This document shows, piece by piece, positions 1-46,291 of a stretch of DNA of 46,291 bases. The DNA lies in assembly GCA_002727675.1 (NCBI GenBank), contig PBXQ01000077.1, positions 1 through 46,291 on the forward strand. The letters run 5' to 3'. Numbering within the stretch: the first letter of the stretch is position 1; each line of letters starts with the position of its first letter. Below the pieces are notes generated by a model that was not told the DNA's origin, ran no database searches, and worked only from the letters and a program-made list of their open reading frames with translations. The translations under genes and the position numbers were made by a program. The DNA is from Thermoplasmata archaeon. Lineage in GTDB: Archaea; Thermoplasmatota; Poseidoniia; Poseidoniales; Thalassarchaeaceae.

Positions 1-108
1 GACGATGATGACGACGATGATGACGACGATGATGACGACGATGATGACGACGATGATGACGACGATGATGATGGTGATGATGACGACGATGATGATGGTG
101 ATGAAGAG
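1..108 (+). repeat. 12-bp tandem repeat (GACGATGATGAC) encoding poly-Asp
   Basis: Five perfect head-to-tail copies of GACGATGATGAC fill bases 1-60. Four degenerate copies follow (GACGATGATGAT, GGTGATGATGAC and similar) up to about base 108. The unit length is a multiple of three, so copy-number change would lengthen or shorten an Asp tract without breaking the reading frame. The array probably continues left of the window. Confidence 0.9.
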
Positions 109-270
109 GAAGACATTGATGTCGGCTCTCATGTTGGTGTTGATTACGAAGATGAAGAATGGTACGGAGTCATCGTCAAATTTGATGAAGATGATGATGA
201 AGTCCTAGTGAAATCTGATGATGATGATGAGGAGTATTGGGTTCCATTCGATGCACTATTTGTGGACTAG
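1..270 (+). CDS. C-terminal part of a poly-Asp protein with a small Tudor/SH3-like end domain
   Basis: The 5' end lies outside the window, so the ORF track missed it and lists instead an out-of-frame Met/Thr-rich shadow at 5-208. Frame 1 reads about 36 residues of nearly pure Asp with two Gly. It then reads a compact acidic module of about 50 residues (DVGSHVGVDYEDEEWYGVIV...EYWVPFDALFVD) and stops with TAG at 268-270. The spacing of VGVDY, WYGVIV and YWVPFDALF resembles a small beta-barrel of the Tudor/SH3 type, but this is a pattern impression only. The upstream part of the protein is unknown and no function is assigned. The next gene overlaps its 3' end, which suggests co-transcription. 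Confidence 0.75.
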   Translation, partial: DDDDDDDDDDDDDDDDDDDDDDDDGDDDDDDDGDEEEDIDVGSHVGVDYEDEEWYGVIVKFDEDDDEVLVKSDDDDEEYWVPFDALFVD

Positions 271-590
271 ATTATATGACAAATGAACTAGATTATTTCA
301 TCAATTTGGAATATTGCCCAGATTGTGGCTCATTTAGCATGAAAGGTTCATTGCGATGTCCTGAATGTGGTTTATTTCATTATGATTTAACTAATTTGCC
401 TGAACGGGATGAACCCCCCCCACAACCAGTAATAATAGAAAAAAAAGATCTAGATCCTACATTATACAGCTTAAATCCTAACGCCATCCTACCTAATGAG
501 ATAGAAGATTCCGAAGAAGAATTGCCAGACCCTACAGTTAATTGGGATGAGTCTAATACTGACTTCAGATTCATTGATGAAGGTGAGTAA
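237..590 (+). CDS. Small zinc-ribbon protein, function unknown
   Basis: A protein of 117 aa. The N-terminal half carries three CxxC-type pairs (CTIC, CPDC, CPEC) typical of zinc ribbons. The C-terminal half is acidic and Pro-rich and probably disordered. The TTG start overlaps the preceding gene by 34 bases. A later ATG at 276 is possible, but the CTIC pair lies upstream of it, which favours TTG. GAGGAG sits only 2 nt before the TTG, an unusually tight spacing. The alaX gene begins immediately after its stop, with AGGTGA inside the end of this gene acting as that gene's ribosome site. This makes an operon of at least three genes. The function is not recognised. Confidence 0.75.
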   Translation: MGSIRCTICGLDYMTNELDYFINLEYCPDCGSFSMKGSLRCPECGLFHYDLTNLPERDEPPPQPVIIEKKDLDPTLYSLNPNAILPNEIEDSEEELPDPTVNWDESNTDFRFIDEGE

Positions 591-1328
591 TTGACACACA
601 CATTACAAATTAATCAACACCCTGGGCTTAATCCACCTTCTTTCAGTTGCCAGATTATCAATAACCATGTTATAGATGGAAATTATTGGGTTGAATTAGA
701 TAAAACATATTATTATCCCAATGGAGGAGGTCAACCATCCGACCATGGATTATTGATTAGTGATGATTTACAAACCCGAATGCCAATTTTAGATGTTAGA
801 AAAAAAAGAGATACTATATTACATAATATCGGTCCTCTTAGTTCACCTCCACAAGACATACATTATCAGGCTTCAATAGATATTGAAAGGCGGTCTATTT
901 TGACTAGGATGCATACTGCTCAACACCTTATTTCAGCTGTTGCAGATGAGTTATATGGTGGTTCAACTGTAGGTAATCAAATTAATACAGAAAAGACAAG
1001 AATAGACATCGGATTTGAATCAAGAGAAAAATTTTCTAGGGATGAATTAGAATCAGTTGTAAATAACTATATCGACTCTGCTATACCAGTTGAAATGTCA
1101 TTCCAAAAACGCTCAGAATTATTATCAGACCCCTTAGTCAGAGTCAATCTTGAATTACTTCCTAAAAATATAGACGAATTGAGAGTAATAACGATTGTTG
1201 ATGTAGACATTTGTCCATGTGCGGGAACACATGTAGGTAACACCAGCCAAATAGGGCACATCAGTATATCCAAAGTCAAGTCGAAAGGTTCAGGTAAATT
1301 AAGAGTAGAATATTCACTAATTGAATAA
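591..1328 (+). CDS. alaX: Alanyl-tRNA editing protein, AlaX type
   Basis: AlaX proteins are free-standing relatives of the AlaRS editing domain and hydrolyse mischarged Ser- or Gly-tRNA(Ala). At 245 aa this fits the medium AlaX class. Visible motifs are PNGGGQPSD near residues 43-51, the zinc motif HTAQH at 108-112 and CPCAGTH at 208-214, which together supply the HxxxH...CxxxH metal site. The N-terminal part corresponds to the beta-barrel that precedes the editing core. The TTG start directly abuts the upstream stop and has AGGTGA just before it. The neighbouring tRNA-Val is on the other strand and is not functionally linked. Confidence 0.93.
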   Translation: MTHTLQINQHPGLNPPSFSCQIINNHVIDGNYWVELDKTYYYPNGGGQPSDHGLLISDDLQTRMPILDVRKKRDTILHNIGPLSSPPQDIHYQASIDIERRSILTRMHTAQHLISAVADELYGGSTVGNQINTEKTRIDIGFESREKFSRDELESVVNNYIDSAIPVEMSFQKRSELLSDPLVRVNLELLPKNIDELRVITIVDVDICPCAGTHVGNTSQIGHISISKVKSKGSGKLRVEYSLIE

Positions 1329-1371
1329 ACGATATTAATACTTACGATTAAACTTGTACCATTAATTCAAA

Positions 1372-1444
1372 TGGGCCCGGGCGGAATTGAACCGCCGATC
1401 TTCGCCATGTCAAGGCGACGTCATAGCCCCTAGACCACGAGCCC
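1372..1444 (-). tRNA. tRNA-Val (anticodon GAC)
   Basis: The reverse complement folds as a full cloverleaf. The acceptor stem is GGGCTCG/CGGGCCC with one G-U pair. The D stem is GTC/GAC, and the anticodon stem is TCGCC/GGCGA around loop TTGACAT, giving anticodon GAC. The T arm is GGCGG-TTCAATT-CCGCC. The discriminator base is A and CCA is not encoded. There is no intron at the canonical site. The valyl-tRNA synthetase gene also lies in this window, 33 kb away. Confidence 0.95.
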
Positions 1445-1449
1445 TCTGA

Positions 1450-1602
1450 TTAACTGATAATTTTGGAGATTTTACCGGTGCATCCGTCTTCTGAGCAAAC
1501 TCCAGCAACACGAGTACGACCATTACTCATTTTGATCTGTTGTCCGTCCTTGATGACCCCATATGTCTTGCACTTGAGACAGAATCCCTGATAGTCCGCC
1601 AT
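1450..1602 (-). CDS. 50-aa zinc-ribbon microprotein (DUF5679-like)
   Basis: This gene is below the ORF-track cut-off. Hand translation gives a protein beginning MADYQGFCLKCKTYGVIKDG with MSNGRTRVAG in the middle and ending in KISKIIS. The layout (aromatic-C-x-K-C-K, then I-K-D, then NGR, then G-x-C...C-T-G-K) matches the small DUF5679 family, normally YCVKCK...NGRPA...GxCPVCGTK. The second cysteine pair here is CSEDGC, with a wider spacer than the usual CPxC. It ends 5 bp from the tRNA-Val gene on the same strand, so the two may share a transcript. ATAAATATTG on the minus strand about 50 bases upstream is a weak TATA candidate. The biochemical role of the family is not known to me. Confidence 0.8.
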   Translation of the reverse strand: MADYQGFCLKCKTYGVIKDGQQIKMSNGRTRVAGVCSEDGCTGKISKIIS

Positions 1603-1948
1603 ATCAACCAGTATCAGCAGAGGCCTATCTAATATGAATCCTCCGCGTAATCAATATTTATTCGATGCTCAACTAATAACAATTAGAGCTTCATTTTTTT
1701 TCATGCCCAACCCCTAGGCTCTAAGCCCATAATTCCCATTTCTTTGGATTGAATGATCAAAAACGTTGTACTGCTAGCCTGTGACGAATATTATATTTGA
1801 TTAAAATATATCCAAAGCCGGATAATCATGCTTATCCGTCCTTACGTACTCCATTATTCCATTCAATTTGTTTGATATCAAAAAATCTGGATATATATTA
1901 TGCCTAAACCATGAATGAACGTGACAAGTAAAATTAATGCTATTTGTC
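1603..1948. other. 346-bp gene-free interval
   Basis: No convincing ORF is seen on either strand. It holds an 8-T run at 1694-1701 and a perfect 7-bp inverted repeat, CGGATAA (1819-1825) and TTATCCG (1832-1838), around a 6-nt loop. It also holds an A-run near 1879-1884, which reads as TTTTTT on the minus strand about 65 bases past the hutI stop and could terminate hutI. ATATATATCC on the minus strand just before it could be a TATA element. Transcription of the 50-aa gene and tRNA-Val must begin here. Confidence 0.5.
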
Positions 1949-3265
1949 TTATCTATTCACCCATTCACCATTACAAAGTGTTTCAATGAATTGAGATTGA
2001 TTCGTACTGCACCACGAATCGATAACATCGTTAGATAGTATATTGAGTGAGGCTGGAGATCCAACAGCAATCTGACCTAATCCTGTCCCCCTTCCTTCAA
2101 TCATGGATTCAGCACTATTTCTTGTCACAGCAACTAACGCTTCTAATGGAGATATTTGTGAATGCTTAACGGCAAGCATCCCAGTGAATGGCAAACTGAT
2201 ATGAGGGCAATTAGGGTTGAAGTCCGATGCTAATGACCATGCCCATTCATTTTCAATGCATTCACTGATAGGAGGCCAATGTTCTGAATTTAGGACATAA
2301 GGAGTACCCGGCAAGAATCCCTGGATAACACCAGCACGATGGCACTTTTCCCTAGCATTGCTTGAGGACCATGCTGCATGATCAGCTGACATAGCACCTA
2401 ATTCAGCAGCTAGTTCGGCTCCGCCGCTATCTGAGAATTCATCTACATGTAGTCTAATATCTAGGCCGTGATCTGTTGCAGCATTGCAAATTAATTCTGT
2501 TTCTTCGATGTCAAACCAACCTTCTTCGCAAAAAACATCAACATATTTTGCAATGCCTTGCTCTATAACTCTAGGTAACTGTTCATTAACGAGTTGATCA
2601 ATATAATCTGGTTTATTTAGACCATCGGGAATAGAATGTGCGCCCAACCAAGTATGCGTCATTTTAACATTTGAAATCTCCGACAAATGATTGGATACTT
2701 TAAGTAGTTTTAATTCGTCTTCTACTGTTAATCCATAGCCGCTTTTCGATTCGATGAAAGTTGTACCATTCAATGCCGCTGATTGAAGGCGCTTTAATCC
2801 AAGTTTTGTCAACTCTTCAATACTAGATGCCCGAGTCTCCCTTACGGTCAATGAAATACCACCCCCCATTTCAGATATCTGGCGATATGAATATCCCTTT
2901 TCCCTCAATTCAGCCTCATGGGAACGATCACCAGCCCAAATAATATGAGAATGAGAATCAATTAAACCTGGTACTACAGCTTTACCTGCTAAATCCCATA
3001 TTTTCATTTCCCCGACTTTTACAACTTCAGGTATCTTTGAGCTTAATTTCAATTCTGGCAAATATTCTGACTGTAATTCTTCAGAGTCCCCAATTTCCAA
3101 TATTGATGATTTATCTAGCAAAATCGCTTGACCTGGATCATAAATTAATGATTGAGCATCAGACATTTCGGCACCTACTAAGGGGCCTTTCTTACCTCTA
3201 GGGTTCATGTGCGCTATAGGTCCCGCATTGAGCAATAGGTGTCGCATCAATACCTCCGAAGACAT
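1949..3265 (-). CDS. hutI: Imidazolonepropionase
   Basis: It hydrolyses 4-imidazolone-5-propanoate to N-formimidoyl-glutamate in histidine degradation. At 438 aa it is slightly longer than the usual 400-420 because of an N-terminal extension. Amidohydrolase landmarks are PGLIDSHSHIIWAGDR (HxH at about 105-107), GGGISLTVRETR, FIESKSGYGLT, HTWLGAH, DVFCEEGWFD, RLHVDEFSDSGG, SADHAAW and SDFNPNCP, which cover the metal ligands and substrate loops. The start is ATG at 3265; an internal Met at residue 7 is an alternative. It diverges from kae1 across about 40 bp. The other histidine-degradation genes (hutH, hutU, hutG) are not in this window. Confidence 0.95.
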   Translation of the reverse strand: MSSEVLMRHLLLNAGPIAHMNPRGKKGPLVGAEMSDAQSLIYDPGQAILLDKSSILEIGDSEELQSEYLPELKLSSKIPEVVKVGEMKIWDLAGKAVVPGLIDSHSHIIWAGDRSHEAELREKGYSYRQISEMGGGISLTVRETRASSIEELTKLGLKRLQSAALNGTTFIESKSGYGLTVEDELKLLKVSNHLSEISNVKMTHTWLGAHSIPDGLNKPDYIDQLVNEQLPRVIEQGIAKYVDVFCEEGWFDIEETELICNAATDHGLDIRLHVDEFSDSGGAELAAELGAMSADHAAWSSSNAREKCHRAGVIQGFLPGTPYVLNSEHWPPISECIENEWAWSLASDFNPNCPHISLPFTGMLAVKHSQISPLEALVAVTRNSAESMIEGRGTGLGQIAVGSPASLNILSNDVIDSWCSTNQSQFIETLCNGEWVNR

Positions 3266-3307
3266 GTAGGCTTGAAATGATGTGGCCTTGTCCGTGTGTT
3301 GATTGTT

Positions 3308-4318
3308 ATGTCTGGCGGAGTCATAATTGGGATTGAATCAACTGCACATACTTTGTCTATCGGGTCAGTAAATAGCTCTGGGGAACCATCCTCATCTCAC
3401 TCTTCTTTCTTTAGACCTGAAAGTGGAGGAATTCATCCTAGAGAAGCCGCAGACCATCATGCTGAAAATGCAGGTAGATTAGTAAAAGAATTTCTACAAT
3501 CAGGTATCGACAGCAATTCGATTGAAGCAATCGCCTTCAGCCAAGGCCCTGGCCTAGGCCCATGTCTTAGAGTCGGAGCCAGTGTAGCCCGTGCATTAGG
3601 CACAAAGTGGGATGTGCCTATTGTTGGTGTAAATCACTGTGTTGCTCATATTGAAATTGGTAGGCAACAGTGTCAAATGGATGACCCTGTGTTACTGTAT
3701 GTATCTGGCGGAAATACTCAAGTTATTACTAGAATGTCTGGACGATATCGGGTACTCGGAGAAACCCTAGACATAGGAATAGGTAATATGCTTGACAAAT
3801 TTGCTAGACAACAAGATTTGCCATTCCCTGGGGGCCCTAAGATTGAGATGCTTGCTAAAGATTGGTTAATGCAAAACCCTGATGCGGATTTAGATGATTA
3901 TCAGTTACCTTATGCGGTACAAGGAATGGACCTCGCATTCTCTGGATTATTCACTGCTGCTTGCCGATTAGTCGATAGAGGGGCCGATTTAGGGGCTGTT
4001 TGTTGGAGTTTACAAGAACATTCATTCGCTGCATCAATAGAAGTTGCAGAAAGAGCGATGGCCCATACAGGTAAAGACGAGTTGCTTCTAGGTGGGGGCG
4101 TAGCATGTAATCAAAGACTTCGCGACATGTCATCTATTATGTGTGATGAACGTGAAGGGTCTTTGGGAGTGCCTGCTCGTGAATTCTGTGTAGATAATGG
4201 TTCTATGATTGCCACATTAGGTCAATTGCAACTACAAAATACAGGGCCCACTAAAATACAATTATCAGGTATTAACCAGTCATTGAGAACTGATGAAACT
4301 AATATCACTTGGGAATAA
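3308..4318 (+). CDS. kae1: tRNA threonylcarbamoyladenosine synthase subunit Kae1 (TsaD/OSGEP family)
   Basis: This is the catalytic subunit of the KEOPS complex, which transfers threonylcarbamoyl to A37 of ANN-decoding tRNAs. Landmarks are the ASKHA N-terminus GVIIGIESTAHT, HPREAADHHAEN, the metal-binding VNHCVAHIEIGR (His near 110 and 114), SGGNTQ, GETLDIGIGNMLDKFAR and GGGVACNQRLRDM. From ATG at 3308 it is 336 aa, normal for the family. The ORF track extends four codons upstream to a GTG at 3296, but the family normally begins at the short stretch just before GIEST. Many euryarchaeal Kae1 proteins are fused to the kinase Bud32; this one is not. Confidence 0.96.
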   Translation: MSGGVIIGIESTAHTLSIGSVNSSGEPSSSHSSFFRPESGGIHPREAADHHAENAGRLVKEFLQSGIDSNSIEAIAFSQGPGLGPCLRVGASVARALGTKWDVPIVGVNHCVAHIEIGRQQCQMDDPVLLYVSGGNTQVITRMSGRYRVLGETLDIGIGNMLDKFARQQDLPFPGGPKIEMLAKDWLMQNPDADLDDYQLPYAVQGMDLAFSGLFTAACRLVDRGADLGAVCWSLQEHSFAASIEVAERAMAHTGKDELLLGGGVACNQRLRDMSSIMCDEREGSLGVPAREFCVDNGSMIATLGQLQLQNTGPTKIQLSGINQSLRTDETNITWE

Positions 4319-4333
4319 ATTACATTCAAACTA

Positions 4334-4341
4334 GTATATAC
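4334..4341 (+). promoter_or_regulatory. Candidate TATA element GTATATAC
   Basis: This self-complementary TATA-like octamer lies in the 73-bp gap before the Lys/Pro-rich gene, about 50 bases ahead of its TTG start. A perfect inverted repeat TGGGCG-T-CGCCCA follows at 4359-4371, so the presumed leader could form a short GC-rich hairpin. The TATA assignment is pattern-based only. Confidence 0.4.
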
Positions 4342-4391
4342 TGCAAGTTTATGAGGGGTGGGCGTCGCCCAATATATTAGGGTGGAAAAAC

Positions 4392-5234
4392 TTGGCTAGG
4401 AAAAAACCTAAACCTTTCAATCCATTTGCCCCTGGCGCTGCTAAAAAGAAGATGAATCGTCCAACTACTGGCATGAAGGCTGAACCCAAAGCCGTGGCTT
4501 ACAAGGCTCCAGCAATACCATCTAAACCTGCAGTAATTGAACCTTCTAAGCCAAAACCAGCCATACCTGTTTCACACCTTCCAACTTCTGAGCCCAAAAC
4601 TAAGCCCGAAGAAAATGACATAACTCAAAAAGAAGAAGTTGTTGACGATGTTCAAGAGGAAAAACCTAAACCATCAGGCCCTGCTCTCGCTTCTGGTAAA
4701 GTCCGTAGTGTTGGTTTGCGTAAAACTCCAGTAGAAAAAGACAAGAAAACTGTTATCAAATCTGATGATGATCGTGTATCTGATTTGATCGCAGAGAGTA
4801 AATCATTAGCAATTGATTCAGGAATTAATGATGAAAATGAACTAGAATTAACTCGTGTTCAAAAAATCACCACGGAACAAGAGATATCTGAGGTGAAAAA
4901 ATCTGCTAGTGAACAAGCACATGAAAAACGTAGGAAAATGTTGGCTAAAAAACGTAAAGCACGCGCTGTAGCGCCGCCTACAAAACGTGTACAAAAATTG
5001 AATCGTCGTAAATACATGGAATTCAAAGTTGATATTCGTGAAATATTAGAGGAGGAAAATGTCCCTGAAGAATATCGTGCCAATCTACTTGGTTCGACAT
5101 GGGCCAAAGGGGAGAGGCAAGGGATTGAAGATGCAATAACATTCATCAATGAAAAATTTGATGATGGTATGATTTCAGAAACCGTGGCTCAAAGAATTAT
5201 TAAAGTCCTAAAAGGATATAGAAAGGTGAGATAA
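4392..5234 (+). CDS. Lys/Pro-rich protein with a conserved-looking helical C-terminus, unknown
   Basis: A protein of 280 aa. The first ~170 residues are rich in Lys, Pro, Glu and Ala and look disordered (KKPKPFNPFAPGAAKKK, KPKPAIPVS). They are followed by a basic stretch (EKRRKMLAKKRKARAVAPPTK) and a compact C-terminal domain of about 75 residues that looks helical. The strongly basic middle suggests nucleic-acid or ribosome contact, but that is inference. The TTG start has GGGTGG about 7 nt upstream. Its stop overlaps the start of the SlyD-like gene in TAATG, so the two are probably translationally coupled. I do not recognise the family. Confidence 0.8.
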   Translation: MARKKPKPFNPFAPGAAKKKMNRPTTGMKAEPKAVAYKAPAIPSKPAVIEPSKPKPAIPVSHLPTSEPKTKPEENDITQKEEVVDDVQEEKPKPSGPALASGKVRSVGLRKTPVEKDKKTVIKSDDDRVSDLIAESKSLAIDSGINDENELELTRVQKITTEQEISEVKKSASEQAHEKRRKMLAKKRKARAVAPPTKRVQKLNRRKYMEFKVDIREILEEENVPEEYRANLLGSTWAKGERQGIEDAITFINEKFDDGMISETVAQRIIKVLKGYRKVR

Positions 5235-5755
5235 TGAAAACAATAGAAAATGATAAAGTTGTAAAAGTACACTATAGAGGGGTATTCCCCGAGGATGATC
5301 AGGAATTTGATTCTAGCCATGGTTCTGAACCATTAGCATTTTTAGTAGGTCATAAACAAATGATTCCTGGTTTTGAACGTGAGATGATGGGTGCTGAAGT
5401 AGGTGAGAAAAGAGAATTCACCTTGATGGCGAAAGATGCTTATGGCGAGCAGACTGATGAAGCGATAATGGACATCCCAAAAAGTGAATTCCCAGAAGAA
5501 GTTATACAGGAAGGATTGGAGCTAGGCATGACTCTAATGTCGGCAATGGGGCCATTCCGAATCGTAGGTTTAACCGATGACATTGTTAAATGTGATTTCA
5601 ATCACATGCTTGCAGGACGAGCACTAAAATTCGAGGTAGAAGTAGTTGAAGTTCGCGATGCAACTGATGAAGAATTGACTCATGGCCATGCACATGGACC
5701 TGGTGGGCATGAACATGAAAAGAAGGATGGCTGTGGCGACAGCAATTGTTGCTAA
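5234..5755 (+). CDS. slyD: FKBP-type peptidyl-prolyl isomerase, SlyD-like, with metal-binding tail
   Basis: This is a proline isomerase and folding chaperone. The FKBP core is split by an insert-in-flap domain, as in SlyD: KVVKVHYRGVF at the start, then the PLAFLVGHKQMIPGFEREMMG segment, YGEQTDEAIMDIPKSEFPE entering the insert, and the NHMLAGRALKFEVEVVEVR segment closing the core. The last ~25 residues are His/Cys-rich (HGHAHGPGGHEHE, then CGDSNCC), a SlyD-style nickel or zinc tail. At 173 aa the length is normal. AGGTGA precedes the ATG, and the start overlaps the previous stop by one base. A nickel-binding chaperone is notable because NiSOD is also encoded in this window. Confidence 0.92.
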   Translation: MKTIENDKVVKVHYRGVFPEDDQEFDSSHGSEPLAFLVGHKQMIPGFEREMMGAEVGEKREFTLMAKDAYGEQTDEAIMDIPKSEFPEEVIQEGLELGMTLMSAMGPFRIVGLTDDIVKCDFNHMLAGRALKFEVEVVEVRDATDEELTHGHAHGPGGHEHEKKDGCGDSNCC

Positions 5756-5832
5756 TCGCTTATGGGATAGAAATTTCATCTCAATCACCAATAATAACCA
5801 AAAATAATGACACCCACTAGCCCCTCCGAGAC

Positions 5833-7428
5833 ATGGGGAGCCACATGGCGGATAAAGAGGAATATTCTACAAGAGCGGGTATCCCTATCCCAATTTTACC
5901 AAATGACGAATTTTCTGGGCCTCATCCCCACACCCTTCCAGGAGAACCGCCATACACTCGCGGGATTCATGGCTCAATGTATCGTGGTAAAGTATGGACT
6001 ATGCGCCAATATGCTGGTTTTAGTAGTGCTAAAGAAACTAATTTGAGATTCAGATCTTTATTGGAAAAGGGACAGTCTGGCCTTTCAGTTGCATTCGATT
6101 TGCCAACACAATTAGGACTCGATTCTGATGACCCCATGTCATTAGGAGAAGTTGGGAAAGTGGGAGTAGCTATTGATTCCATTCACGATATGCGAATATT
6201 ATTTGACCAAATAGATCCTTCTAAAGTTTCAACTTCCATGACTATCAATTCACCTGCTTCTATATTATTAGCAATGTATGTAGCGGTAGCTGAAGAAAAA
6301 GGTATTGACATTTCTCAAATTAGGGGTACTATACAGAATGATATTTTGAAGGAATATATCGCACGCGGCACATACGTTTTCCCACCAAAACAATCTATGA
6401 GATTAATCACAGACGTAATGAGTTGGTGTAACTTAAATACTCCTAAATGGAACACCATTAGTATTTCTGGATATCATATTAGAGAAGCAGGAGCAACTGC
6501 CGTTGAGGAATTGGCATTTACATTATCCAATGCTCTAGCTTATGTCAATGCTGCTATCTCTGCAGGATTGAATGTAGATGATTTTGCCCCCAGATTATCT
6601 TTTTTCTTCGGTTGCCATAATGATTTCTTCGAAGAAGTATCTAAATTTAGAGCTGCTAGAAAATTATGGTATGATTTAATGGATGATAGATTCTCACCTA
6701 AAAACCCTAAATCAACTATGCTAAGATTCCACACACAAACTGCTGGAGTCACATTAACGGCCCAACAACCTTTGAATAATATTGTCAGAGTTTCTTATCA
6801 AGCACTCTCTTCTGTTTTAGGTGGTACCCAATCACTACACACCAATTCATATGATGAAGCAATAGGGCTGCCAACTGAAGATTCATCTACAATTGCGCTT
6901 AGGACACAACAAATTTTAGCTAATGAAACAGGTGTCCCAGATGTAGTTGATCCTTTAGGTGGATCATGGTATGTTGAAGGTTTGACTAAGGAATTATACA
7001 GTCGCGCTTTAGATTTAATATCCGAAATCGATTCAATGGGGGGTGCCCTTGCTGCTATTGAAACTGGTTTCCAACAACGCCATTTACACGAATCAGCTTG
7101 GGCAGAACAAGTTGCCCAAGACAGAGGCGAATTGAAGGTAATAGGGGTTAACCATGCCATTCATGACAAAGATATTACAAATATGAAAGGTCAAACAGTA
7201 AATCCCAAACTTGCCCAAGAGCAATGCACTAAGTTGGCTAAAATAAAATCCAATAGGGATAATGATGCTGTTAATCATGCACTAGATAATCTATCTCAAA
7301 CGGCACTAGGTCAAGCCAACACAATGGAAGCCATTCTAATTGCAGTCAAGGCTGAATGTACAATTGGAGAAATAATGAATTCACTAAAAGATTCATTTGG
7401 CACTTGGATGGCTCCGAGCGGATTTTGA
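5833..7428 (+). CDS. mcmA1: Methylmalonyl-CoA mutase, large (catalytic) subunit
   Basis: It interconverts (R)-methylmalonyl-CoA and succinyl-CoA. The 531 aa cover only the TIM-barrel catalytic part. Landmarks are YTRGIHGSMYRGKVWTMRQYAG, LSVAFDLPTQLG, STSMTINSPASILLA, GTIQNDILKEYIARGTY and QSLHTNSYDEAIGLP. The C-terminal B12-binding domain (DxHxxG) is absent, as expected for archaea that use a separate small subunit; that subunit is not in this window. The start is ATG at 5833, with ATG 5845 also possible. The epimerase begins 9 bp downstream, so the two steps are encoded together. Confidence 0.95.
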   Translation: MGSHMADKEEYSTRAGIPIPILPNDEFSGPHPHTLPGEPPYTRGIHGSMYRGKVWTMRQYAGFSSAKETNLRFRSLLEKGQSGLSVAFDLPTQLGLDSDDPMSLGEVGKVGVAIDSIHDMRILFDQIDPSKVSTSMTINSPASILLAMYVAVAEEKGIDISQIRGTIQNDILKEYIARGTYVFPPKQSMRLITDVMSWCNLNTPKWNTISISGYHIREAGATAVEELAFTLSNALAYVNAAISAGLNVDDFAPRLSFFFGCHNDFFEEVSKFRAARKLWYDLMDDRFSPKNPKSTMLRFHTQTAGVTLTAQQPLNNIVRVSYQALSSVLGGTQSLHTNSYDEAIGLPTEDSSTIALRTQQILANETGVPDVVDPLGGSWYVEGLTKELYSRALDLISEIDSMGGALAAIETGFQQRHLHESAWAEQVAQDRGELKVIGVNHAIHDKDITNMKGQTVNPKLAQEQCTKLAKIKSNRDNDAVNHALDNLSQTALGQANTMEAILIAVKAECTIGEIMNSLKDSFGTWMAPSGF

Positions 7429-7437
7429 GGGATATAC

Positions 7438-7863
7438 ATGAGCAAAATTAGGTTGGATCACATCGGGATTGCAGTTAATAATCTAGAAGAAGGCGCCAAG
7501 TTTTGGCAATTATTAGGTCTAGTCCCTGATGACAAAAGCCTACAAAACATAGAACAAGGAGTCAATATTATGTTTTTTTCTACTAAAGAAGGGGATCCAA
7601 CTCAAATTGAATTACTCGAACCTTTAGATTCTGATTCGCCAATTGCTAAATTCATTAACAAAAGGGGCACCGGGGTACAACAATTAGCCTTTGAAGTTGA
7701 AAACATATCAGAAATGATTGCACATTTGATAGATAATAATATACAAATGATTGACAATATTGCTAAATCAGGTTCTCATGGCTCAAAAATAGCCTTTGTT
7801 CATCCTAAATCGACAGGAGGAGTCCTTGTTGAACTTGTCCAAAAGCAGAAAACGGATTCGTAA
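7438..7863 (+). CDS. mce: Methylmalonyl-CoA epimerase
   Basis: It converts (S)- to (R)-methylmalonyl-CoA, feeding the mutase encoded just upstream. The 141 aa form a vicinal-oxygen-chelate protein with paired motifs: LDHIGIAVNNLEEGAKFW at the N-terminus, QIELLEPLDSDSPIAKFI in the middle, GVQQLAFEVENI, and KIAFVHPKSTGGVLVELVQ at the end. The His and Glu ligands expected for the metal site are present. Spacing and order (mcmA1 then mce) indicate an operon for propionyl-CoA or odd-chain and amino-acid carbon flow. Confidence 0.95.
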   Translation: MSKIRLDHIGIAVNNLEEGAKFWQLLGLVPDDKSLQNIEQGVNIMFFSTKEGDPTQIELLEPLDSDSPIAKFINKRGTGVQQLAFEVENISEMIAHLIDNNIQMIDNIAKSGSHGSKIAFVHPKSTGGVLVELVQKQKTDS

Positions 7864-8194
7864 TGGTCAAAACAACAACGCTCGTCGCATGCCTATGCAG
7901 AACTGTATTGACTACATCATTTCTAGCAAAAATATCAATGCAGAGTTGATTAGACAAGAAGTTTCATTCTTACAAGAAACGCTTGACAACTTGAGAAACC
8001 GCGGTATAATTTCTAATGATTCTTACCTTGACGCAGGGGCCATCGAGGGAGGATTAGGTATGCTTGCCAACCTCATTGAATTAGGAATCCCTATTGAAGA
8101 AGTTCATGAACACCTAAGACAATTACGCGAGAGAGCCAGTAGGATTGATGAGGCTCATCCATCCCTAGGACCAGCAGTGGCAGCCAGCCGCTAG
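7826..8194 (+). CDS. Conserved-looking small helical protein, unknown, overlapping mce
   Basis: The ORF track starts at 7796, but the best ribosome-binding match is AGGAGG at 7815-7820 followed by TTG at 7826. ATG at 7889 or 7895 is an alternative. From 7826 it is 122 aa: a short basic leader (KSRKRIRNGQNNNARR), then a predicted all-helical body ending in PSLGPAVAASR. The reading frame overlaps the end of mce by 38 bases if the TTG is used. It has no membrane segment and no cysteine cluster. I do not recognise the family. Its position between mce and the ABC genes says little about function. Confidence 0.65.
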   Translation: MLNLSKSRKRIRNGQNNNARRMPMQNCIDYIISSKNINAELIRQEVSFLQETLDNLRNRGIISNDSYLDAGAIEGGLGMLANLIELGIPIEEVHEHLRQLRERASRIDEAHPSLGPAVAASR

Positions 8195-8204
8195 TGATTT
8201 TACC

Positions 8205-9041
8205 ATGACTTCAGCTCTACTTTCTATTCGTAATGTGAGCAAGAGTTTCGCAGATGTCGATGCACTGCAATCAGTCACTCTTGATTTAAACAGAGGAGAT
8301 ATCGTTGGATTAGTAGGTGGGAATGGAGCCGGTAAAACTACATTGCTAAGATTACTTTGTGGTTTATATCAACCAACGGATGGGGAAGTTACATATATTG
8401 ATGAAAATCAAGTTGAACACCCCATCCACAAGGTTCGATCTAATCTTGGAGTTGTACCTGAAGCTACTGGACTTTATTCAAGATTAACTGCTTGGGAAAA
8501 TATTCGTTACCACTCTAGATTGAATAATGTACCAGATAAAAAATCTTGGAATAGAGCATTAAGATTGGCTAGGGCGTTGGATATTGAAGATGATCTACAA
8601 CGACCAACTAGAGGTTTTTCAAGAGGGATGAGGCAAAAAACAGCTTTAATCAGAGCACTTGCACACGACCCAGAGATATTACTTCTTGACGAGCCAACGG
8701 GTGGACTCGATGTCACTTCTGCTCGTAGAGTAAGGGACCTCGTTAGAAAATTAGGCGAAGAGGGAAGGACTGTGATATACAGTACTCATCAATTAAATGA
8801 GGCAGAACAAGTTTGTGACCGTATTATTATCATCCACAATGGGACTTTGAGGGCCGATGGTAGCCCCAAAGTATTGATGGAACTAACAAATACCGATAGT
8901 CTTGAAGATGCCTTTGTCAATCTAACTCAAGACGATAGTAGAGAAGTAGATGTGGCTGAACCAGATTCTAAATTACAACGATTTTGGACTAGGATTACTA
9001 CTCGTAATAATCCACCTAAAGGGGGTGGTAATGATTCCTGA
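8205..9041 (+). CDS. ABC transporter ATP-binding protein (NatA/CcmA-like)
   Basis: This is the ATPase of an ABC-2 exporter. The Walker A motif GGNGAGKTT lies at about 38-46, the signature GFSRGMRQ near 138-145, Walker B ILLLDEPTGGLD at 158-169, and the switch His in STHQLNEAEQVCD. The C-terminal tail after about residue 230 is an acidic then basic extension. It overlaps the permease gene by 11 bases, so the pair form one operon. The substrate cannot be told from sequence; Na+ efflux (Nat) and small-molecule export are both seen in the family. Confidence 0.93.
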   Translation: MTSALLSIRNVSKSFADVDALQSVTLDLNRGDIVGLVGGNGAGKTTLLRLLCGLYQPTDGEVTYIDENQVEHPIHKVRSNLGVVPEATGLYSRLTAWENIRYHSRLNNVPDKKSWNRALRLARALDIEDDLQRPTRGFSRGMRQKTALIRALAHDPEILLLDEPTGGLDVTSARRVRDLVRKLGEEGRTVIYSTHQLNEAEQVCDRIIIIHNGTLRADGSPKVLMELTNTDSLEDAFVNLTQDDSREVDVAEPDSKLQRFWTRITTRNNPPKGGGNDS

Positions 9042-10278
9042 TTCATTAAGACGTATTTGGTCAGTAGCAACAAAGGAACTACTTGACTTTGTAAGAGATT
9101 GGAGGACCTTGATTGCGCTAGTTCTTATACCAATCCTAATCTTCCCCTTGTTCTTCATAGCCTTACCTATATTTCTACAAGGTGAAATGGCCGAATTAGA
9201 TCAATATGAATTAAATCTTGAAGTCCAAATTAATGATTCAGAAATACCAATAGAACTTATTGAACCGTTTAATACATCTAAGCTAAATTATACTATCGCA
9301 CCACTTGACTTACAATTAAACAACTTATCATCTGCAAACTCAGATGCCTTGCGTATTAGAGATGGAAATGGACAGCCACATGTTATATTAAGATTGGAAG
9401 AAACTGAATCTAATTCATCTGAATCCTGGAATTATGCAATTCTTTACGATTCTACTTCTGAATTATCAAATGAAGGAAGAAGTCGTGTCATGATAGTAAT
9501 GCAAAATTGGGAATCAGATATAATTAATCATACTTTATCCCAGTATAATCTAACTAGAGATGAAGCCTTAGACCCAATACATTGGGATGGAGATTCAGGT
9601 GAAGCAAATGTTGCCACATCAGCACAATCTGCTGGATTAGCCTTATCTATGTTCATCCCCATGATTGTTGCAATCTGGACCGCTTCTTCAGCCATACAAC
9701 CATCCATTGACTTGACTGCTGGAGAAAGGGAAAGAGGAACAATGGAAGCATTGCTATGCACTCCTGCTAATCGCGTTGAATTGTTATATGGGAAATGGTT
9801 GGCAGTAGGGGTTGTTGCAGCAACTAGTGTTATTTTCCAATTAGTAGGTTTGCTATTTGCTATAATTTTCATTTTACCATCAGACACTCTAGGAATGCCA
9901 AGTCTTTCATCCTGGTCAATCATAAGTTTACTACTTTCTGTGTTATTATTTGCTATATTCGTTGTTGCTATAGAATTGGCCTTAGCAGTACGTGCCCATT
10001 CAGTAAAAGAAGCAGGCACAGTTCTAGGACCTATTGTAATCGCTTTCATCGTACCTGCAATGTTTGCCCAATTTGTGAACCTAGAGGGAATCGAATGGTG
10101 GTGGTTTGTAGCACCTATTTTCAATGTATGTTTGGCAATGAGAGAAGCATTGCTTAACATTAATGATCTCTCACATATTTCACTTTGGCTATTTTCATCC
10201 CTTTTGTATGCATTCTTAGCCGTCACATGGGCCGCCAAACAATTCAAGAGAGAAGATTTAGTTGAAAGCATATCATGA
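9031..10278 (+). CDS. ABC-2 transporter permease (NatB-like)
   Basis: This is the membrane partner of the ATPase upstream. The ORF track begins at 8950, but GGGGGTGG sits directly ahead of ATG at 9031, giving 415 aa. One hydrophobic segment near the N-terminus (LIALVLIPILIFPLFFIALP) is followed by a large extracytoplasmic loop of about 150 residues rich in Asn, Ser and Glu. About five more segments follow. The sequence GERERGTMEALLCTPANR is the typical cytoplasmic coupling stretch of NatB-like permeases. The stop lies within two bases of the palindrome that starts the regulatory region for the preQ0 operon. Confidence 0.9.
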   Translation: MIPDSLRRIWSVATKELLDFVRDWRTLIALVLIPILIFPLFFIALPIFLQGEMAELDQYELNLEVQINDSEIPIELIEPFNTSKLNYTIAPLDLQLNNLSSANSDALRIRDGNGQPHVILRLEETESNSSESWNYAILYDSTSELSNEGRSRVMIVMQNWESDIINHTLSQYNLTRDEALDPIHWDGDSGEANVATSAQSAGLALSMFIPMIVAIWTASSAIQPSIDLTAGERERGTMEALLCTPANRVELLYGKWLAVGVVAATSVIFQLVGLLFAIIFILPSDTLGMPSLSSWSIISLLLSVLLFAIFVVAIELALAVRAHSVKEAGTVLGPIVIAFIVPAMFAQFVNLEGIEWWWFVAPIFNVCLAMREALLNINDLSHISLWLFSSLLYAFLAVTWAAKQFKREDLVESIS

Positions 10279-10312
10279 TATTACTATAGTAATACCCCAG
10301 TAATACTTATTA
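10279..10312 (+). promoter_or_regulatory. Candidate operator/promoter of the preQ0 operon (repeated TATTAC/GTAATA half-sites)
   Basis: TATTACTATAGTAATA at 10279-10294 is a perfect 16-bp palindrome. A further AGTAATA follows at 10299-10305, exactly 11 bases (one helical turn) after the AGTAATA inside the palindrome. TAATA-CT-TATTA at 10301-10312 is another inverted repeat. The stretch around 10305-10312 (ACTTATTA) is centred about 26 bases before the ATG of the RHH gene, the spacing expected of an archaeal TATA box driving a leaderless transcript. Short repeated sites next to a ribbon-helix-helix gene are typical of autoregulation; this link is inference. Confidence 0.6.
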
Positions 10313-10334
10313 GTGAACCTTCATGCCCTAATTT

Positions 10335-10508
10335 ATGCCTAAAATTAGTTTGGACATGCCTAACGAACTACTCGAAGATTTACGATTACATGTTGGAGAT
10401 ACAAAAAAATTCGTTAGTGTAGCGGATGCCATAAGGACAGCTTGCAGGAAAATGCTAGATCAATTGGACGATATTGACAAACGACATGGTAGAATAGGTG
10501 GTGAATAA
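10335..10508 (+). CDS. Ribbon-helix-helix (CopG/NikR-type) DNA-binding protein, 57 aa
   Basis: This gene is below the ORF-track cut-off. The translation starts MPKISLDMPNELLEDLRLHV, continues FVSVADAIRTACRKMLDQLD and ends in IDKRHGRIGGE. A basic/hydrophobic beta-strand (KISLDMP), helix A (ELLEDLRLHV), a turn with FVSVADAIR and helix B (RTACRKMLDQL) are the ribbon-helix-helix layout. It has only the DNA-binding domain, with no ligand-binding ACT domain as in full NikR. There is no Shine-Dalgarno before the ATG, so the mRNA is probably leaderless. The stop nearly touches the folE start, placing it first in the preQ0 operon and making it a candidate local repressor. Confidence 0.85.
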   Translation: MPKISLDMPNELLEDLRLHVGDTKKFVSVADAIRTACRKMLDQLDDIDKRHGRIGGE

Positions 10509-10509
10509 T

Positions 10510-11088
10510 TTGATTACTAGAAAGGAAGCAGAAGATGCAATTGAGACCATAATTCGCTATATTGAAAATAATAATGGCGAACTAAGAGAGGGTGTCATGA
10601 AATCACCTTGTAGGGTTATTGATTCATATGATGAGATTTTTTCAGGATATTCAGAAGACCCAAATGAGGTATTAGATGCCACATTCAATGCAGAGGGTTA
10701 TGACGGAATTGTACTTCTTCGTGACATTGAATTTACTTCTACTTGTGAGCATCATTTACTACCATTCAGTGGCAGAGGTCATGTTGCATATATTCCGACC
10801 GATCGTATCGTTGGGATTAGTAAGTTAGCACGTATTCTTGAAATGCATGCTAGAAGATTACAAAATCAAGAACGAATTACTAAATCAGTTGCTGATGATT
10901 TGGAGAATAATTTATCGCCATTGGGTTGTGCAGTAATTCTTGAAGCAAGCCATGGTTGTATGCAATGCAGAGGGGTAAAAAAACAAAATTCAATTATGAC
11001 AACTAGTGCCATGAGGGGTGTGTTTTTTGATAAATCTGAAGCTCGTAGTGAACTAATGCAACTTATTCGTAGTAATCCTCTATCATAA
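10510..11088 (+). CDS. folE: GTP cyclohydrolase I (FolE type)
   Basis: It opens and rearranges GTP to 7,8-dihydroneopterin triphosphate, the first step toward preQ0 and also folate-type pterins. The family motifs are complete: TCEHHLLPFSGRGHVAYIP with zinc Cys and His, GISKLARILEMHARRLQNQERIT, and HGCMQCRGVKK with the second zinc Cys. From TTG at 10510 it is 192 aa. AGGTGG at 10496-10501 sits about 8 nt upstream, favouring TTG over the GTG at 10498 given by the track. This is the bacterial/eukaryotic type I enzyme, whereas many archaea use the unrelated-sequence type IB (MptA/FolE2). Confidence 0.95.
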   Translation: MITRKEAEDAIETIIRYIENNNGELREGVMKSPCRVIDSYDEIFSGYSEDPNEVLDATFNAEGYDGIVLLRDIEFTSTCEHHLLPFSGRGHVAYIPTDRIVGISKLARILEMHARRLQNQERITKSVADDLENNLSPLGCAVILEASHGCMQCRGVKKQNSIMTTSAMRGVFFDKSEARSELMQLIRSNPLS

Positions 11089-11102
11089 TTAAGGTGATTT
11101 TC

Positions 11103-11804
11103 ATGGACACTGAAACTCCTGAACTTGTAGCTTTACCATTAGTCCCTATTATTGATGAATCTATTATACCCGATAAATACCCCAATGATGATGATGACCC
11201 TCTAAATAATAAATTTCCAGTAGTTGAAATCTTTCATTCCGTTCAAGGAGAGGGGTACCATGTAGGAACCCCATCAATTTTCATCAGATTCGGAGGATGT
11301 AATCTAGCATGTGAATGGTGTGATACAGAATTCGATAAGTGGGAAAATCTAAAACTTAGACAAATTATTGATGTGTTACAACAATGGAATTGTAATCGTA
11401 TTGTTCTTACTGGCGGAGAACCTGCTCTTCAGGATTTGGCAACTATTTACAATATTTTACATCCAATGGGTTACAACATAGCCATCGAAACAAATGGTAC
11501 AATTGAAATCCCCGAAGGTGTTGTTGATTGGATATGTGTTTCACCTAAAAATCAGATATACCCTACAGTTAAAATCAGACAAAAATCCGGTGATGAATTA
11601 AAAGTTGTATATTGTGGACAGGACCTAGGTATGTATGATGAACTAAAAAGTGGTTTTGACCATCACTTCCTACAACCATGTTACATTGAAAACGAAACAG
11701 TCGAGGTAAACGGCTCCAACTTCAAGGCAGTCGAGAGTGTGGTAAAGGCAAACCCTGGTTGGAGGCTCAGTCTACAGACTCATAAATGGATGGGGGTGCT
11801 ATAA
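11103..11804 (+). CDS. queE: 7-carboxy-7-deazaguanine synthase (radical SAM)
   Basis: It converts 6-carboxytetrahydropterin to 7-carboxy-7-deazaguanine with S-adenosylmethionine and a 4Fe-4S cluster. The cluster motif is GGCNLACEWCDTEF with Cys near 66, 70 and 73 (CX3CX2C). It is preceded by EIFHSVQGEGYHVGTPSIF, and TGGEPALQD lies on the SAM-binding side. From ATG at 11103 it is 233 aa. AAGGTGA at 11091-11097 is the ribosome site, so the GTG at 11094 in the track is probably not used. The first 38 residues before FPVVEIF are an unusual acidic, Pro-rich extension. It overlaps the queC start by 19 bases. The last stretch of the gene is clearly richer in GC than its first half. Confidence 0.95.
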   Translation: MDTETPELVALPLVPIIDESIIPDKYPNDDDDPLNNKFPVVEIFHSVQGEGYHVGTPSIFIRFGGCNLACEWCDTEFDKWENLKLRQIIDVLQQWNCNRIVLTGGEPALQDLATIYNILHPMGYNIAIETNGTIEIPEGVVDWICVSPKNQIYPTVKIRQKSGDELKVVYCGQDLGMYDELKSGFDHHFLQPCYIENETVEVNGSNFKAVESVVKANPGWRLSLQTHKWMGVL

Positions 11805-12892
11805 TCCGTTCTGTAATGGCGTTCTCAGGTGGAATGGATAGCACCGGACTACTGTTGCGTCTACTGTCAGATGGACACACTGTTAGTTGTATATCCTACG
11901 ACTATGGACAGAAGCATAGAATAGAGATTGAAAGGGCAGAAAAAAACATCGCTTATCTTTCATCACATGGGATATCAGTTGAGCACAGAGTCGTTAATCT
12001 AAGTTCAGCTGTTGGACTATTACATTCTGCACTAACCACTGAAGATTATCAAGTACCTCAAGGACACTACGAAGAGGAACAGATGAAGGCCACAGTTGTA
12101 CCTAACAGAAACGCAATATTCACATCAATACTGTATGGATACGCACTTAGTATTTCAATTAGGGAGGATACTGACGTAGAGATCGCACTGGGAGTCCATT
12201 CAGGAGACCACACTATTTATCCGGATTGCAGACCAGAATTCTATGATTCAATAACAGAATCATTCGCATTGGGCAACTGGGGCTCAGAAAGAATTTCCAT
12301 GAATCTCCCATATATTGACCTCGATAAGGAGGCTATTCTAAGAGACTCACTTAAGTCATGCGAAAGTTTAGGATTAGACTTCGACACCGTATTCACAAAC
12401 ACTAACACTTCATACAACCCTGATTCAGAAGGCAGATCATCAGGTAATAGCGGTGCTGACGTCGAAAGGATACTAGCATTCCATGCAATTGGACGCAAAG
12501 ACCCTGTTCAATATGTTGATTCATGGAGTGAGGTTCTAAGAGGTGCATTAAAATCACAATTAAGGTTTCATGTTATGAAGGAAAACGGGACAGAGAGACC
12601 ATTCACAGGAGAATATGACAGCCACTATGAAGATGGTAAATATTACTGCGCTGGATGCGGTAGGAAACTATTCGTGTCTGATGACAAATTCGACTCTGGT
12701 TGTGGCTGGCCTGCATTTTCTCGAGAAGCAGATGAGGCACAGATTATCCAAATTAAGGACACATCCCATGGAATGAATAGAATAGAGGTACGATGTAGTG
12801 GGTGCGACTCACACTTAGGCCACCTTTTCCACGAGAGCAGAGGTCCTAGATACTGTATCAACTCAATTTGCTTGAATTTTGAGAGGGATTAA
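11786..12892 (+). CDS. queC: QueC-MsrB fusion: 7-cyano-7-deazaguanine synthase domain plus methionine-R-sulfoxide reductase domain
   Basis: Residues 1-255 are QueC, which makes preQ0 from 7-carboxy-7-deazaguanine, ammonia and ATP. The PP-loop FSGGMDST (13-20), YDYGQKHRIEIERA, TVVPNRNAIF and HSGDHTIYPDCRPEF are all present. The usual C-terminal zinc site TCY...GCGxCxxC is replaced by TSY and SSGNSGAD, so the four Cys positions become S209, S219, S222 and D225. Residues ~268-368 are a complete MsrB: CAGC and CSGC zinc pairs (288/291, 337/340), FDSGCGWPAF, GHLFHE, and catalytic C357 in RYCINS. MsrB reduces methionine-R-sulfoxide. The start is ATG 11786, overlapping queE, or ATG 11816. No frameshift is needed for the fusion. 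Whether the QueC half is still active is open. Confidence 0.92.
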   Translation: MDGGAIIRSVMAFSGGMDSTGLLLRLLSDGHTVSCISYDYGQKHRIEIERAEKNIAYLSSHGISVEHRVVNLSSAVGLLHSALTTEDYQVPQGHYEEEQMKATVVPNRNAIFTSILYGYALSISIREDTDVEIALGVHSGDHTIYPDCRPEFYDSITESFALGNWGSERISMNLPYIDLDKEAILRDSLKSCESLGLDFDTVFTNTNTSYNPDSEGRSSGNSGADVERILAFHAIGRKDPVQYVDSWSEVLRGALKSQLRFHVMKENGTERPFTGEYDSHYEDGKYYCAGCGRKLFVSDDKFDSGCGWPAFSREADEAQIIQIKDTSHGMNRIEVRCSGCDSHLGHLFHESRGPRYCINSICLNFERD

Positions 12893-12893
12893 T

Positions 12894-13343
12894 ATGACTA
12901 CTAGAATTAGAAGATGGGTAGAAACCGATACCGGACACAGAGTCCCTAATCACAAGAGTAAGTGTAGGCACATACATGGCCACAGATACCGTTGGGAAGC
13001 AGAAATAGAGGGCGAGGTAGTTACTGAAAGAGGAGTGTCAGAAGAAGGAATGTTAATCGATTTTTCAGATATTTCAAGAATCCTAAAAGAATATATCCAC
13101 GATATTGTAGACCATTCATTCCTTGTTTATGAGGGTGATTTAGAAGCCATCGCTGCATTGGATGCAATGGGACCTGAACACAGAACAGTTGTACTGCCAT
13201 TTATCCCCACTGCTGAAAACCTTGCCAAGTGGGCATTTGAAAAAGTAGAACCTCACATTTCAACCTCATATGGTAACACTCTAAGATTAACTGCAATGCA
13301 TGTGCGTGAAACCCCAAAATCATGGGCCACTTGGAAAATATAA
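12894..13343 (+). CDS. queD: 6-carboxy-5,6,7,8-tetrahydropterin synthase
   Basis: It converts dihydroneopterin triphosphate to 6-carboxytetrahydropterin, the step between FolE and QueE. From ATG at 12894 (GAGAGGG upstream) it is 149 aa. The sequence DTGHRVPNHKSKCRHIHGHRYRW holds the zinc His residues (15, 28, 30) and the catalytic Cys (24). FIPTAENLAKWAFEKV and MHVRETPKSWATW complete the fold. It lies one base after the queC-msrB stop and closes the operon. Its stop abuts the trmJ stop from the other strand. The GHRVPNHKSKC form of the motif resembles bacterial and phage QueD more than I would expect for a typical archaeal one; this is recollection, not a search. Confidence 0.94.
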   Translation: MTTRIRRWVETDTGHRVPNHKSKCRHIHGHRYRWEAEIEGEVVTERGVSEEGMLIDFSDISRILKEYIHDIVDHSFLVYEGDLEAIAALDAMGPEHRTVVLPFIPTAENLAKWAFEKVEPHISTSYGNTLRLTAMHVRETPKSWATWKI

Positions 13344-14138
13344 TCACTCTTCTTCATTGTAAGTTTGCCTTAATGAATCTCTAGATTGCTTCATCACTCC
13401 AAGTATTCTATGAGCTTCATCGTTTAGTGGCATACCCCTCATTATGACTCTTTTTAACGTCTCAGATATACCCTTTCTTTTGTGCTCCTGAACATTTACT
13501 ACTTCAGAAATGTCATCACTAAATGCATGTATCATCCTCCTTAGTTCAGGATCTAATAATCTATTAGCATGGGTTGTTTTAGGCAAACCAGATTGTTTTC
13601 CTAACTCACTTACACATAATGCCTTATGCAATTCATAAAGTATCAATGAAACTGCATGGCTTAAGTTTAGAATCGGATATCCCTCCCAAGTTGGTATAGT
13701 CACTAGTATATCGCACAATTGTAATTCCTCTGTGAGAATACCAACCCCTTCCCTACCAAAAATCAATGCAACTTTTCCTGAAACATCAAGTAGGCGGATC
13801 CCTAATTCCTCTGGCATCACAAAATGACGGAATGAGACCTTCTCACCATATTCCCTTTTTCCAGAGGTCCCAATTACTAATGATATATCATGCATACATG
13901 AATCCCAATTAGTATAAATTTCTGAATTTAATAGTACATTTTTTGCATGCTTAGAACGTGCCAGTGCATCATCTTCAAATTCATAACCATTAGGAGCAAT
14001 GATTCTTAATTTATCAAATCCAAAGTTAAGCATGGCTCTCGCAACAGCCCCAACATTGCCCTGGATTTCAGGTTCTATTAATACAATAATGACCTCACAA
14101 TCACGCTCAGGTAACGGAATTGGGAGGTTTTTACCCAT
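13344..14138 (-). CDS. trmJ: tRNA 2'-O-methyltransferase, TrmJ-like (SPOUT superfamily)
   Basis: TrmJ methylates the ribose of residue 32 of tRNA. The SpoU-type motifs are in place: VLIEPEIQGNVGAVARAM (motif 1), VALIFGREGVGILTEEL (motif 2) and PILNLSHAVSLILYEL (motif 3). Together these form the knotted SAM site. The ~100-residue C-terminal helical extension is the TrmJ dimerisation region. At 264 aa the length is normal. It is the last gene of the minus-strand ribosomal operon. The ATG lies 2 bases after the stop of a small ORF whose final codons (GAGGAATAA) supply its ribosome site. Confidence 0.93.
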   Translation of the reverse strand: MGKNLPIPLPERDCEVIIVLIEPEIQGNVGAVARAMLNFGFDKLRIIAPNGYEFEDDALARSKHAKNVLLNSEIYTNWDSCMHDISLVIGTSGKREYGEKVSFRHFVMPEELGIRLLDVSGKVALIFGREGVGILTEELQLCDILVTIPTWEGYPILNLSHAVSLILYELHKALCVSELGKQSGLPKTTHANRLLDPELRRMIHAFSDDISEVVNVQEHKRKGISETLKRVIMRGMPLNDEAHRILGVMKQSRDSLRQTYNEEE

Positions 14139-14140
14139 TC

Positions 14141-14383
14141 TTATTCCTCATTAATAGGAGACCAACTTTCTAACATCTGCTTATCCACTTGCTGATAAAT
14201 GAATAAAATCCATCCACCTTGTATACGATCAGGCATTGGGATACTTCTCTTAGGAAAACCATTTACACCTAACCAAATGAAAAATTCACCAATTACTTCT
14301 TGATCAGGGTGTCGCACAAAAGGTGGTTCATGATCCCATACGAACTCTAAAGAATGCCCAGACAGGCTCCCACGTCCTAATCT
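14141..14383 (-). CDS. Small ORF between rps17e and trmJ, no canonical start, unknown
   Basis: An open frame of about 80 codons ends 2 bases before trmJ. Readable segments include [40 protein letters not shown] and [19 protein letters not shown]. The composition (Trp, Phe, Pro, Gly) looks like a folded protein and not a shadow frame, and the spacing to trmJ fits translational coupling. The frame opens inside the last codons of rps17e, but no ATG, GTG or TTG occurs in its first 22 codons. The first canonical start is GTG at 14317 (58 aa), which would cut into the plausible coding part. CTG at 14365, just after GGGAG, is an alternative. The function is not recognised. Confidence 0.5.
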
Positions 14384-14589
14384 TCACGACGTTGCTTGTA
14401 ACGAGTAATGTAACCAGCTATCCAATTACGCATTCTCTTGTTTACTAACTTACCATCTTCTCCAACTAAATCAGTATACTCTTCTACTAACTTCTTATTG
14501 GTATCAAAATCATCGGTAAATTTATCAGGATATTCTTTGCATAGTGCAATCGCTCTTATTTTTATAAAAGATGGTCTAATATTACCCAT
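14377..14589 (-). CDS. rps17e: Small ribosomal subunit protein eS17 (S17e)
   Basis: This is a structural protein of the archaeal/eukaryotic 30S/40S subunit with no bacterial counterpart. The 70 aa begin [20 protein letters not shown]. They also contain [20 protein letters not shown] and end with the conserved [16 protein letters not shown], close to the usual RNRIAGYITR. Length is as expected for archaea. It follows rpl31e by 8 bases in the operon. Confidence 0.95.
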
Positions 14590-14597
14590 AAAATCCC

Positions 14598-14888
14598 TCA
14601 GTATTTTGCCTCATCTAATTGAACTTCAATTCTGTCATCACCATCTTCGCGGTTAACTATGATATGAATTCTGCGAGGTGGCTTTTGTATCCCCCTTGCC
14701 CAAATAACCTCATTAACATCTTGGTCAATCCATATATTCTCCTCATCTTGGACTTTCATATGACGTGTTACGAACTTTTTTACTACTTCTACGGCCCTCT
14801 TTGCTCTTTTAGTACGCTGGCAAGCCCATGCAGCGCGTAATGGGACTGTATAGTGACGTGTACCATAGAATAATTTTGAATCTGCCAT
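14598..14888 (-). CDS. rpl31e: Large ribosomal subunit protein eL31 (L31e)
   Basis: This archaeal/eukaryotic 50S/60S protein lies beside the exit tunnel. The 96 aa contain YTVPLRAAW, then [20 protein letters not shown], then [20 protein letters not shown], the family core sequence, and end in an acidic strand. It lies 4 bases after the rpl39e stop, the common archaeal order L39e-L31e. Archaeal eIF6, which often follows in this cluster, is absent and rps17e takes its place. Confidence 0.96.
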
Positions 14889-14892
14889 AAAA

Positions 14893-15048
14893 TCACCTCT
14901 GCAACTTGCTCCTACGCCAATGATGACGGCGCGGGTGGCTAGTCATGTTCCTACCAGTCTTTTGCATAACCCAAACTGGTACCCTTCTATTGGTCTTAGT
15001 AACCTTATTCAATCGCTTCTTCTTTGGTGCTGGTTTATTTCGTGCCAT
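14893..15048 (-). CDS. rpl39e: Large ribosomal subunit protein eL39 (L39e), 51 aa
   Basis: This gene is too short for the ORF track. The translation starts [20 protein letters not shown] and continues [20 protein letters not shown], ending in [11 protein letters not shown]. This is the very basic L39e: a K-rich start, the VPVWVMxKT core, then an R/H-rich end with the near-invariant HWRRSKL. The protein lines the exit tunnel as an extended peptide. GAGGTG lies just ahead of the ATG on the minus strand. Confidence 0.96.
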
Positions 15049-15057
15049 TTATTCACC

Positions 15058-15414
15058 TCACAATCTTCTAATTGTTGATTCCCTACGATTGGAATTCAAT
15101 CTTGCTAAAACCGCTTTGAGTGTTTGATCATCCACTGGAACATTAAGTCTACCTTCTTTATGTAAATTCACGAGGTGGCGTTTTACACCTAGAGCCACCT
15201 CTTCACGTGTTAATTCAACAGTAGCAAGTCTCTGACGAGCTTCGGGAGTCAAAATAGAGCGCATAGCCTCTGATAGCATATCTGCTTCTTGTGAAATCGC
15301 AGCTTGCTGCTCCTCAGATTGTAACTGAATCTCAGCTTGTTCTTGGATATTCTTTTGAATCTCGGCGCGACGGGCTGAACGTAATTTATCTAATTCAGAA
15401 TCATCTACGGACAT
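15058..15414 (-). CDS. PDCD5-family protein (archaeal DNA-binding protein)
   Basis: This is the archaeal homologue of human PDCD5, found beside rps19e and rpl39e in many archaea. Domain order is an N-terminal helix (DSELDKLRSARRAEIQKN), a Gln/Glu-rich coiled region, then the triple-helix core with ILTPEARQRLATVELTRE. It ends in the basic tail LARLNSNRRESTIRRL. The ORF opens at 15444, but MSVDDSELDKL from ATG 15414 is where the family begins and GGGGGTG lies ahead of it, giving 118 aa. The molecular role in archaea is unsettled; DNA binding and ribosome-linked functions have been proposed. Confidence 0.93.
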   Translation of the reverse strand: MSVDDSELDKLRSARRAEIQKNIQEQAEIQLQSEEQQAAISQEADMLSEAMRSILTPEARQRLATVELTREEVALGVKRHLVNLHKEGRLNVPVDDQTLKAVLARLNSNRRESTIRRL

Positions 15415-15445
15415 TGTTTCTAACACCCCCCTCACTCCATTCAAA

Positions 15446-15916
15446 TCAATACTTTGCCAAACCAGGCGCTACCTCTAATGCTTGTGGAAGAACCTCATGT
15501 GCAACGCCATCAAGTAATTTTTGGCCCTCGGCTGTAAGCCCACGACCAAGTCTTACAGTACCAGTAACATTAGTCTTAACTTCTACTAAACCAGCTTCTT
15601 CTAATTGTTGCAAAACCGTACGAATAATATGCCTTGATCCTGCTTTGGCTCTATTAGGGCTACTACCACGATCTCTAGGTCCACCAAACATTTGTGACAA
15701 GTGGTTAACTCCAATAGGAGCATTCATGCCTACTTTACGGAGTACTGCTGCGGCTCGCATGTCCCACCAGTTCTCCTGAGTAGGTGGCCTTTCACGATGT
15801 ACGCCTGTTTTAACATGTAGAGCCCATTCTGGGCGAACAATCTTGCCATTAGCGGCTAACTTATCAGCCAATACAGGCAATAGAAAATTCGCTGGAACAT
15901 CATGGAATGTCGTCAT
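15446..15916 (-). CDS. rps19e: Small ribosomal subunit protein eS19 (S19e)
   Basis: This archaeal/eukaryotic 30S/40S head protein has the family sequence throughout: TTFHDVPANFLLPVLADKL, RPEWALHVKTGVHRERPPTQ, NWWDMRAAAVLRKV, GPRDRGSSPNRAKAGSRHI, then IRTVLQQLEEAGLVEV. The frame is open to 15994, but the family starts at MTTFHDVP (ATG 15916, 156 aa) and GGTG precedes it. It is the first gene of the minus-strand ribosomal operon. Confidence 0.95.
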   Translation of the reverse strand: MTTFHDVPANFLLPVLADKLAANGKIVRPEWALHVKTGVHRERPPTQENWWDMRAAAVLRKVGMNAPIGVNHLSQMFGGPRDRGSSPNRAKAGSRHIIRTVLQQLEEAGLVEVKTNVTGTVRLGRGLTAEGQKLLDGVAHEVLPQALEVAPGLAKY

Positions 15917-15951
15917 ATATACACCAATGCGAGTCGCCGACCGACCAGCCG

Positions 15952-15958
15952 TATATAA
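15952..15958 (-). promoter_or_regulatory. Candidate TATA box of the ribosomal operon
   Basis: On the minus strand this reads TTATATA, about 39 bases ahead of the rps19e ATG. With an archaeal TATA-to-start distance near 26 it would give a leader of roughly a dozen bases. The C6/G8 hairpin lies directly upstream. Confidence 0.55.
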
Positions 15959-15967
15959 CGCAATCGT

Positions 15968-15984
15968 CCCCCCTACGGGGGGGG
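15968..15984. repeat. C6-TAC-G8 inverted repeat between divergent genes
   Basis: CCCCCC-TAC-GGGGGGGG is a 6-bp all-G/C stem with a 3-nt loop, standing out in an AT-rich interval. It lies between the TATA element of the ribosomal operon and the start of the plus-strand membrane gene. A BRE, a protein site or a transcription-coupled structure are possible; the sequence alone does not decide. Confidence 0.6.
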
Positions 15985-16050
15985 ATATATTCAAAAAAAC
16001 TCAAATTCACCTACATCAAGTTGAAGCACATCACCGATTTCGGCGATAAC

Positions 16051-16860
16051 ATGGAGAAGGCAATTGCTCGTAATCCTAACCTTCTCCGCACCCTACTTGG
16101 ACTATCTGTAACGCTAATCATCGTACTAGGATATGCGATATATTCTGCATCTATTGAATCTGAATATTACCACTATAATACTCTAATGCATGAAAATGAA
16201 TTATCTTTAATTCAGGAAAATAATGACAATTATTCAACCCAATGGAGTGGTTCATCTAATGGTTCAATTTCATGGATTAATTTCACCATATCTGGGGCGC
16301 CTATAGATAGTACTCTAACAGTTACCAGTGGAGGGAACAAATGGTGGAGCCACCCCTCGTTGGGCGATCCCGAAGCTGTTAATTTCAACTGTATTGAGCC
16401 AAATCAGGATTTTCAAATGGTTAATCACTGCGAATATCGTTTTACTCATACCATCACTATTAATGAAACGGGGGGGGCAAAATTACATGGATTGATTTCA
16501 GATTCATTACCACTTTCAGGCCTTGGCACAATAAGGTCTGATAACATCACTACTGCTCAACAAAGCTCTGATGAAATCCTAAATCAATCTAACAAAACTA
16601 CTAGTTGGTTAATTAAATTAAATTCCAACACCCCTATAGATCAAAATTCATTATTCCTAAATACCACTTTTGTAACACACGAACTTATTGATGTAGAAAA
16701 GTTTCATTTGAATCCAGTAGTAGAATCTATTTGGTCACTAACTGCATTAATTACTTGCTTCTTTTTGGTATTATCCCTCCCCCTGGGTATTTATTATGCT
16801 AGTATCAAACGTGAACAACGAATAAATAAAATTAGGTTAAAAAACTATGAAGAAGAGTGA
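16051..16860 (+). CDS. Two-TM membrane protein with an extracytoplasmic domain, unknown
   Basis: The ORF track extends to 15907, but the upstream part crosses the divergent promoter region, and MEKAIARNPNLL at ATG 16051 gives a normal membrane-protein start (269 aa). One membrane helix (LLGLSVTLIIVLGYAIYSA) follows a short cytoplasmic tail. About 190 residues rich in Asn, Ser and Thr with several N-x-S/T sequons come next, suggesting an exposed, possibly glycosylated domain. A second helix (SLTALITCFFLVLSLPLGIYYA) and a basic tail KREQRINKIRLKNYEEE follow. Two Cys (in FNCIEP and NHCEYR) could form an external disulfide. The family is not recognised. It precedes the giant surface protein by 59 bases and may be co-transcribed with it. 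Confidence 0.8.
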   Translation: MEKAIARNPNLLRTLLGLSVTLIIVLGYAIYSASIESEYYHYNTLMHENELSLIQENNDNYSTQWSGSSNGSISWINFTISGAPIDSTLTVTSGGNKWWSHPSLGDPEAVNFNCIEPNQDFQMVNHCEYRFTHTITINETGGAKLHGLISDSLPLSGLGTIRSDNITTAQQSSDEILNQSNKTTSWLIKLNSNTPIDQNSLFLNTTFVTHELIDVEKFHLNPVVESIWSLTALITCFFLVLSLPLGIYYASIKREQRINKIRLKNYEEE

Positions 16861-16919
16861 TTTTTCACCTTTGATAAATTTAACCTAATACCGGCTACTT
16901 AAAATATTGAAAAGAATGC

Positions 16920-20972
<4,053 letters not shown>

Positions 20973-21479
20973 TTATTCTATTTCATCCCCATCTATTGGA
21001 TTAGAATCAATGCCATCAATTTTGTCTAATTCACCATTAGGGTCAATCCCTGGCCCCGTAGGCCAGGCATACTCGAACTTTGAATGTGAGAAAATTATGA
21101 AACCACGTTCTCCTAACTGCCTCAATGCCGCTTCAGTTCTTTCAGTTACAGGTGCTATTTGTTCCTCGAATGTTTCATCCATTAATGATACAATTGACTC
21201 AAAACTTCGTCTGCCGTCGCATAACTCCCACAACAAACTATTCATTTCGTCTAGTGGACGCCTTAGTTGACTAGGAGCCCGCAATATCTTAGCCAATATT
21301 TTTTCTAATCTTTTGAATGTTTTTTTGTGTACAAGAACTACAAATCTACCTGAAACCCCTGGTAAATTTAGATTATTCGTTGATTCACCTCTACGCCCCC
21401 ACCAAACCGGTGCCCTTACTGGGTATGAACCTGCAAGAGGAGACAAATATGACTCGTCACCTAATTCTATTGAAGACAT
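20973..21479 (-). CDS. PqqD-like small protein (RiPP-recognition-type fold), orphan
   Basis: From ATG 21479 (AGGTG seven bases upstream) it is 168 aa. Residues ~95-150 contain RPLDEMNSLLWELCDGRRSF, then SIVSLMDETFEE and RTEAALRQLGERGFI. This is the winged-helix pattern of PqqD-family proteins, which bind precursor peptides in RiPP pathways. The N-terminal ~80 residues (PVWWGRRGE, SGRFVVLVHKKTFKRLEKIL) and the acidic C-terminus lie outside the PqqD core. No radical SAM, precursor peptide or other RiPP gene is nearby. The ORF track starts at 21533, which would overlap the upstream 54-aa gene. Its stop abuts that of the giant surface protein. Confidence 0.75.
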   Translation of the reverse strand: MSSIELGDESYLSPLAGSYPVRAPVWWGRRGESTNNLNLPGVSGRFVVLVHKKTFKRLEKILAKILRAPSQLRRPLDEMNSLLWELCDGRRSFESIVSLMDETFEEQIAPVTERTEAALRQLGERGFIIFSHSKFEYAWPTGPGIDPNGELDKIDGIDSNPIDGDEIE

Positions 21480-21487
21480 ATGAGCAC

Positions 21488-21652
21488 CTATGTTATTTGC
21501 CATGTCCATAATACAAGAGCTAACATTGAACAAATTCCAATCGCTGCTAAGAGCCTAAGATATTCTACCTTTTCCGTGAAATTTCGCACATACCATGCAC
21601 CCGACCCACACAATGCGCATATCAGCAAAAGTAGGTACCAACCCGGAGGCAT
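21488..21652 (-). CDS. 54-aa membrane protein upstream of the PqqD-like gene
   Basis: This gene is below the ORF-track cut-off. The translation starts MPPGWYLLLLICALCGSGAW, continues YVRNFTEKVEYLRLLAAIGI and ends CSMLALVLWTWQIT. Two hydrophobic helices are joined by a short charged loop. Its stop TAG lies 8 bases before the ATG of the PqqD-like gene and sits inside that gene's AGGTG ribosome site, so coupling is likely. No similarity is recognised. Confidence 0.65.
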   Translation of the reverse strand: MPPGWYLLLLICALCGSGAWYVRNFTEKVEYLRLLAAIGICSMLALVLWTWQIT

Positions 21653-21782
21653 CAATCATGGGGTGGCAAACTCATTAATGAGTTGTTGGAAAATTTGTAA
21701 TACCATTGATACTCAACTTTCTGAGTTAATATTAATGAAACCATCAAAGAGCAGAACGGATACGTGCACCCAGGGTGTACTA

Positions 21783-23105
21783 ATGGAGAGGATAAAACAA
21801 TTCTTTCGTACATTAGATGAATTCCTAGCTAATTATGCAAAATTATTCGGCGTAGGTATTGTAAAGTCTGCACCAAGAAATATATTATTCCTATCTGTAT
21901 ATGGATTGATTTATCTGTGTGCTATTTTTGCCAACCACACATTAGGTTTCATTGCATTATGGTTTGGTTATATCGGAGTTCTAGCTATCGGCAGAGCTTG
22001 GGCACAAAACGAAGGACTAAGGACTAAAATATCTAAGAAAATTGAAGACTATGACCCAGATGGTTTGCCAGACTTGAGACTAACTGCAGCACTTGCTGCT
22101 TCTCAAATGGTTTTTATTGTACCAATGATTTTAGAACATTCACATTCGATATTTGATTTGTACAATGCACCAGAAAATACTACTTGGAAAACATGGGGGC
22201 TTTTTGGGCTTGATCTTTTATTTCGTTCATTTCTAGATTGGTCCGAGGTATACAATATCCATATTTCTAATGTCAAATTATCAACAAGAGGTGGACGGCA
22301 TTTGGTGATGTTTATTTTACTTTCAATCGACTACATGATTATTCAAACAATCATACGAATCATTGGGATCAACCGTACAATTGTAGAAGGAGTTGCAGTT
22401 GCTAGAAAAGACCCTGAAATGGCTTTTAGATTAGGACGCAGAGCCACCTACAAATTGTCATCAATCGCAAAAAATGAAAGTAATGACAACGAATTGAGAA
22501 TGAAAACCATAGAAGCATTAGGAATGATCGGCGACCCTCGCGCATCACCAACTCTTGTTGAAATATTAGCCAATGAAAAATTGCATACATCAGCCACAGC
22601 CTCACTAGTAATGATTGGCCATTTTGATTCACTGATTAAAGGAATTAAACATGAAAATCCTTTGATTCGCAGAGGATGTGTTGCAGCATTGGGTAGATTA
22701 GATGATTCTATCGCAAACAAAATTCTTTCTGAAGCCATACAAGATAGTGACCCTGGTGTTCGCCAATTTGCCCATCAAGCAATTGGCCGCAATGCTCACC
22801 CAACAGACATACCTTTGCTTCAAAGAGGTTTGAAAGATCCTAATGCTGATGTTAGACATACCGCCCTAAAACAATTTAGCAACTTTTCTAGTGAAGATGC
22901 AATGAAAGTCGTATTATCCGCTGTAGAAGATGATACTCAGAAAATTAGGAGGCTCGCTGTCGAAATTTTGGCACGTTATCCTTACCCGGAAGTGGTACCT
23001 CCATTAGCAAAGGCAATGCAAGATCCCGACTCAGAAGTTGCTGCGGCTGCAAAAAGAACAATTGATCATTTAGAATCATTAGTAAAAGGTGGTGCGATTA
23101 ATTAA
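21783..23105 (+). CDS. Membrane protein with C-terminal HEAT-like repeats
   Basis: The ORF track opens at 21480, but the first ~100 codons run antisense to the 54-aa gene and have no protein-like pattern. MERIKQFFRTLDEF at ATG 21783 gives 440 aa. About four membrane segments fill the N-terminal half (ILFLSVYGLIYLCAIFANH and others). Residues ~240-440 are HEAT/PBS-lyase-like repeats, for example GDPRASPTLVEILA, NPLIRRGCVAALGRLDDS, DSDPGVRQFAHQAIGRNA, and DPNADVRHTALKQFS. Such repeats bind proteins; the partner is unknown. Its 3' end overlaps the convergent FMN reductase gene by 8 bases. Confidence 0.8.
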   Translation: MERIKQFFRTLDEFLANYAKLFGVGIVKSAPRNILFLSVYGLIYLCAIFANHTLGFIALWFGYIGVLAIGRAWAQNEGLRTKISKKIEDYDPDGLPDLRLTAALAASQMVFIVPMILEHSHSIFDLYNAPENTTWKTWGLFGLDLLFRSFLDWSEVYNIHISNVKLSTRGGRHLVMFILLSIDYMIIQTIIRIIGINRTIVEGVAVARKDPEMAFRLGRRATYKLSSIAKNESNDNELRMKTIEALGMIGDPRASPTLVEILANEKLHTSATASLVMIGHFDSLIKGIKHENPLIRRGCVAALGRLDDSIANKILSEAIQDSDPGVRQFAHQAIGRNAHPTDIPLLQRGLKDPNADVRHTALKQFSNFSSEDAMKVVLSAVEDDTQKIRRLAVEILARYPYPEVVPPLAKAMQDPDSEVAAAAKRTIDHLESLVKGGAIN

Positions 23106-23640
23106 TCAATTTACTCGTAGTAATTTTCATTGATTCGACCAACTTCTCCATCCTTTCAGCCATCATTCCATCTATAAAATCCCCATTATCATTGAATGCT
23201 TCCTTAATCCGCCCTATAGCCAACTGCTCAGGAATTACGTGACCATGTAACCAACGAGCAGAAATGCGCATATGATTCAAAGTTGTAGTATTTGATTGCC
23301 CTCCTAAAGTACTCATTAACCCCCAGACTTTACCTCCGACTAAATTAAAATTAAGATAATCAAGTTGATTTTTCATCACCCCTGACATTGTACCATGGTA
23401 TTCTGGACTAGATAGAATATATGCATCTGCTGATTTAGCCATTTCTTGGAATTTTAACACATTATCATCATTCCAACAACCATCTGCACCGGCAATTGGT
23501 AAAGGACTAGAAGAATAATCCCAAATATCCATTTGTATACCATCTTCATTAAACAATTTTTTTGCCATTTCTAGTAAATTACCATTTGCTGATTTTATCG
23601 AATATGACCCACAAATCCCCATCACTTTGAAACTTCTCAT
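23098..23640 (-). CDS. NAD(P)H-dependent FMN reductase family protein
   Basis: A flavodoxin-fold reductase of 180 aa. The FMN phosphate loop is GICGSYSIKSANGN at the N-terminus, and the flavin-ring loop is SPEYHGTMSGVMKNQLDYL, as in YieF/ArsH/AzoR-like enzymes. LPIAGADGCWNDDNV matches the dimer-interface region. The physiological substrate (quinone, chromate, azo dye or free FMN) cannot be told. The gene stands alone, convergent with the HEAT protein and divergent from the TPR protein across 117 bases. Confidence 0.88.
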   Translation of the reverse strand: MRSFKVMGICGSYSIKSANGNLLEMAKKLFNEDGIQMDIWDYSSSPLPIAGADGCWNDDNVLKFQEMAKSADAYILSSPEYHGTMSGVMKNQLDYLNFNLVGGKVWGLMSTLGGQSNTTTLNHMRISARWLHGHVIPEQLAIGRIKEAFNDNGDFIDGMMAERMEKLVESMKITTSKLIN

Positions 23641-23757
23641 AGTCTGACGAATTCATCGTTTCATATTTATTTTGTGTAATATATCCAAAACTAATACCGT
23701 GAGCAAATAGGGAACTAACACAGAGAACACTTATGCGTAGAACTTGATGGTGCAGCA

Positions 23758-26313
23758 TTGGGTGTAGAATTGGCTGAGCACGGACATGGCATTTGCCCTC
23801 ATTGTGACCACCCACTTGAGGGTAGGGAAGCTGTTTGCCCTAAATGCGAAGGTGGTTTGTATGGAGTGCCTCCAAAGAAAGCTAACTTGAAGGATAAAGT
23901 GAAAGATGTAGCAACAAAAATAGAAAAAAGTGCCAAAAGCACTGCATCTAATGTAACTGAAATGAGTGGACAAACTGTACAGAAGGTTTCTCAATCAATT
24001 GGTGATCATGTTATTCCCGCTTGGTCTGCTGTTGCAAAAACTAGCGGAGAAATTGTTGAAAAGGTAATTGAAAAAACTTCTCTATCACCTAATAGTCATC
24101 CAGAAGACCATGATGCTCGTCCGGACATGGCTAGTAATACTCCAAATACTAGCAACGAACCCGACAGACCGATGGATATTGAATCCCTGATGGTCCAAGG
24201 GGAATTACTTGTTTCCGAAGGAAAAGAGCAGCAGGCATTGAAAGTATTCAATACAATCATTGCTGAAGACCCAAGTAATGCCATGGCATGGTTTAATCGA
24301 GGAGTAATTCATGAAATGTCTGGGTCAGAAGATGAGGCTGTCAAGTCATTTAGAGTTTGCATAGATATGGACCCAGACCATGGCCCTGCCGCAGCAAATC
24401 TTGCAGTATTACTTGATAGAATGGGTAATTCATCAGATGCTAGCAAATTTGCTAATATGGCATTGCGCTCCTTCCCTTCACATAGCAAACTAACAGAAAT
24501 TGCAGGTGGCCAAGTACCCTCAACCAATCAATTAGATCCTCAAACAGTAATCCAAACTACAACTGATACCAATCCAATTCAAACACAAAAGAGCGAACCA
24601 GTAACTCAACCAGAAACTCAACCATTACAAACCCCTCAAATTGTTAATGAACCAATTCACCAAGCCGTTGTTGAAGAAGAAATTGCGGACACAGTTGATA
24701 TTGATAGTGTCGTTGAAAATGCCTCAGATTTAATTAAACAACAAAAACCAGAAGATGCACTGGAACTGCTCCGTGATCTATTGCACGCCGAGGCATCAGA
24801 ACATCCCCGAGCTTGGCGTATTGCAGCAGCATCAATGGCACAATTATCTCTCTATGATAGTGCCATAGAGGCTTTTACTTATGCTTTAGATTTAGATAAT
24901 AGTGATGCTGCTTCATGGTATAACTTAGGTGCCCTTTATCGCCGAAGTGGAGAAGAAGAAAGCGCAGTTGCGTGTTATAATGCGGCATTAGGCCTTAAAC
25001 CAGAATACACAAAGGCATCTTCAGCATTAGCAGATATTCATACAAATAATGGAGATTTGACATCAGCAATAGATGCATGGAGATCTCTATTAACACATGA
25101 ACCAAAGCACGAAGGAGGAATTCGTTTTGCTGAAATTCTAGTTTCAATAGGAGAAGGCGAAGGTGAAGTCCTTGAAATGGCAACAGATATTCCAACCACA
25201 CTTCCTGAAGGTCCTACTTTGGCAAAAGAGGCACTACAATATATCCCGGAAAATGATTCACAAGAAGTTGTTACTTTACGTGCTAGAGCATATACTTTAT
25301 CCGGCTCATATCCTGAAGCTGTCAAAGCATGGCGATCATTAGTTGAAAATGATAGAGATAATCATCTTTTGTGGGAAGGTATGATGAAGACATTTATTGC
25401 TGCAGGTGACCAAAATACAGCAGAAAAATGTAGGCAGAAAATTTCAAGTTTAACTGGTGTCGTTTCTGAACCCGTTAATGATACTAAAGATGCACTAGCG
25501 GTCTTTGAAACTAACGAAGAACCTCAGGCTGAAGATATTTCAGAGGAGATATCAGAAGTAGAGAATACTATTGATGAGCCAATAAATGAAACGCAGGAGC
25601 AAACTGAAAGTAATCAATCAGATGACCCATGGGGCGACCCATGGGCTGAACAAGAAGTTCCTGGAGACATTGAGGAAATTGAAACTCCCAATCCAGTTGA
25701 AATTGCAGCTGCTGAAAATATTCTAGACCAAGCACCTATTGTGGAAAAAGCTCCAGAACCAGAACCATCGCCTGAAGTCGACTTGGCTAGTGCAGCATTA
25801 ATCGCTCAAACCCAGCAATCTAATTCTGAAGATTTAACAGGAACTGGCAAGACTGATAGTAATTCAATTGCTAATCAAGATGTGCAGTGGTACAATAAAG
25901 GATTGGCTTTATTGGCAGATGAAAAATATGAAGAAGCAATGTCTTGTTTTGATAGGGCATTGCCAACATTTGTTAATGATGATGAAATGATTGTTAGAAT
26001 CCTCAATGCTAGGGGTAATGCATTCTATTACCTAAAGAAATTCAGTGATTGTATTGAGGCTTATCATAAGGCAATGCAAGTTAACCCAAGTGGAGTTACT
26101 GGTTCTACATTATACAATATGGGCACCGCTTATGCAGAAGTTGAACGTTTTGAAGATGCAATAAAATGTTTTGAACAAGGAATGTCATCTAAGCGAGTAA
26201 ATCCTTTAACTGGAGAACATTCTAAGATGGCTAAAGAACAGATTAGAAGATGCAAAATTTTGTTAAAAGAGCAACAAAAGAAACTAAAGCGATTTGCCAA
26301 GTTACAATCTTAG
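23758..26313 (+). CDS. Large zinc-ribbon plus TPR-repeat protein
   Basis: A protein of 851 aa. A zinc ribbon at the N-terminus (CPHC at 13-16, CPKC at 27-30) is followed by an amphipathic Lys/Ala/Ser-rich helix reminiscent of apolipoprotein or LEA segments. Three blocks of tetratricopeptide repeats come next (e.g. NAMAWFNRGVIHEMSGSEDE, ASWYNLGALYRRSGEEESA, VQWYNKGLALLADEKYEEAM). These are separated by long acidic, Pro/Gln-rich linkers. There is no membrane segment or signal peptide, so it is cytoplasmic. TPRs act as protein-docking scaffolds; partners are unknown. The start is TTG 23758 or TTG 23770. Several other proteins in this window share a CxxC-ribbon plus acidic-linker build. Confidence 0.82.
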   Translation: MGVELAEHGHGICPHCDHPLEGREAVCPKCEGGLYGVPPKKANLKDKVKDVATKIEKSAKSTASNVTEMSGQTVQKVSQSIGDHVIPAWSAVAKTSGEIVEKVIEKTSLSPNSHPEDHDARPDMASNTPNTSNEPDRPMDIESLMVQGELLVSEGKEQQALKVFNTIIAEDPSNAMAWFNRGVIHEMSGSEDEAVKSFRVCIDMDPDHGPAAANLAVLLDRMGNSSDASKFANMALRSFPSHSKLTEIAGGQVPSTNQLDPQTVIQTTTDTNPIQTQKSEPVTQPETQPLQTPQIVNEPIHQAVVEEEIADTVDIDSVVENASDLIKQQKPEDALELLRDLLHAEASEHPRAWRIAAASMAQLSLYDSAIEAFTYALDLDNSDAASWYNLGALYRRSGEEESAVACYNAALGLKPEYTKASSALADIHTNNGDLTSAIDAWRSLLTHEPKHEGGIRFAEILVSIGEGEGEVLEMATDIPTTLPEGPTLAKEALQYIPENDSQEVVTLRARAYTLSGSYPEAVKAWRSLVENDRDNHLLWEGMMKTFIAAGDQNTAEKCRQKISSLTGVVSEPVNDTKDALAVFETNEEPQAEDISEEISEVENTIDEPINETQEQTESNQSDDPWGDPWAEQEVPGDIEEIETPNPVEIAAAENILDQAPIVEKAPEPEPSPEVDLASAALIAQTQQSNSEDLTGTGKTDSNSIANQDVQWYNKGLALLADEKYEEAMSCFDRALPTFVNDDEMIVRILNARGNAFYYLKKFSDCIEAYHKAMQVNPSGVTGSTLYNMGTAYAEVERFEDAIKCFEQGMSSKRVNPLTGEHSKMAKEQIRRCKILLKEQQKKLKRFAKLQS

Positions 26314-26330
26314 AAAATAAATTCTCGTAC

Positions 26331-28598
26331 TTATTGGGGCTTAACACTGACTTCTATCCACTTCGAAGTCGGCGTGTTACTACCCTTGGCTACTGATTCC
26401 AATGGAACCAAAACATTAGCTTCAGGGAAATATGCTGCTAAATTACCTCTTGGAATTTCATAAGGGACGACCTTCCAATTATCAGATACGATCTTTCTTC
26501 CCATGAAATGGCTTGTAATTTGTACTTCATCTTTTTCATTAATTGCTAAATCGTCCATATCTAATCTATTCATCATTACTATCCTTCTAGAATTATAAAT
26601 ACCCCTATATCTATCATCCATTCCATAAATTGTGGTATTATACTGATCATGACTCCTAATTGTCATTAAGATAAACCTATTTTCCTTTATGGAACGGATT
26701 GGTATTGAATTAGAGTGAAAAATCGCTTTACTTGAAGGCGTATCCCATGTTGGACCGTCCCTTGGACCATTCGGTAAATAGAATCCCCCATTTTGACGTA
26801 CACGATCATTATAATTGGAAAAAATTGGTAACACTGATTCGATTAAATCACGAATTTTGTCATAATCTTTTGACATTTCGTCCCATTTAAATGGATCTGA
26901 ACCAGCAATACCATAGCCAATCCCGGATACGATTCCAACTTCGCTCAATAGCGATGTTGAAGCAGGTTCTAGATTTCCATTAGATGAATGAACTACCCCC
27001 ATTGAATTTTCTACCGTCACAAATCCTGATTGGTCAAATTCTGTCCTACCTAAGCAGGGAAGTATTAGAGCCTGTTTCCCTGTAACTAAGTGACTTCTGT
27101 TTAATTTAGTCGAAATTTGAACAGTTAAGTCAATTTTTCGTATTGAGTTGGCAACCTCTTCTGTGTCAGACATCGCTGACAAAATATTACCCCCAAGAGC
27201 CATAAAAAGCCGAACTTTGTCATTTCTAGATGCTTGTATAAATTCAACAGAATCAAATCCAGAATCCCTAGGCATAGTAATTCCAGTTTCTCTTTCACAT
27301 GCATCCAAAAATGAAGAGGGAGGATTATGATTTATTCCAACTGTCCTATCACCTTGAACATTAGAGTGCCCTCTAACAGGGCACGCACCAGCACCAGGTC
27401 TGCCAAAATGTCCACCCATTAATAGTAAATTTGTTATCTCCTGAATAGTTGCAACTGCATTTTCATGCTGAGTAACCCCCATAGCCCAACAAATTATCAT
27501 ATTATTTGCATTTATTACTGAATTACCAATCTCAATTATGTGCTCCTTTTCTATACCAGATTGTTTGGTAATATCTTCCCATTTAACTGATGAAATGTGT
27601 TCAACCCAATCATCAAATCCTTCCGTATGTTCTTCAACAAATGAATGATTTACACCATCATTATCTAAAACAACTTTTGCAATCCCTTGTAATAGAGCCT
27701 GATCACCACCTATTCTAACTGGAAAATGAGCGTCGGCAATAGGCGTACCTCTGCCCAATAACCTGATGATTTCCTGAGGATGTTTAAAACGGTTTAAACC
27801 AGATTCTAGCAACGGATTAATGCTAATTACAGAACCACCATTACGTTTTGTGTTAGCTAATGCTGACAGCATCCTAGGATGATTTGTACCTGGGTTTTGA
27901 CCAATTACAATTACTAAATCAGCCTTATCAAAACAATCAAGAGTTACTGTACCTTTACCTATTCCAATTGAAGAAGTTAGTCCAACTCCACTTGATTCGT
28001 GACACATATTACTGCAATCAGGTAAATTATTCGTACCAATTTGTCTTGCTAATGTCCCCCAAAGAAATGCAGATTCATTAGACGCCCTTCCTGAAGTATA
28101 GAATACTGCTTCATTAGGATCATTCAAATTCATTACTGATTCAGCAATCATATCAAATGCATCATTCCATGAAATCTCCTCATAAAAATTAGAATCTGAA
28201 CGAAGAACCATTGGGCTGGTTAATCTACCTAATTTATCCAACTCCATGTCTGAAAAATTTGACCATTCCTGAACGCTTTTTGATGACAACAGCGATGGAG
28301 TCAATCGTTTTTTAGTTGCTTCAGTTGCAAATGCCTTCGCACCGTTTTCACAGAATTCAAAACTTGAACGATGGCCATCTGGATCTGGCCAAGCACAACC
28401 AGGGCAATCATAACCATCAAATTTGTTGACAGACCTCATTGTCTTCATAGTTCTAATTAATCCAGCTTCCGAAATACCAATTGAAAATGATTTTCTAACC
28501 CCTGTAATACCCGCAGCGACCTGCTTTGGCTTACCAATTTTTATCTTCCCTTCTTTTTTGGGGGATTGGGCTTTTACATCTCTACGAATATTCAACAC
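26331..28598 (-). CDS. Molybdopterin oxidoreductase, FdhF/YdeP family
   Basis: A protein of 755 aa. After a basic leader of ~60 residues comes YDCPGCAWPDPDG and FEFCENGAKAFATEATKKR, the distinctive N-terminus of the YdeP branch of formate-dehydrogenase-like enzymes. The molybdenum ligand is probably the Cys in NMCHESSGVGL. Cofactor-binding stretches include VIVIGQNPGTNHPRML and GAGACPVRGHSNVQGDRTVG, and the C-terminal MopB domain begins near RFILMTIRSHDQYN. The substrate of this branch is not established; formate oxidation should not be assumed. The GTG start at 28598 or TTG at 28595 is uncertain. FdhD is encoded just upstream on the same strand. Confidence 0.9.
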   Translation of the reverse strand: MLNIRRDVKAQSPKKEGKIKIGKPKQVAAGITGVRKSFSIGISEAGLIRTMKTMRSVNKFDGYDCPGCAWPDPDGHRSSFEFCENGAKAFATEATKKRLTPSLLSSKSVQEWSNFSDMELDKLGRLTSPMVLRSDSNFYEEISWNDAFDMIAESVMNLNDPNEAVFYTSGRASNESAFLWGTLARQIGTNNLPDCSNMCHESSGVGLTSSIGIGKGTVTLDCFDKADLVIVIGQNPGTNHPRMLSALANTKRNGGSVISINPLLESGLNRFKHPQEIIRLLGRGTPIADAHFPVRIGGDQALLQGIAKVVLDNDGVNHSFVEEHTEGFDDWVEHISSVKWEDITKQSGIEKEHIIEIGNSVINANNMIICWAMGVTQHENAVATIQEITNLLLMGGHFGRPGAGACPVRGHSNVQGDRTVGINHNPPSSFLDACERETGITMPRDSGFDSVEFIQASRNDKVRLFMALGGNILSAMSDTEEVANSIRKIDLTVQISTKLNRSHLVTGKQALILPCLGRTEFDQSGFVTVENSMGVVHSSNGNLEPASTSLLSEVGIVSGIGYGIAGSDPFKWDEMSKDYDKIRDLIESVLPIFSNYNDRVRQNGGFYLPNGPRDGPTWDTPSSKAIFHSNSIPIRSIKENRFILMTIRSHDQYNTTIYGMDDRYRGIYNSRRIVMMNRLDMDDLAINEKDEVQITSHFMGRKIVSDNWKVVPYEIPRGNLAAYFPEANVLVPLESVAKGSNTPTSKWIEVSVKPQ

Positions 28599-28636
28599 CT
28601 CAAATATACTGCTTTGACTATGCCTCTAGCAATTGG

Positions 28637-28645
28637 TATAAAAAA
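28637..28645 (-). promoter_or_regulatory. TTTTTTATA element between fdhD and the YdeP-like gene
   Basis: The minus strand reads GCGTTTTTTATACC. The T6 run, 26 bases past the fdhD stop, could end fdhD transcription. The overlapping TTTATA is about 42 bases ahead of the oxidoreductase start and could be its TATA box. Both readings are pattern-based. Confidence 0.35.
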
Positions 28646-28670
28646 CGCTATCCAATATTTGTGCTTAGAT

Positions 28671-29474
28671 TCACAGTATTCTCCATGCACCACAGTAAAC
28701 ATTGAATTTTTCCTCTTTAAGAAAACCAATCAATGTAATCCCTGTACTTCGTGCAGCATCTACTGCCATAGTAGTAGGTGCACCCAAACCCACCACAACA
28801 GGTAATCCACCATATGCTGCCTTTTGAATAAGTTCGTAACCTATTCTACCGGTTAACATTAATACTTGATATTCTGCAGGTAAATCACCAGATTTTAGCC
28901 GAGAACCAATTAATTTATCCAATGCATTATGCCTACCAACGTCCTCCTTTATCGCCATTAAATTCGAGTTTTGATCATAAAGTGCTGCAGCATGTAAACC
29001 TCCTGTATCCTCAAAATTTCGTTGTGCAGGTTTCATAATTCTTGGTAAGTTAATCAATAATTTAGGATCCAACCATTTTTCATCAGAAATATTCAATCTA
29101 TCAGGAATGGCATAATTTTCTAACTCCTCAGTACCACAAATTCCACAACTAGAATTTATTGTAAATTTACGAGAAGGTAAATCAGATATTTTTTTGTTTG
29201 AACTATTTAATTCAACCAAAACCTTGCCTTCAAAGTACTTTATTGAATGGATATCATCCATAGATTTAATTACAGATTCACCCAATAAGAAACCTATGGC
29301 TAAATCACCATCATCACCAGGTGTTCGCATTATTATTCCCAAACTTTGTTCAACACCAGAAATGGACACCGATATTTCGATAGGAGATTCATTGGCAACT
29401 GAATCCTTCCTTGAATGCAATTCACCATTTTCCCAAATATGAATAGGTTTGCTAATGGTTGGCTCTCCCCCCAT
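28671..29474 (-). CDS. fdhD: Formate dehydrogenase accessory sulfurtransferase FdhD
   Basis: FdhD passes sulfur from a cysteine desulfurase to the molybdenum cofactor and is required for active FdhF-type enzymes. The 267 aa contain the active-site CxxC in SSCGICGTEE (Cys 110 and 113), TGGLHAAALYD, KEDVGRHNALDKLIG (cofactor-binding loop) and LMLTGRIGYELIQKAAYGG. It precedes the YdeP-like enzyme by about 70 bases on the same strand, which fits a role in maturing it. It diverges from the TrmB-V4R regulator over 91 bases. Confidence 0.95.
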   Translation of the reverse strand: MGGEPTISKPIHIWENGELHSRKDSVANESPIEISVSISGVEQSLGIIMRTPGDDGDLAIGFLLGESVIKSMDDIHSIKYFEGKVLVELNSSNKKISDLPSRKFTINSSCGICGTEELENYAIPDRLNISDEKWLDPKLLINLPRIMKPAQRNFEDTGGLHAAALYDQNSNLMAIKEDVGRHNALDKLIGSRLKSGDLPAEYQVLMLTGRIGYELIQKAAYGGLPVVVGLGAPTTMAVDAARSTGITLIGFLKEEKFNVYCGAWRIL

Positions 29475-29528
29475 AAAATCATGTCACACTACACTTAACT
29501 TAATCCTTCTTAACAAGAATACAATACA

Positions 29529-29540
29529 TCAATTAATTGA
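29529..29540. promoter_or_regulatory. Palindrome TCAATTAATTGA in the fdhD/regulator divergent region
   Basis: This is a perfect 12-bp palindrome, 26 bases before the regulator ATG and 55 bases before the fdhD start. The position suits an operator read by the adjacent HTH protein. AT-rich palindromes arise by chance easily in DNA of this composition, so confidence is moderate. Confidence 0.4.
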
Positions 29541-29565
29541 ATAATGTGTTCATATCCCGAGGTCT

Positions 29566-30942
29566 ATGGAAGAAGGTGAGGCGACCCTAAGTGAAAGGCT
29601 CACTGATATAGGATTAGATGAGAAAGAAGCACGTGTTCTAATACTACTTTCTACATCTGAACCTCTGAAGGCTAGTGAAGTAGGGCGCACCGTTGGAATA
29701 AGCAGAATGGATTCCTATAACACATTGAAGAGACTTCAAGAAAGAGGTTTGGTATTATCTACCTTAGATAAGCCGATGAGGTTTACTGGTTTATCTATTC
29801 AAGAAATATTCCAGCAATTAATTAATCATGAAGAACAAGAGTTACGACGAATTAAATTTCACTTAGATGAATTGAAGAAAGGAAAAATAGGACGTTTCAA
29901 TTCCACGAATGTAGCATCTAAAGAACCCCTTTTTACTGTAGTCAAAGAACGTAGTTATATTCAAGCTGCAATGGAGAGGGTAATTTCAGACTCAGAAGTT
30001 GATGCATGGATATTGCTAGGAAAATTTGGCATCCTTCATTTAGTAAAATCAGGCGCTCTAAACGCGTTAAATGAGGCTGCCAATAGAGGAGTTAAAATCC
30101 GCGTACTCGCCACACTTGAAAATAATACATTGAAATTTTATGACAAATTAGATCAACGAATTGAAATAAGACATTCAGATTCTGTATCAATGAATGGATG
30201 TATAATAGATGGCGAGGTTGCGGTACAAAATGTATCTATGGAAAATAACCCTGTAGGCCGAGGTAAAGATGATGCCGCATTAGTAATTGAGGCACCTACC
30301 TTCCTAACTACACAAACTGAGTTAATTGATGAGACTTGGAAAAATGCCACTCCCCTAACAACTGCAAAATCTTTAATCGCAAAAGGTGAAAATACTAAAC
30401 CACTTAGTATAAATTTAGGTACCGGTTCATTTTATCGTCGTTTTAAGGAAATAATTGCAAATAATATTTCTGATCAACATCCAGAAAATCAACAATGGAC
30501 GAATGCCATACTGAGAAATAATCAAGGCACGGTTGGAGACCAACCACATTTACCTCAATTCGAGATGTTAGGATTAGATATTTCAGATATCATGAGAATA
30601 ATAGGTAAAAGAATTGGAGAAGAAATAACAAATGAACTAGAACAAATAACTGATAATGATTCAGAATTTTGGCAGGCTTTAACTCAGGAATGGAGTGAAA
30701 TGGGGATGGGGCGCATGGAAGTAATTGGAGAACCTCTAATTTCTATCAAAGTACACGATGCTGGAGCATGTGGGAAAGCACCACAATTTGGCAGCCCATT
30801 CTGTCATTTAGATGAAGGTATTTTAGAGGGAATTATAGAGACTAGGCTGGGAATTTCAACTATTGCTGTTGAAAGAAAGTGTACAGGAGAAGGTGTGAAG
30901 AATTGCTATTTCCAGATATTATTCGATGAAATCAATACATGA
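29566..30942 (+). CDS. TrmB-type transcriptional regulator with C-terminal V4R-like sensor domain
   Basis: A protein of 458 aa. Residues ~5-75 are a TrmB winged helix (LTDIGLDEKEARVLILLSTS, VGRTVGISRMDSYNTLKRLQ). A phospholipase-D-like middle domain follows (ERSYIQAAMERVISDSEVDA, NRGVKIRVLATLE, MNGCIIDGEVAVQNV). After a linker, the last ~110 residues look like a V4R domain: FCHLDEGILEGIIETRLG, then AVERKCTGEGVKNCYFQIL, the family's usual E-x-x-C...G-x-x-x-C-x-F ending. V4R domains bind small ligands or metals through Cys and His. Placement suggests control of fdhD and the molybdoenzyme, which is inference. Confidence 0.85.
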   Translation: MEEGEATLSERLTDIGLDEKEARVLILLSTSEPLKASEVGRTVGISRMDSYNTLKRLQERGLVLSTLDKPMRFTGLSIQEIFQQLINHEEQELRRIKFHLDELKKGKIGRFNSTNVASKEPLFTVVKERSYIQAAMERVISDSEVDAWILLGKFGILHLVKSGALNALNEAANRGVKIRVLATLENNTLKFYDKLDQRIEIRHSDSVSMNGCIIDGEVAVQNVSMENNPVGRGKDDAALVIEAPTFLTTQTELIDETWKNATPLTTAKSLIAKGENTKPLSINLGTGSFYRRFKEIIANNISDQHPENQQWTNAILRNNQGTVGDQPHLPQFEMLGLDISDIMRIIGKRIGEEITNELEQITDNDSEFWQALTQEWSEMGMGRMEVIGEPLISIKVHDAGACGKAPQFGSPFCHLDEGILEGIIETRLGISTIAVERKCTGEGVKNCYFQILFDEINT

Positions 30943-30972
30943 ATTAATCAACTATCACCGATAGCGATTAAC

Positions 30973-31368
30973 ATGGACTGTCCTTCTGATGCCGGCGCCA
31001 TTTCAGATTTAATCGGCAATGACGATGATTATGACATTGTACCAATTAATGTCACACTTACTGAAATTGCTTCTAAATCATTACGTGAATTATTCAATTA
31101 TGAGCCAGGAGATGTTGTATTAAAAATCGCAGTTCACCGTGGTGGATGCTCAGGTAACTTATATGATATGCAAATTATCGATAGACCTGATCCCGAGGGA
31201 CATCAATTCGATGATGTAAATGGTATTGATATATGCGTATCTGATTACGATAGCAGTTTATTATCTGGAATAGTCATTGATTTCCAAGATAGTTTAATGG
31301 GCGGTGGATTCAAAATTAATAACCCAAATGCTGACAAAGCTTGTAGTTGCGGGAAAAGTTTTGGATGA
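30973..31368 (+). CDS. A-type iron-sulfur carrier protein (IscA/ErpA/SufA family)
   Basis: It holds Fe-S clusters and passes them to client apo-enzymes. The three cluster cysteines are present: RGGCSGNLYDM (C59) and the C-terminal ACSCGKSFG (C124, C126). They follow the family core GGGFKINNPNADKACSC. The first ~25 residues (DCPSDAGAISDLIGNDDDYD) are an extra acidic leader with an additional Cys. At 131 aa it is slightly longer than the usual 107-120. It follows the regulator by 30 bases in the same direction and may help supply the molybdoenzyme cluster. Confidence 0.92.
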   Translation: MDCPSDAGAISDLIGNDDDYDIVPINVTLTEIASKSLRELFNYEPGDVVLKIAVHRGGCSGNLYDMQIIDRPDPEGHQFDDVNGIDICVSDYDSSLLSGIVIDFQDSLMGGGFKINNPNADKACSCGKSFG

Positions 31369-32604
31369 TTAATCATCTGTGACTGAATCTTCCATTATAG
31401 GCGATTTACCCTCAACTAATTCCTCTTTAGGTGATTTTCTTGTGGGTTTCTTAGGCGGCAAAGTCACTACACCCTCCTCAACAAGAGATGGTAGAGACAT
31501 CAAATCCTCAAATCTAATTGAGGCCTCCAATGAACGATCAGGGAAACGATGGTCATTTTCAAAAAATTCCTTCAGCATACAAATTAATCTTAAACTCAAA
31601 CTACCATCCCTATTTCTTGTGAAAGAATATAGTTCAGGGTCCTCATCCTGAATTAACTGAATATGGAAAGTATCTCTAATTTGTTTAGCACGTCGGGATG
31701 ATGCCCATTCAATCAACGCACCAACTATGGTTGTGGTGTAAAGAACTACTAAAATTGAAATGGCAAATATTATTGGATCATGTAATCCAGTACCAGGGAA
31801 TGTAATAGTAAGAAATACTTGGCGACCTAATAATAGTAACAAACCTATCCCCACAACAGGAGTTAATAAATCTTGTAAAATTGCTTCCAAGGGTATTATT
31901 CTTCTTTGAGCATTATCTGCAAATGCTAACTCGCCATCAATCGCAACAGCGGTAATAATAGCTAATGAAGCTAAAATAAGGTACACCAGCCCTGCAACAG
32001 TTAGAGCATAAATATCAGGTAGAGACAAATAATGAACTATTAGATATGCAAATAATCCTAGGAAAACAGTTGTTGGCATACGATGCAAAGCATGAATCCA
32101 AACATCTCCACGACGCGCATCACGAGCAAGTTTGGGGACACCAATTAATTGCCAGTTTGTGTATTTTTTAATCAGTTTGACTATCCACGACAATACACCC
32201 TTGTCAACCATAATCCATTCAGTAAACCTAAGAAGAGGAAGCAACGGAATAATCAAAAATACAGCAAAAATAGAAAGTATTGGCCATAAAATCATAGAAG
32301 GTAATATCAAAAAATGCATTGTATTTAGAGGGTACAAAATGTCACTTTCTATCCTGCCCTGCTCTTTTTCATCTAAACCCCAACCTCGCGCTGCCTTATC
32401 TAATGAATTACGGAATATCTGTAACGGATAACCATGAGTCAAAATCCCATCAACCATATTACGATATTTTTTGTGTATATCTGATTTTAATACGCGCTTC
32501 TTCCATAGCCTTTGAGTGGGGATTGAAAATATCATTGGACCAACTAGTAAACCTACTACTAAAGCTAGAGAAGTAGGGTCATCTACAGACCAATCCATTA
32601 ACAT
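31369..32604 (-). CDS. Multi-pass membrane protein, unknown
   Basis: A protein of 411 aa. Hydrophobic segments include ALVVGLLVGPMIFSIPTQ, LPSMILWPILSIFAVFLIIP, TVFLGLFAYLIVHYLSL, ALTVAGLVYLILASLAIITA, LTPVVGIGLLLLL and IIFAISILVVLYTTTIVGAL, so about six to seven helices. The C-terminal ~110 residues are soluble and probably cytoplasmic, with a Lys/Pro-rich tail (PPKKPTRKSPKEELVEGK). The family is not recognised. Its stop abuts that of the A-type carrier, convergent with it. ATG at codon 3 is an alternative start. It lies 41 bases downstream of sodX on the same strand. Confidence 0.75.
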   Translation of the reverse strand: MLMDWSVDDPTSLALVVGLLVGPMIFSIPTQRLWKKRVLKSDIHKKYRNMVDGILTHGYPLQIFRNSLDKAARGWGLDEKEQGRIESDILYPLNTMHFLILPSMILWPILSIFAVFLIIPLLPLLRFTEWIMVDKGVLSWIVKLIKKYTNWQLIGVPKLARDARRGDVWIHALHRMPTTVFLGLFAYLIVHYLSLPDIYALTVAGLVYLILASLAIITAVAIDGELAFADNAQRRIIPLEAILQDLLTPVVGIGLLLLLGRQVFLTITFPGTGLHDPIIFAISILVVLYTTTIVGALIEWASSRRAKQIRDTFHIQLIQDEDPELYSFTRNRDGSLSLRLICMLKEFFENDHRFPDRSLEASIRFEDLMSLPSLVEEGVVTLPPKKPTRKSPKEELVEGKSPIMEDSVTDD

Positions 32605-32645
32605 CCCGTTAACAAAGCCATTGATGAATAGAACGGTCTAAAATC

Positions 32646-32969
32646 CTAAGAAATATCAATTCTACCTATGATTTGAGAAATTGCGAGGTGGCCAAACGCA
32701 TGGCTATCAGTTGATGCAATTGGGTCAGGATTATCACCTGTAATGAATACAGTATTATCTGAATTAATCGCAGAAATTCTCTTAATTAACTTGACTTTAG
32801 GTTTTAGTGGATGTTGACACATAATTATATCACCAACAACAGGGATATTGTTTGAATAATATTCATGGTCACAAATAACAACTTGACCATCAACTATTGT
32901 AGGCCACATGCTACCCCCTTTAACAAGAACATTGGTACAATTTGGCCTTTGAGCCATGTAATCACTCAA
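32646..32969 (-). CDS. sodX: Signal-peptidase-like NiSOD maturation protease
   Basis: A small soluble S26-type serine protease of 107 aa without a membrane anchor. The Ser motif is VKGGSMWPTIVDGQVV (S20) and the Lys partner is VKLIKRIS (K60 or K63), followed by FITGDNPDPIASTDSHAFG, the S26 C-terminal box. Family members paired with sodN cleave the NiSOD propeptide to expose the N-terminal His that binds nickel. It overlaps the sodN stop by four bases (ATGA), the expected sodN-sodX arrangement. Confidence 0.88.
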   Translation of the reverse strand: MSDYMAQRPNCTNVLVKGGSMWPTIVDGQVVICDHEYYSNNIPVVGDIIMCQHPLKPKVKLIKRISAINSDNTVFITGDNPDPIASTDSHAFGHLAISQIIGRIDIS

Positions 32970-33415
32970 CTAGCACGTACCCATGGAACATCACGTCCCT
33001 TTGCTGCCCAAAAGAGGTGGTGTATTGCTTCTATCGCATCCATTAATTCTTGAGCATGAACCGATGATACCTCAACCTTACATGCCGAACAAAGTTTTGC
33101 TGCCTCCCAAAAAATTGTATGCAAATTTGGATTATTTTCAAGATGTTGTGGTTTGAAAAAATCAGTCCATAGGACTAACAATTCATCCTTGCATTTTTGA
33201 GCTTCTTGTTCCTTGATTGCAGCATAACGGCTCATCGTATTAAGATAAGCAGACATTGCTTCAGAATTTCCAGTATCGGGGCATTCAAGAGCCAACATTT
33301 TGTTTGTCATAGATTGTACAGCTTCACCTGCAATCCTAGCACTAGCAGGGTCATAAACACCACAAGGTCCGTCACAATGTGCCTCGGCCACAATTTTCAA
33401 ATCATCAATATCCAT
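32966..33415 (-). CDS. sodN: Nickel superoxide dismutase
   Basis: It converts superoxide to oxygen and hydrogen peroxide at a Ni centre. The ORF track begins at 33490, but MDIDDLKIVAEA-HCDGPCGVYDPA from ATG 33415 matches a propeptide followed by the nickel hook HCxxPCxxY. Ligands would be His13, Cys14 and Cys18, with Tyr21 nearby; cleavage after Ala12 frees His. The 137-aa mature part is four-helical (QSMTNKMLALECPD, LNTMSRYAAIKEQEAQKCKD, AIEAIHHLFWAAKGRDVPW). Two extra Cys (LCSACKVE) lie in the C-terminal part. Its neighbour is the processing protease. Divergent from serA-like gene over 107 bases. Confidence 0.95.
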   Translation of the reverse strand: MDIDDLKIVAEAHCDGPCGVYDPASARIAGEAVQSMTNKMLALECPDTGNSEAMSAYLNTMSRYAAIKEQEAQKCKDELLVLWTDFFKPQHLENNPNLHTIFWEAAKLCSACKVEVSSVHAQELMDAIEAIHHLFWAAKGRDVPWVRAS

Positions 33416-33522
33416 TCTAATCACACGCATTCTAATAAGACATAGAATATCAAACTTCGCGCGATACACTCTTACATATTTCATACACAATCTTGATTGT
33501 TATCCTTGTGCTGCCACTGTCA

Positions 33523-34512
33523 ATGAAGAGGATTGCAGTAACTGATGGCATGGATGAAAAAGCTGTTAGCATACTCCAAGATGCAGGTTTTGAAGTGATA
33601 TTGAAACATTATTCTAAAGATGAATTAGAGTCTGGAATCCTTGCAGATTTTGATGCAGTGGTAATAAGAAGCGCAACTAAAATCTCAAAAAAAGTAATTA
33701 ATTCATCTAGTGGTAGAAAGGGATCATTAAAACTAATCGGAAGAGCAGGAGTAGGAATAGATAATATCGACATTAAATCTGCTACTAAATCCAAAATAGC
33801 AGTATGTAATACACCTTCTTCTTCAACAAATGCTGTTGTAGAATTAACCATCGGCCATCTTCTAACTTGTGCTAGGCACATTGCTACTGGAGATCGTTCA
33901 CTTAGAAACGGTGAATGGCAAAAAAAAGATTTGAGAGGGACTGAATTATCTGGAAAAAGGTTGGGATTAATTGGTTTTGGTAGAATTGCCCAAGGTGTAG
34001 CAAAAGTTGCCCGCACACTAGGTATGACCCTCCATACTTATGACCCTTATTTGCCACCTGAAATTGCTGCTGATCAACATTGTACCCTTCACGATGATGT
34101 AGAAGATATTTTCCGTTTGTGCACTCACATTTCTATCCACTGCAACCTTACCAATGAAACGCACCATCTAGTAAATTATGATCGTTTGAAGATGATGCCA
34201 CAAATAGGTACTGATGGAGTAAAATGTGGAAATCACTTAGTTAATTGCGCTAGAGGAGGGATTGTTAACGAGAAGGATGTATTACTAGCTCTGGAAGATG
34301 GCACGCTCTCATCTGTAGCCTTGGACGTATTTGAAGTAGAACCTGTTTACGATAATCCCTTAATTCATCATAGAAATTTTCATGGCACCCCTCACATTGG
34401 TGCTGCTACAAATGAAGCACAATCCCGAATTGGGACTGAAATGGCTGCCTTGATAATTGATTATTTTAATGGTAAAAAACCAAAATCAATTCTTAACTCT
34501 GAAGTGATATAA
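33523..34512 (+). CDS. serA: D-isomer 2-hydroxyacid dehydrogenase, phosphoglycerate-dehydrogenase-like
   Basis: From ATG 33523 it is 329 aa (the track's GTG-type extension to 33493 adds 10 unsupported residues). Motifs are AVVIRSATKISKKVI, LIGRAGVGIDNIDI, the Rossmann loop LGLIGFGRIAQGVAKVAR, LVNCARGGIVNEKDVLLALE, ALDVFEVEP (catalytic Glu region) and GTPHIGAATNEAQSRIG (catalytic His). It lacks the C-terminal ACT or ASB domains of long SerA, so it would be the short, non-serine-inhibited form. 3-Phosphoglycerate oxidation, the first step of serine synthesis, is likely but other 2-hydroxyacids are possible. Convergent with valS with no gap. Confidence 0.88.
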   Translation: MKRIAVTDGMDEKAVSILQDAGFEVILKHYSKDELESGILADFDAVVIRSATKISKKVINSSSGRKGSLKLIGRAGVGIDNIDIKSATKSKIAVCNTPSSSTNAVVELTIGHLLTCARHIATGDRSLRNGEWQKKDLRGTELSGKRLGLIGFGRIAQGVAKVARTLGMTLHTYDPYLPPEIAADQHCTLHDDVEDIFRLCTHISIHCNLTNETHHLVNYDRLKMMPQIGTDGVKCGNHLVNCARGGIVNEKDVLLALEDGTLSSVALDVFEVEPVYDNPLIHHRNFHGTPHIGAATNEAQSRIGTEMAALIIDYFNGKKPKSILNSEVI

Positions 34513-37002
34513 CTACTCTAATTTATGCATTTCAGTCAAATGTGTTTTGAACTCCATTAATACTTCTGGTACTACAATTCCTGTGATAGGTTTTCCACGA
34601 CCTAATCCAGCTTCATTCTTTGCACCCCATACATCGGAATTAAATTCCGTAATTTGTTTTGTCAATCCACGAAATCTACCACCTTCAACAGTATCCCCTA
34701 ATTGGCAATCAGGGATTTCTGGGAACTGGCGAATATCTACTGCTGAAACACCATAAAGAGTTGATGAAAGGTGATGACAAAGGAAAGGGCATATTGGTGA
34801 AAACATGGTAAGTAAGTCCCTTACAATCCTGTGTAAAGTCCATGCTGCTGAAATATCACCATCATATAACCTAGTTTTTGACATCTCTAACCAATGGTTA
34901 GGAAATAAACCTGTACTGAAATTTTTCATCAATTGGGCTGCTGTATAAATATCAATATTAGACCACGCCCCTTTAACTGATTTATTGAGTTCGCAATATT
35001 CTGACAAAATCCATTTATCTGCCACCGTTAAATCACTAGGAGGAATTTCCAAGTTTTTGGGCGTCTCAAATGTACTAGCAAAACGAGCAACGTTGAATAT
35101 TTTAGTTAAAACACCATAATATTTTGCTTCTATTTCTTCTGGATTGATTTGGAAATCATCACCCACCTGGGCATCACAAGCCTTCCATAATCTGAAGCAT
35201 TCTGAACCAATTTTATTTGCTTTAAGTTGAACTGTCTTATCAGGACCCTTCACTTTCCATGAACCTGTTCTGCCGCCCGCACCGCACTCCAAAACAGAAT
35301 CTGCATCTATACCATTACCCAATGATTTGGACATTTTACGTCCCCAAGGATCCATGCCTAAGCCATCAATCCAAACATTTTGAAAACCTGGTTTATCAAA
35401 CATTAATGCAGATTTGAGTAGAGTATAATACAACCAAGTCCTTACTATTTCCTTCCCTTGAGGGCGAAGTCCTGTAGGGAAAGAACGCTCGAATACATCA
35501 TCATCATTCAGGTAACCTGAAACAAATAAATTAGAATTAGATGAATCCATCCATGTGTCGAACACCTTTTCCTCGCCTTTTAAATCACCCAATTCATCTA
35601 TTAATGAATCATAATCACCGATATCTTCTCTTGTTTCACGATTTAAAACTCTTGAACCACTAGAGGGTTTTTCCCTCCATGGCTGAACATAGACACCAGA
35701 ATTAGGAACTACTACTTTAGTGCCATCTGCTGAATACCAAATAGGAATTTCAGTATGATACCATCTTCTTCGACTAATAGGCCAATCAATAGTAATATTA
35801 TCCATCCAATCTAGTAAAAATTGCTTATTTCTAGGTGGGATGAAATTTATTTCATTTGCTATGTCTGATAACCTATCTTGTATATGTGTTTGACGAACAT
35901 ACCACTCCTTAAGCAGAATAATCTCAACAGGATTTTTCCCTCTTTCTGAAACGGGAACTTCTTGTTCCCTAGATTCCATATTCACTACTCTACTATCACT
36001 ATCTAGTAAAGCAATAATATGCTCCCTAGCATCTTTGACATTCATGCCACTGAGTGGCCCCGAAATCTCAGTCATGCAACCATCCAAACCAATTGCTTGG
36101 AATGGATTTAGGCCTAAATCTCTGAATACGGCGACGTCGTTTTGATCACCAAATGAACAGACCATAAGTACACCCGATCCAAACTCTGATTTTACAGAGG
36201 GGTGTGTTTTAATTTCAACAGTTGTACTTCTACCATTTACTTCAACAGGAAGTTCAATTTTTTTGCCTACTAGATGAGAGTACCTTTTATCATCAGGATG
36301 TACAACAACAACCCCACATGCACATATCAATTCTGGCCTAGTAGTTGAGATAATGACATCTTCGCCATCTTCAGTAGTCCATCTAACATCCACCAAAGTA
36401 GTAATTCTTTGTAATCTTTCTACTTCTGCATCAGCAATAGTAGTGCCCTCAATTGGATCATAAATATTAGGTCTTAAATCTTCAATTATTTGGCCACTCT
36501 TAAACAAATCAACAAATATAGACTGAGTTACTGCTCTGTATTCTGGAGAATCTGTCAAATATTCTTTTGAGAAGTCACAAGACAAACCTACACGGCTTGC
36601 AGTTTCCCTCATTGCTTGAGTAAATTCCTCAATAGTAACCTCACATAACTTTAGAAATTCTGAACGATCATATGATTTCATTTTCTTCCCAGTATTTTTC
36701 TCTACTGTGAATTCAATATTGATTCCATTACGATCCACCCCCCACGGAAAATAAACTTCTTTGCCCATTAATCGTTGACTACGTGCTATTACATCAATCA
36801 TAGAATATTGAGCTACTGCACCAATATGCCAAGTACCACTAGGGTATGGGGGTGGAGTATCAATTACAAACAATTCTTTACCTGAATTTGGTTTGAATCC
36901 ATAGCGCTGATCATATTCATTTTTATCATCGTAATGCTCCTCTTGAATACGCTTTTCTAAATCAATCGTCCAACGTTTTTCACTGATTCGTGGTTCTGCC
37001 AT
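34513..37002 (-). CDS. valS: Valyl-tRNA synthetase, archaeal type
   Basis: It charges tRNA-Val. The 829 aa contain the class I signatures: PPPYPSGTWHIGA (the HIGH position reads HIGA) near 50-62, and DPWGRKMSKSLGN. FPWGVDRNGINIEFTVEKNT marks the catalytic core. The CP1 editing domain is recognisable from ISTTRPELICACG and DVAVFRDLGLNP. The anticodon-binding region is in the last ~200 residues, with no long C-terminal coiled coil as in bacterial ValRS. A matching tRNA-Val(GAC) lies in the same window. Confidence 0.95.
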   Translation of the reverse strand: MAEPRISEKRWTIDLEKRIQEEHYDDKNEYDQRYGFKPNSGKELFVIDTPPPYPSGTWHIGAVAQYSMIDVIARSQRLMGKEVYFPWGVDRNGINIEFTVEKNTGKKMKSYDRSEFLKLCEVTIEEFTQAMRETASRVGLSCDFSKEYLTDSPEYRAVTQSIFVDLFKSGQIIEDLRPNIYDPIEGTTIADAEVERLQRITTLVDVRWTTEDGEDVIISTTRPELICACGVVVVHPDDKRYSHLVGKKIELPVEVNGRSTTVEIKTHPSVKSEFGSGVLMVCSFGDQNDVAVFRDLGLNPFQAIGLDGCMTEISGPLSGMNVKDAREHIIALLDSDSRVVNMESREQEVPVSERGKNPVEIILLKEWYVRQTHIQDRLSDIANEINFIPPRNKQFLLDWMDNITIDWPISRRRWYHTEIPIWYSADGTKVVVPNSGVYVQPWREKPSSGSRVLNRETREDIGDYDSLIDELGDLKGEEKVFDTWMDSSNSNLFVSGYLNDDDVFERSFPTGLRPQGKEIVRTWLYYTLLKSALMFDKPGFQNVWIDGLGMDPWGRKMSKSLGNGIDADSVLECGAGGRTGSWKVKGPDKTVQLKANKIGSECFRLWKACDAQVGDDFQINPEEIEAKYYGVLTKIFNVARFASTFETPKNLEIPPSDLTVADKWILSEYCELNKSVKGAWSNIDIYTAAQLMKNFSTGLFPNHWLEMSKTRLYDGDISAAWTLHRIVRDLLTMFSPICPFLCHHLSSTLYGVSAVDIRQFPEIPDCQLGDTVEGGRFRGLTKQITEFNSDVWGAKNEAGLGRGKPITGIVVPEVLMEFKTHLTEMHKLE

Positions 37003-37139
37003 TTAGATTCCAACTAAAGCCCCATCACAAGTCAACAGCAAGGGTCCTCGTTACTCCGCCTCGTGTTTCTATTCAAGAGGGTGCCGATTAATAATTCCAA
37101 ACAAAATATATCTGCAATGATATAGTAATGTCAAATAAT

Positions 37140-37153
37140 CACTCTAAAGAGTG
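37140..37153. promoter_or_regulatory. Inverted repeat CACTCT-AA-AGAGTG upstream of the RND gene
   Basis: A 6-bp inverted repeat with a 2-nt centre, 47 bases before the GTG start of the RND transporter. AAAATATAT at 37103-37111 is a candidate TATA box 40 bases further up. It could be an operator. The 197-base interval with valS (37003-37199) contains no ORF of note. Confidence 0.4.
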
Positions 37154-37199
37154 AATAGATGACTTAGATGTTAAAGGCAATTGATTACACGAAGTATCG

Positions 37200-40175
37200 G
37201 TGAAGAACATCTCGGAGGAGGGTGAAGATAAATCAGGGCCCTTAAAGTCCAACTCTTCACCACTGTCAGATAGGTTACTAGCAACAACAGACAAAGTAAA
37301 AGAAAAAATCAGTGATTTTGATACTGATGGCGCCATGGATGCTATCCTAGCAGCACCTAGAAGACTGAAAAAAGAATTACGAAAAATGACTTTCTTCAGC
37401 TCTTTAACACGATTCCCTGCGCCTACCGTTGCAATATGTATCCTATTCACAATGTTTTTCTTATTTCATTCTGGAATTCTAGATAAATGGACAGGTACAG
37501 CCTCAATAAATGTGAATGGTGATTTAGAAGTTTATTTGCCTGACGATTCAAGAGTCAAGGACGACATCTCCACAATTGAAGAAGATTGGACCACAAACGC
37601 CATGATTATCTACGTAGAATCGGAAAACCAAGCTGTAACTAATGTAGAAATTCTAAAACAATTTGATTTGATTGAACGACAATTGAATAAGGTTGTTTCA
37701 GATGGCGGTGATGAAGATGGAATAATTTATATTTTATCCATATCAACTGTTGTAAAAGAAGTCAACTCATCTGCCCCCAGAGTGGCTAAAGCATTCTTCT
37801 CAAATGCATTTGATGAGAATCTCTCTCAACAAATAAATAATCAAATTGATGATTTGGGCGACACACTTGGCGGATACAGCATTCCCGACGACCAAAATAG
37901 AGTTAATCAAATAATTGGAGAGTTGCCACCTAACGCAAAAGACAAGCTCTACCGAGATGTAGGATCAGGAGCCCTTGAAACACTTGGATACCCCAATAGA
38001 GGAGTTATTGTTGTGGGTGTTGTTGATTCCGGTTTTGTGGCAACAGAAATACCAGAAGTTTGTAAAACTGGGGGGCAAAGGCAGAGTGAAGCATATACCG
38101 ATATTATCACATACACTGAGTGCTGGATAGAACAAACATCTTTAGAAAATAACTGGAACAAAGATACATCAGATTGCCAAGACACAAATGATGGGCAAAA
38201 CACAACTGGCCCCGAGTGTCTTGGTTTGACAATGACATTAACTGGACCTGTACCAATTACCAACTCAGTTACAAAATACTCATTTGTCCTATTTTGGCAG
38301 ATTTTCCCCCTTGCTATTGTGGCCGTGGCTTTCGGACTATTCCTCTTTCATTCTGATTTAATCCAAACTGGTAGAGTAAGGGTTATTCAAGGAATTAAAG
38401 TCATTATAATTTCAGGTTTACCAACACTTTGTTCAGTTTGGTGGACTTTAGGTATTATTGGATATTTAGACTATGAAGTCACAATGACTGTTATTATTGT
38501 TGGTCCAATTTTATTGGCATTAGGGGTATCATATGGCCTACATATCACTAATAGGTATGCAGAGGAATCCGGGACACCAGAAGATAAAATGGCAATCGCT
38601 TTGCAATCTACAGGTAAAGCAGTACTACTTTCTGCAATTACTACTGTAATAGGGTTCATTTCCTTAGTTTCTACTCCAATGGCACCAATTAAAACAGTTG
38701 GAATTGCCCTAGCAGGAGGTATTGTCATCGTATACATGCTTACAATGGTCATGGTACCAAATTTGACGATGCTATTAGACTTGAAGAAACCAAGTCATCC
38801 GCCACCAAAAATTATTGAATTCATTGTTGAAAAACCCATTAGTTGGCCAAAAATCACATTAAGTTTCTTTATCATCTTGATGTTAATATCATCGGTTTGG
38901 GCTAGGCCACTAGTAGAGGAGAATATCGATTTACTTGACATGGCTCCTGAAGGCCAACCCCCTATATTAAAGATGAAACAGTATAGCGATGAATTCAATG
39001 CTGGACAGATTGGGATGCTGCTAGTTGATGGCGCAATTTCTGGAGATAGAGATGATGATACAACTGAAAATGACGACCCTTTTTCGAAATTACAGGATAT
39101 TGAGACACTCGAAAATAAAAGTGATAGTGTAGACAAAACTAATGCAGTAAGTATTGTTTTCTTGATGAAATCTGTTGGAGTTTCAGTAAGTGTTTCTGGT
39201 GAATTATTTTTGCCATTTTGTGATATTGCAGGAGGTACTGCAGGCGAAGTTTGTTATGTTATTTTTGATCGTGAACAAGAGCAAGATGCCACCTTTTGGA
39301 AGGTCTTAAACACTTTTAATACCGATGACGATGGAAATAAACGTGTCCAAATATTCCTCCTCGACGTTTTCTATGCATCACTAACCCAAGAAACTCGTCA
39401 ATTATTCATCAACGATACCTTTCAAAGGAGTTTGATATACATCGATATGCCATTTATGAATGTACAAGATACTCAAGAAGCTGTTGACGAAGTTAACAAG
39501 GCAGCAGAAAGAAACTATCCAGGAGGAATCACATCATCACCCCTTATAGGGGTCGCCGCGGTTACTATTGCTGTCAATGAACTAATCGTTGGTTCTCAAT
39601 GGACATCTCTTGGATTTGCACTGATTGCTACACTTTTTACTTTAGCCATTGTCTTTAGGGACCCGAAATATGCATTTTTGACTACTTTGCCTGTTGTTTT
39701 TACAGTTGCAATGCAATGGCTTGTAATGCAACAAATGGAAGTGACCCTATCATTAGTTACAGTAATGATCGGTTCTATATTGGTAGGTGTGGGTATTGAT
39801 TTCAGCATACATATTGCTAATCGAGTTAGAGAACAAGGGGGGACTATCGAGGCTGTTAGAGAAGCATGTACAACTACAGGAATGTCCTTGATTGAGGCCG
39901 TAGTAGTCACTTGTGCTGGACTGGCCACCGCATTTTTCATTCCGATACCCGCCCTAAAACCGTTCGTTAAGGTAATTATCATCCTCCTAATAGTTGCAGC
40001 ATCTTCTGCACTCTTGTTATTACCAGCTATTTTCACATTCCTCATTCAAAGTGGAGTAGGATTAGTGGGAGGTTCTGCCACCATGATTAGAACTGCAAAA
40101 CTGATTGCTAAAGGTGAAGATGAGGAAGTTGTATTGGCATCATCAACTCATAGAATAGACCATGATTCATGGTGA
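37200..40175 (+). CDS. RND-superfamily (MMPL/patched-like) membrane transporter
   Basis: A protein of 991 aa. One membrane helix near residue 75 (PTVAICILFTMFFLFHSGI) is followed by a large loop with the typical start of an RND porter domain (LEVYLPDDSRVKDDISTIEE). About five helices form the first sterol-sensing-like block (VTMTVIIVGPILLALGVSYG, LLSAITTVIGFISLVS). The whole plan then repeats with a second loop and five more helices (LSLVTVMIGSILVGVGIDFS, LIEAVVVTCAGLATAFFI). Proton-driven export of lipids or other hydrophobic compounds is usual for the family; the substrate here is unknown. The first ~70 residues are a soluble acidic leader. GTG start. Confidence 0.9.
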   Translation: MKNISEEGEDKSGPLKSNSSPLSDRLLATTDKVKEKISDFDTDGAMDAILAAPRRLKKELRKMTFFSSLTRFPAPTVAICILFTMFFLFHSGILDKWTGTASINVNGDLEVYLPDDSRVKDDISTIEEDWTTNAMIIYVESENQAVTNVEILKQFDLIERQLNKVVSDGGDEDGIIYILSISTVVKEVNSSAPRVAKAFFSNAFDENLSQQINNQIDDLGDTLGGYSIPDDQNRVNQIIGELPPNAKDKLYRDVGSGALETLGYPNRGVIVVGVVDSGFVATEIPEVCKTGGQRQSEAYTDIITYTECWIEQTSLENNWNKDTSDCQDTNDGQNTTGPECLGLTMTLTGPVPITNSVTKYSFVLFWQIFPLAIVAVAFGLFLFHSDLIQTGRVRVIQGIKVIIISGLPTLCSVWWTLGIIGYLDYEVTMTVIIVGPILLALGVSYGLHITNRYAEESGTPEDKMAIALQSTGKAVLLSAITTVIGFISLVSTPMAPIKTVGIALAGGIVIVYMLTMVMVPNLTMLLDLKKPSHPPPKIIEFIVEKPISWPKITLSFFIILMLISSVWARPLVEENIDLLDMAPEGQPPILKMKQYSDEFNAGQIGMLLVDGAISGDRDDDTTENDDPFSKLQDIETLENKSDSVDKTNAVSIVFLMKSVGVSVSVSGELFLPFCDIAGGTAGEVCYVIFDREQEQDATFWKVLNTFNTDDDGNKRVQIFLLDVFYASLTQETRQLFINDTFQRSLIYIDMPFMNVQDTQEAVDEVNKAAERNYPGGITSSPLIGVAAVTIAVNELIVGSQWTSLGFALIATLFTLAIVFRDPKYAFLTTLPVVFTVAMQWLVMQQMEVTLSLVTVMIGSILVGVGIDFSIHIANRVREQGGTIEAVREACTTTGMSLIEAVVVTCAGLATAFFIPIPALKPFVKVIIILLIVAASSALLLLPAIFTFLIQSGVGLVGGSATMIRTAKLIAKGEDEEVVLASSTHRIDHDSW

Positions 40176-40206
40176 AGTCAATAGACTAGACACCATATCG
40201 GGGTTC

Positions 40207-40680
40207 ATGGTATCTTATTGGTTAATGAAGAGTGAACCCGATGTTTATCCCTGGGAACAACTGGTTGAAGATGGTGAAACTCACTGGGATGGTGTTAGAA
40301 ATTATCAAGCACGAAATTTCATGAGAGATGATATGAAAGTAGGTGATTTAGTTTTCTTTTATCATTCCAATTGTAAACCACCACATATCGCTGGAATAGC
40401 CGTAATTAGTAAACAAGGATATCCTGACTTCACAGCATTAGACGCACAATCAAAATATTTCGACCCTAAATCTTCTGAAGATAACCCTCGGTGGTTTATG
40501 GTAAATATCAAACCAGTAATTGGCATTGACCCGATATCCTTAACAGACCTAAAACTGAACCCCAAACTAGTTGATATGCCTCTGATTCAGAAAGGGCAGA
40601 GGCTAAGTGTGCAACCAGTACCTAAAGAATGCTTCAAAATAATTTGTCAAATAGCAGAAATTGACGAAGGGATAATGTGA
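40207..40680 (+). CDS. EVE-domain protein (THYN1-like)
   Basis: EVE domains are PUA-like folds that bind modified bases such as methylcytosine in DNA or modified RNA. From ATG 40207 it is 157 aa. The family core is near-complete: YWLMKSEPDVYPWEQL, WDGVRNYQARNFMRDDMKVG, DLVFFYHSNCKPPHIAGIAV, and PRWFMVNIKP. The ORF track's extension to 40162 overlaps the RND stop and is probably not translated. It is a single-domain protein with no nuclease or McrB partner nearby, so a house-keeping role is more likely than restriction. Confidence 0.92.
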   Translation: MVSYWLMKSEPDVYPWEQLVEDGETHWDGVRNYQARNFMRDDMKVGDLVFFYHSNCKPPHIAGIAVISKQGYPDFTALDAQSKYFDPKSSEDNPRWFMVNIKPVIGIDPISLTDLKLNPKLVDMPLIQKGQRLSVQPVPKECFKIICQIAEIDEGIM

Positions 40681-40717
40681 CATCATAGAGCATGATCAGA
40701 AGTAATGAGGGAGTAAA

Positions 40718-41935
40718 ATGGAACCAATACCAGTATCTAATAGAGCTGCACAAATAGAATATGCCATTCGTGATGTAGTGGTACCCGCAACTGAACTAGA
40801 GAAAAAAGGTCATAAAATTATCAAATTAAATATTGGCGACCCTTTGGCTTATCCCGGCCTACCGACTCCTACGCATATGGTTTCATCATTCCAAGATTCA
40901 TTGAATAATCAGGAAAATGGATATTCACACTCTTATGGCATTTCAGAACTTCGCCAAGCAATTTCTGATGATGAATCTGCCAAAGGTTGGAATTGTTTAC
41001 CAGATAATGTCTATGTCTGCCATGGAGTCACTGAAGCATTACAAATTATTTTTGCAGCCGTATTGCAGGATGGAGATGCAGTCCTATCACCAGGACCACA
41101 TTACCCTCCATACATGACATATCCTCCACTATTTGGAGGAAAAACAATCGAATATAGATTAGATTCAGAAAATGGGTGGGCACCCGATTTAGATGACATA
41201 AGAGAAAAAATGAATGATTCTGTTAAGTTATTGGTTCTAATTAACCCTAATAACCCCACAGGAGGAATTGCTGACAAAAATACAATAGAAGGCATGTTAG
41301 ATATTGCATCAAAATGGCCCAACTGCATCATTATAGCAGATGAGATATATGATGGTCTAAATTTTGAAAATAACCATTTATCTACTCCGGCAATTGCTTC
41401 TAATATAGAATCTAATGTTCCAGTAATATCACTAAATGGAGTTAGCAAGGTATACTACGCCCCCGGTTGGAGAATAGGATACATGGCATTTTATGACCCC
41501 ATAGATAGATTAAATCTTGTAAGAGATGGAATCGAAAGATTACTACGATCTAGATTATGCGCATCAACACCTGCTCAAAAGGGATACCTTTCAGGATTGA
41601 CATCTGATCGTTCATGGATGGACGAATACAGTTCAAAATTACTTGAACGTAGAGACTATTGTATGTCTAGGATATCATCTATAGAAGGATTAGATGCTCA
41701 AAAACCCGGCGGAGCATTCTATCTTTTTGTTAAATTAACACACCCTAAATGGATGAATGATGATAAACAATTTGTACTTGAATTATTACACCAAGAAAAG
41801 GTACTTACTGTGCATGGTTCAGGGTTTAGCCCAGAATTCGGAAAGGGATTCTTCCGCATAGTTTATCTTCCTGAAATTCATGTTTTAAAGGAAGCATTTG
41901 ATCGTATTGAAAGATTCTTGATTAATAGTAAATAA
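40718..41935 (+). CDS. Class I aminotransferase (alanine/aspartate type)
   Basis: A pyridoxal-phosphate enzyme of 405 aa. IKLNIGDPLAYPG and NGYSHSYGISELRQAI mark the substrate-side arm. LINPNNPTGGIA, IIIADEIYDGL (cofactor-ring Asp and Tyr), SLNGVSKVYYAPGWRIGY (Schiff-base Lys at 244) and FFRIVYLP (carboxylate-binding Arg) complete the active site. The closest group by pattern is the archaeal alanine aminotransferase AlaA-like set, but aspartate or aromatic amino acids cannot be excluded. GAGGGAG lies ahead of ATG 40718. A CAGGGTC hairpin follows 12 bases after its stop. Confidence 0.9.
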   Translation: MEPIPVSNRAAQIEYAIRDVVVPATELEKKGHKIIKLNIGDPLAYPGLPTPTHMVSSFQDSLNNQENGYSHSYGISELRQAISDDESAKGWNCLPDNVYVCHGVTEALQIIFAAVLQDGDAVLSPGPHYPPYMTYPPLFGGKTIEYRLDSENGWAPDLDDIREKMNDSVKLLVLINPNNPTGGIADKNTIEGMLDIASKWPNCIIIADEIYDGLNFENNHLSTPAIASNIESNVPVISLNGVSKVYYAPGWRIGYMAFYDPIDRLNLVRDGIERLLRSRLCASTPAQKGYLSGLTSDRSWMDEYSSKLLERRDYCMSRISSIEGLDAQKPGGAFYLFVKLTHPKWMNDDKQFVLELLHQEKVLTVHGSGFSPEFGKGFFRIVYLPEIHVLKEAFDRIERFLINSK

Positions 41936-41947
41936 TCGCCATACGAA

Positions 41948-41964
41948 CAGGGTCTATGACCCTG
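41948..41964. repeat. Perfect inverted repeat CAGGGTC-TAT-GACCCTG
   Basis: A 7-bp stem with a 3-nt loop lies in the 70-base gap between the aminotransferase and the 1026-aa membrane protein. No U-tract follows, so it is not a classical terminator. It may instead be a protein site or an RNA hairpin near the start of the downstream transcript. Confidence 0.6.
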
Positions 41965-42005
41965 AGAAGCAAAACCGATTATAACACGAAGGTGGGCGAC
42001 AGGGC

Positions 42006-45000
42006 ATGGGACGTGCTTTGACTCGGTGTTCACGGGCGGTAACAAACCTAATTACCACCCTATCATTTGTTTTACTTGCCCCTACTGTTACTGCTAGCCC
42101 TACTATAGTATCTTCAAGTCATGTTGAACTACATTTGATGATTCCATTAGTAATTTCAATTATTTTTGGTTTATTTCTCTGGAGATGGCTATTGCCAATG
42201 TCATTATCCAATTTGCAAGTTGCATTCGAAATTGATGATGGGTTGTATGAAGTCCACCGCTTAACAAAAAACAAAAGAGAAGCATTGAGGCTGCTTGCTG
42301 CACCAAAAGTTGCAATCGGTTCAATGGCATATTTACTTGCAATGACTGGCATTTTGCTAATTGTTGCTGAATTACTAATTGGCCCCTCAGTTTTTTACCA
42401 GCCTGTAATTTACATGATGTTAATTTTAATCGCATTTCCGATTATTCTTTCGCCTTTCGTCACACTATACGCCCAACTATCTAAGCATACTAGCGACATT
42501 GGCAAATTATCCCTCTCCAAGACATTGTATGGTATGGTCTCTACTATTATGTTGGTGCTTGTTAGTACAATAGCGGTTTTCATGATAGGGTATCAAAAAT
42601 CTGGAAATGGAGCAGACCAAGATGTTTTAGGCCAGTGGATAGGTTTTGCACTACTTATGTTCATGGCTCCTACAATACTAGCATATGGTAGAATTATGGG
42701 AGCCTCATGGAACACGTTGATAATCAATAAATGGAGAACAATGAAAGGATTACCGACTGCTATTGATCCTGACAAGCCAGGTTATTTCAAGAGGTTCTTC
42801 TCATTAATAATTGTCTTATTTTTGGCTACAATGCCATTAGCAGCATTGAACGGGATTGTCACACTAGTATTTGTCCAAATTGAAAATCCAGCAGATGCTA
42901 ATTCAATGTTAGATTTAGGCGGAATTATCGGTTGGGAAATATATCAATTTGTTGAAAATAACCCAATTCTACTCAAACTTATTTCATTGAAAGCTTTGGA
43001 AATCACTCTTGCATCCTACCTAATGCTAAATGTTGCTGTTGTAGGTTTAGCATTTATATTTGAATTAACTAGAAACCTTTTCCTTGGTGGACAAACATTC
43101 GCAGGCATAGGTGGAGTGATTCTAGCTAGGCCACGTGAAATACGTAGTGAGATTGATGTACAGGGTAAAATTCTATTTTTTGGTTTAGCAGGATTTAGTG
43201 GATATTCAGTAATATTATTGATTTTACAGACTTACAAAGAATTTAGTCACTTAATGCCATATGGTGAGTCATCACCTTTTCTTCAGGAAGAAATCCTACT
43301 CTCCCAGACTTGGCAATTTATTGCTGCAGGGCAAGCCATTTTCCTCCTAACATGGATCCTTAGTTTAACCCGTTTCAAAACAATGCAACAATTAAGATTT
43401 GATCTGAATCCAGATGTCCGTAGAGAAGGCGCCATACTGTCCGGAGGCGGCGATTGGATGAGAAATCATGTAGAAAGTGCCGCTTACAATGATAATTTAG
43501 ATGCATTGAGGAAATTCCAAAATGATAACATCAAAGGGAACCAATTAGTAGTTCAACTTGAAAAAAGCAGGGCACGAATGTTAGAATGTGCTATGCGCGG
43601 ACTTTGGCCTGAGGCTATTGATGTTGCTAGAAAACTACTAGCTCAACAGGGTGGTGATGATGATGAAGCTAGAATGATCATCGCGGCAGGACATATTGCA
43701 TCTAGAAGATTAGATGCTGCAAAAGAGGCCCTAAGAGGTTTAGAACAACCAGAAGGATATGATGAGCCAGAAATTCTTTCTTTTGTAGCAGAATGGTTTG
43801 ACCCTTGGGATGGAAAAGCTAAATTTGACGACTTCTATGATTGGGAACATAGTTCATCTATTGATTACTTACAAGAATTACAAAAAAGGTTGCAGTTTTG
43901 GGAACCGGACACATCTATAGACTCGACACATAATGACCCATTGACTTTACACGCAATGATTAGTTCTGTAGCAACACTAAGAGCACAAAGAAGACATGAT
44001 GAAGCATTAGAACTGGCCTTGGATTGCATAAGAAAAAATCCAAATTCTGCTAAAGCACGTATAGCAGCATCATTGTGCCTAATAGATTCAGGAGATTGGT
44101 TTGACGCTCTTGATATTTTTGAAGAATTACAAATTAGTGCTCCTGAAGATCCTCGTGTAAAAGCACTAGGATTAATTTTAGGATTCGCTGCTCCAAAGAA
44201 TGAACTCGAATCGGCTATAGTTGATGCGCCTAAAAAAGAATTCCGAAGATGGGTTGACGAAGCACCTGCTAACGCAATTGCAGCACTAACAACAAATAAT
44301 GGAGAAGACGAAGCAATTACAGCTAACATCTTAATTGCTGCCCATGAAGGAATAGAAAGAGAAGTACCGCCTAGATATACTCCTTCAACAGCCTGGAGGG
44401 TATTCAATTTACTTGTTCTTTTACCAATGTGGATATTTTCAGGGATAGTAGCTTATTCTAGGAGTGATAGTCAAACAATAGGAATAATATTTTCAATCTC
44501 ACTAATTGCACTTCATTACTTTGGCTTAAAATTCAGACGACAACAACGTAGAGTTATTCGCCACAGAGATCAAAAGGCTATGGTAACATACGCTAAGAGA
44601 TTAAAACGATACAAAGTATCTTTTGACAAGGATAGAATACCAGTAGGAACTCATTTGCTTCTTTCGGGCTTGCTCGTAACAATTAATGGAGTAGTATATG
44701 ATTTAGGACTGCCTGGCTGGCTAGTAGTTAGATTACCCAAATCTACGAATAAAATAGTAAAAAGAAATCTGGCAACGAGGCGGAAAAAATTATTGAAAAG
44801 CTCACCTGCTAGATGTTCCCCTCTTCCAACTGAATGGTGGAATAAGAGGCCAAAACCTGTTAAAAAAGAAAAAAGAGTACTTGAAAAGTTAATCGGCCCT
44901 GCGGCTTACCGTGGAAAGCAAATCAGAAATTTAACAGGCGCCGCAGATGCTACAGATGGTGAACGAGTACCCATCATGGAAACAAATTTAGAAGAAAAAC

Positions 45001-45086
45001 ACATCCCAACACACTCAATTAAATCACAAAACACAGGCCCTAAAAGACCTAGTTCACGACCATCAAAACAGCCACCTAAAGATTAG
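42006..45086 (+). CDS. 1026-aa multi-pass membrane protein with a soluble helical-repeat domain
   Basis: The N-terminal ~460 residues carry about nine hydrophobic segments (LHLMIPLVISIIFGLFLWRW, SMAYLLAMTGILLIVAELLI, LIIVLFLATMPLAALNGIVT and others). Residues ~480-790 are soluble and TPR-like, with helical hairpins such as RMLECAMRGLWPEAIDVARK, LDAAKEALRGLEQPEG and ARIAASLCLIDSGDWFDALD. Two or three further segments (LLVLLPMWIFSGIVAYSR, IGIIFSISLIALHYFGL) are followed by a very basic C-terminal tail (KIVKRNLATRRKKLLKSS). ATG 42006 is preceded by GAAGGTGGG. The family is not recognised. The plan resembles the HEAT-repeat membrane protein at 21.8 kb, with a different repeat type. Confidence 0.78.
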   Translation: MGRALTRCSRAVTNLITTLSFVLLAPTVTASPTIVSSSHVELHLMIPLVISIIFGLFLWRWLLPMSLSNLQVAFEIDDGLYEVHRLTKNKREALRLLAAPKVAIGSMAYLLAMTGILLIVAELLIGPSVFYQPVIYMMLILIAFPIILSPFVTLYAQLSKHTSDIGKLSLSKTLYGMVSTIMLVLVSTIAVFMIGYQKSGNGADQDVLGQWIGFALLMFMAPTILAYGRIMGASWNTLIINKWRTMKGLPTAIDPDKPGYFKRFFSLIIVLFLATMPLAALNGIVTLVFVQIENPADANSMLDLGGIIGWEIYQFVENNPILLKLISLKALEITLASYLMLNVAVVGLAFIFELTRNLFLGGQTFAGIGGVILARPREIRSEIDVQGKILFFGLAGFSGYSVILLILQTYKEFSHLMPYGESSPFLQEEILLSQTWQFIAAGQAIFLLTWILSLTRFKTMQQLRFDLNPDVRREGAILSGGGDWMRNHVESAAYNDNLDALRKFQNDNIKGNQLVVQLEKSRARMLECAMRGLWPEAIDVARKLLAQQGGDDDEARMIIAAGHIASRRLDAAKEALRGLEQPEGYDEPEILSFVAEWFDPWDGKAKFDDFYDWEHSSSIDYLQELQKRLQFWEPDTSIDSTHNDPLTLHAMISSVATLRAQRRHDEALELALDCIRKNPNSAKARIAASLCLIDSGDWFDALDIFEELQISAPEDPRVKALGLILGFAAPKNELESAIVDAPKKEFRRWVDEAPANAIAALTTNNGEDEAITANILIAAHEGIEREVPPRYTPSTAWRVFNLLVLLPMWIFSGIVAYSRSDSQTIGIIFSISLIALHYFGLKFRRQQRRVIRHRDQKAMVTYAKRLKRYKVSFDKDRIPVGTHLLLSGLLVTINGVVYDLGLPGWLVVRLPKSTNKIVKRNLATRRKKLLKSSPARCSPLPTEWWNKRPKPVKKEKRVLEKLIGPAAYRGKQIRNLTGAADATDGERVPIMETNLEEKHIPTHSIKSQNTGPKRPSSRPSKQPPKD

Positions 45087-45131
45087 AATTATTAACATAA
45101 GTTCAATTGCTGGTACCACTTGCGAATAATA

Positions 45132-46241
45132 ATGCCAATCGTTGATGAAGACAACGTTGATTCCACTCCTTTATTTGCAAAACGCTTAACGAAGAATTTT
45201 GTAAACAATGTACAAGGACTGATCATTGAAAATACCATTACACCTAGACTAATGCATATCATAGGCGTCAATGAATATGAATTATGGCTGAATGAATTAG
45301 AAAAACAAGTTGGCTTACCACTAGGAAGAAAACTTGCCCATGCAGCCTCGGAATCTGAAGAATTGAGAATGATTAATAATAAACCATCAATGCCCAGCAC
45401 TATATTCAATAAAATGAAAAAGAGAGTCGCTTGGGTAAATGAATCTTGGGAATTGAGTGGGCTTGGTCAATTTGAACAAATGAATAAGAAAGATGATGAA
45501 ATAACGTTAATTGTCCATAATAGAGCCCATTCATCTTTCGCTGCTGGAATGGCATCTGCAGCATATGAATTTTTGACATCATCTAGATACAGGTTTCATT
45601 GGTCCGATGATGGTAATTCAGAATCACTAATTACACTAGAAAATGATTCTAGGCCCATACCCTGTGCTGAGGTCACACCGATACCTTGGGATGATGCTAA
45701 ATTAGACCTAGAAGAATTTGATGAAATGCACCCATTAACTATCGCTTACCATGAATCTTCTGGGGTTTGGTCATTAGATGGAATACGGATGATGTGCATT
45801 AATCAAGACCTGTTATTGAGATTTGAGCAAAGTGTATTAGCAAACCTAATTGACAAACAAATCCCTCAATCAAATAGATATAAATGGAACGATATAGATG
45901 ATGAAGAGAGAGCAAAATTTTGGTCACTAGTTGCTGAAACCAGCCGGTTAAGATTTATTGCTCGAGACGAGATGGCTTTGATTGCTGAAACTGAACATTG
46001 GATTAATGCAGGTTACCGGTTCCTTACTAAATTCGGCCTAGGAGCCATCAGTGATGTTAGAAGCGTTGATGAACAAGGAGGGGTCGAAATTACCCTCCCT
46101 AAGATGTACCATCCAGCCATTACTGTTGGCATTTTAACTGCTGCTTGGGAAAAGTCCGAGGCAAGGGAGGCTAAATGTGAATGGAGTTGCTCAAAAAAGG
46201 GCCATATTATCAAAATTATAGGACTTCGCACTATCGCTTAA
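45132..46241 (+). CDS. Soluble protein of ~369 aa with a possible internal duplication, unknown
   Basis: The ORF opens with TTG 45120; ATG 45132 (MPIVDEDNVDSTPLF) is the likelier start. No membrane segments or cysteine clusters. Two stretches share a pattern: EITLIVHNRAHSSFAAGMAS with AAYEF and HWSDD in the first half, and VEITLPKMYHPAITVGILTA with AWEKS and CEWSC at the end. Each reads strand - H/P turn - helix - strand, like the last part of V4R domains and of the TrmB-V4R regulator in this window. Homology is a guess. It starts 45 bases after the large membrane protein and is probably in the same transcript. The remaining bases 46242-46291 hold no gene. Confidence 0.7.
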   Translation: MPIVDEDNVDSTPLFAKRLTKNFVNNVQGLIIENTITPRLMHIIGVNEYELWLNELEKQVGLPLGRKLAHAASESEELRMINNKPSMPSTIFNKMKKRVAWVNESWELSGLGQFEQMNKKDDEITLIVHNRAHSSFAAGMASAAYEFLTSSRYRFHWSDDGNSESLITLENDSRPIPCAEVTPIPWDDAKLDLEEFDEMHPLTIAYHESSGVWSLDGIRMMCINQDLLLRFEQSVLANLIDKQIPQSNRYKWNDIDDEERAKFWSLVAETSRLRFIARDEMALIAETEHWINAGYRFLTKFGLGAISDVRSVDEQGGVEITLPKMYHPAITVGILTAAWEKSEAREAKCEWSCSKKGHIIKIIGLRTIA

Positions 46242-46291
46242 TTCCTTTTAATACTAATTATTTTGAATCATCTTTTACACGTCCTCGGTTA

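Follow-up and report, generated by a model that had tools for sequence, protein, structure and literature searches.

A zinc site of four cysteines is treated as a hallmark of QueC, and a requirement for zinc has been ascribed to the enzyme (PMC9508795; PMC13329287). A locus of a Poseidoniales (Marine Group II, MGII) archaeon, in which a QueC domain lacking these cysteines is joined to an MsrB domain, raises the question of whether such a protein can still make preQ0 and whether the loss of the zinc site is tied to the fusion. The locus lies on contig C76, in a stretch of 46,291 nucleotides that was analysed as a whole (here the window), from a genome (G000) of 1.57 Mb that is 70.6% complete. 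The gene and its parts are as follows.

11786..12892, + strand: queC::msrB fusion gene, a single open frame with an ATG start, 368 aa (PF06508 and PF01641)
11810..12487, + strand: QueC domain, aa 9-234 (PF06508, E 4e-41; fold match to 2pg3 and 3bl5)
12410..12460, + strand: former zinc site S209/S219/S222/D225, with Y210 kept (alignment, E. coli numbering)
12524..12583, + strand: predicted continuous helix, aa 247-266, bridging both domains (AlphaFold2 model)
12557..12883, + strand: MsrB domain (SelR), aa 258-366 (PF01641, 145 bits, E 9e-43; TIGR00357)
12701-12703, + strand: MsrB C306, the second (recycling) Cys (alignment; invariance across MsrB domains)
12854-12856, + strand: MsrB catalytic C357 (alignment; invariance across MsrB domains)

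The initial annotation had described one uninterrupted frame for a QueC domain and a full MsrB domain, and this is borne out: there is no internal stop, and both Pfam domains score far above their cut-offs (141.1 bits against a curated cut-off of 22 for PF06508). The MsrB half reaches 142.5 bits with TIGR00357, above the cut-off of 113.05. The QueC half scores 135.8 bits with the QueC equivalog model TIGR00364, below the cut-off of 150.3, but this shortfall is not diagnostic of zinc loss, because the cysteine-bearing relatives L226 and L227 also fall under the cut-off (127 and 125 bits). An assembly artefact is ruled out as the origin of the fusion, which recurs in 65 of 134 loci of the class in independent assemblies; single-cell-style contig titles, such as AG-461-G23 and AH-273-F07, are found among the carriers.

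For E. coli QueC we relied on the sequence that we take to be the reference, and its letters fit the motif numbering published in PMC13329287. Alignment places C188, C197, C200 and C203 of the E. coli protein at S209, S219, S222 and D225 of the window protein, confirming that all four zinc cysteines have been replaced, as first read from the motifs TSY and SSGNSGAD. The window QueC lacks the C(x)8CxxCxxC zinc site of canonical QueC (it has S/S/S/D) and is therefore filed as a zinc-site-free variant and not as a canonical member. The PP-loop FSGGMDST and the HSGDHTIYPDC segment are kept and read as originally stated. The replacement extends to the whole order, since the zinc cysteines are kept in 0 of 129 distinct Poseidoniales QueCs; C188 is Ser and C203 is Asp in all 129, C197 is Ser in 122, and C200 is Ser or Thr in 128. 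Because the same Ser/Thr/Asp set recurs across these 129 proteins, the change is a fixed replacement and not decay. The QueC signature comprises SGGxDS, YxQxHxxE, VPxRN, YPDC, K165 and the essential Y189 in the zinc region, and the E. coli alanine mutants Y35A, R99A, Y131A and Y189A are inactive (2026 family study, PMC13329287). Y35, Q37, H39, VPxRN, P132, D133, C134, K165 and Y189 are kept in 129/129 Poseidoniales QueCs, E42 and Y131 are kept too, bar one unread cell (X) each, and SGGxDS, YxQxHxxE and YPDC are likewise present throughout, two X cells excepted. Y189 corresponds to Y210 of the window protein, which adjoins the first lost cysteine and is never changed among the 129.

The MsrB half has zinc cysteines in two CxxC pairs (C288/C291/C337/C340) and its catalytic Cys in RYCxNS. 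That this half keeps its four zinc cysteines and catalytic Cys had been noticed at the outset and holds across relatives: 66 fused and 38 separate MsrB domains show no change at these residues or at C306; because of this invariance, the fused half is expected to be an active MsrB. In close pairs of fused genes, dN is much lower than dS for the QueC half and the MsrB half alike (about 0.05-0.15 in pairs with a readable dS), which indicates that purifying selection is strong on the QueC half and the MsrB half of these pairs. The loss of all four zinc ligands would fit a QueC half that is a decaying, inactive relic retained through the MsrB fusion alone, but this is barely credible, given that unfused copies are conserved as well, that dN/dS is low in the QueC half, and that the protein has invariant catalytic residues and no second QueC beside it in the genomes. 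A pathway-wide sparing of zinc is also unlikely, since CEHH/HGCM is intact in FolE, HIHGH in QueD, and the set of zinc cysteines in MsrB.

The QueC loci compared come from collections at order, class and phylum level and from viral collections. The class contributes 134 loci that differ in QueC sequence: 65 carry the fusion, 39 a separate msrB immediately downstream, 23 show no msrB in the stretch at hand, and 7 lie at a contig edge. The separate msrB usually overlaps queC by about 9-40 nt in the open-frame comparison, and nearly all these loci, fused or not, have the folE-queE-queC-queD setting. The proposal that cysteine loss was coordinated with the fusion is refuted by this distribution: the 129/129 Poseidoniales QueCs are zinc-free whether fused or unfused, so that cysteine loss does not track the fusion, and the same cysteines are missing from msrB-less and viral QueCs and from the unfused, msrB-less QueC of g23, a genus of the sister order ("MGIII" in one record). 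Close archaeal QueCs without MsrB that also lack the zinc cysteines, named in the initial annotation as evidence against coupling, therefore exist. A canonical zinc site is found in another sister-order genus (G196, locus L170) and in the 30 best-scoring loci from the rest of the phylum. A QueC tree from which the zinc-loop columns were left out requires at least 3 changes of zinc state and at least 7 of fusion state, with all Poseidoniales remaining zinc-free; the deep branches are weakly supported and these counts are rough minima. Comparison of the sequences thus indicates that fusion and cysteine loss are separate events. The linker of the fused proteins falls into two length classes, 25 and 39 residues, which suggests more than one fusion event, or later insertion.

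An independent zinc loss in g23 was considered and rejected, because on the tree its QueC falls among those of Poseidoniales; for the same reason, g23 probably acquired QueC from Poseidoniales, by transfer between marine archaeal orders. The g23 loci are L144, L165-L169 and L106, and L106 and L167 have the same sequence, which reads TCY with one Cys at the first position.

The co-occurrence of both features in the window gene, and the single continuous helix modelled across its two domains, would suit a fused MsrB that replaces the zinc site, through fold support or its own zinc, with fusion and cysteine loss being one change. This is very unlikely, as the same cysteines are missing from unfused, msrB-less, g23 and viral QueCs, the fusion state has switched 7 times or more on a tree whose Poseidoniales are zinc-free throughout, and MsrB keeps its own four cysteines whether fused or separate; as a general cause of zinc loss, MsrB compensation is refuted by the distribution. 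The structure models point the same way. The AlphaFold2 model of the fusion has a mean pLDDT of 91.7 and a pTM of 0.88, with 91-94 in the zinc-free loop, and an unfused QueC of the window's own genus is modelled with equal confidence (pLDDT 93.7, loop 91-93), although model confidence is weak evidence on stability. The earlier suggestion that MsrB stabilises QueC thus finds no support in the models or in the zinc-free unfused relatives. A Foldseek search with the fusion model returned MsrB structures first, then QueC 2PG3/3BL5 (TM by target 0.74-0.76) and Cap9.

The closest QueC relatives found outside the class Poseidoniia are viral, at about 41-56% identity. The zinc site is intact in the phage QueCs L226, L227, L229, L231, L233 and L291 (TCYDPDxEGRSCGKCGSC type), and in L227, L229, L231, L233 and others, at 41-46% identity, the loop reads THTCYDPDxEGRSCGKCGSCVERLEAF. 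None of these phage proteins is fused to MsrB, and their TCYDPDxEGRSCGKCGSC loop has the same length as the Poseidoniales loop TSYNPDxxGRSSGxSGAD; because the nearest cysteine-bearing loop is equally long, the Poseidoniales loop arose by point substitution only. Other viral QueCs (L225, L230, L228, L232 and that of the cultured Flavobacterium phage vB_FspM_immuto_2-6A) lack the zinc cysteines like the Poseidoniales proteins; none is fused to MsrB here, and those of immuto, L228 and L232 differ in loop inserts. The immuto QueC without zinc cysteines lies at L305:7983-8864 (NC_055915.1; TNTSYKPIKWYSRPET...). The 6.5-kb IMG/VR contig L225 encodes a terminase, FolE, a TGT-like transglycosylase and a QueC that is zinc-free and shares 53% identity with that of the window, a gene set that looks like 7-deazaguanine DNA modification. 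An E. coli-like viral QueC (L302:4977-5741; THTSYDGKYPPTDMNHSN) is also without zinc cysteines, possibly a further independent case.

The fusion gene stands in the order folE-queE-queC::msrB-queD on one strand, which makes up the complete GTP-to-preQ0 pathway.

10498..11088, + strand: folE, GTP cyclohydrolase I, first step of the preQ0 pathway (PF01227, 1.5e-62; TIGR00063 over cut-off)
11094..11804, + strand: queE, 7-carboxy-7-deazaguanine synthase, radical SAM (TIGR04508; conserved operon position)
12894..13343, + strand: queD, 6-carboxytetrahydropterin synthase (PF01242, 8.5e-28; TIGR03367)

The TIGR04508 match of queE (3.7e-43) is under the curated cut-off yet the best among several QueE models, and queD scores 83.1 bits with TIGR03367 against a cut-off of 89.25. 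queE and queC::msrB share 19 nt. The listed start of queD is TTG 12879, but ATG 12894, which follows the queC::msrB stop by two bases, is the more probable one. The other neighbours are ABC transporter genes and a SpoU methylase; no CD-NTase or qatA/qatB/qatD stands next to queC::msrB, and no defence genes are among the adjoining genes.

The initial annotation had held that a second canonical queC in the genome would refute its reading. G000 yielded none, and neither did the Poseidoniales genomes examined, further PF06508 matches being weak PP-loop proteins; because G000 is only 70.6% complete, the relatives carry this argument. ArcTGT is present in 29 of 30 relatives and reaches 413 bits in the window genome (cut-off 350). 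A member of the ArcS family PF17884 occurs in 20 of 21 genomes, and QueF above its cut-off in 0 of 21. ArcS acts on preQ0-tRNA, transferring lysine onto preQ0 (PMC11298593), and therefore the pathway needs the finished nitrile. We conclude that the gene likely encodes one bifunctional protein, made up of a working preQ0 synthase free of the zinc site and an ordinary, catalytically complete MsrB. Of the explanations first offered for the cysteine loss, a QueC that folds without zinc is thus supported, and to judge from its sequence the domain evidently dispenses with the site. A changed chemistry is not indicated, because all other catalytic residues and the downstream ArcTGT and ArcS are kept. 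A QueC half that goes no further than the amide (ADG), or that couples CDG to a different partner, would agree with the missed TIGR00364 cut-off and with the low identity (25-29%) that the fold comparison gave with QueCs of known structure, but is improbable for a protein that, unlike QatC, keeps all canonical signature residues, shares its operon with the CDG-pathway genes folE-queE-queD, and occurs beside the preQ0 users ArcTGT and ArcS with no other QueC to supply preQ0. The zinc-free QueC may also hold a metal by other residues, or carry out a partial reaction only.

For the working preQ0 synthase, the conserved motifs suggest that the QueC half would convert CDG to ADG and ADG to preQ0, each step ATP-dependent as usual in QueC, by means of the PP-loop, YxQxHxxE, VPxRN, YPDC, the Lys and the essential Tyr. 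The preQ0 would pass to ArcTGT and then ArcS to give archaeosine in tRNA. The former zinc loop is presumably held by the conserved Ser-Ser/Thr-Ser/Thr-Asp set, perhaps through hydrogen bonds, and, as QueC is presumed to work without it, the zinc site would be structural and replaceable in the Poseidoniales lineage. The MsrB half would derive from a separate msrB directly after queC, often with an overlap of a few bases, through in-frame fusion, or re-splitting, several times; the zinc-free QueC does not depend on these fusions.

The fused gene is out of keeping with its own genus, the other members of which have an unfused QueC 65-68% identical to that of the window, and mis-binning was suspected for this reason. 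The window matches its own genus in folE (80-81%), queE (68-72%), queD (77-81%), the SpoU methylase (71-82%) and the other flanks, and the best match of an 829-aa gene at 22 kb distance is there too (79-80% versus 70-73% in g3/g7). The window queC is 70-77% identical to fused genes of other genera versus 64-68% to its own genus, and the window msrB 66-85% versus 47-50%, with switch points in DNA identity at about 11,500-11,650 and about 12,850-12,900. A mis-binned contig is thus rejected, as only queC::msrB is foreign. These identities suggest that the fused gene arrived laterally and replaced the resident queC in an otherwise vertical operon, a replacement which implies that both forms, fused and unfused, perform the same function.

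A link between 7-deazaguanine synthesis and MsrB, raised in the initial annotation as unfamiliar, does exist as a conserved gene link, since the order queC-msrB-queD is kept with msrB fused or separate; nothing relevant on QueC-MsrB was found in the literature. MsrB could be tied to 7-deazaguanine synthesis in function, by repairing oxidised Met residues of QueC or QueE or by making archaeosine synthesis responsive to oxidants. msrB is fused to or directly follows queC in 104 of 134 class loci, in two families, and the MsrB catalytic residues are fully kept; however, in 23 loci the operon of the zinc-free QueC has no msrB in the stretch at hand, no literature link was found, and co-location may be plain co-expression, leaving such a tie doubtful. 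It is similarly doubtful that the two halves form a redox-linked unit in which MsrB would keep QueC or the radical-SAM enzyme QueE working under surface-ocean photo-oxidative stress, with the change from the oxidisable Cys4 site to Ser/Asp being part of the same adaptation and not caused by the fusion.

The window QueC has the fold, PP-loop, YxQxHxxE, VPxRN, YPDC, Tyr189, Lys165 and queD/queE operon in common with canonical QueC (PF06508 cluster 1; 2PG3, 3BL5), and differs in its replaced zinc cysteines, the appended MsrB and a score below the NCBIfam equivalog cut-off. It keeps the QueC motifs fully, whereas the LarE and GMP synthase clusters of PF06508 have cluster-specific motifs. Cap9 of type IV CBASS (structure 9NTO matches the window protein) and QatC share the QueC-family fold, but they keep the zinc cysteines and have a defence role, whereas the window QueC has lost these cysteines and no defence genes were seen beside it; Cap9 joins CDG to another partner or stops at the amide, and the same has been proposed for QatC. 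The MsrB half is a full domain with the CxxC pairs and both Cys of MsrB (SelR, TIGR00357; 6SYM, TM by target 0.75-0.77). The fusions solved among the PDB matches are MsrA-MsrB (3E0M, 5FA9, 7E43), whereas the window MsrB sits on the C-terminus of QueC. No prior report of a zinc-site-free QueC or a queC-msrB fusion was found in the open-access literature.

Of these results, the zinc-site-free QueC clade is the more interesting. The pathway appears to operate without the zinc site throughout an order of abundant marine archaea, as well as in one genus of the sister order and in several viruses, with the essential Tyr kept beside the lost site; whether zinc in QueC serves structure alone can thus be put to a direct test. 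Repeated fusion of queC and msrB, with its unfused and overlapping stages, offers a natural series for operon neighbours becoming one protein.

A minority of Poseidoniales genomes, some of them 86-92% complete, show no queC match, owing to real absence or assembly gaps. A locus filed under a Phycisphaerae bacterium MAG (L049, NZFX01000056.1) carries a Poseidoniales fusion gene 73% identical to that of the window and is probably mis-binned. G456 and G165 each have two Poseidoniales-type queC copies on different contigs, reflecting duplication or strain mixing.

Follow-up and report, generated by a model that had tools for sequence, protein, structure and literature searches.

The regulator locus and the architecture of REG-A

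The window, i.e. the whole stretch of 46,291 nucleotides that we analysed, carries a regulator gene, REG-A, with these neighbouring genes and features:

26331..28598, minus strand: molybdoenzyme of the FdhF/YdeP family, exchangeable partner (TIGR01701, E 7e-253)
28671..29474, minus strand: fdhD, Mo-bisMGD sulfurtransferase/chaperone (TIGR00129, above cut-off)
29475..29565, no strand: divergent promoter region of 91 bp; within the genus CTTAATnCTTCnTT and TCAATTnnTTnAA are conserved blocks
29529..29540, no strand: perfect palindrome TCAATTAATTGA, within a conserved block, its symmetry not conserved
29566..30942, plus strand: REG-A, regulator, ORF of 458 aa (TrmB wing, linker, PLD middle, V4R)
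30766..30906, plus strand: four invariant V4R cysteines C402, C413, C439 and C447 (C-x10-C-x25-C-x7-C)
30973..31368, plus strand: iscA, A-type Fe-S carrier, 30 bp after REG-A (ligand cysteines C59, C124 and C126)

REG-A is at once a TrmB winged-helix protein (residues 12-74, PF01978, E 6.6e-10, 39.1 bits for a Pfam cut-off of 25.6) and a V4R protein (residues 393-451, PF02830, E 4.3e-10, 40 bits for a cut-off of 31). Its winged helix (12-74) is followed by a coiled linker, a PLD-fold middle (about 120-260) and an MsvR-type V4R domain (about 332-451). The middle matches the PLD-like Pfam profile under its cut-off, and structure comparison of the model confirms the PLD fold (PLD nuclease Nuc, E 1.5e-7); TrmBL2 and TrmB are also matched by fold, with E values of 1e-11 to 1e-14. 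The packing of the domains is uncertain, because the full-length AlphaFold model has a pTM of 0.40 (mean pLDDT 78.8). For the V4R part AlphaFold gave a pLDDT of 83.4 and a pTM of 0.80, and this model matches the folds of the V4R protein MJ1460 (2oso), MopR (TM 0.62), Bet3 and H-NOX; a single-sequence search of solved structures with REG-A returned nothing useful. Among curated models, residues 332-451 match MsvR best (NCBIfam NF053755, E 2.2e-23), and positions 119-236 only of that model are covered. This match scores 83.2 bits against an equivalog cut-off of 220 over the full length: REG-A is not MsvR by the equivalog test, yet its sensor is of the MsvR type.

An earlier note, made from the DNA letters, had read REG-A as a TrmB winged helix joined to a PLD-like middle and a Cys-containing V4R domain. 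Pfam and fold matches bear this out, the V4R that it placed in residues 340-458 being found above cut-off at 393-451. The gene order that it described is equally confirmed: by ORF positions and profile matches, fdhD and a YdeP-like oxidoreductase are encoded divergently to the regulator, and the gene after the regulator is that of an A-type Fe-S carrier. The oxidoreductase (26331-28598) scores 841 bits with TIGR01701 (cut-off 582), and 677 with the YdeP equivalog PRK09939 (cut-off 1473); the carrier scores 89.6 bits with TIGR00049 (cut-off 58.8) and has the C-x(n)-C-x-C ligands.

The cysteines of the V4R domain in groups A and B

The first Cys of REG-A is residue 212. C402, C413, C439 and C447 are found in 27/27 sequences of group A (20/20 aligned, to which L071 and L113-L118 add seven), while at the same columns the group B paralogues have Cys in 0, 0, 0 and 4 of 12. 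The spacing of the triad C413/C439/C447 (26/8) equals that of C206/C232/C240 in MaMsvR, in whose Ala variants DNA binding is altered or destabilised (PMC3729527). It is shared by bona fide MsvRs above the NF053755 cut-off (four of four cysteines in L105, three of four in L110), and the upstream Cys of C-x10-C also occurs in MsvR-like proteins, these two included.

The zinc cysteines of DmpR, C151/C177/C185, display the same 26/8 spacing (PMC7264223), and this zinc site is described as structural (PMC10715001). The V4R might then bind a hydrophobic ligand, for instance an aromatic one, like DmpR and MopR, with cysteines that hold a structural zinc only, which the fold match to MopR would also fit. 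However, the sequence affinity of the V4R is to MsvR and not to DmpR/XylR, catabolic genes are not adjacent to REG-A, and in group A residue 436, where the zinc site has its Glu, may be E, N, K, Q or V while the fourth Cys is invariant, so that we consider a small-molecule sensor of this kind unlikely.

In the tree, the group A sequences of family f2 and group B are each well supported; the grouping of the group A sequences of f1, the family of the window, is weaker (64/60). Since A and B are two clades, the retention of the cysteines and the linkage to iscA, discussed below, co-vary by essentially one event. No iscA was found near paralogue B within the stretches read. A peroxiredoxin gene directly precedes paralogue B in three of six loci (L051, L052 and L056), the six being those whose neighbourhoods were retrieved, counting the partly read L054; paralogue B thus keeps the redox theme while its V4R cysteines are lost. 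In these same three loci a GTP cyclohydrolase II gene adjoins the peroxiredoxin gene. A natural Cys-less paralogue offers a built-in control for the role of the V4R cysteines.

Farther away, L055, from a distant family, encodes a homologue with three of the four cysteines, divergent from iscA. The more distant TrmB-V4R proteins of L063, L064, L066, L067 and L070 differ in their Cys pattern, and iscA was not found near them, so the link to iscA is not general to all TrmB-V4R proteins; nor was iscA found near the MsvR-like loci L104-L112. One of the latter, L104 (4330-5073, in G003, from another family of the window's class), encodes an MsvR-like protein with all four cysteines and 183 bits for the cut-off of 220.

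Gene neighbours and the intergenic region

In 28/28 group A loci, from two families, the regulator gene is directly followed by a co-directional iscA, which is probably co-transcribed with REG-A. The order in f2 is TPR gene, regulator, iscA, ygfZ: a ygfZ/CAF17-like gene follows iscA in 18/18 assessable f2 loci and in G283. Its product carries the motif KGC[FY]xGQE and matches TIGR03317 with E 1e-9 to 1e-11 in f2 (below cut-off) and 1.3e-21 in G283 (above); YgfZ/IBA57 serves [4Fe-4S] proteins (PMC10002905). The presence of iscA does not depend on the regulator: the gene is found in 140/146 Poseidoniales, REG-A present or not, and therefore needs no such regulator. The gene of the long TPR-repeat protein (23758-26313 in the window) accompanies the regulator locus almost constantly in the two families; at its N terminus the protein has two CxxC motifs that resemble a zinc ribbon.

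The linkage to fdhD is variable. This gene is present in 130/146 Poseidoniales; it adjoins the regulator in 8 loci only, all of them from g1 or g11, one of which is the genus of the window. For the 20 f2 orthologues, which have iscA next to them, fdhD lies about 36 kb off (4 genomes) or is not found on the contig of the regulator, and 50 f1 genomes place fdhD and iscA side by side, divergently oriented, without this regulator between the two. The enzyme behind fdhD in the 8 loci is YdeP-like in three and an NAD-dependent formate dehydrogenase in five. The five, L002-L006, have parts of the latter upstream of fdhD instead of ydeP: L006, which was profiled, encodes an FdhA of 906 aa that exceeds the cut-off of TIGR01591, along with a fused NuoE-NuoF (625 aa), and L002, at a contig end, the fused NuoE-NuoF only. 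The pair ydeP-fdhD occurs in both families (L059, L060, L062). In a tree of ydeP (L125-L154) the copy of the window clusters with those from genus g5 (100/100), and the only other ydeP found in its genus, in G333, clusters with one from g3; ydeP seems to pass from one genus to another, into a slot next to fdhD that stays the same. The stable unit is thus regulator-iscA, and the fdhD slot can take different enzymes. As to other genes near the locus, a nickel superoxide dismutase is encoded at 32966-33490 in the window and also in L002, L004, L059, L060 and L071, and a putative Fe/Mn-type enzyme takes its place in L006 (11133-11732) and L037 (8237-8833).

These data bear on the idea that REG-A is a dedicated molybdoenzyme regulator, whose V4R would sense formate-dehydrogenase status, substrate or Mo in order to control fdhD and the enzyme, with iscA as an incidental neighbour. 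The divergent arrangement of fdhD and the regulator in all 8 loci of the two f1 genera, each with a formate-dehydrogenase-like enzyme (YdeP-like or NAD-dependent) behind fdhD, speaks for it; on the other hand, the 20 f2 orthologues keep iscA with no adjacent fdhD, and the fdhD/iscA pair does without the regulator in 50 f1 genomes. We find this explanation improbable, and on the f2 synteny together with the 50 regulator-free loci we rejected a dedicated partnership with fdhD as the core link. The earlier note had taken the regulator, fdhD and the enzyme for a self-contained regulated molybdoenzyme module. Such a core unit is not supported, as the regulator is apart from fdhD in most relatives (f2) and the enzyme is swapped. 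Of its further suggestion, a V4R that senses a ligand, metal or redox state for molybdoenzyme maturation, the putative sensing role is supported by the MsvR-type domain and its four invariant cysteines.

The intergenic region does contain the perfect palindrome noticed earlier, an exact match, and its conservation in relatives is what fails. With 20 perfect 12-bp palindromes in the window, about 0.04 are expected in the 91-bp gap. At the same position five congeners have TCAATTGGTTCA or a similar sequence, so that the block is kept with no dyad symmetry, and the other three genomic copies of TCAATTAATTGA all lie inside genes. On both counts we rejected TCAATTAATTGA as an operator; the palindrome is weak evidence at best. 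An operator conserved across families was not found, and the MsvR box (TTCGN7-9CGAA) is absent upstream of REG-A, its sole match in the window, at 26838, being inside ydeP.

A candidate sensor for iron-sulfur maturation and its known relatives

We propose, with moderate confidence, that REG-A is a local one-component redox or metal sensor for an Fe-S insertion operon. Its role would probably lie in the control of iron-sulfur maturation and not of a single molybdenum enzyme. The four V4R cysteines—a zinc-site or MsvR-type triad plus one—may bind a metal, or else alternate between thiol and disulfide forms, and the state of the V4R would be relayed by the PLD-fold middle and the coiled helix to the winged helices (TrmB) of a presumed dimer, which would bind the REG-iscA promoter, perhaps as a repressor. 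The occupancy of this site, and with it the output of iscA and, where present, of ygfZ, could then change on oxidation or when the metal is lost. Because the intergenic region also carries the fdhD promoter in two genera, that of the window included, REG-A would probably tune fdhD and the formate-dehydrogenase-like enzyme there as well. Gene order alone also fits a simple co-transcription of iscA with no regulation.

A bolder form of the proposal, which we hold to be doubtful, is that the four-Cys V4R binds an Fe-S cluster and that REG-A is an archaeal work-alike of IscR/SufR for iscA-ygfZ. If true, this chemistry would be distinct from that of the zinc/phenol sensors, and it would be a candidate chemistry for MsvR itself. 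Very improbable, finally, is a TrmB-like sensing of a carbohydrate or another metabolite by the PLD-fold middle, the V4R then serving for dimerisation: by fold there is a match to TrmB and to the sugar-binding domain of TrmB (3qph, 2f5t), but the effector-binding domain PF11495 is absent from REG-A up to E 1 in Pfam, sugar genes were not found in the REG-A neighbourhood and the V4R cysteines are strongly conserved.

The redox or metal reading of REG-A places an MsvR-type sensor domain on a TrmB scaffold, in ocean Poseidoniales, tied to Fe-S insertion genes. In a limited literature search we found no archaeal regulator of such kind described for Fe-S carrier genes; REG-A is a concrete and testable candidate.

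MsvR, for which redox control via V4R cysteines is a precedent (PMC3729527), is close to REG-A by its V4R sensor, by the C-x25-C-x7-C pattern of MaMsvR and by the Cys 11 residues upstream that is common to MsvR-like relatives. It differs in its DNA-binding half, which is of the ArsR type and not TrmB/PLD. REG-A moreover scores 83 bits against 220, has no upstream MsvR box, is linked to iscA/ygfZ and not to an oxidative-stress operon, and belongs to a non-methanogen, whereas MsvR is reported as exclusive to methanogens (PMC9426492). In OxsR of Haloferax volcanii a TrmB winged helix serves thiol/redox control, a precedent for thiol control by a regulator of the TrmB family (PMC9426492). OxsR, however, is a single-domain protein of 123 aa with functional Cys, while REG-A, with 458 aa, is not of this type and has its four conserved cysteines all in the V4R and none in the winged helix.

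With TrmB and TrmBL2, REG-A shares a winged helix above cut-off, a PLD-fold second domain and the overall fold; it differs by the added C-terminal V4R, and the sugar-effector domain of this family is the one not detected. With DmpR, MopR and PoxR it has in common the V4R fold and a Cys triad at the spacing of their structural zinc; these are sigma-54 AAA+ proteins with three Cys and a Glu, whereas REG-A has four invariant Cys. The folds of IscR and SufR are unrelated to that of REG-A, and the likeness here is that of a work-alike: a Cys-bearing regulator whose gene heads an Fe-S biogenesis operon.
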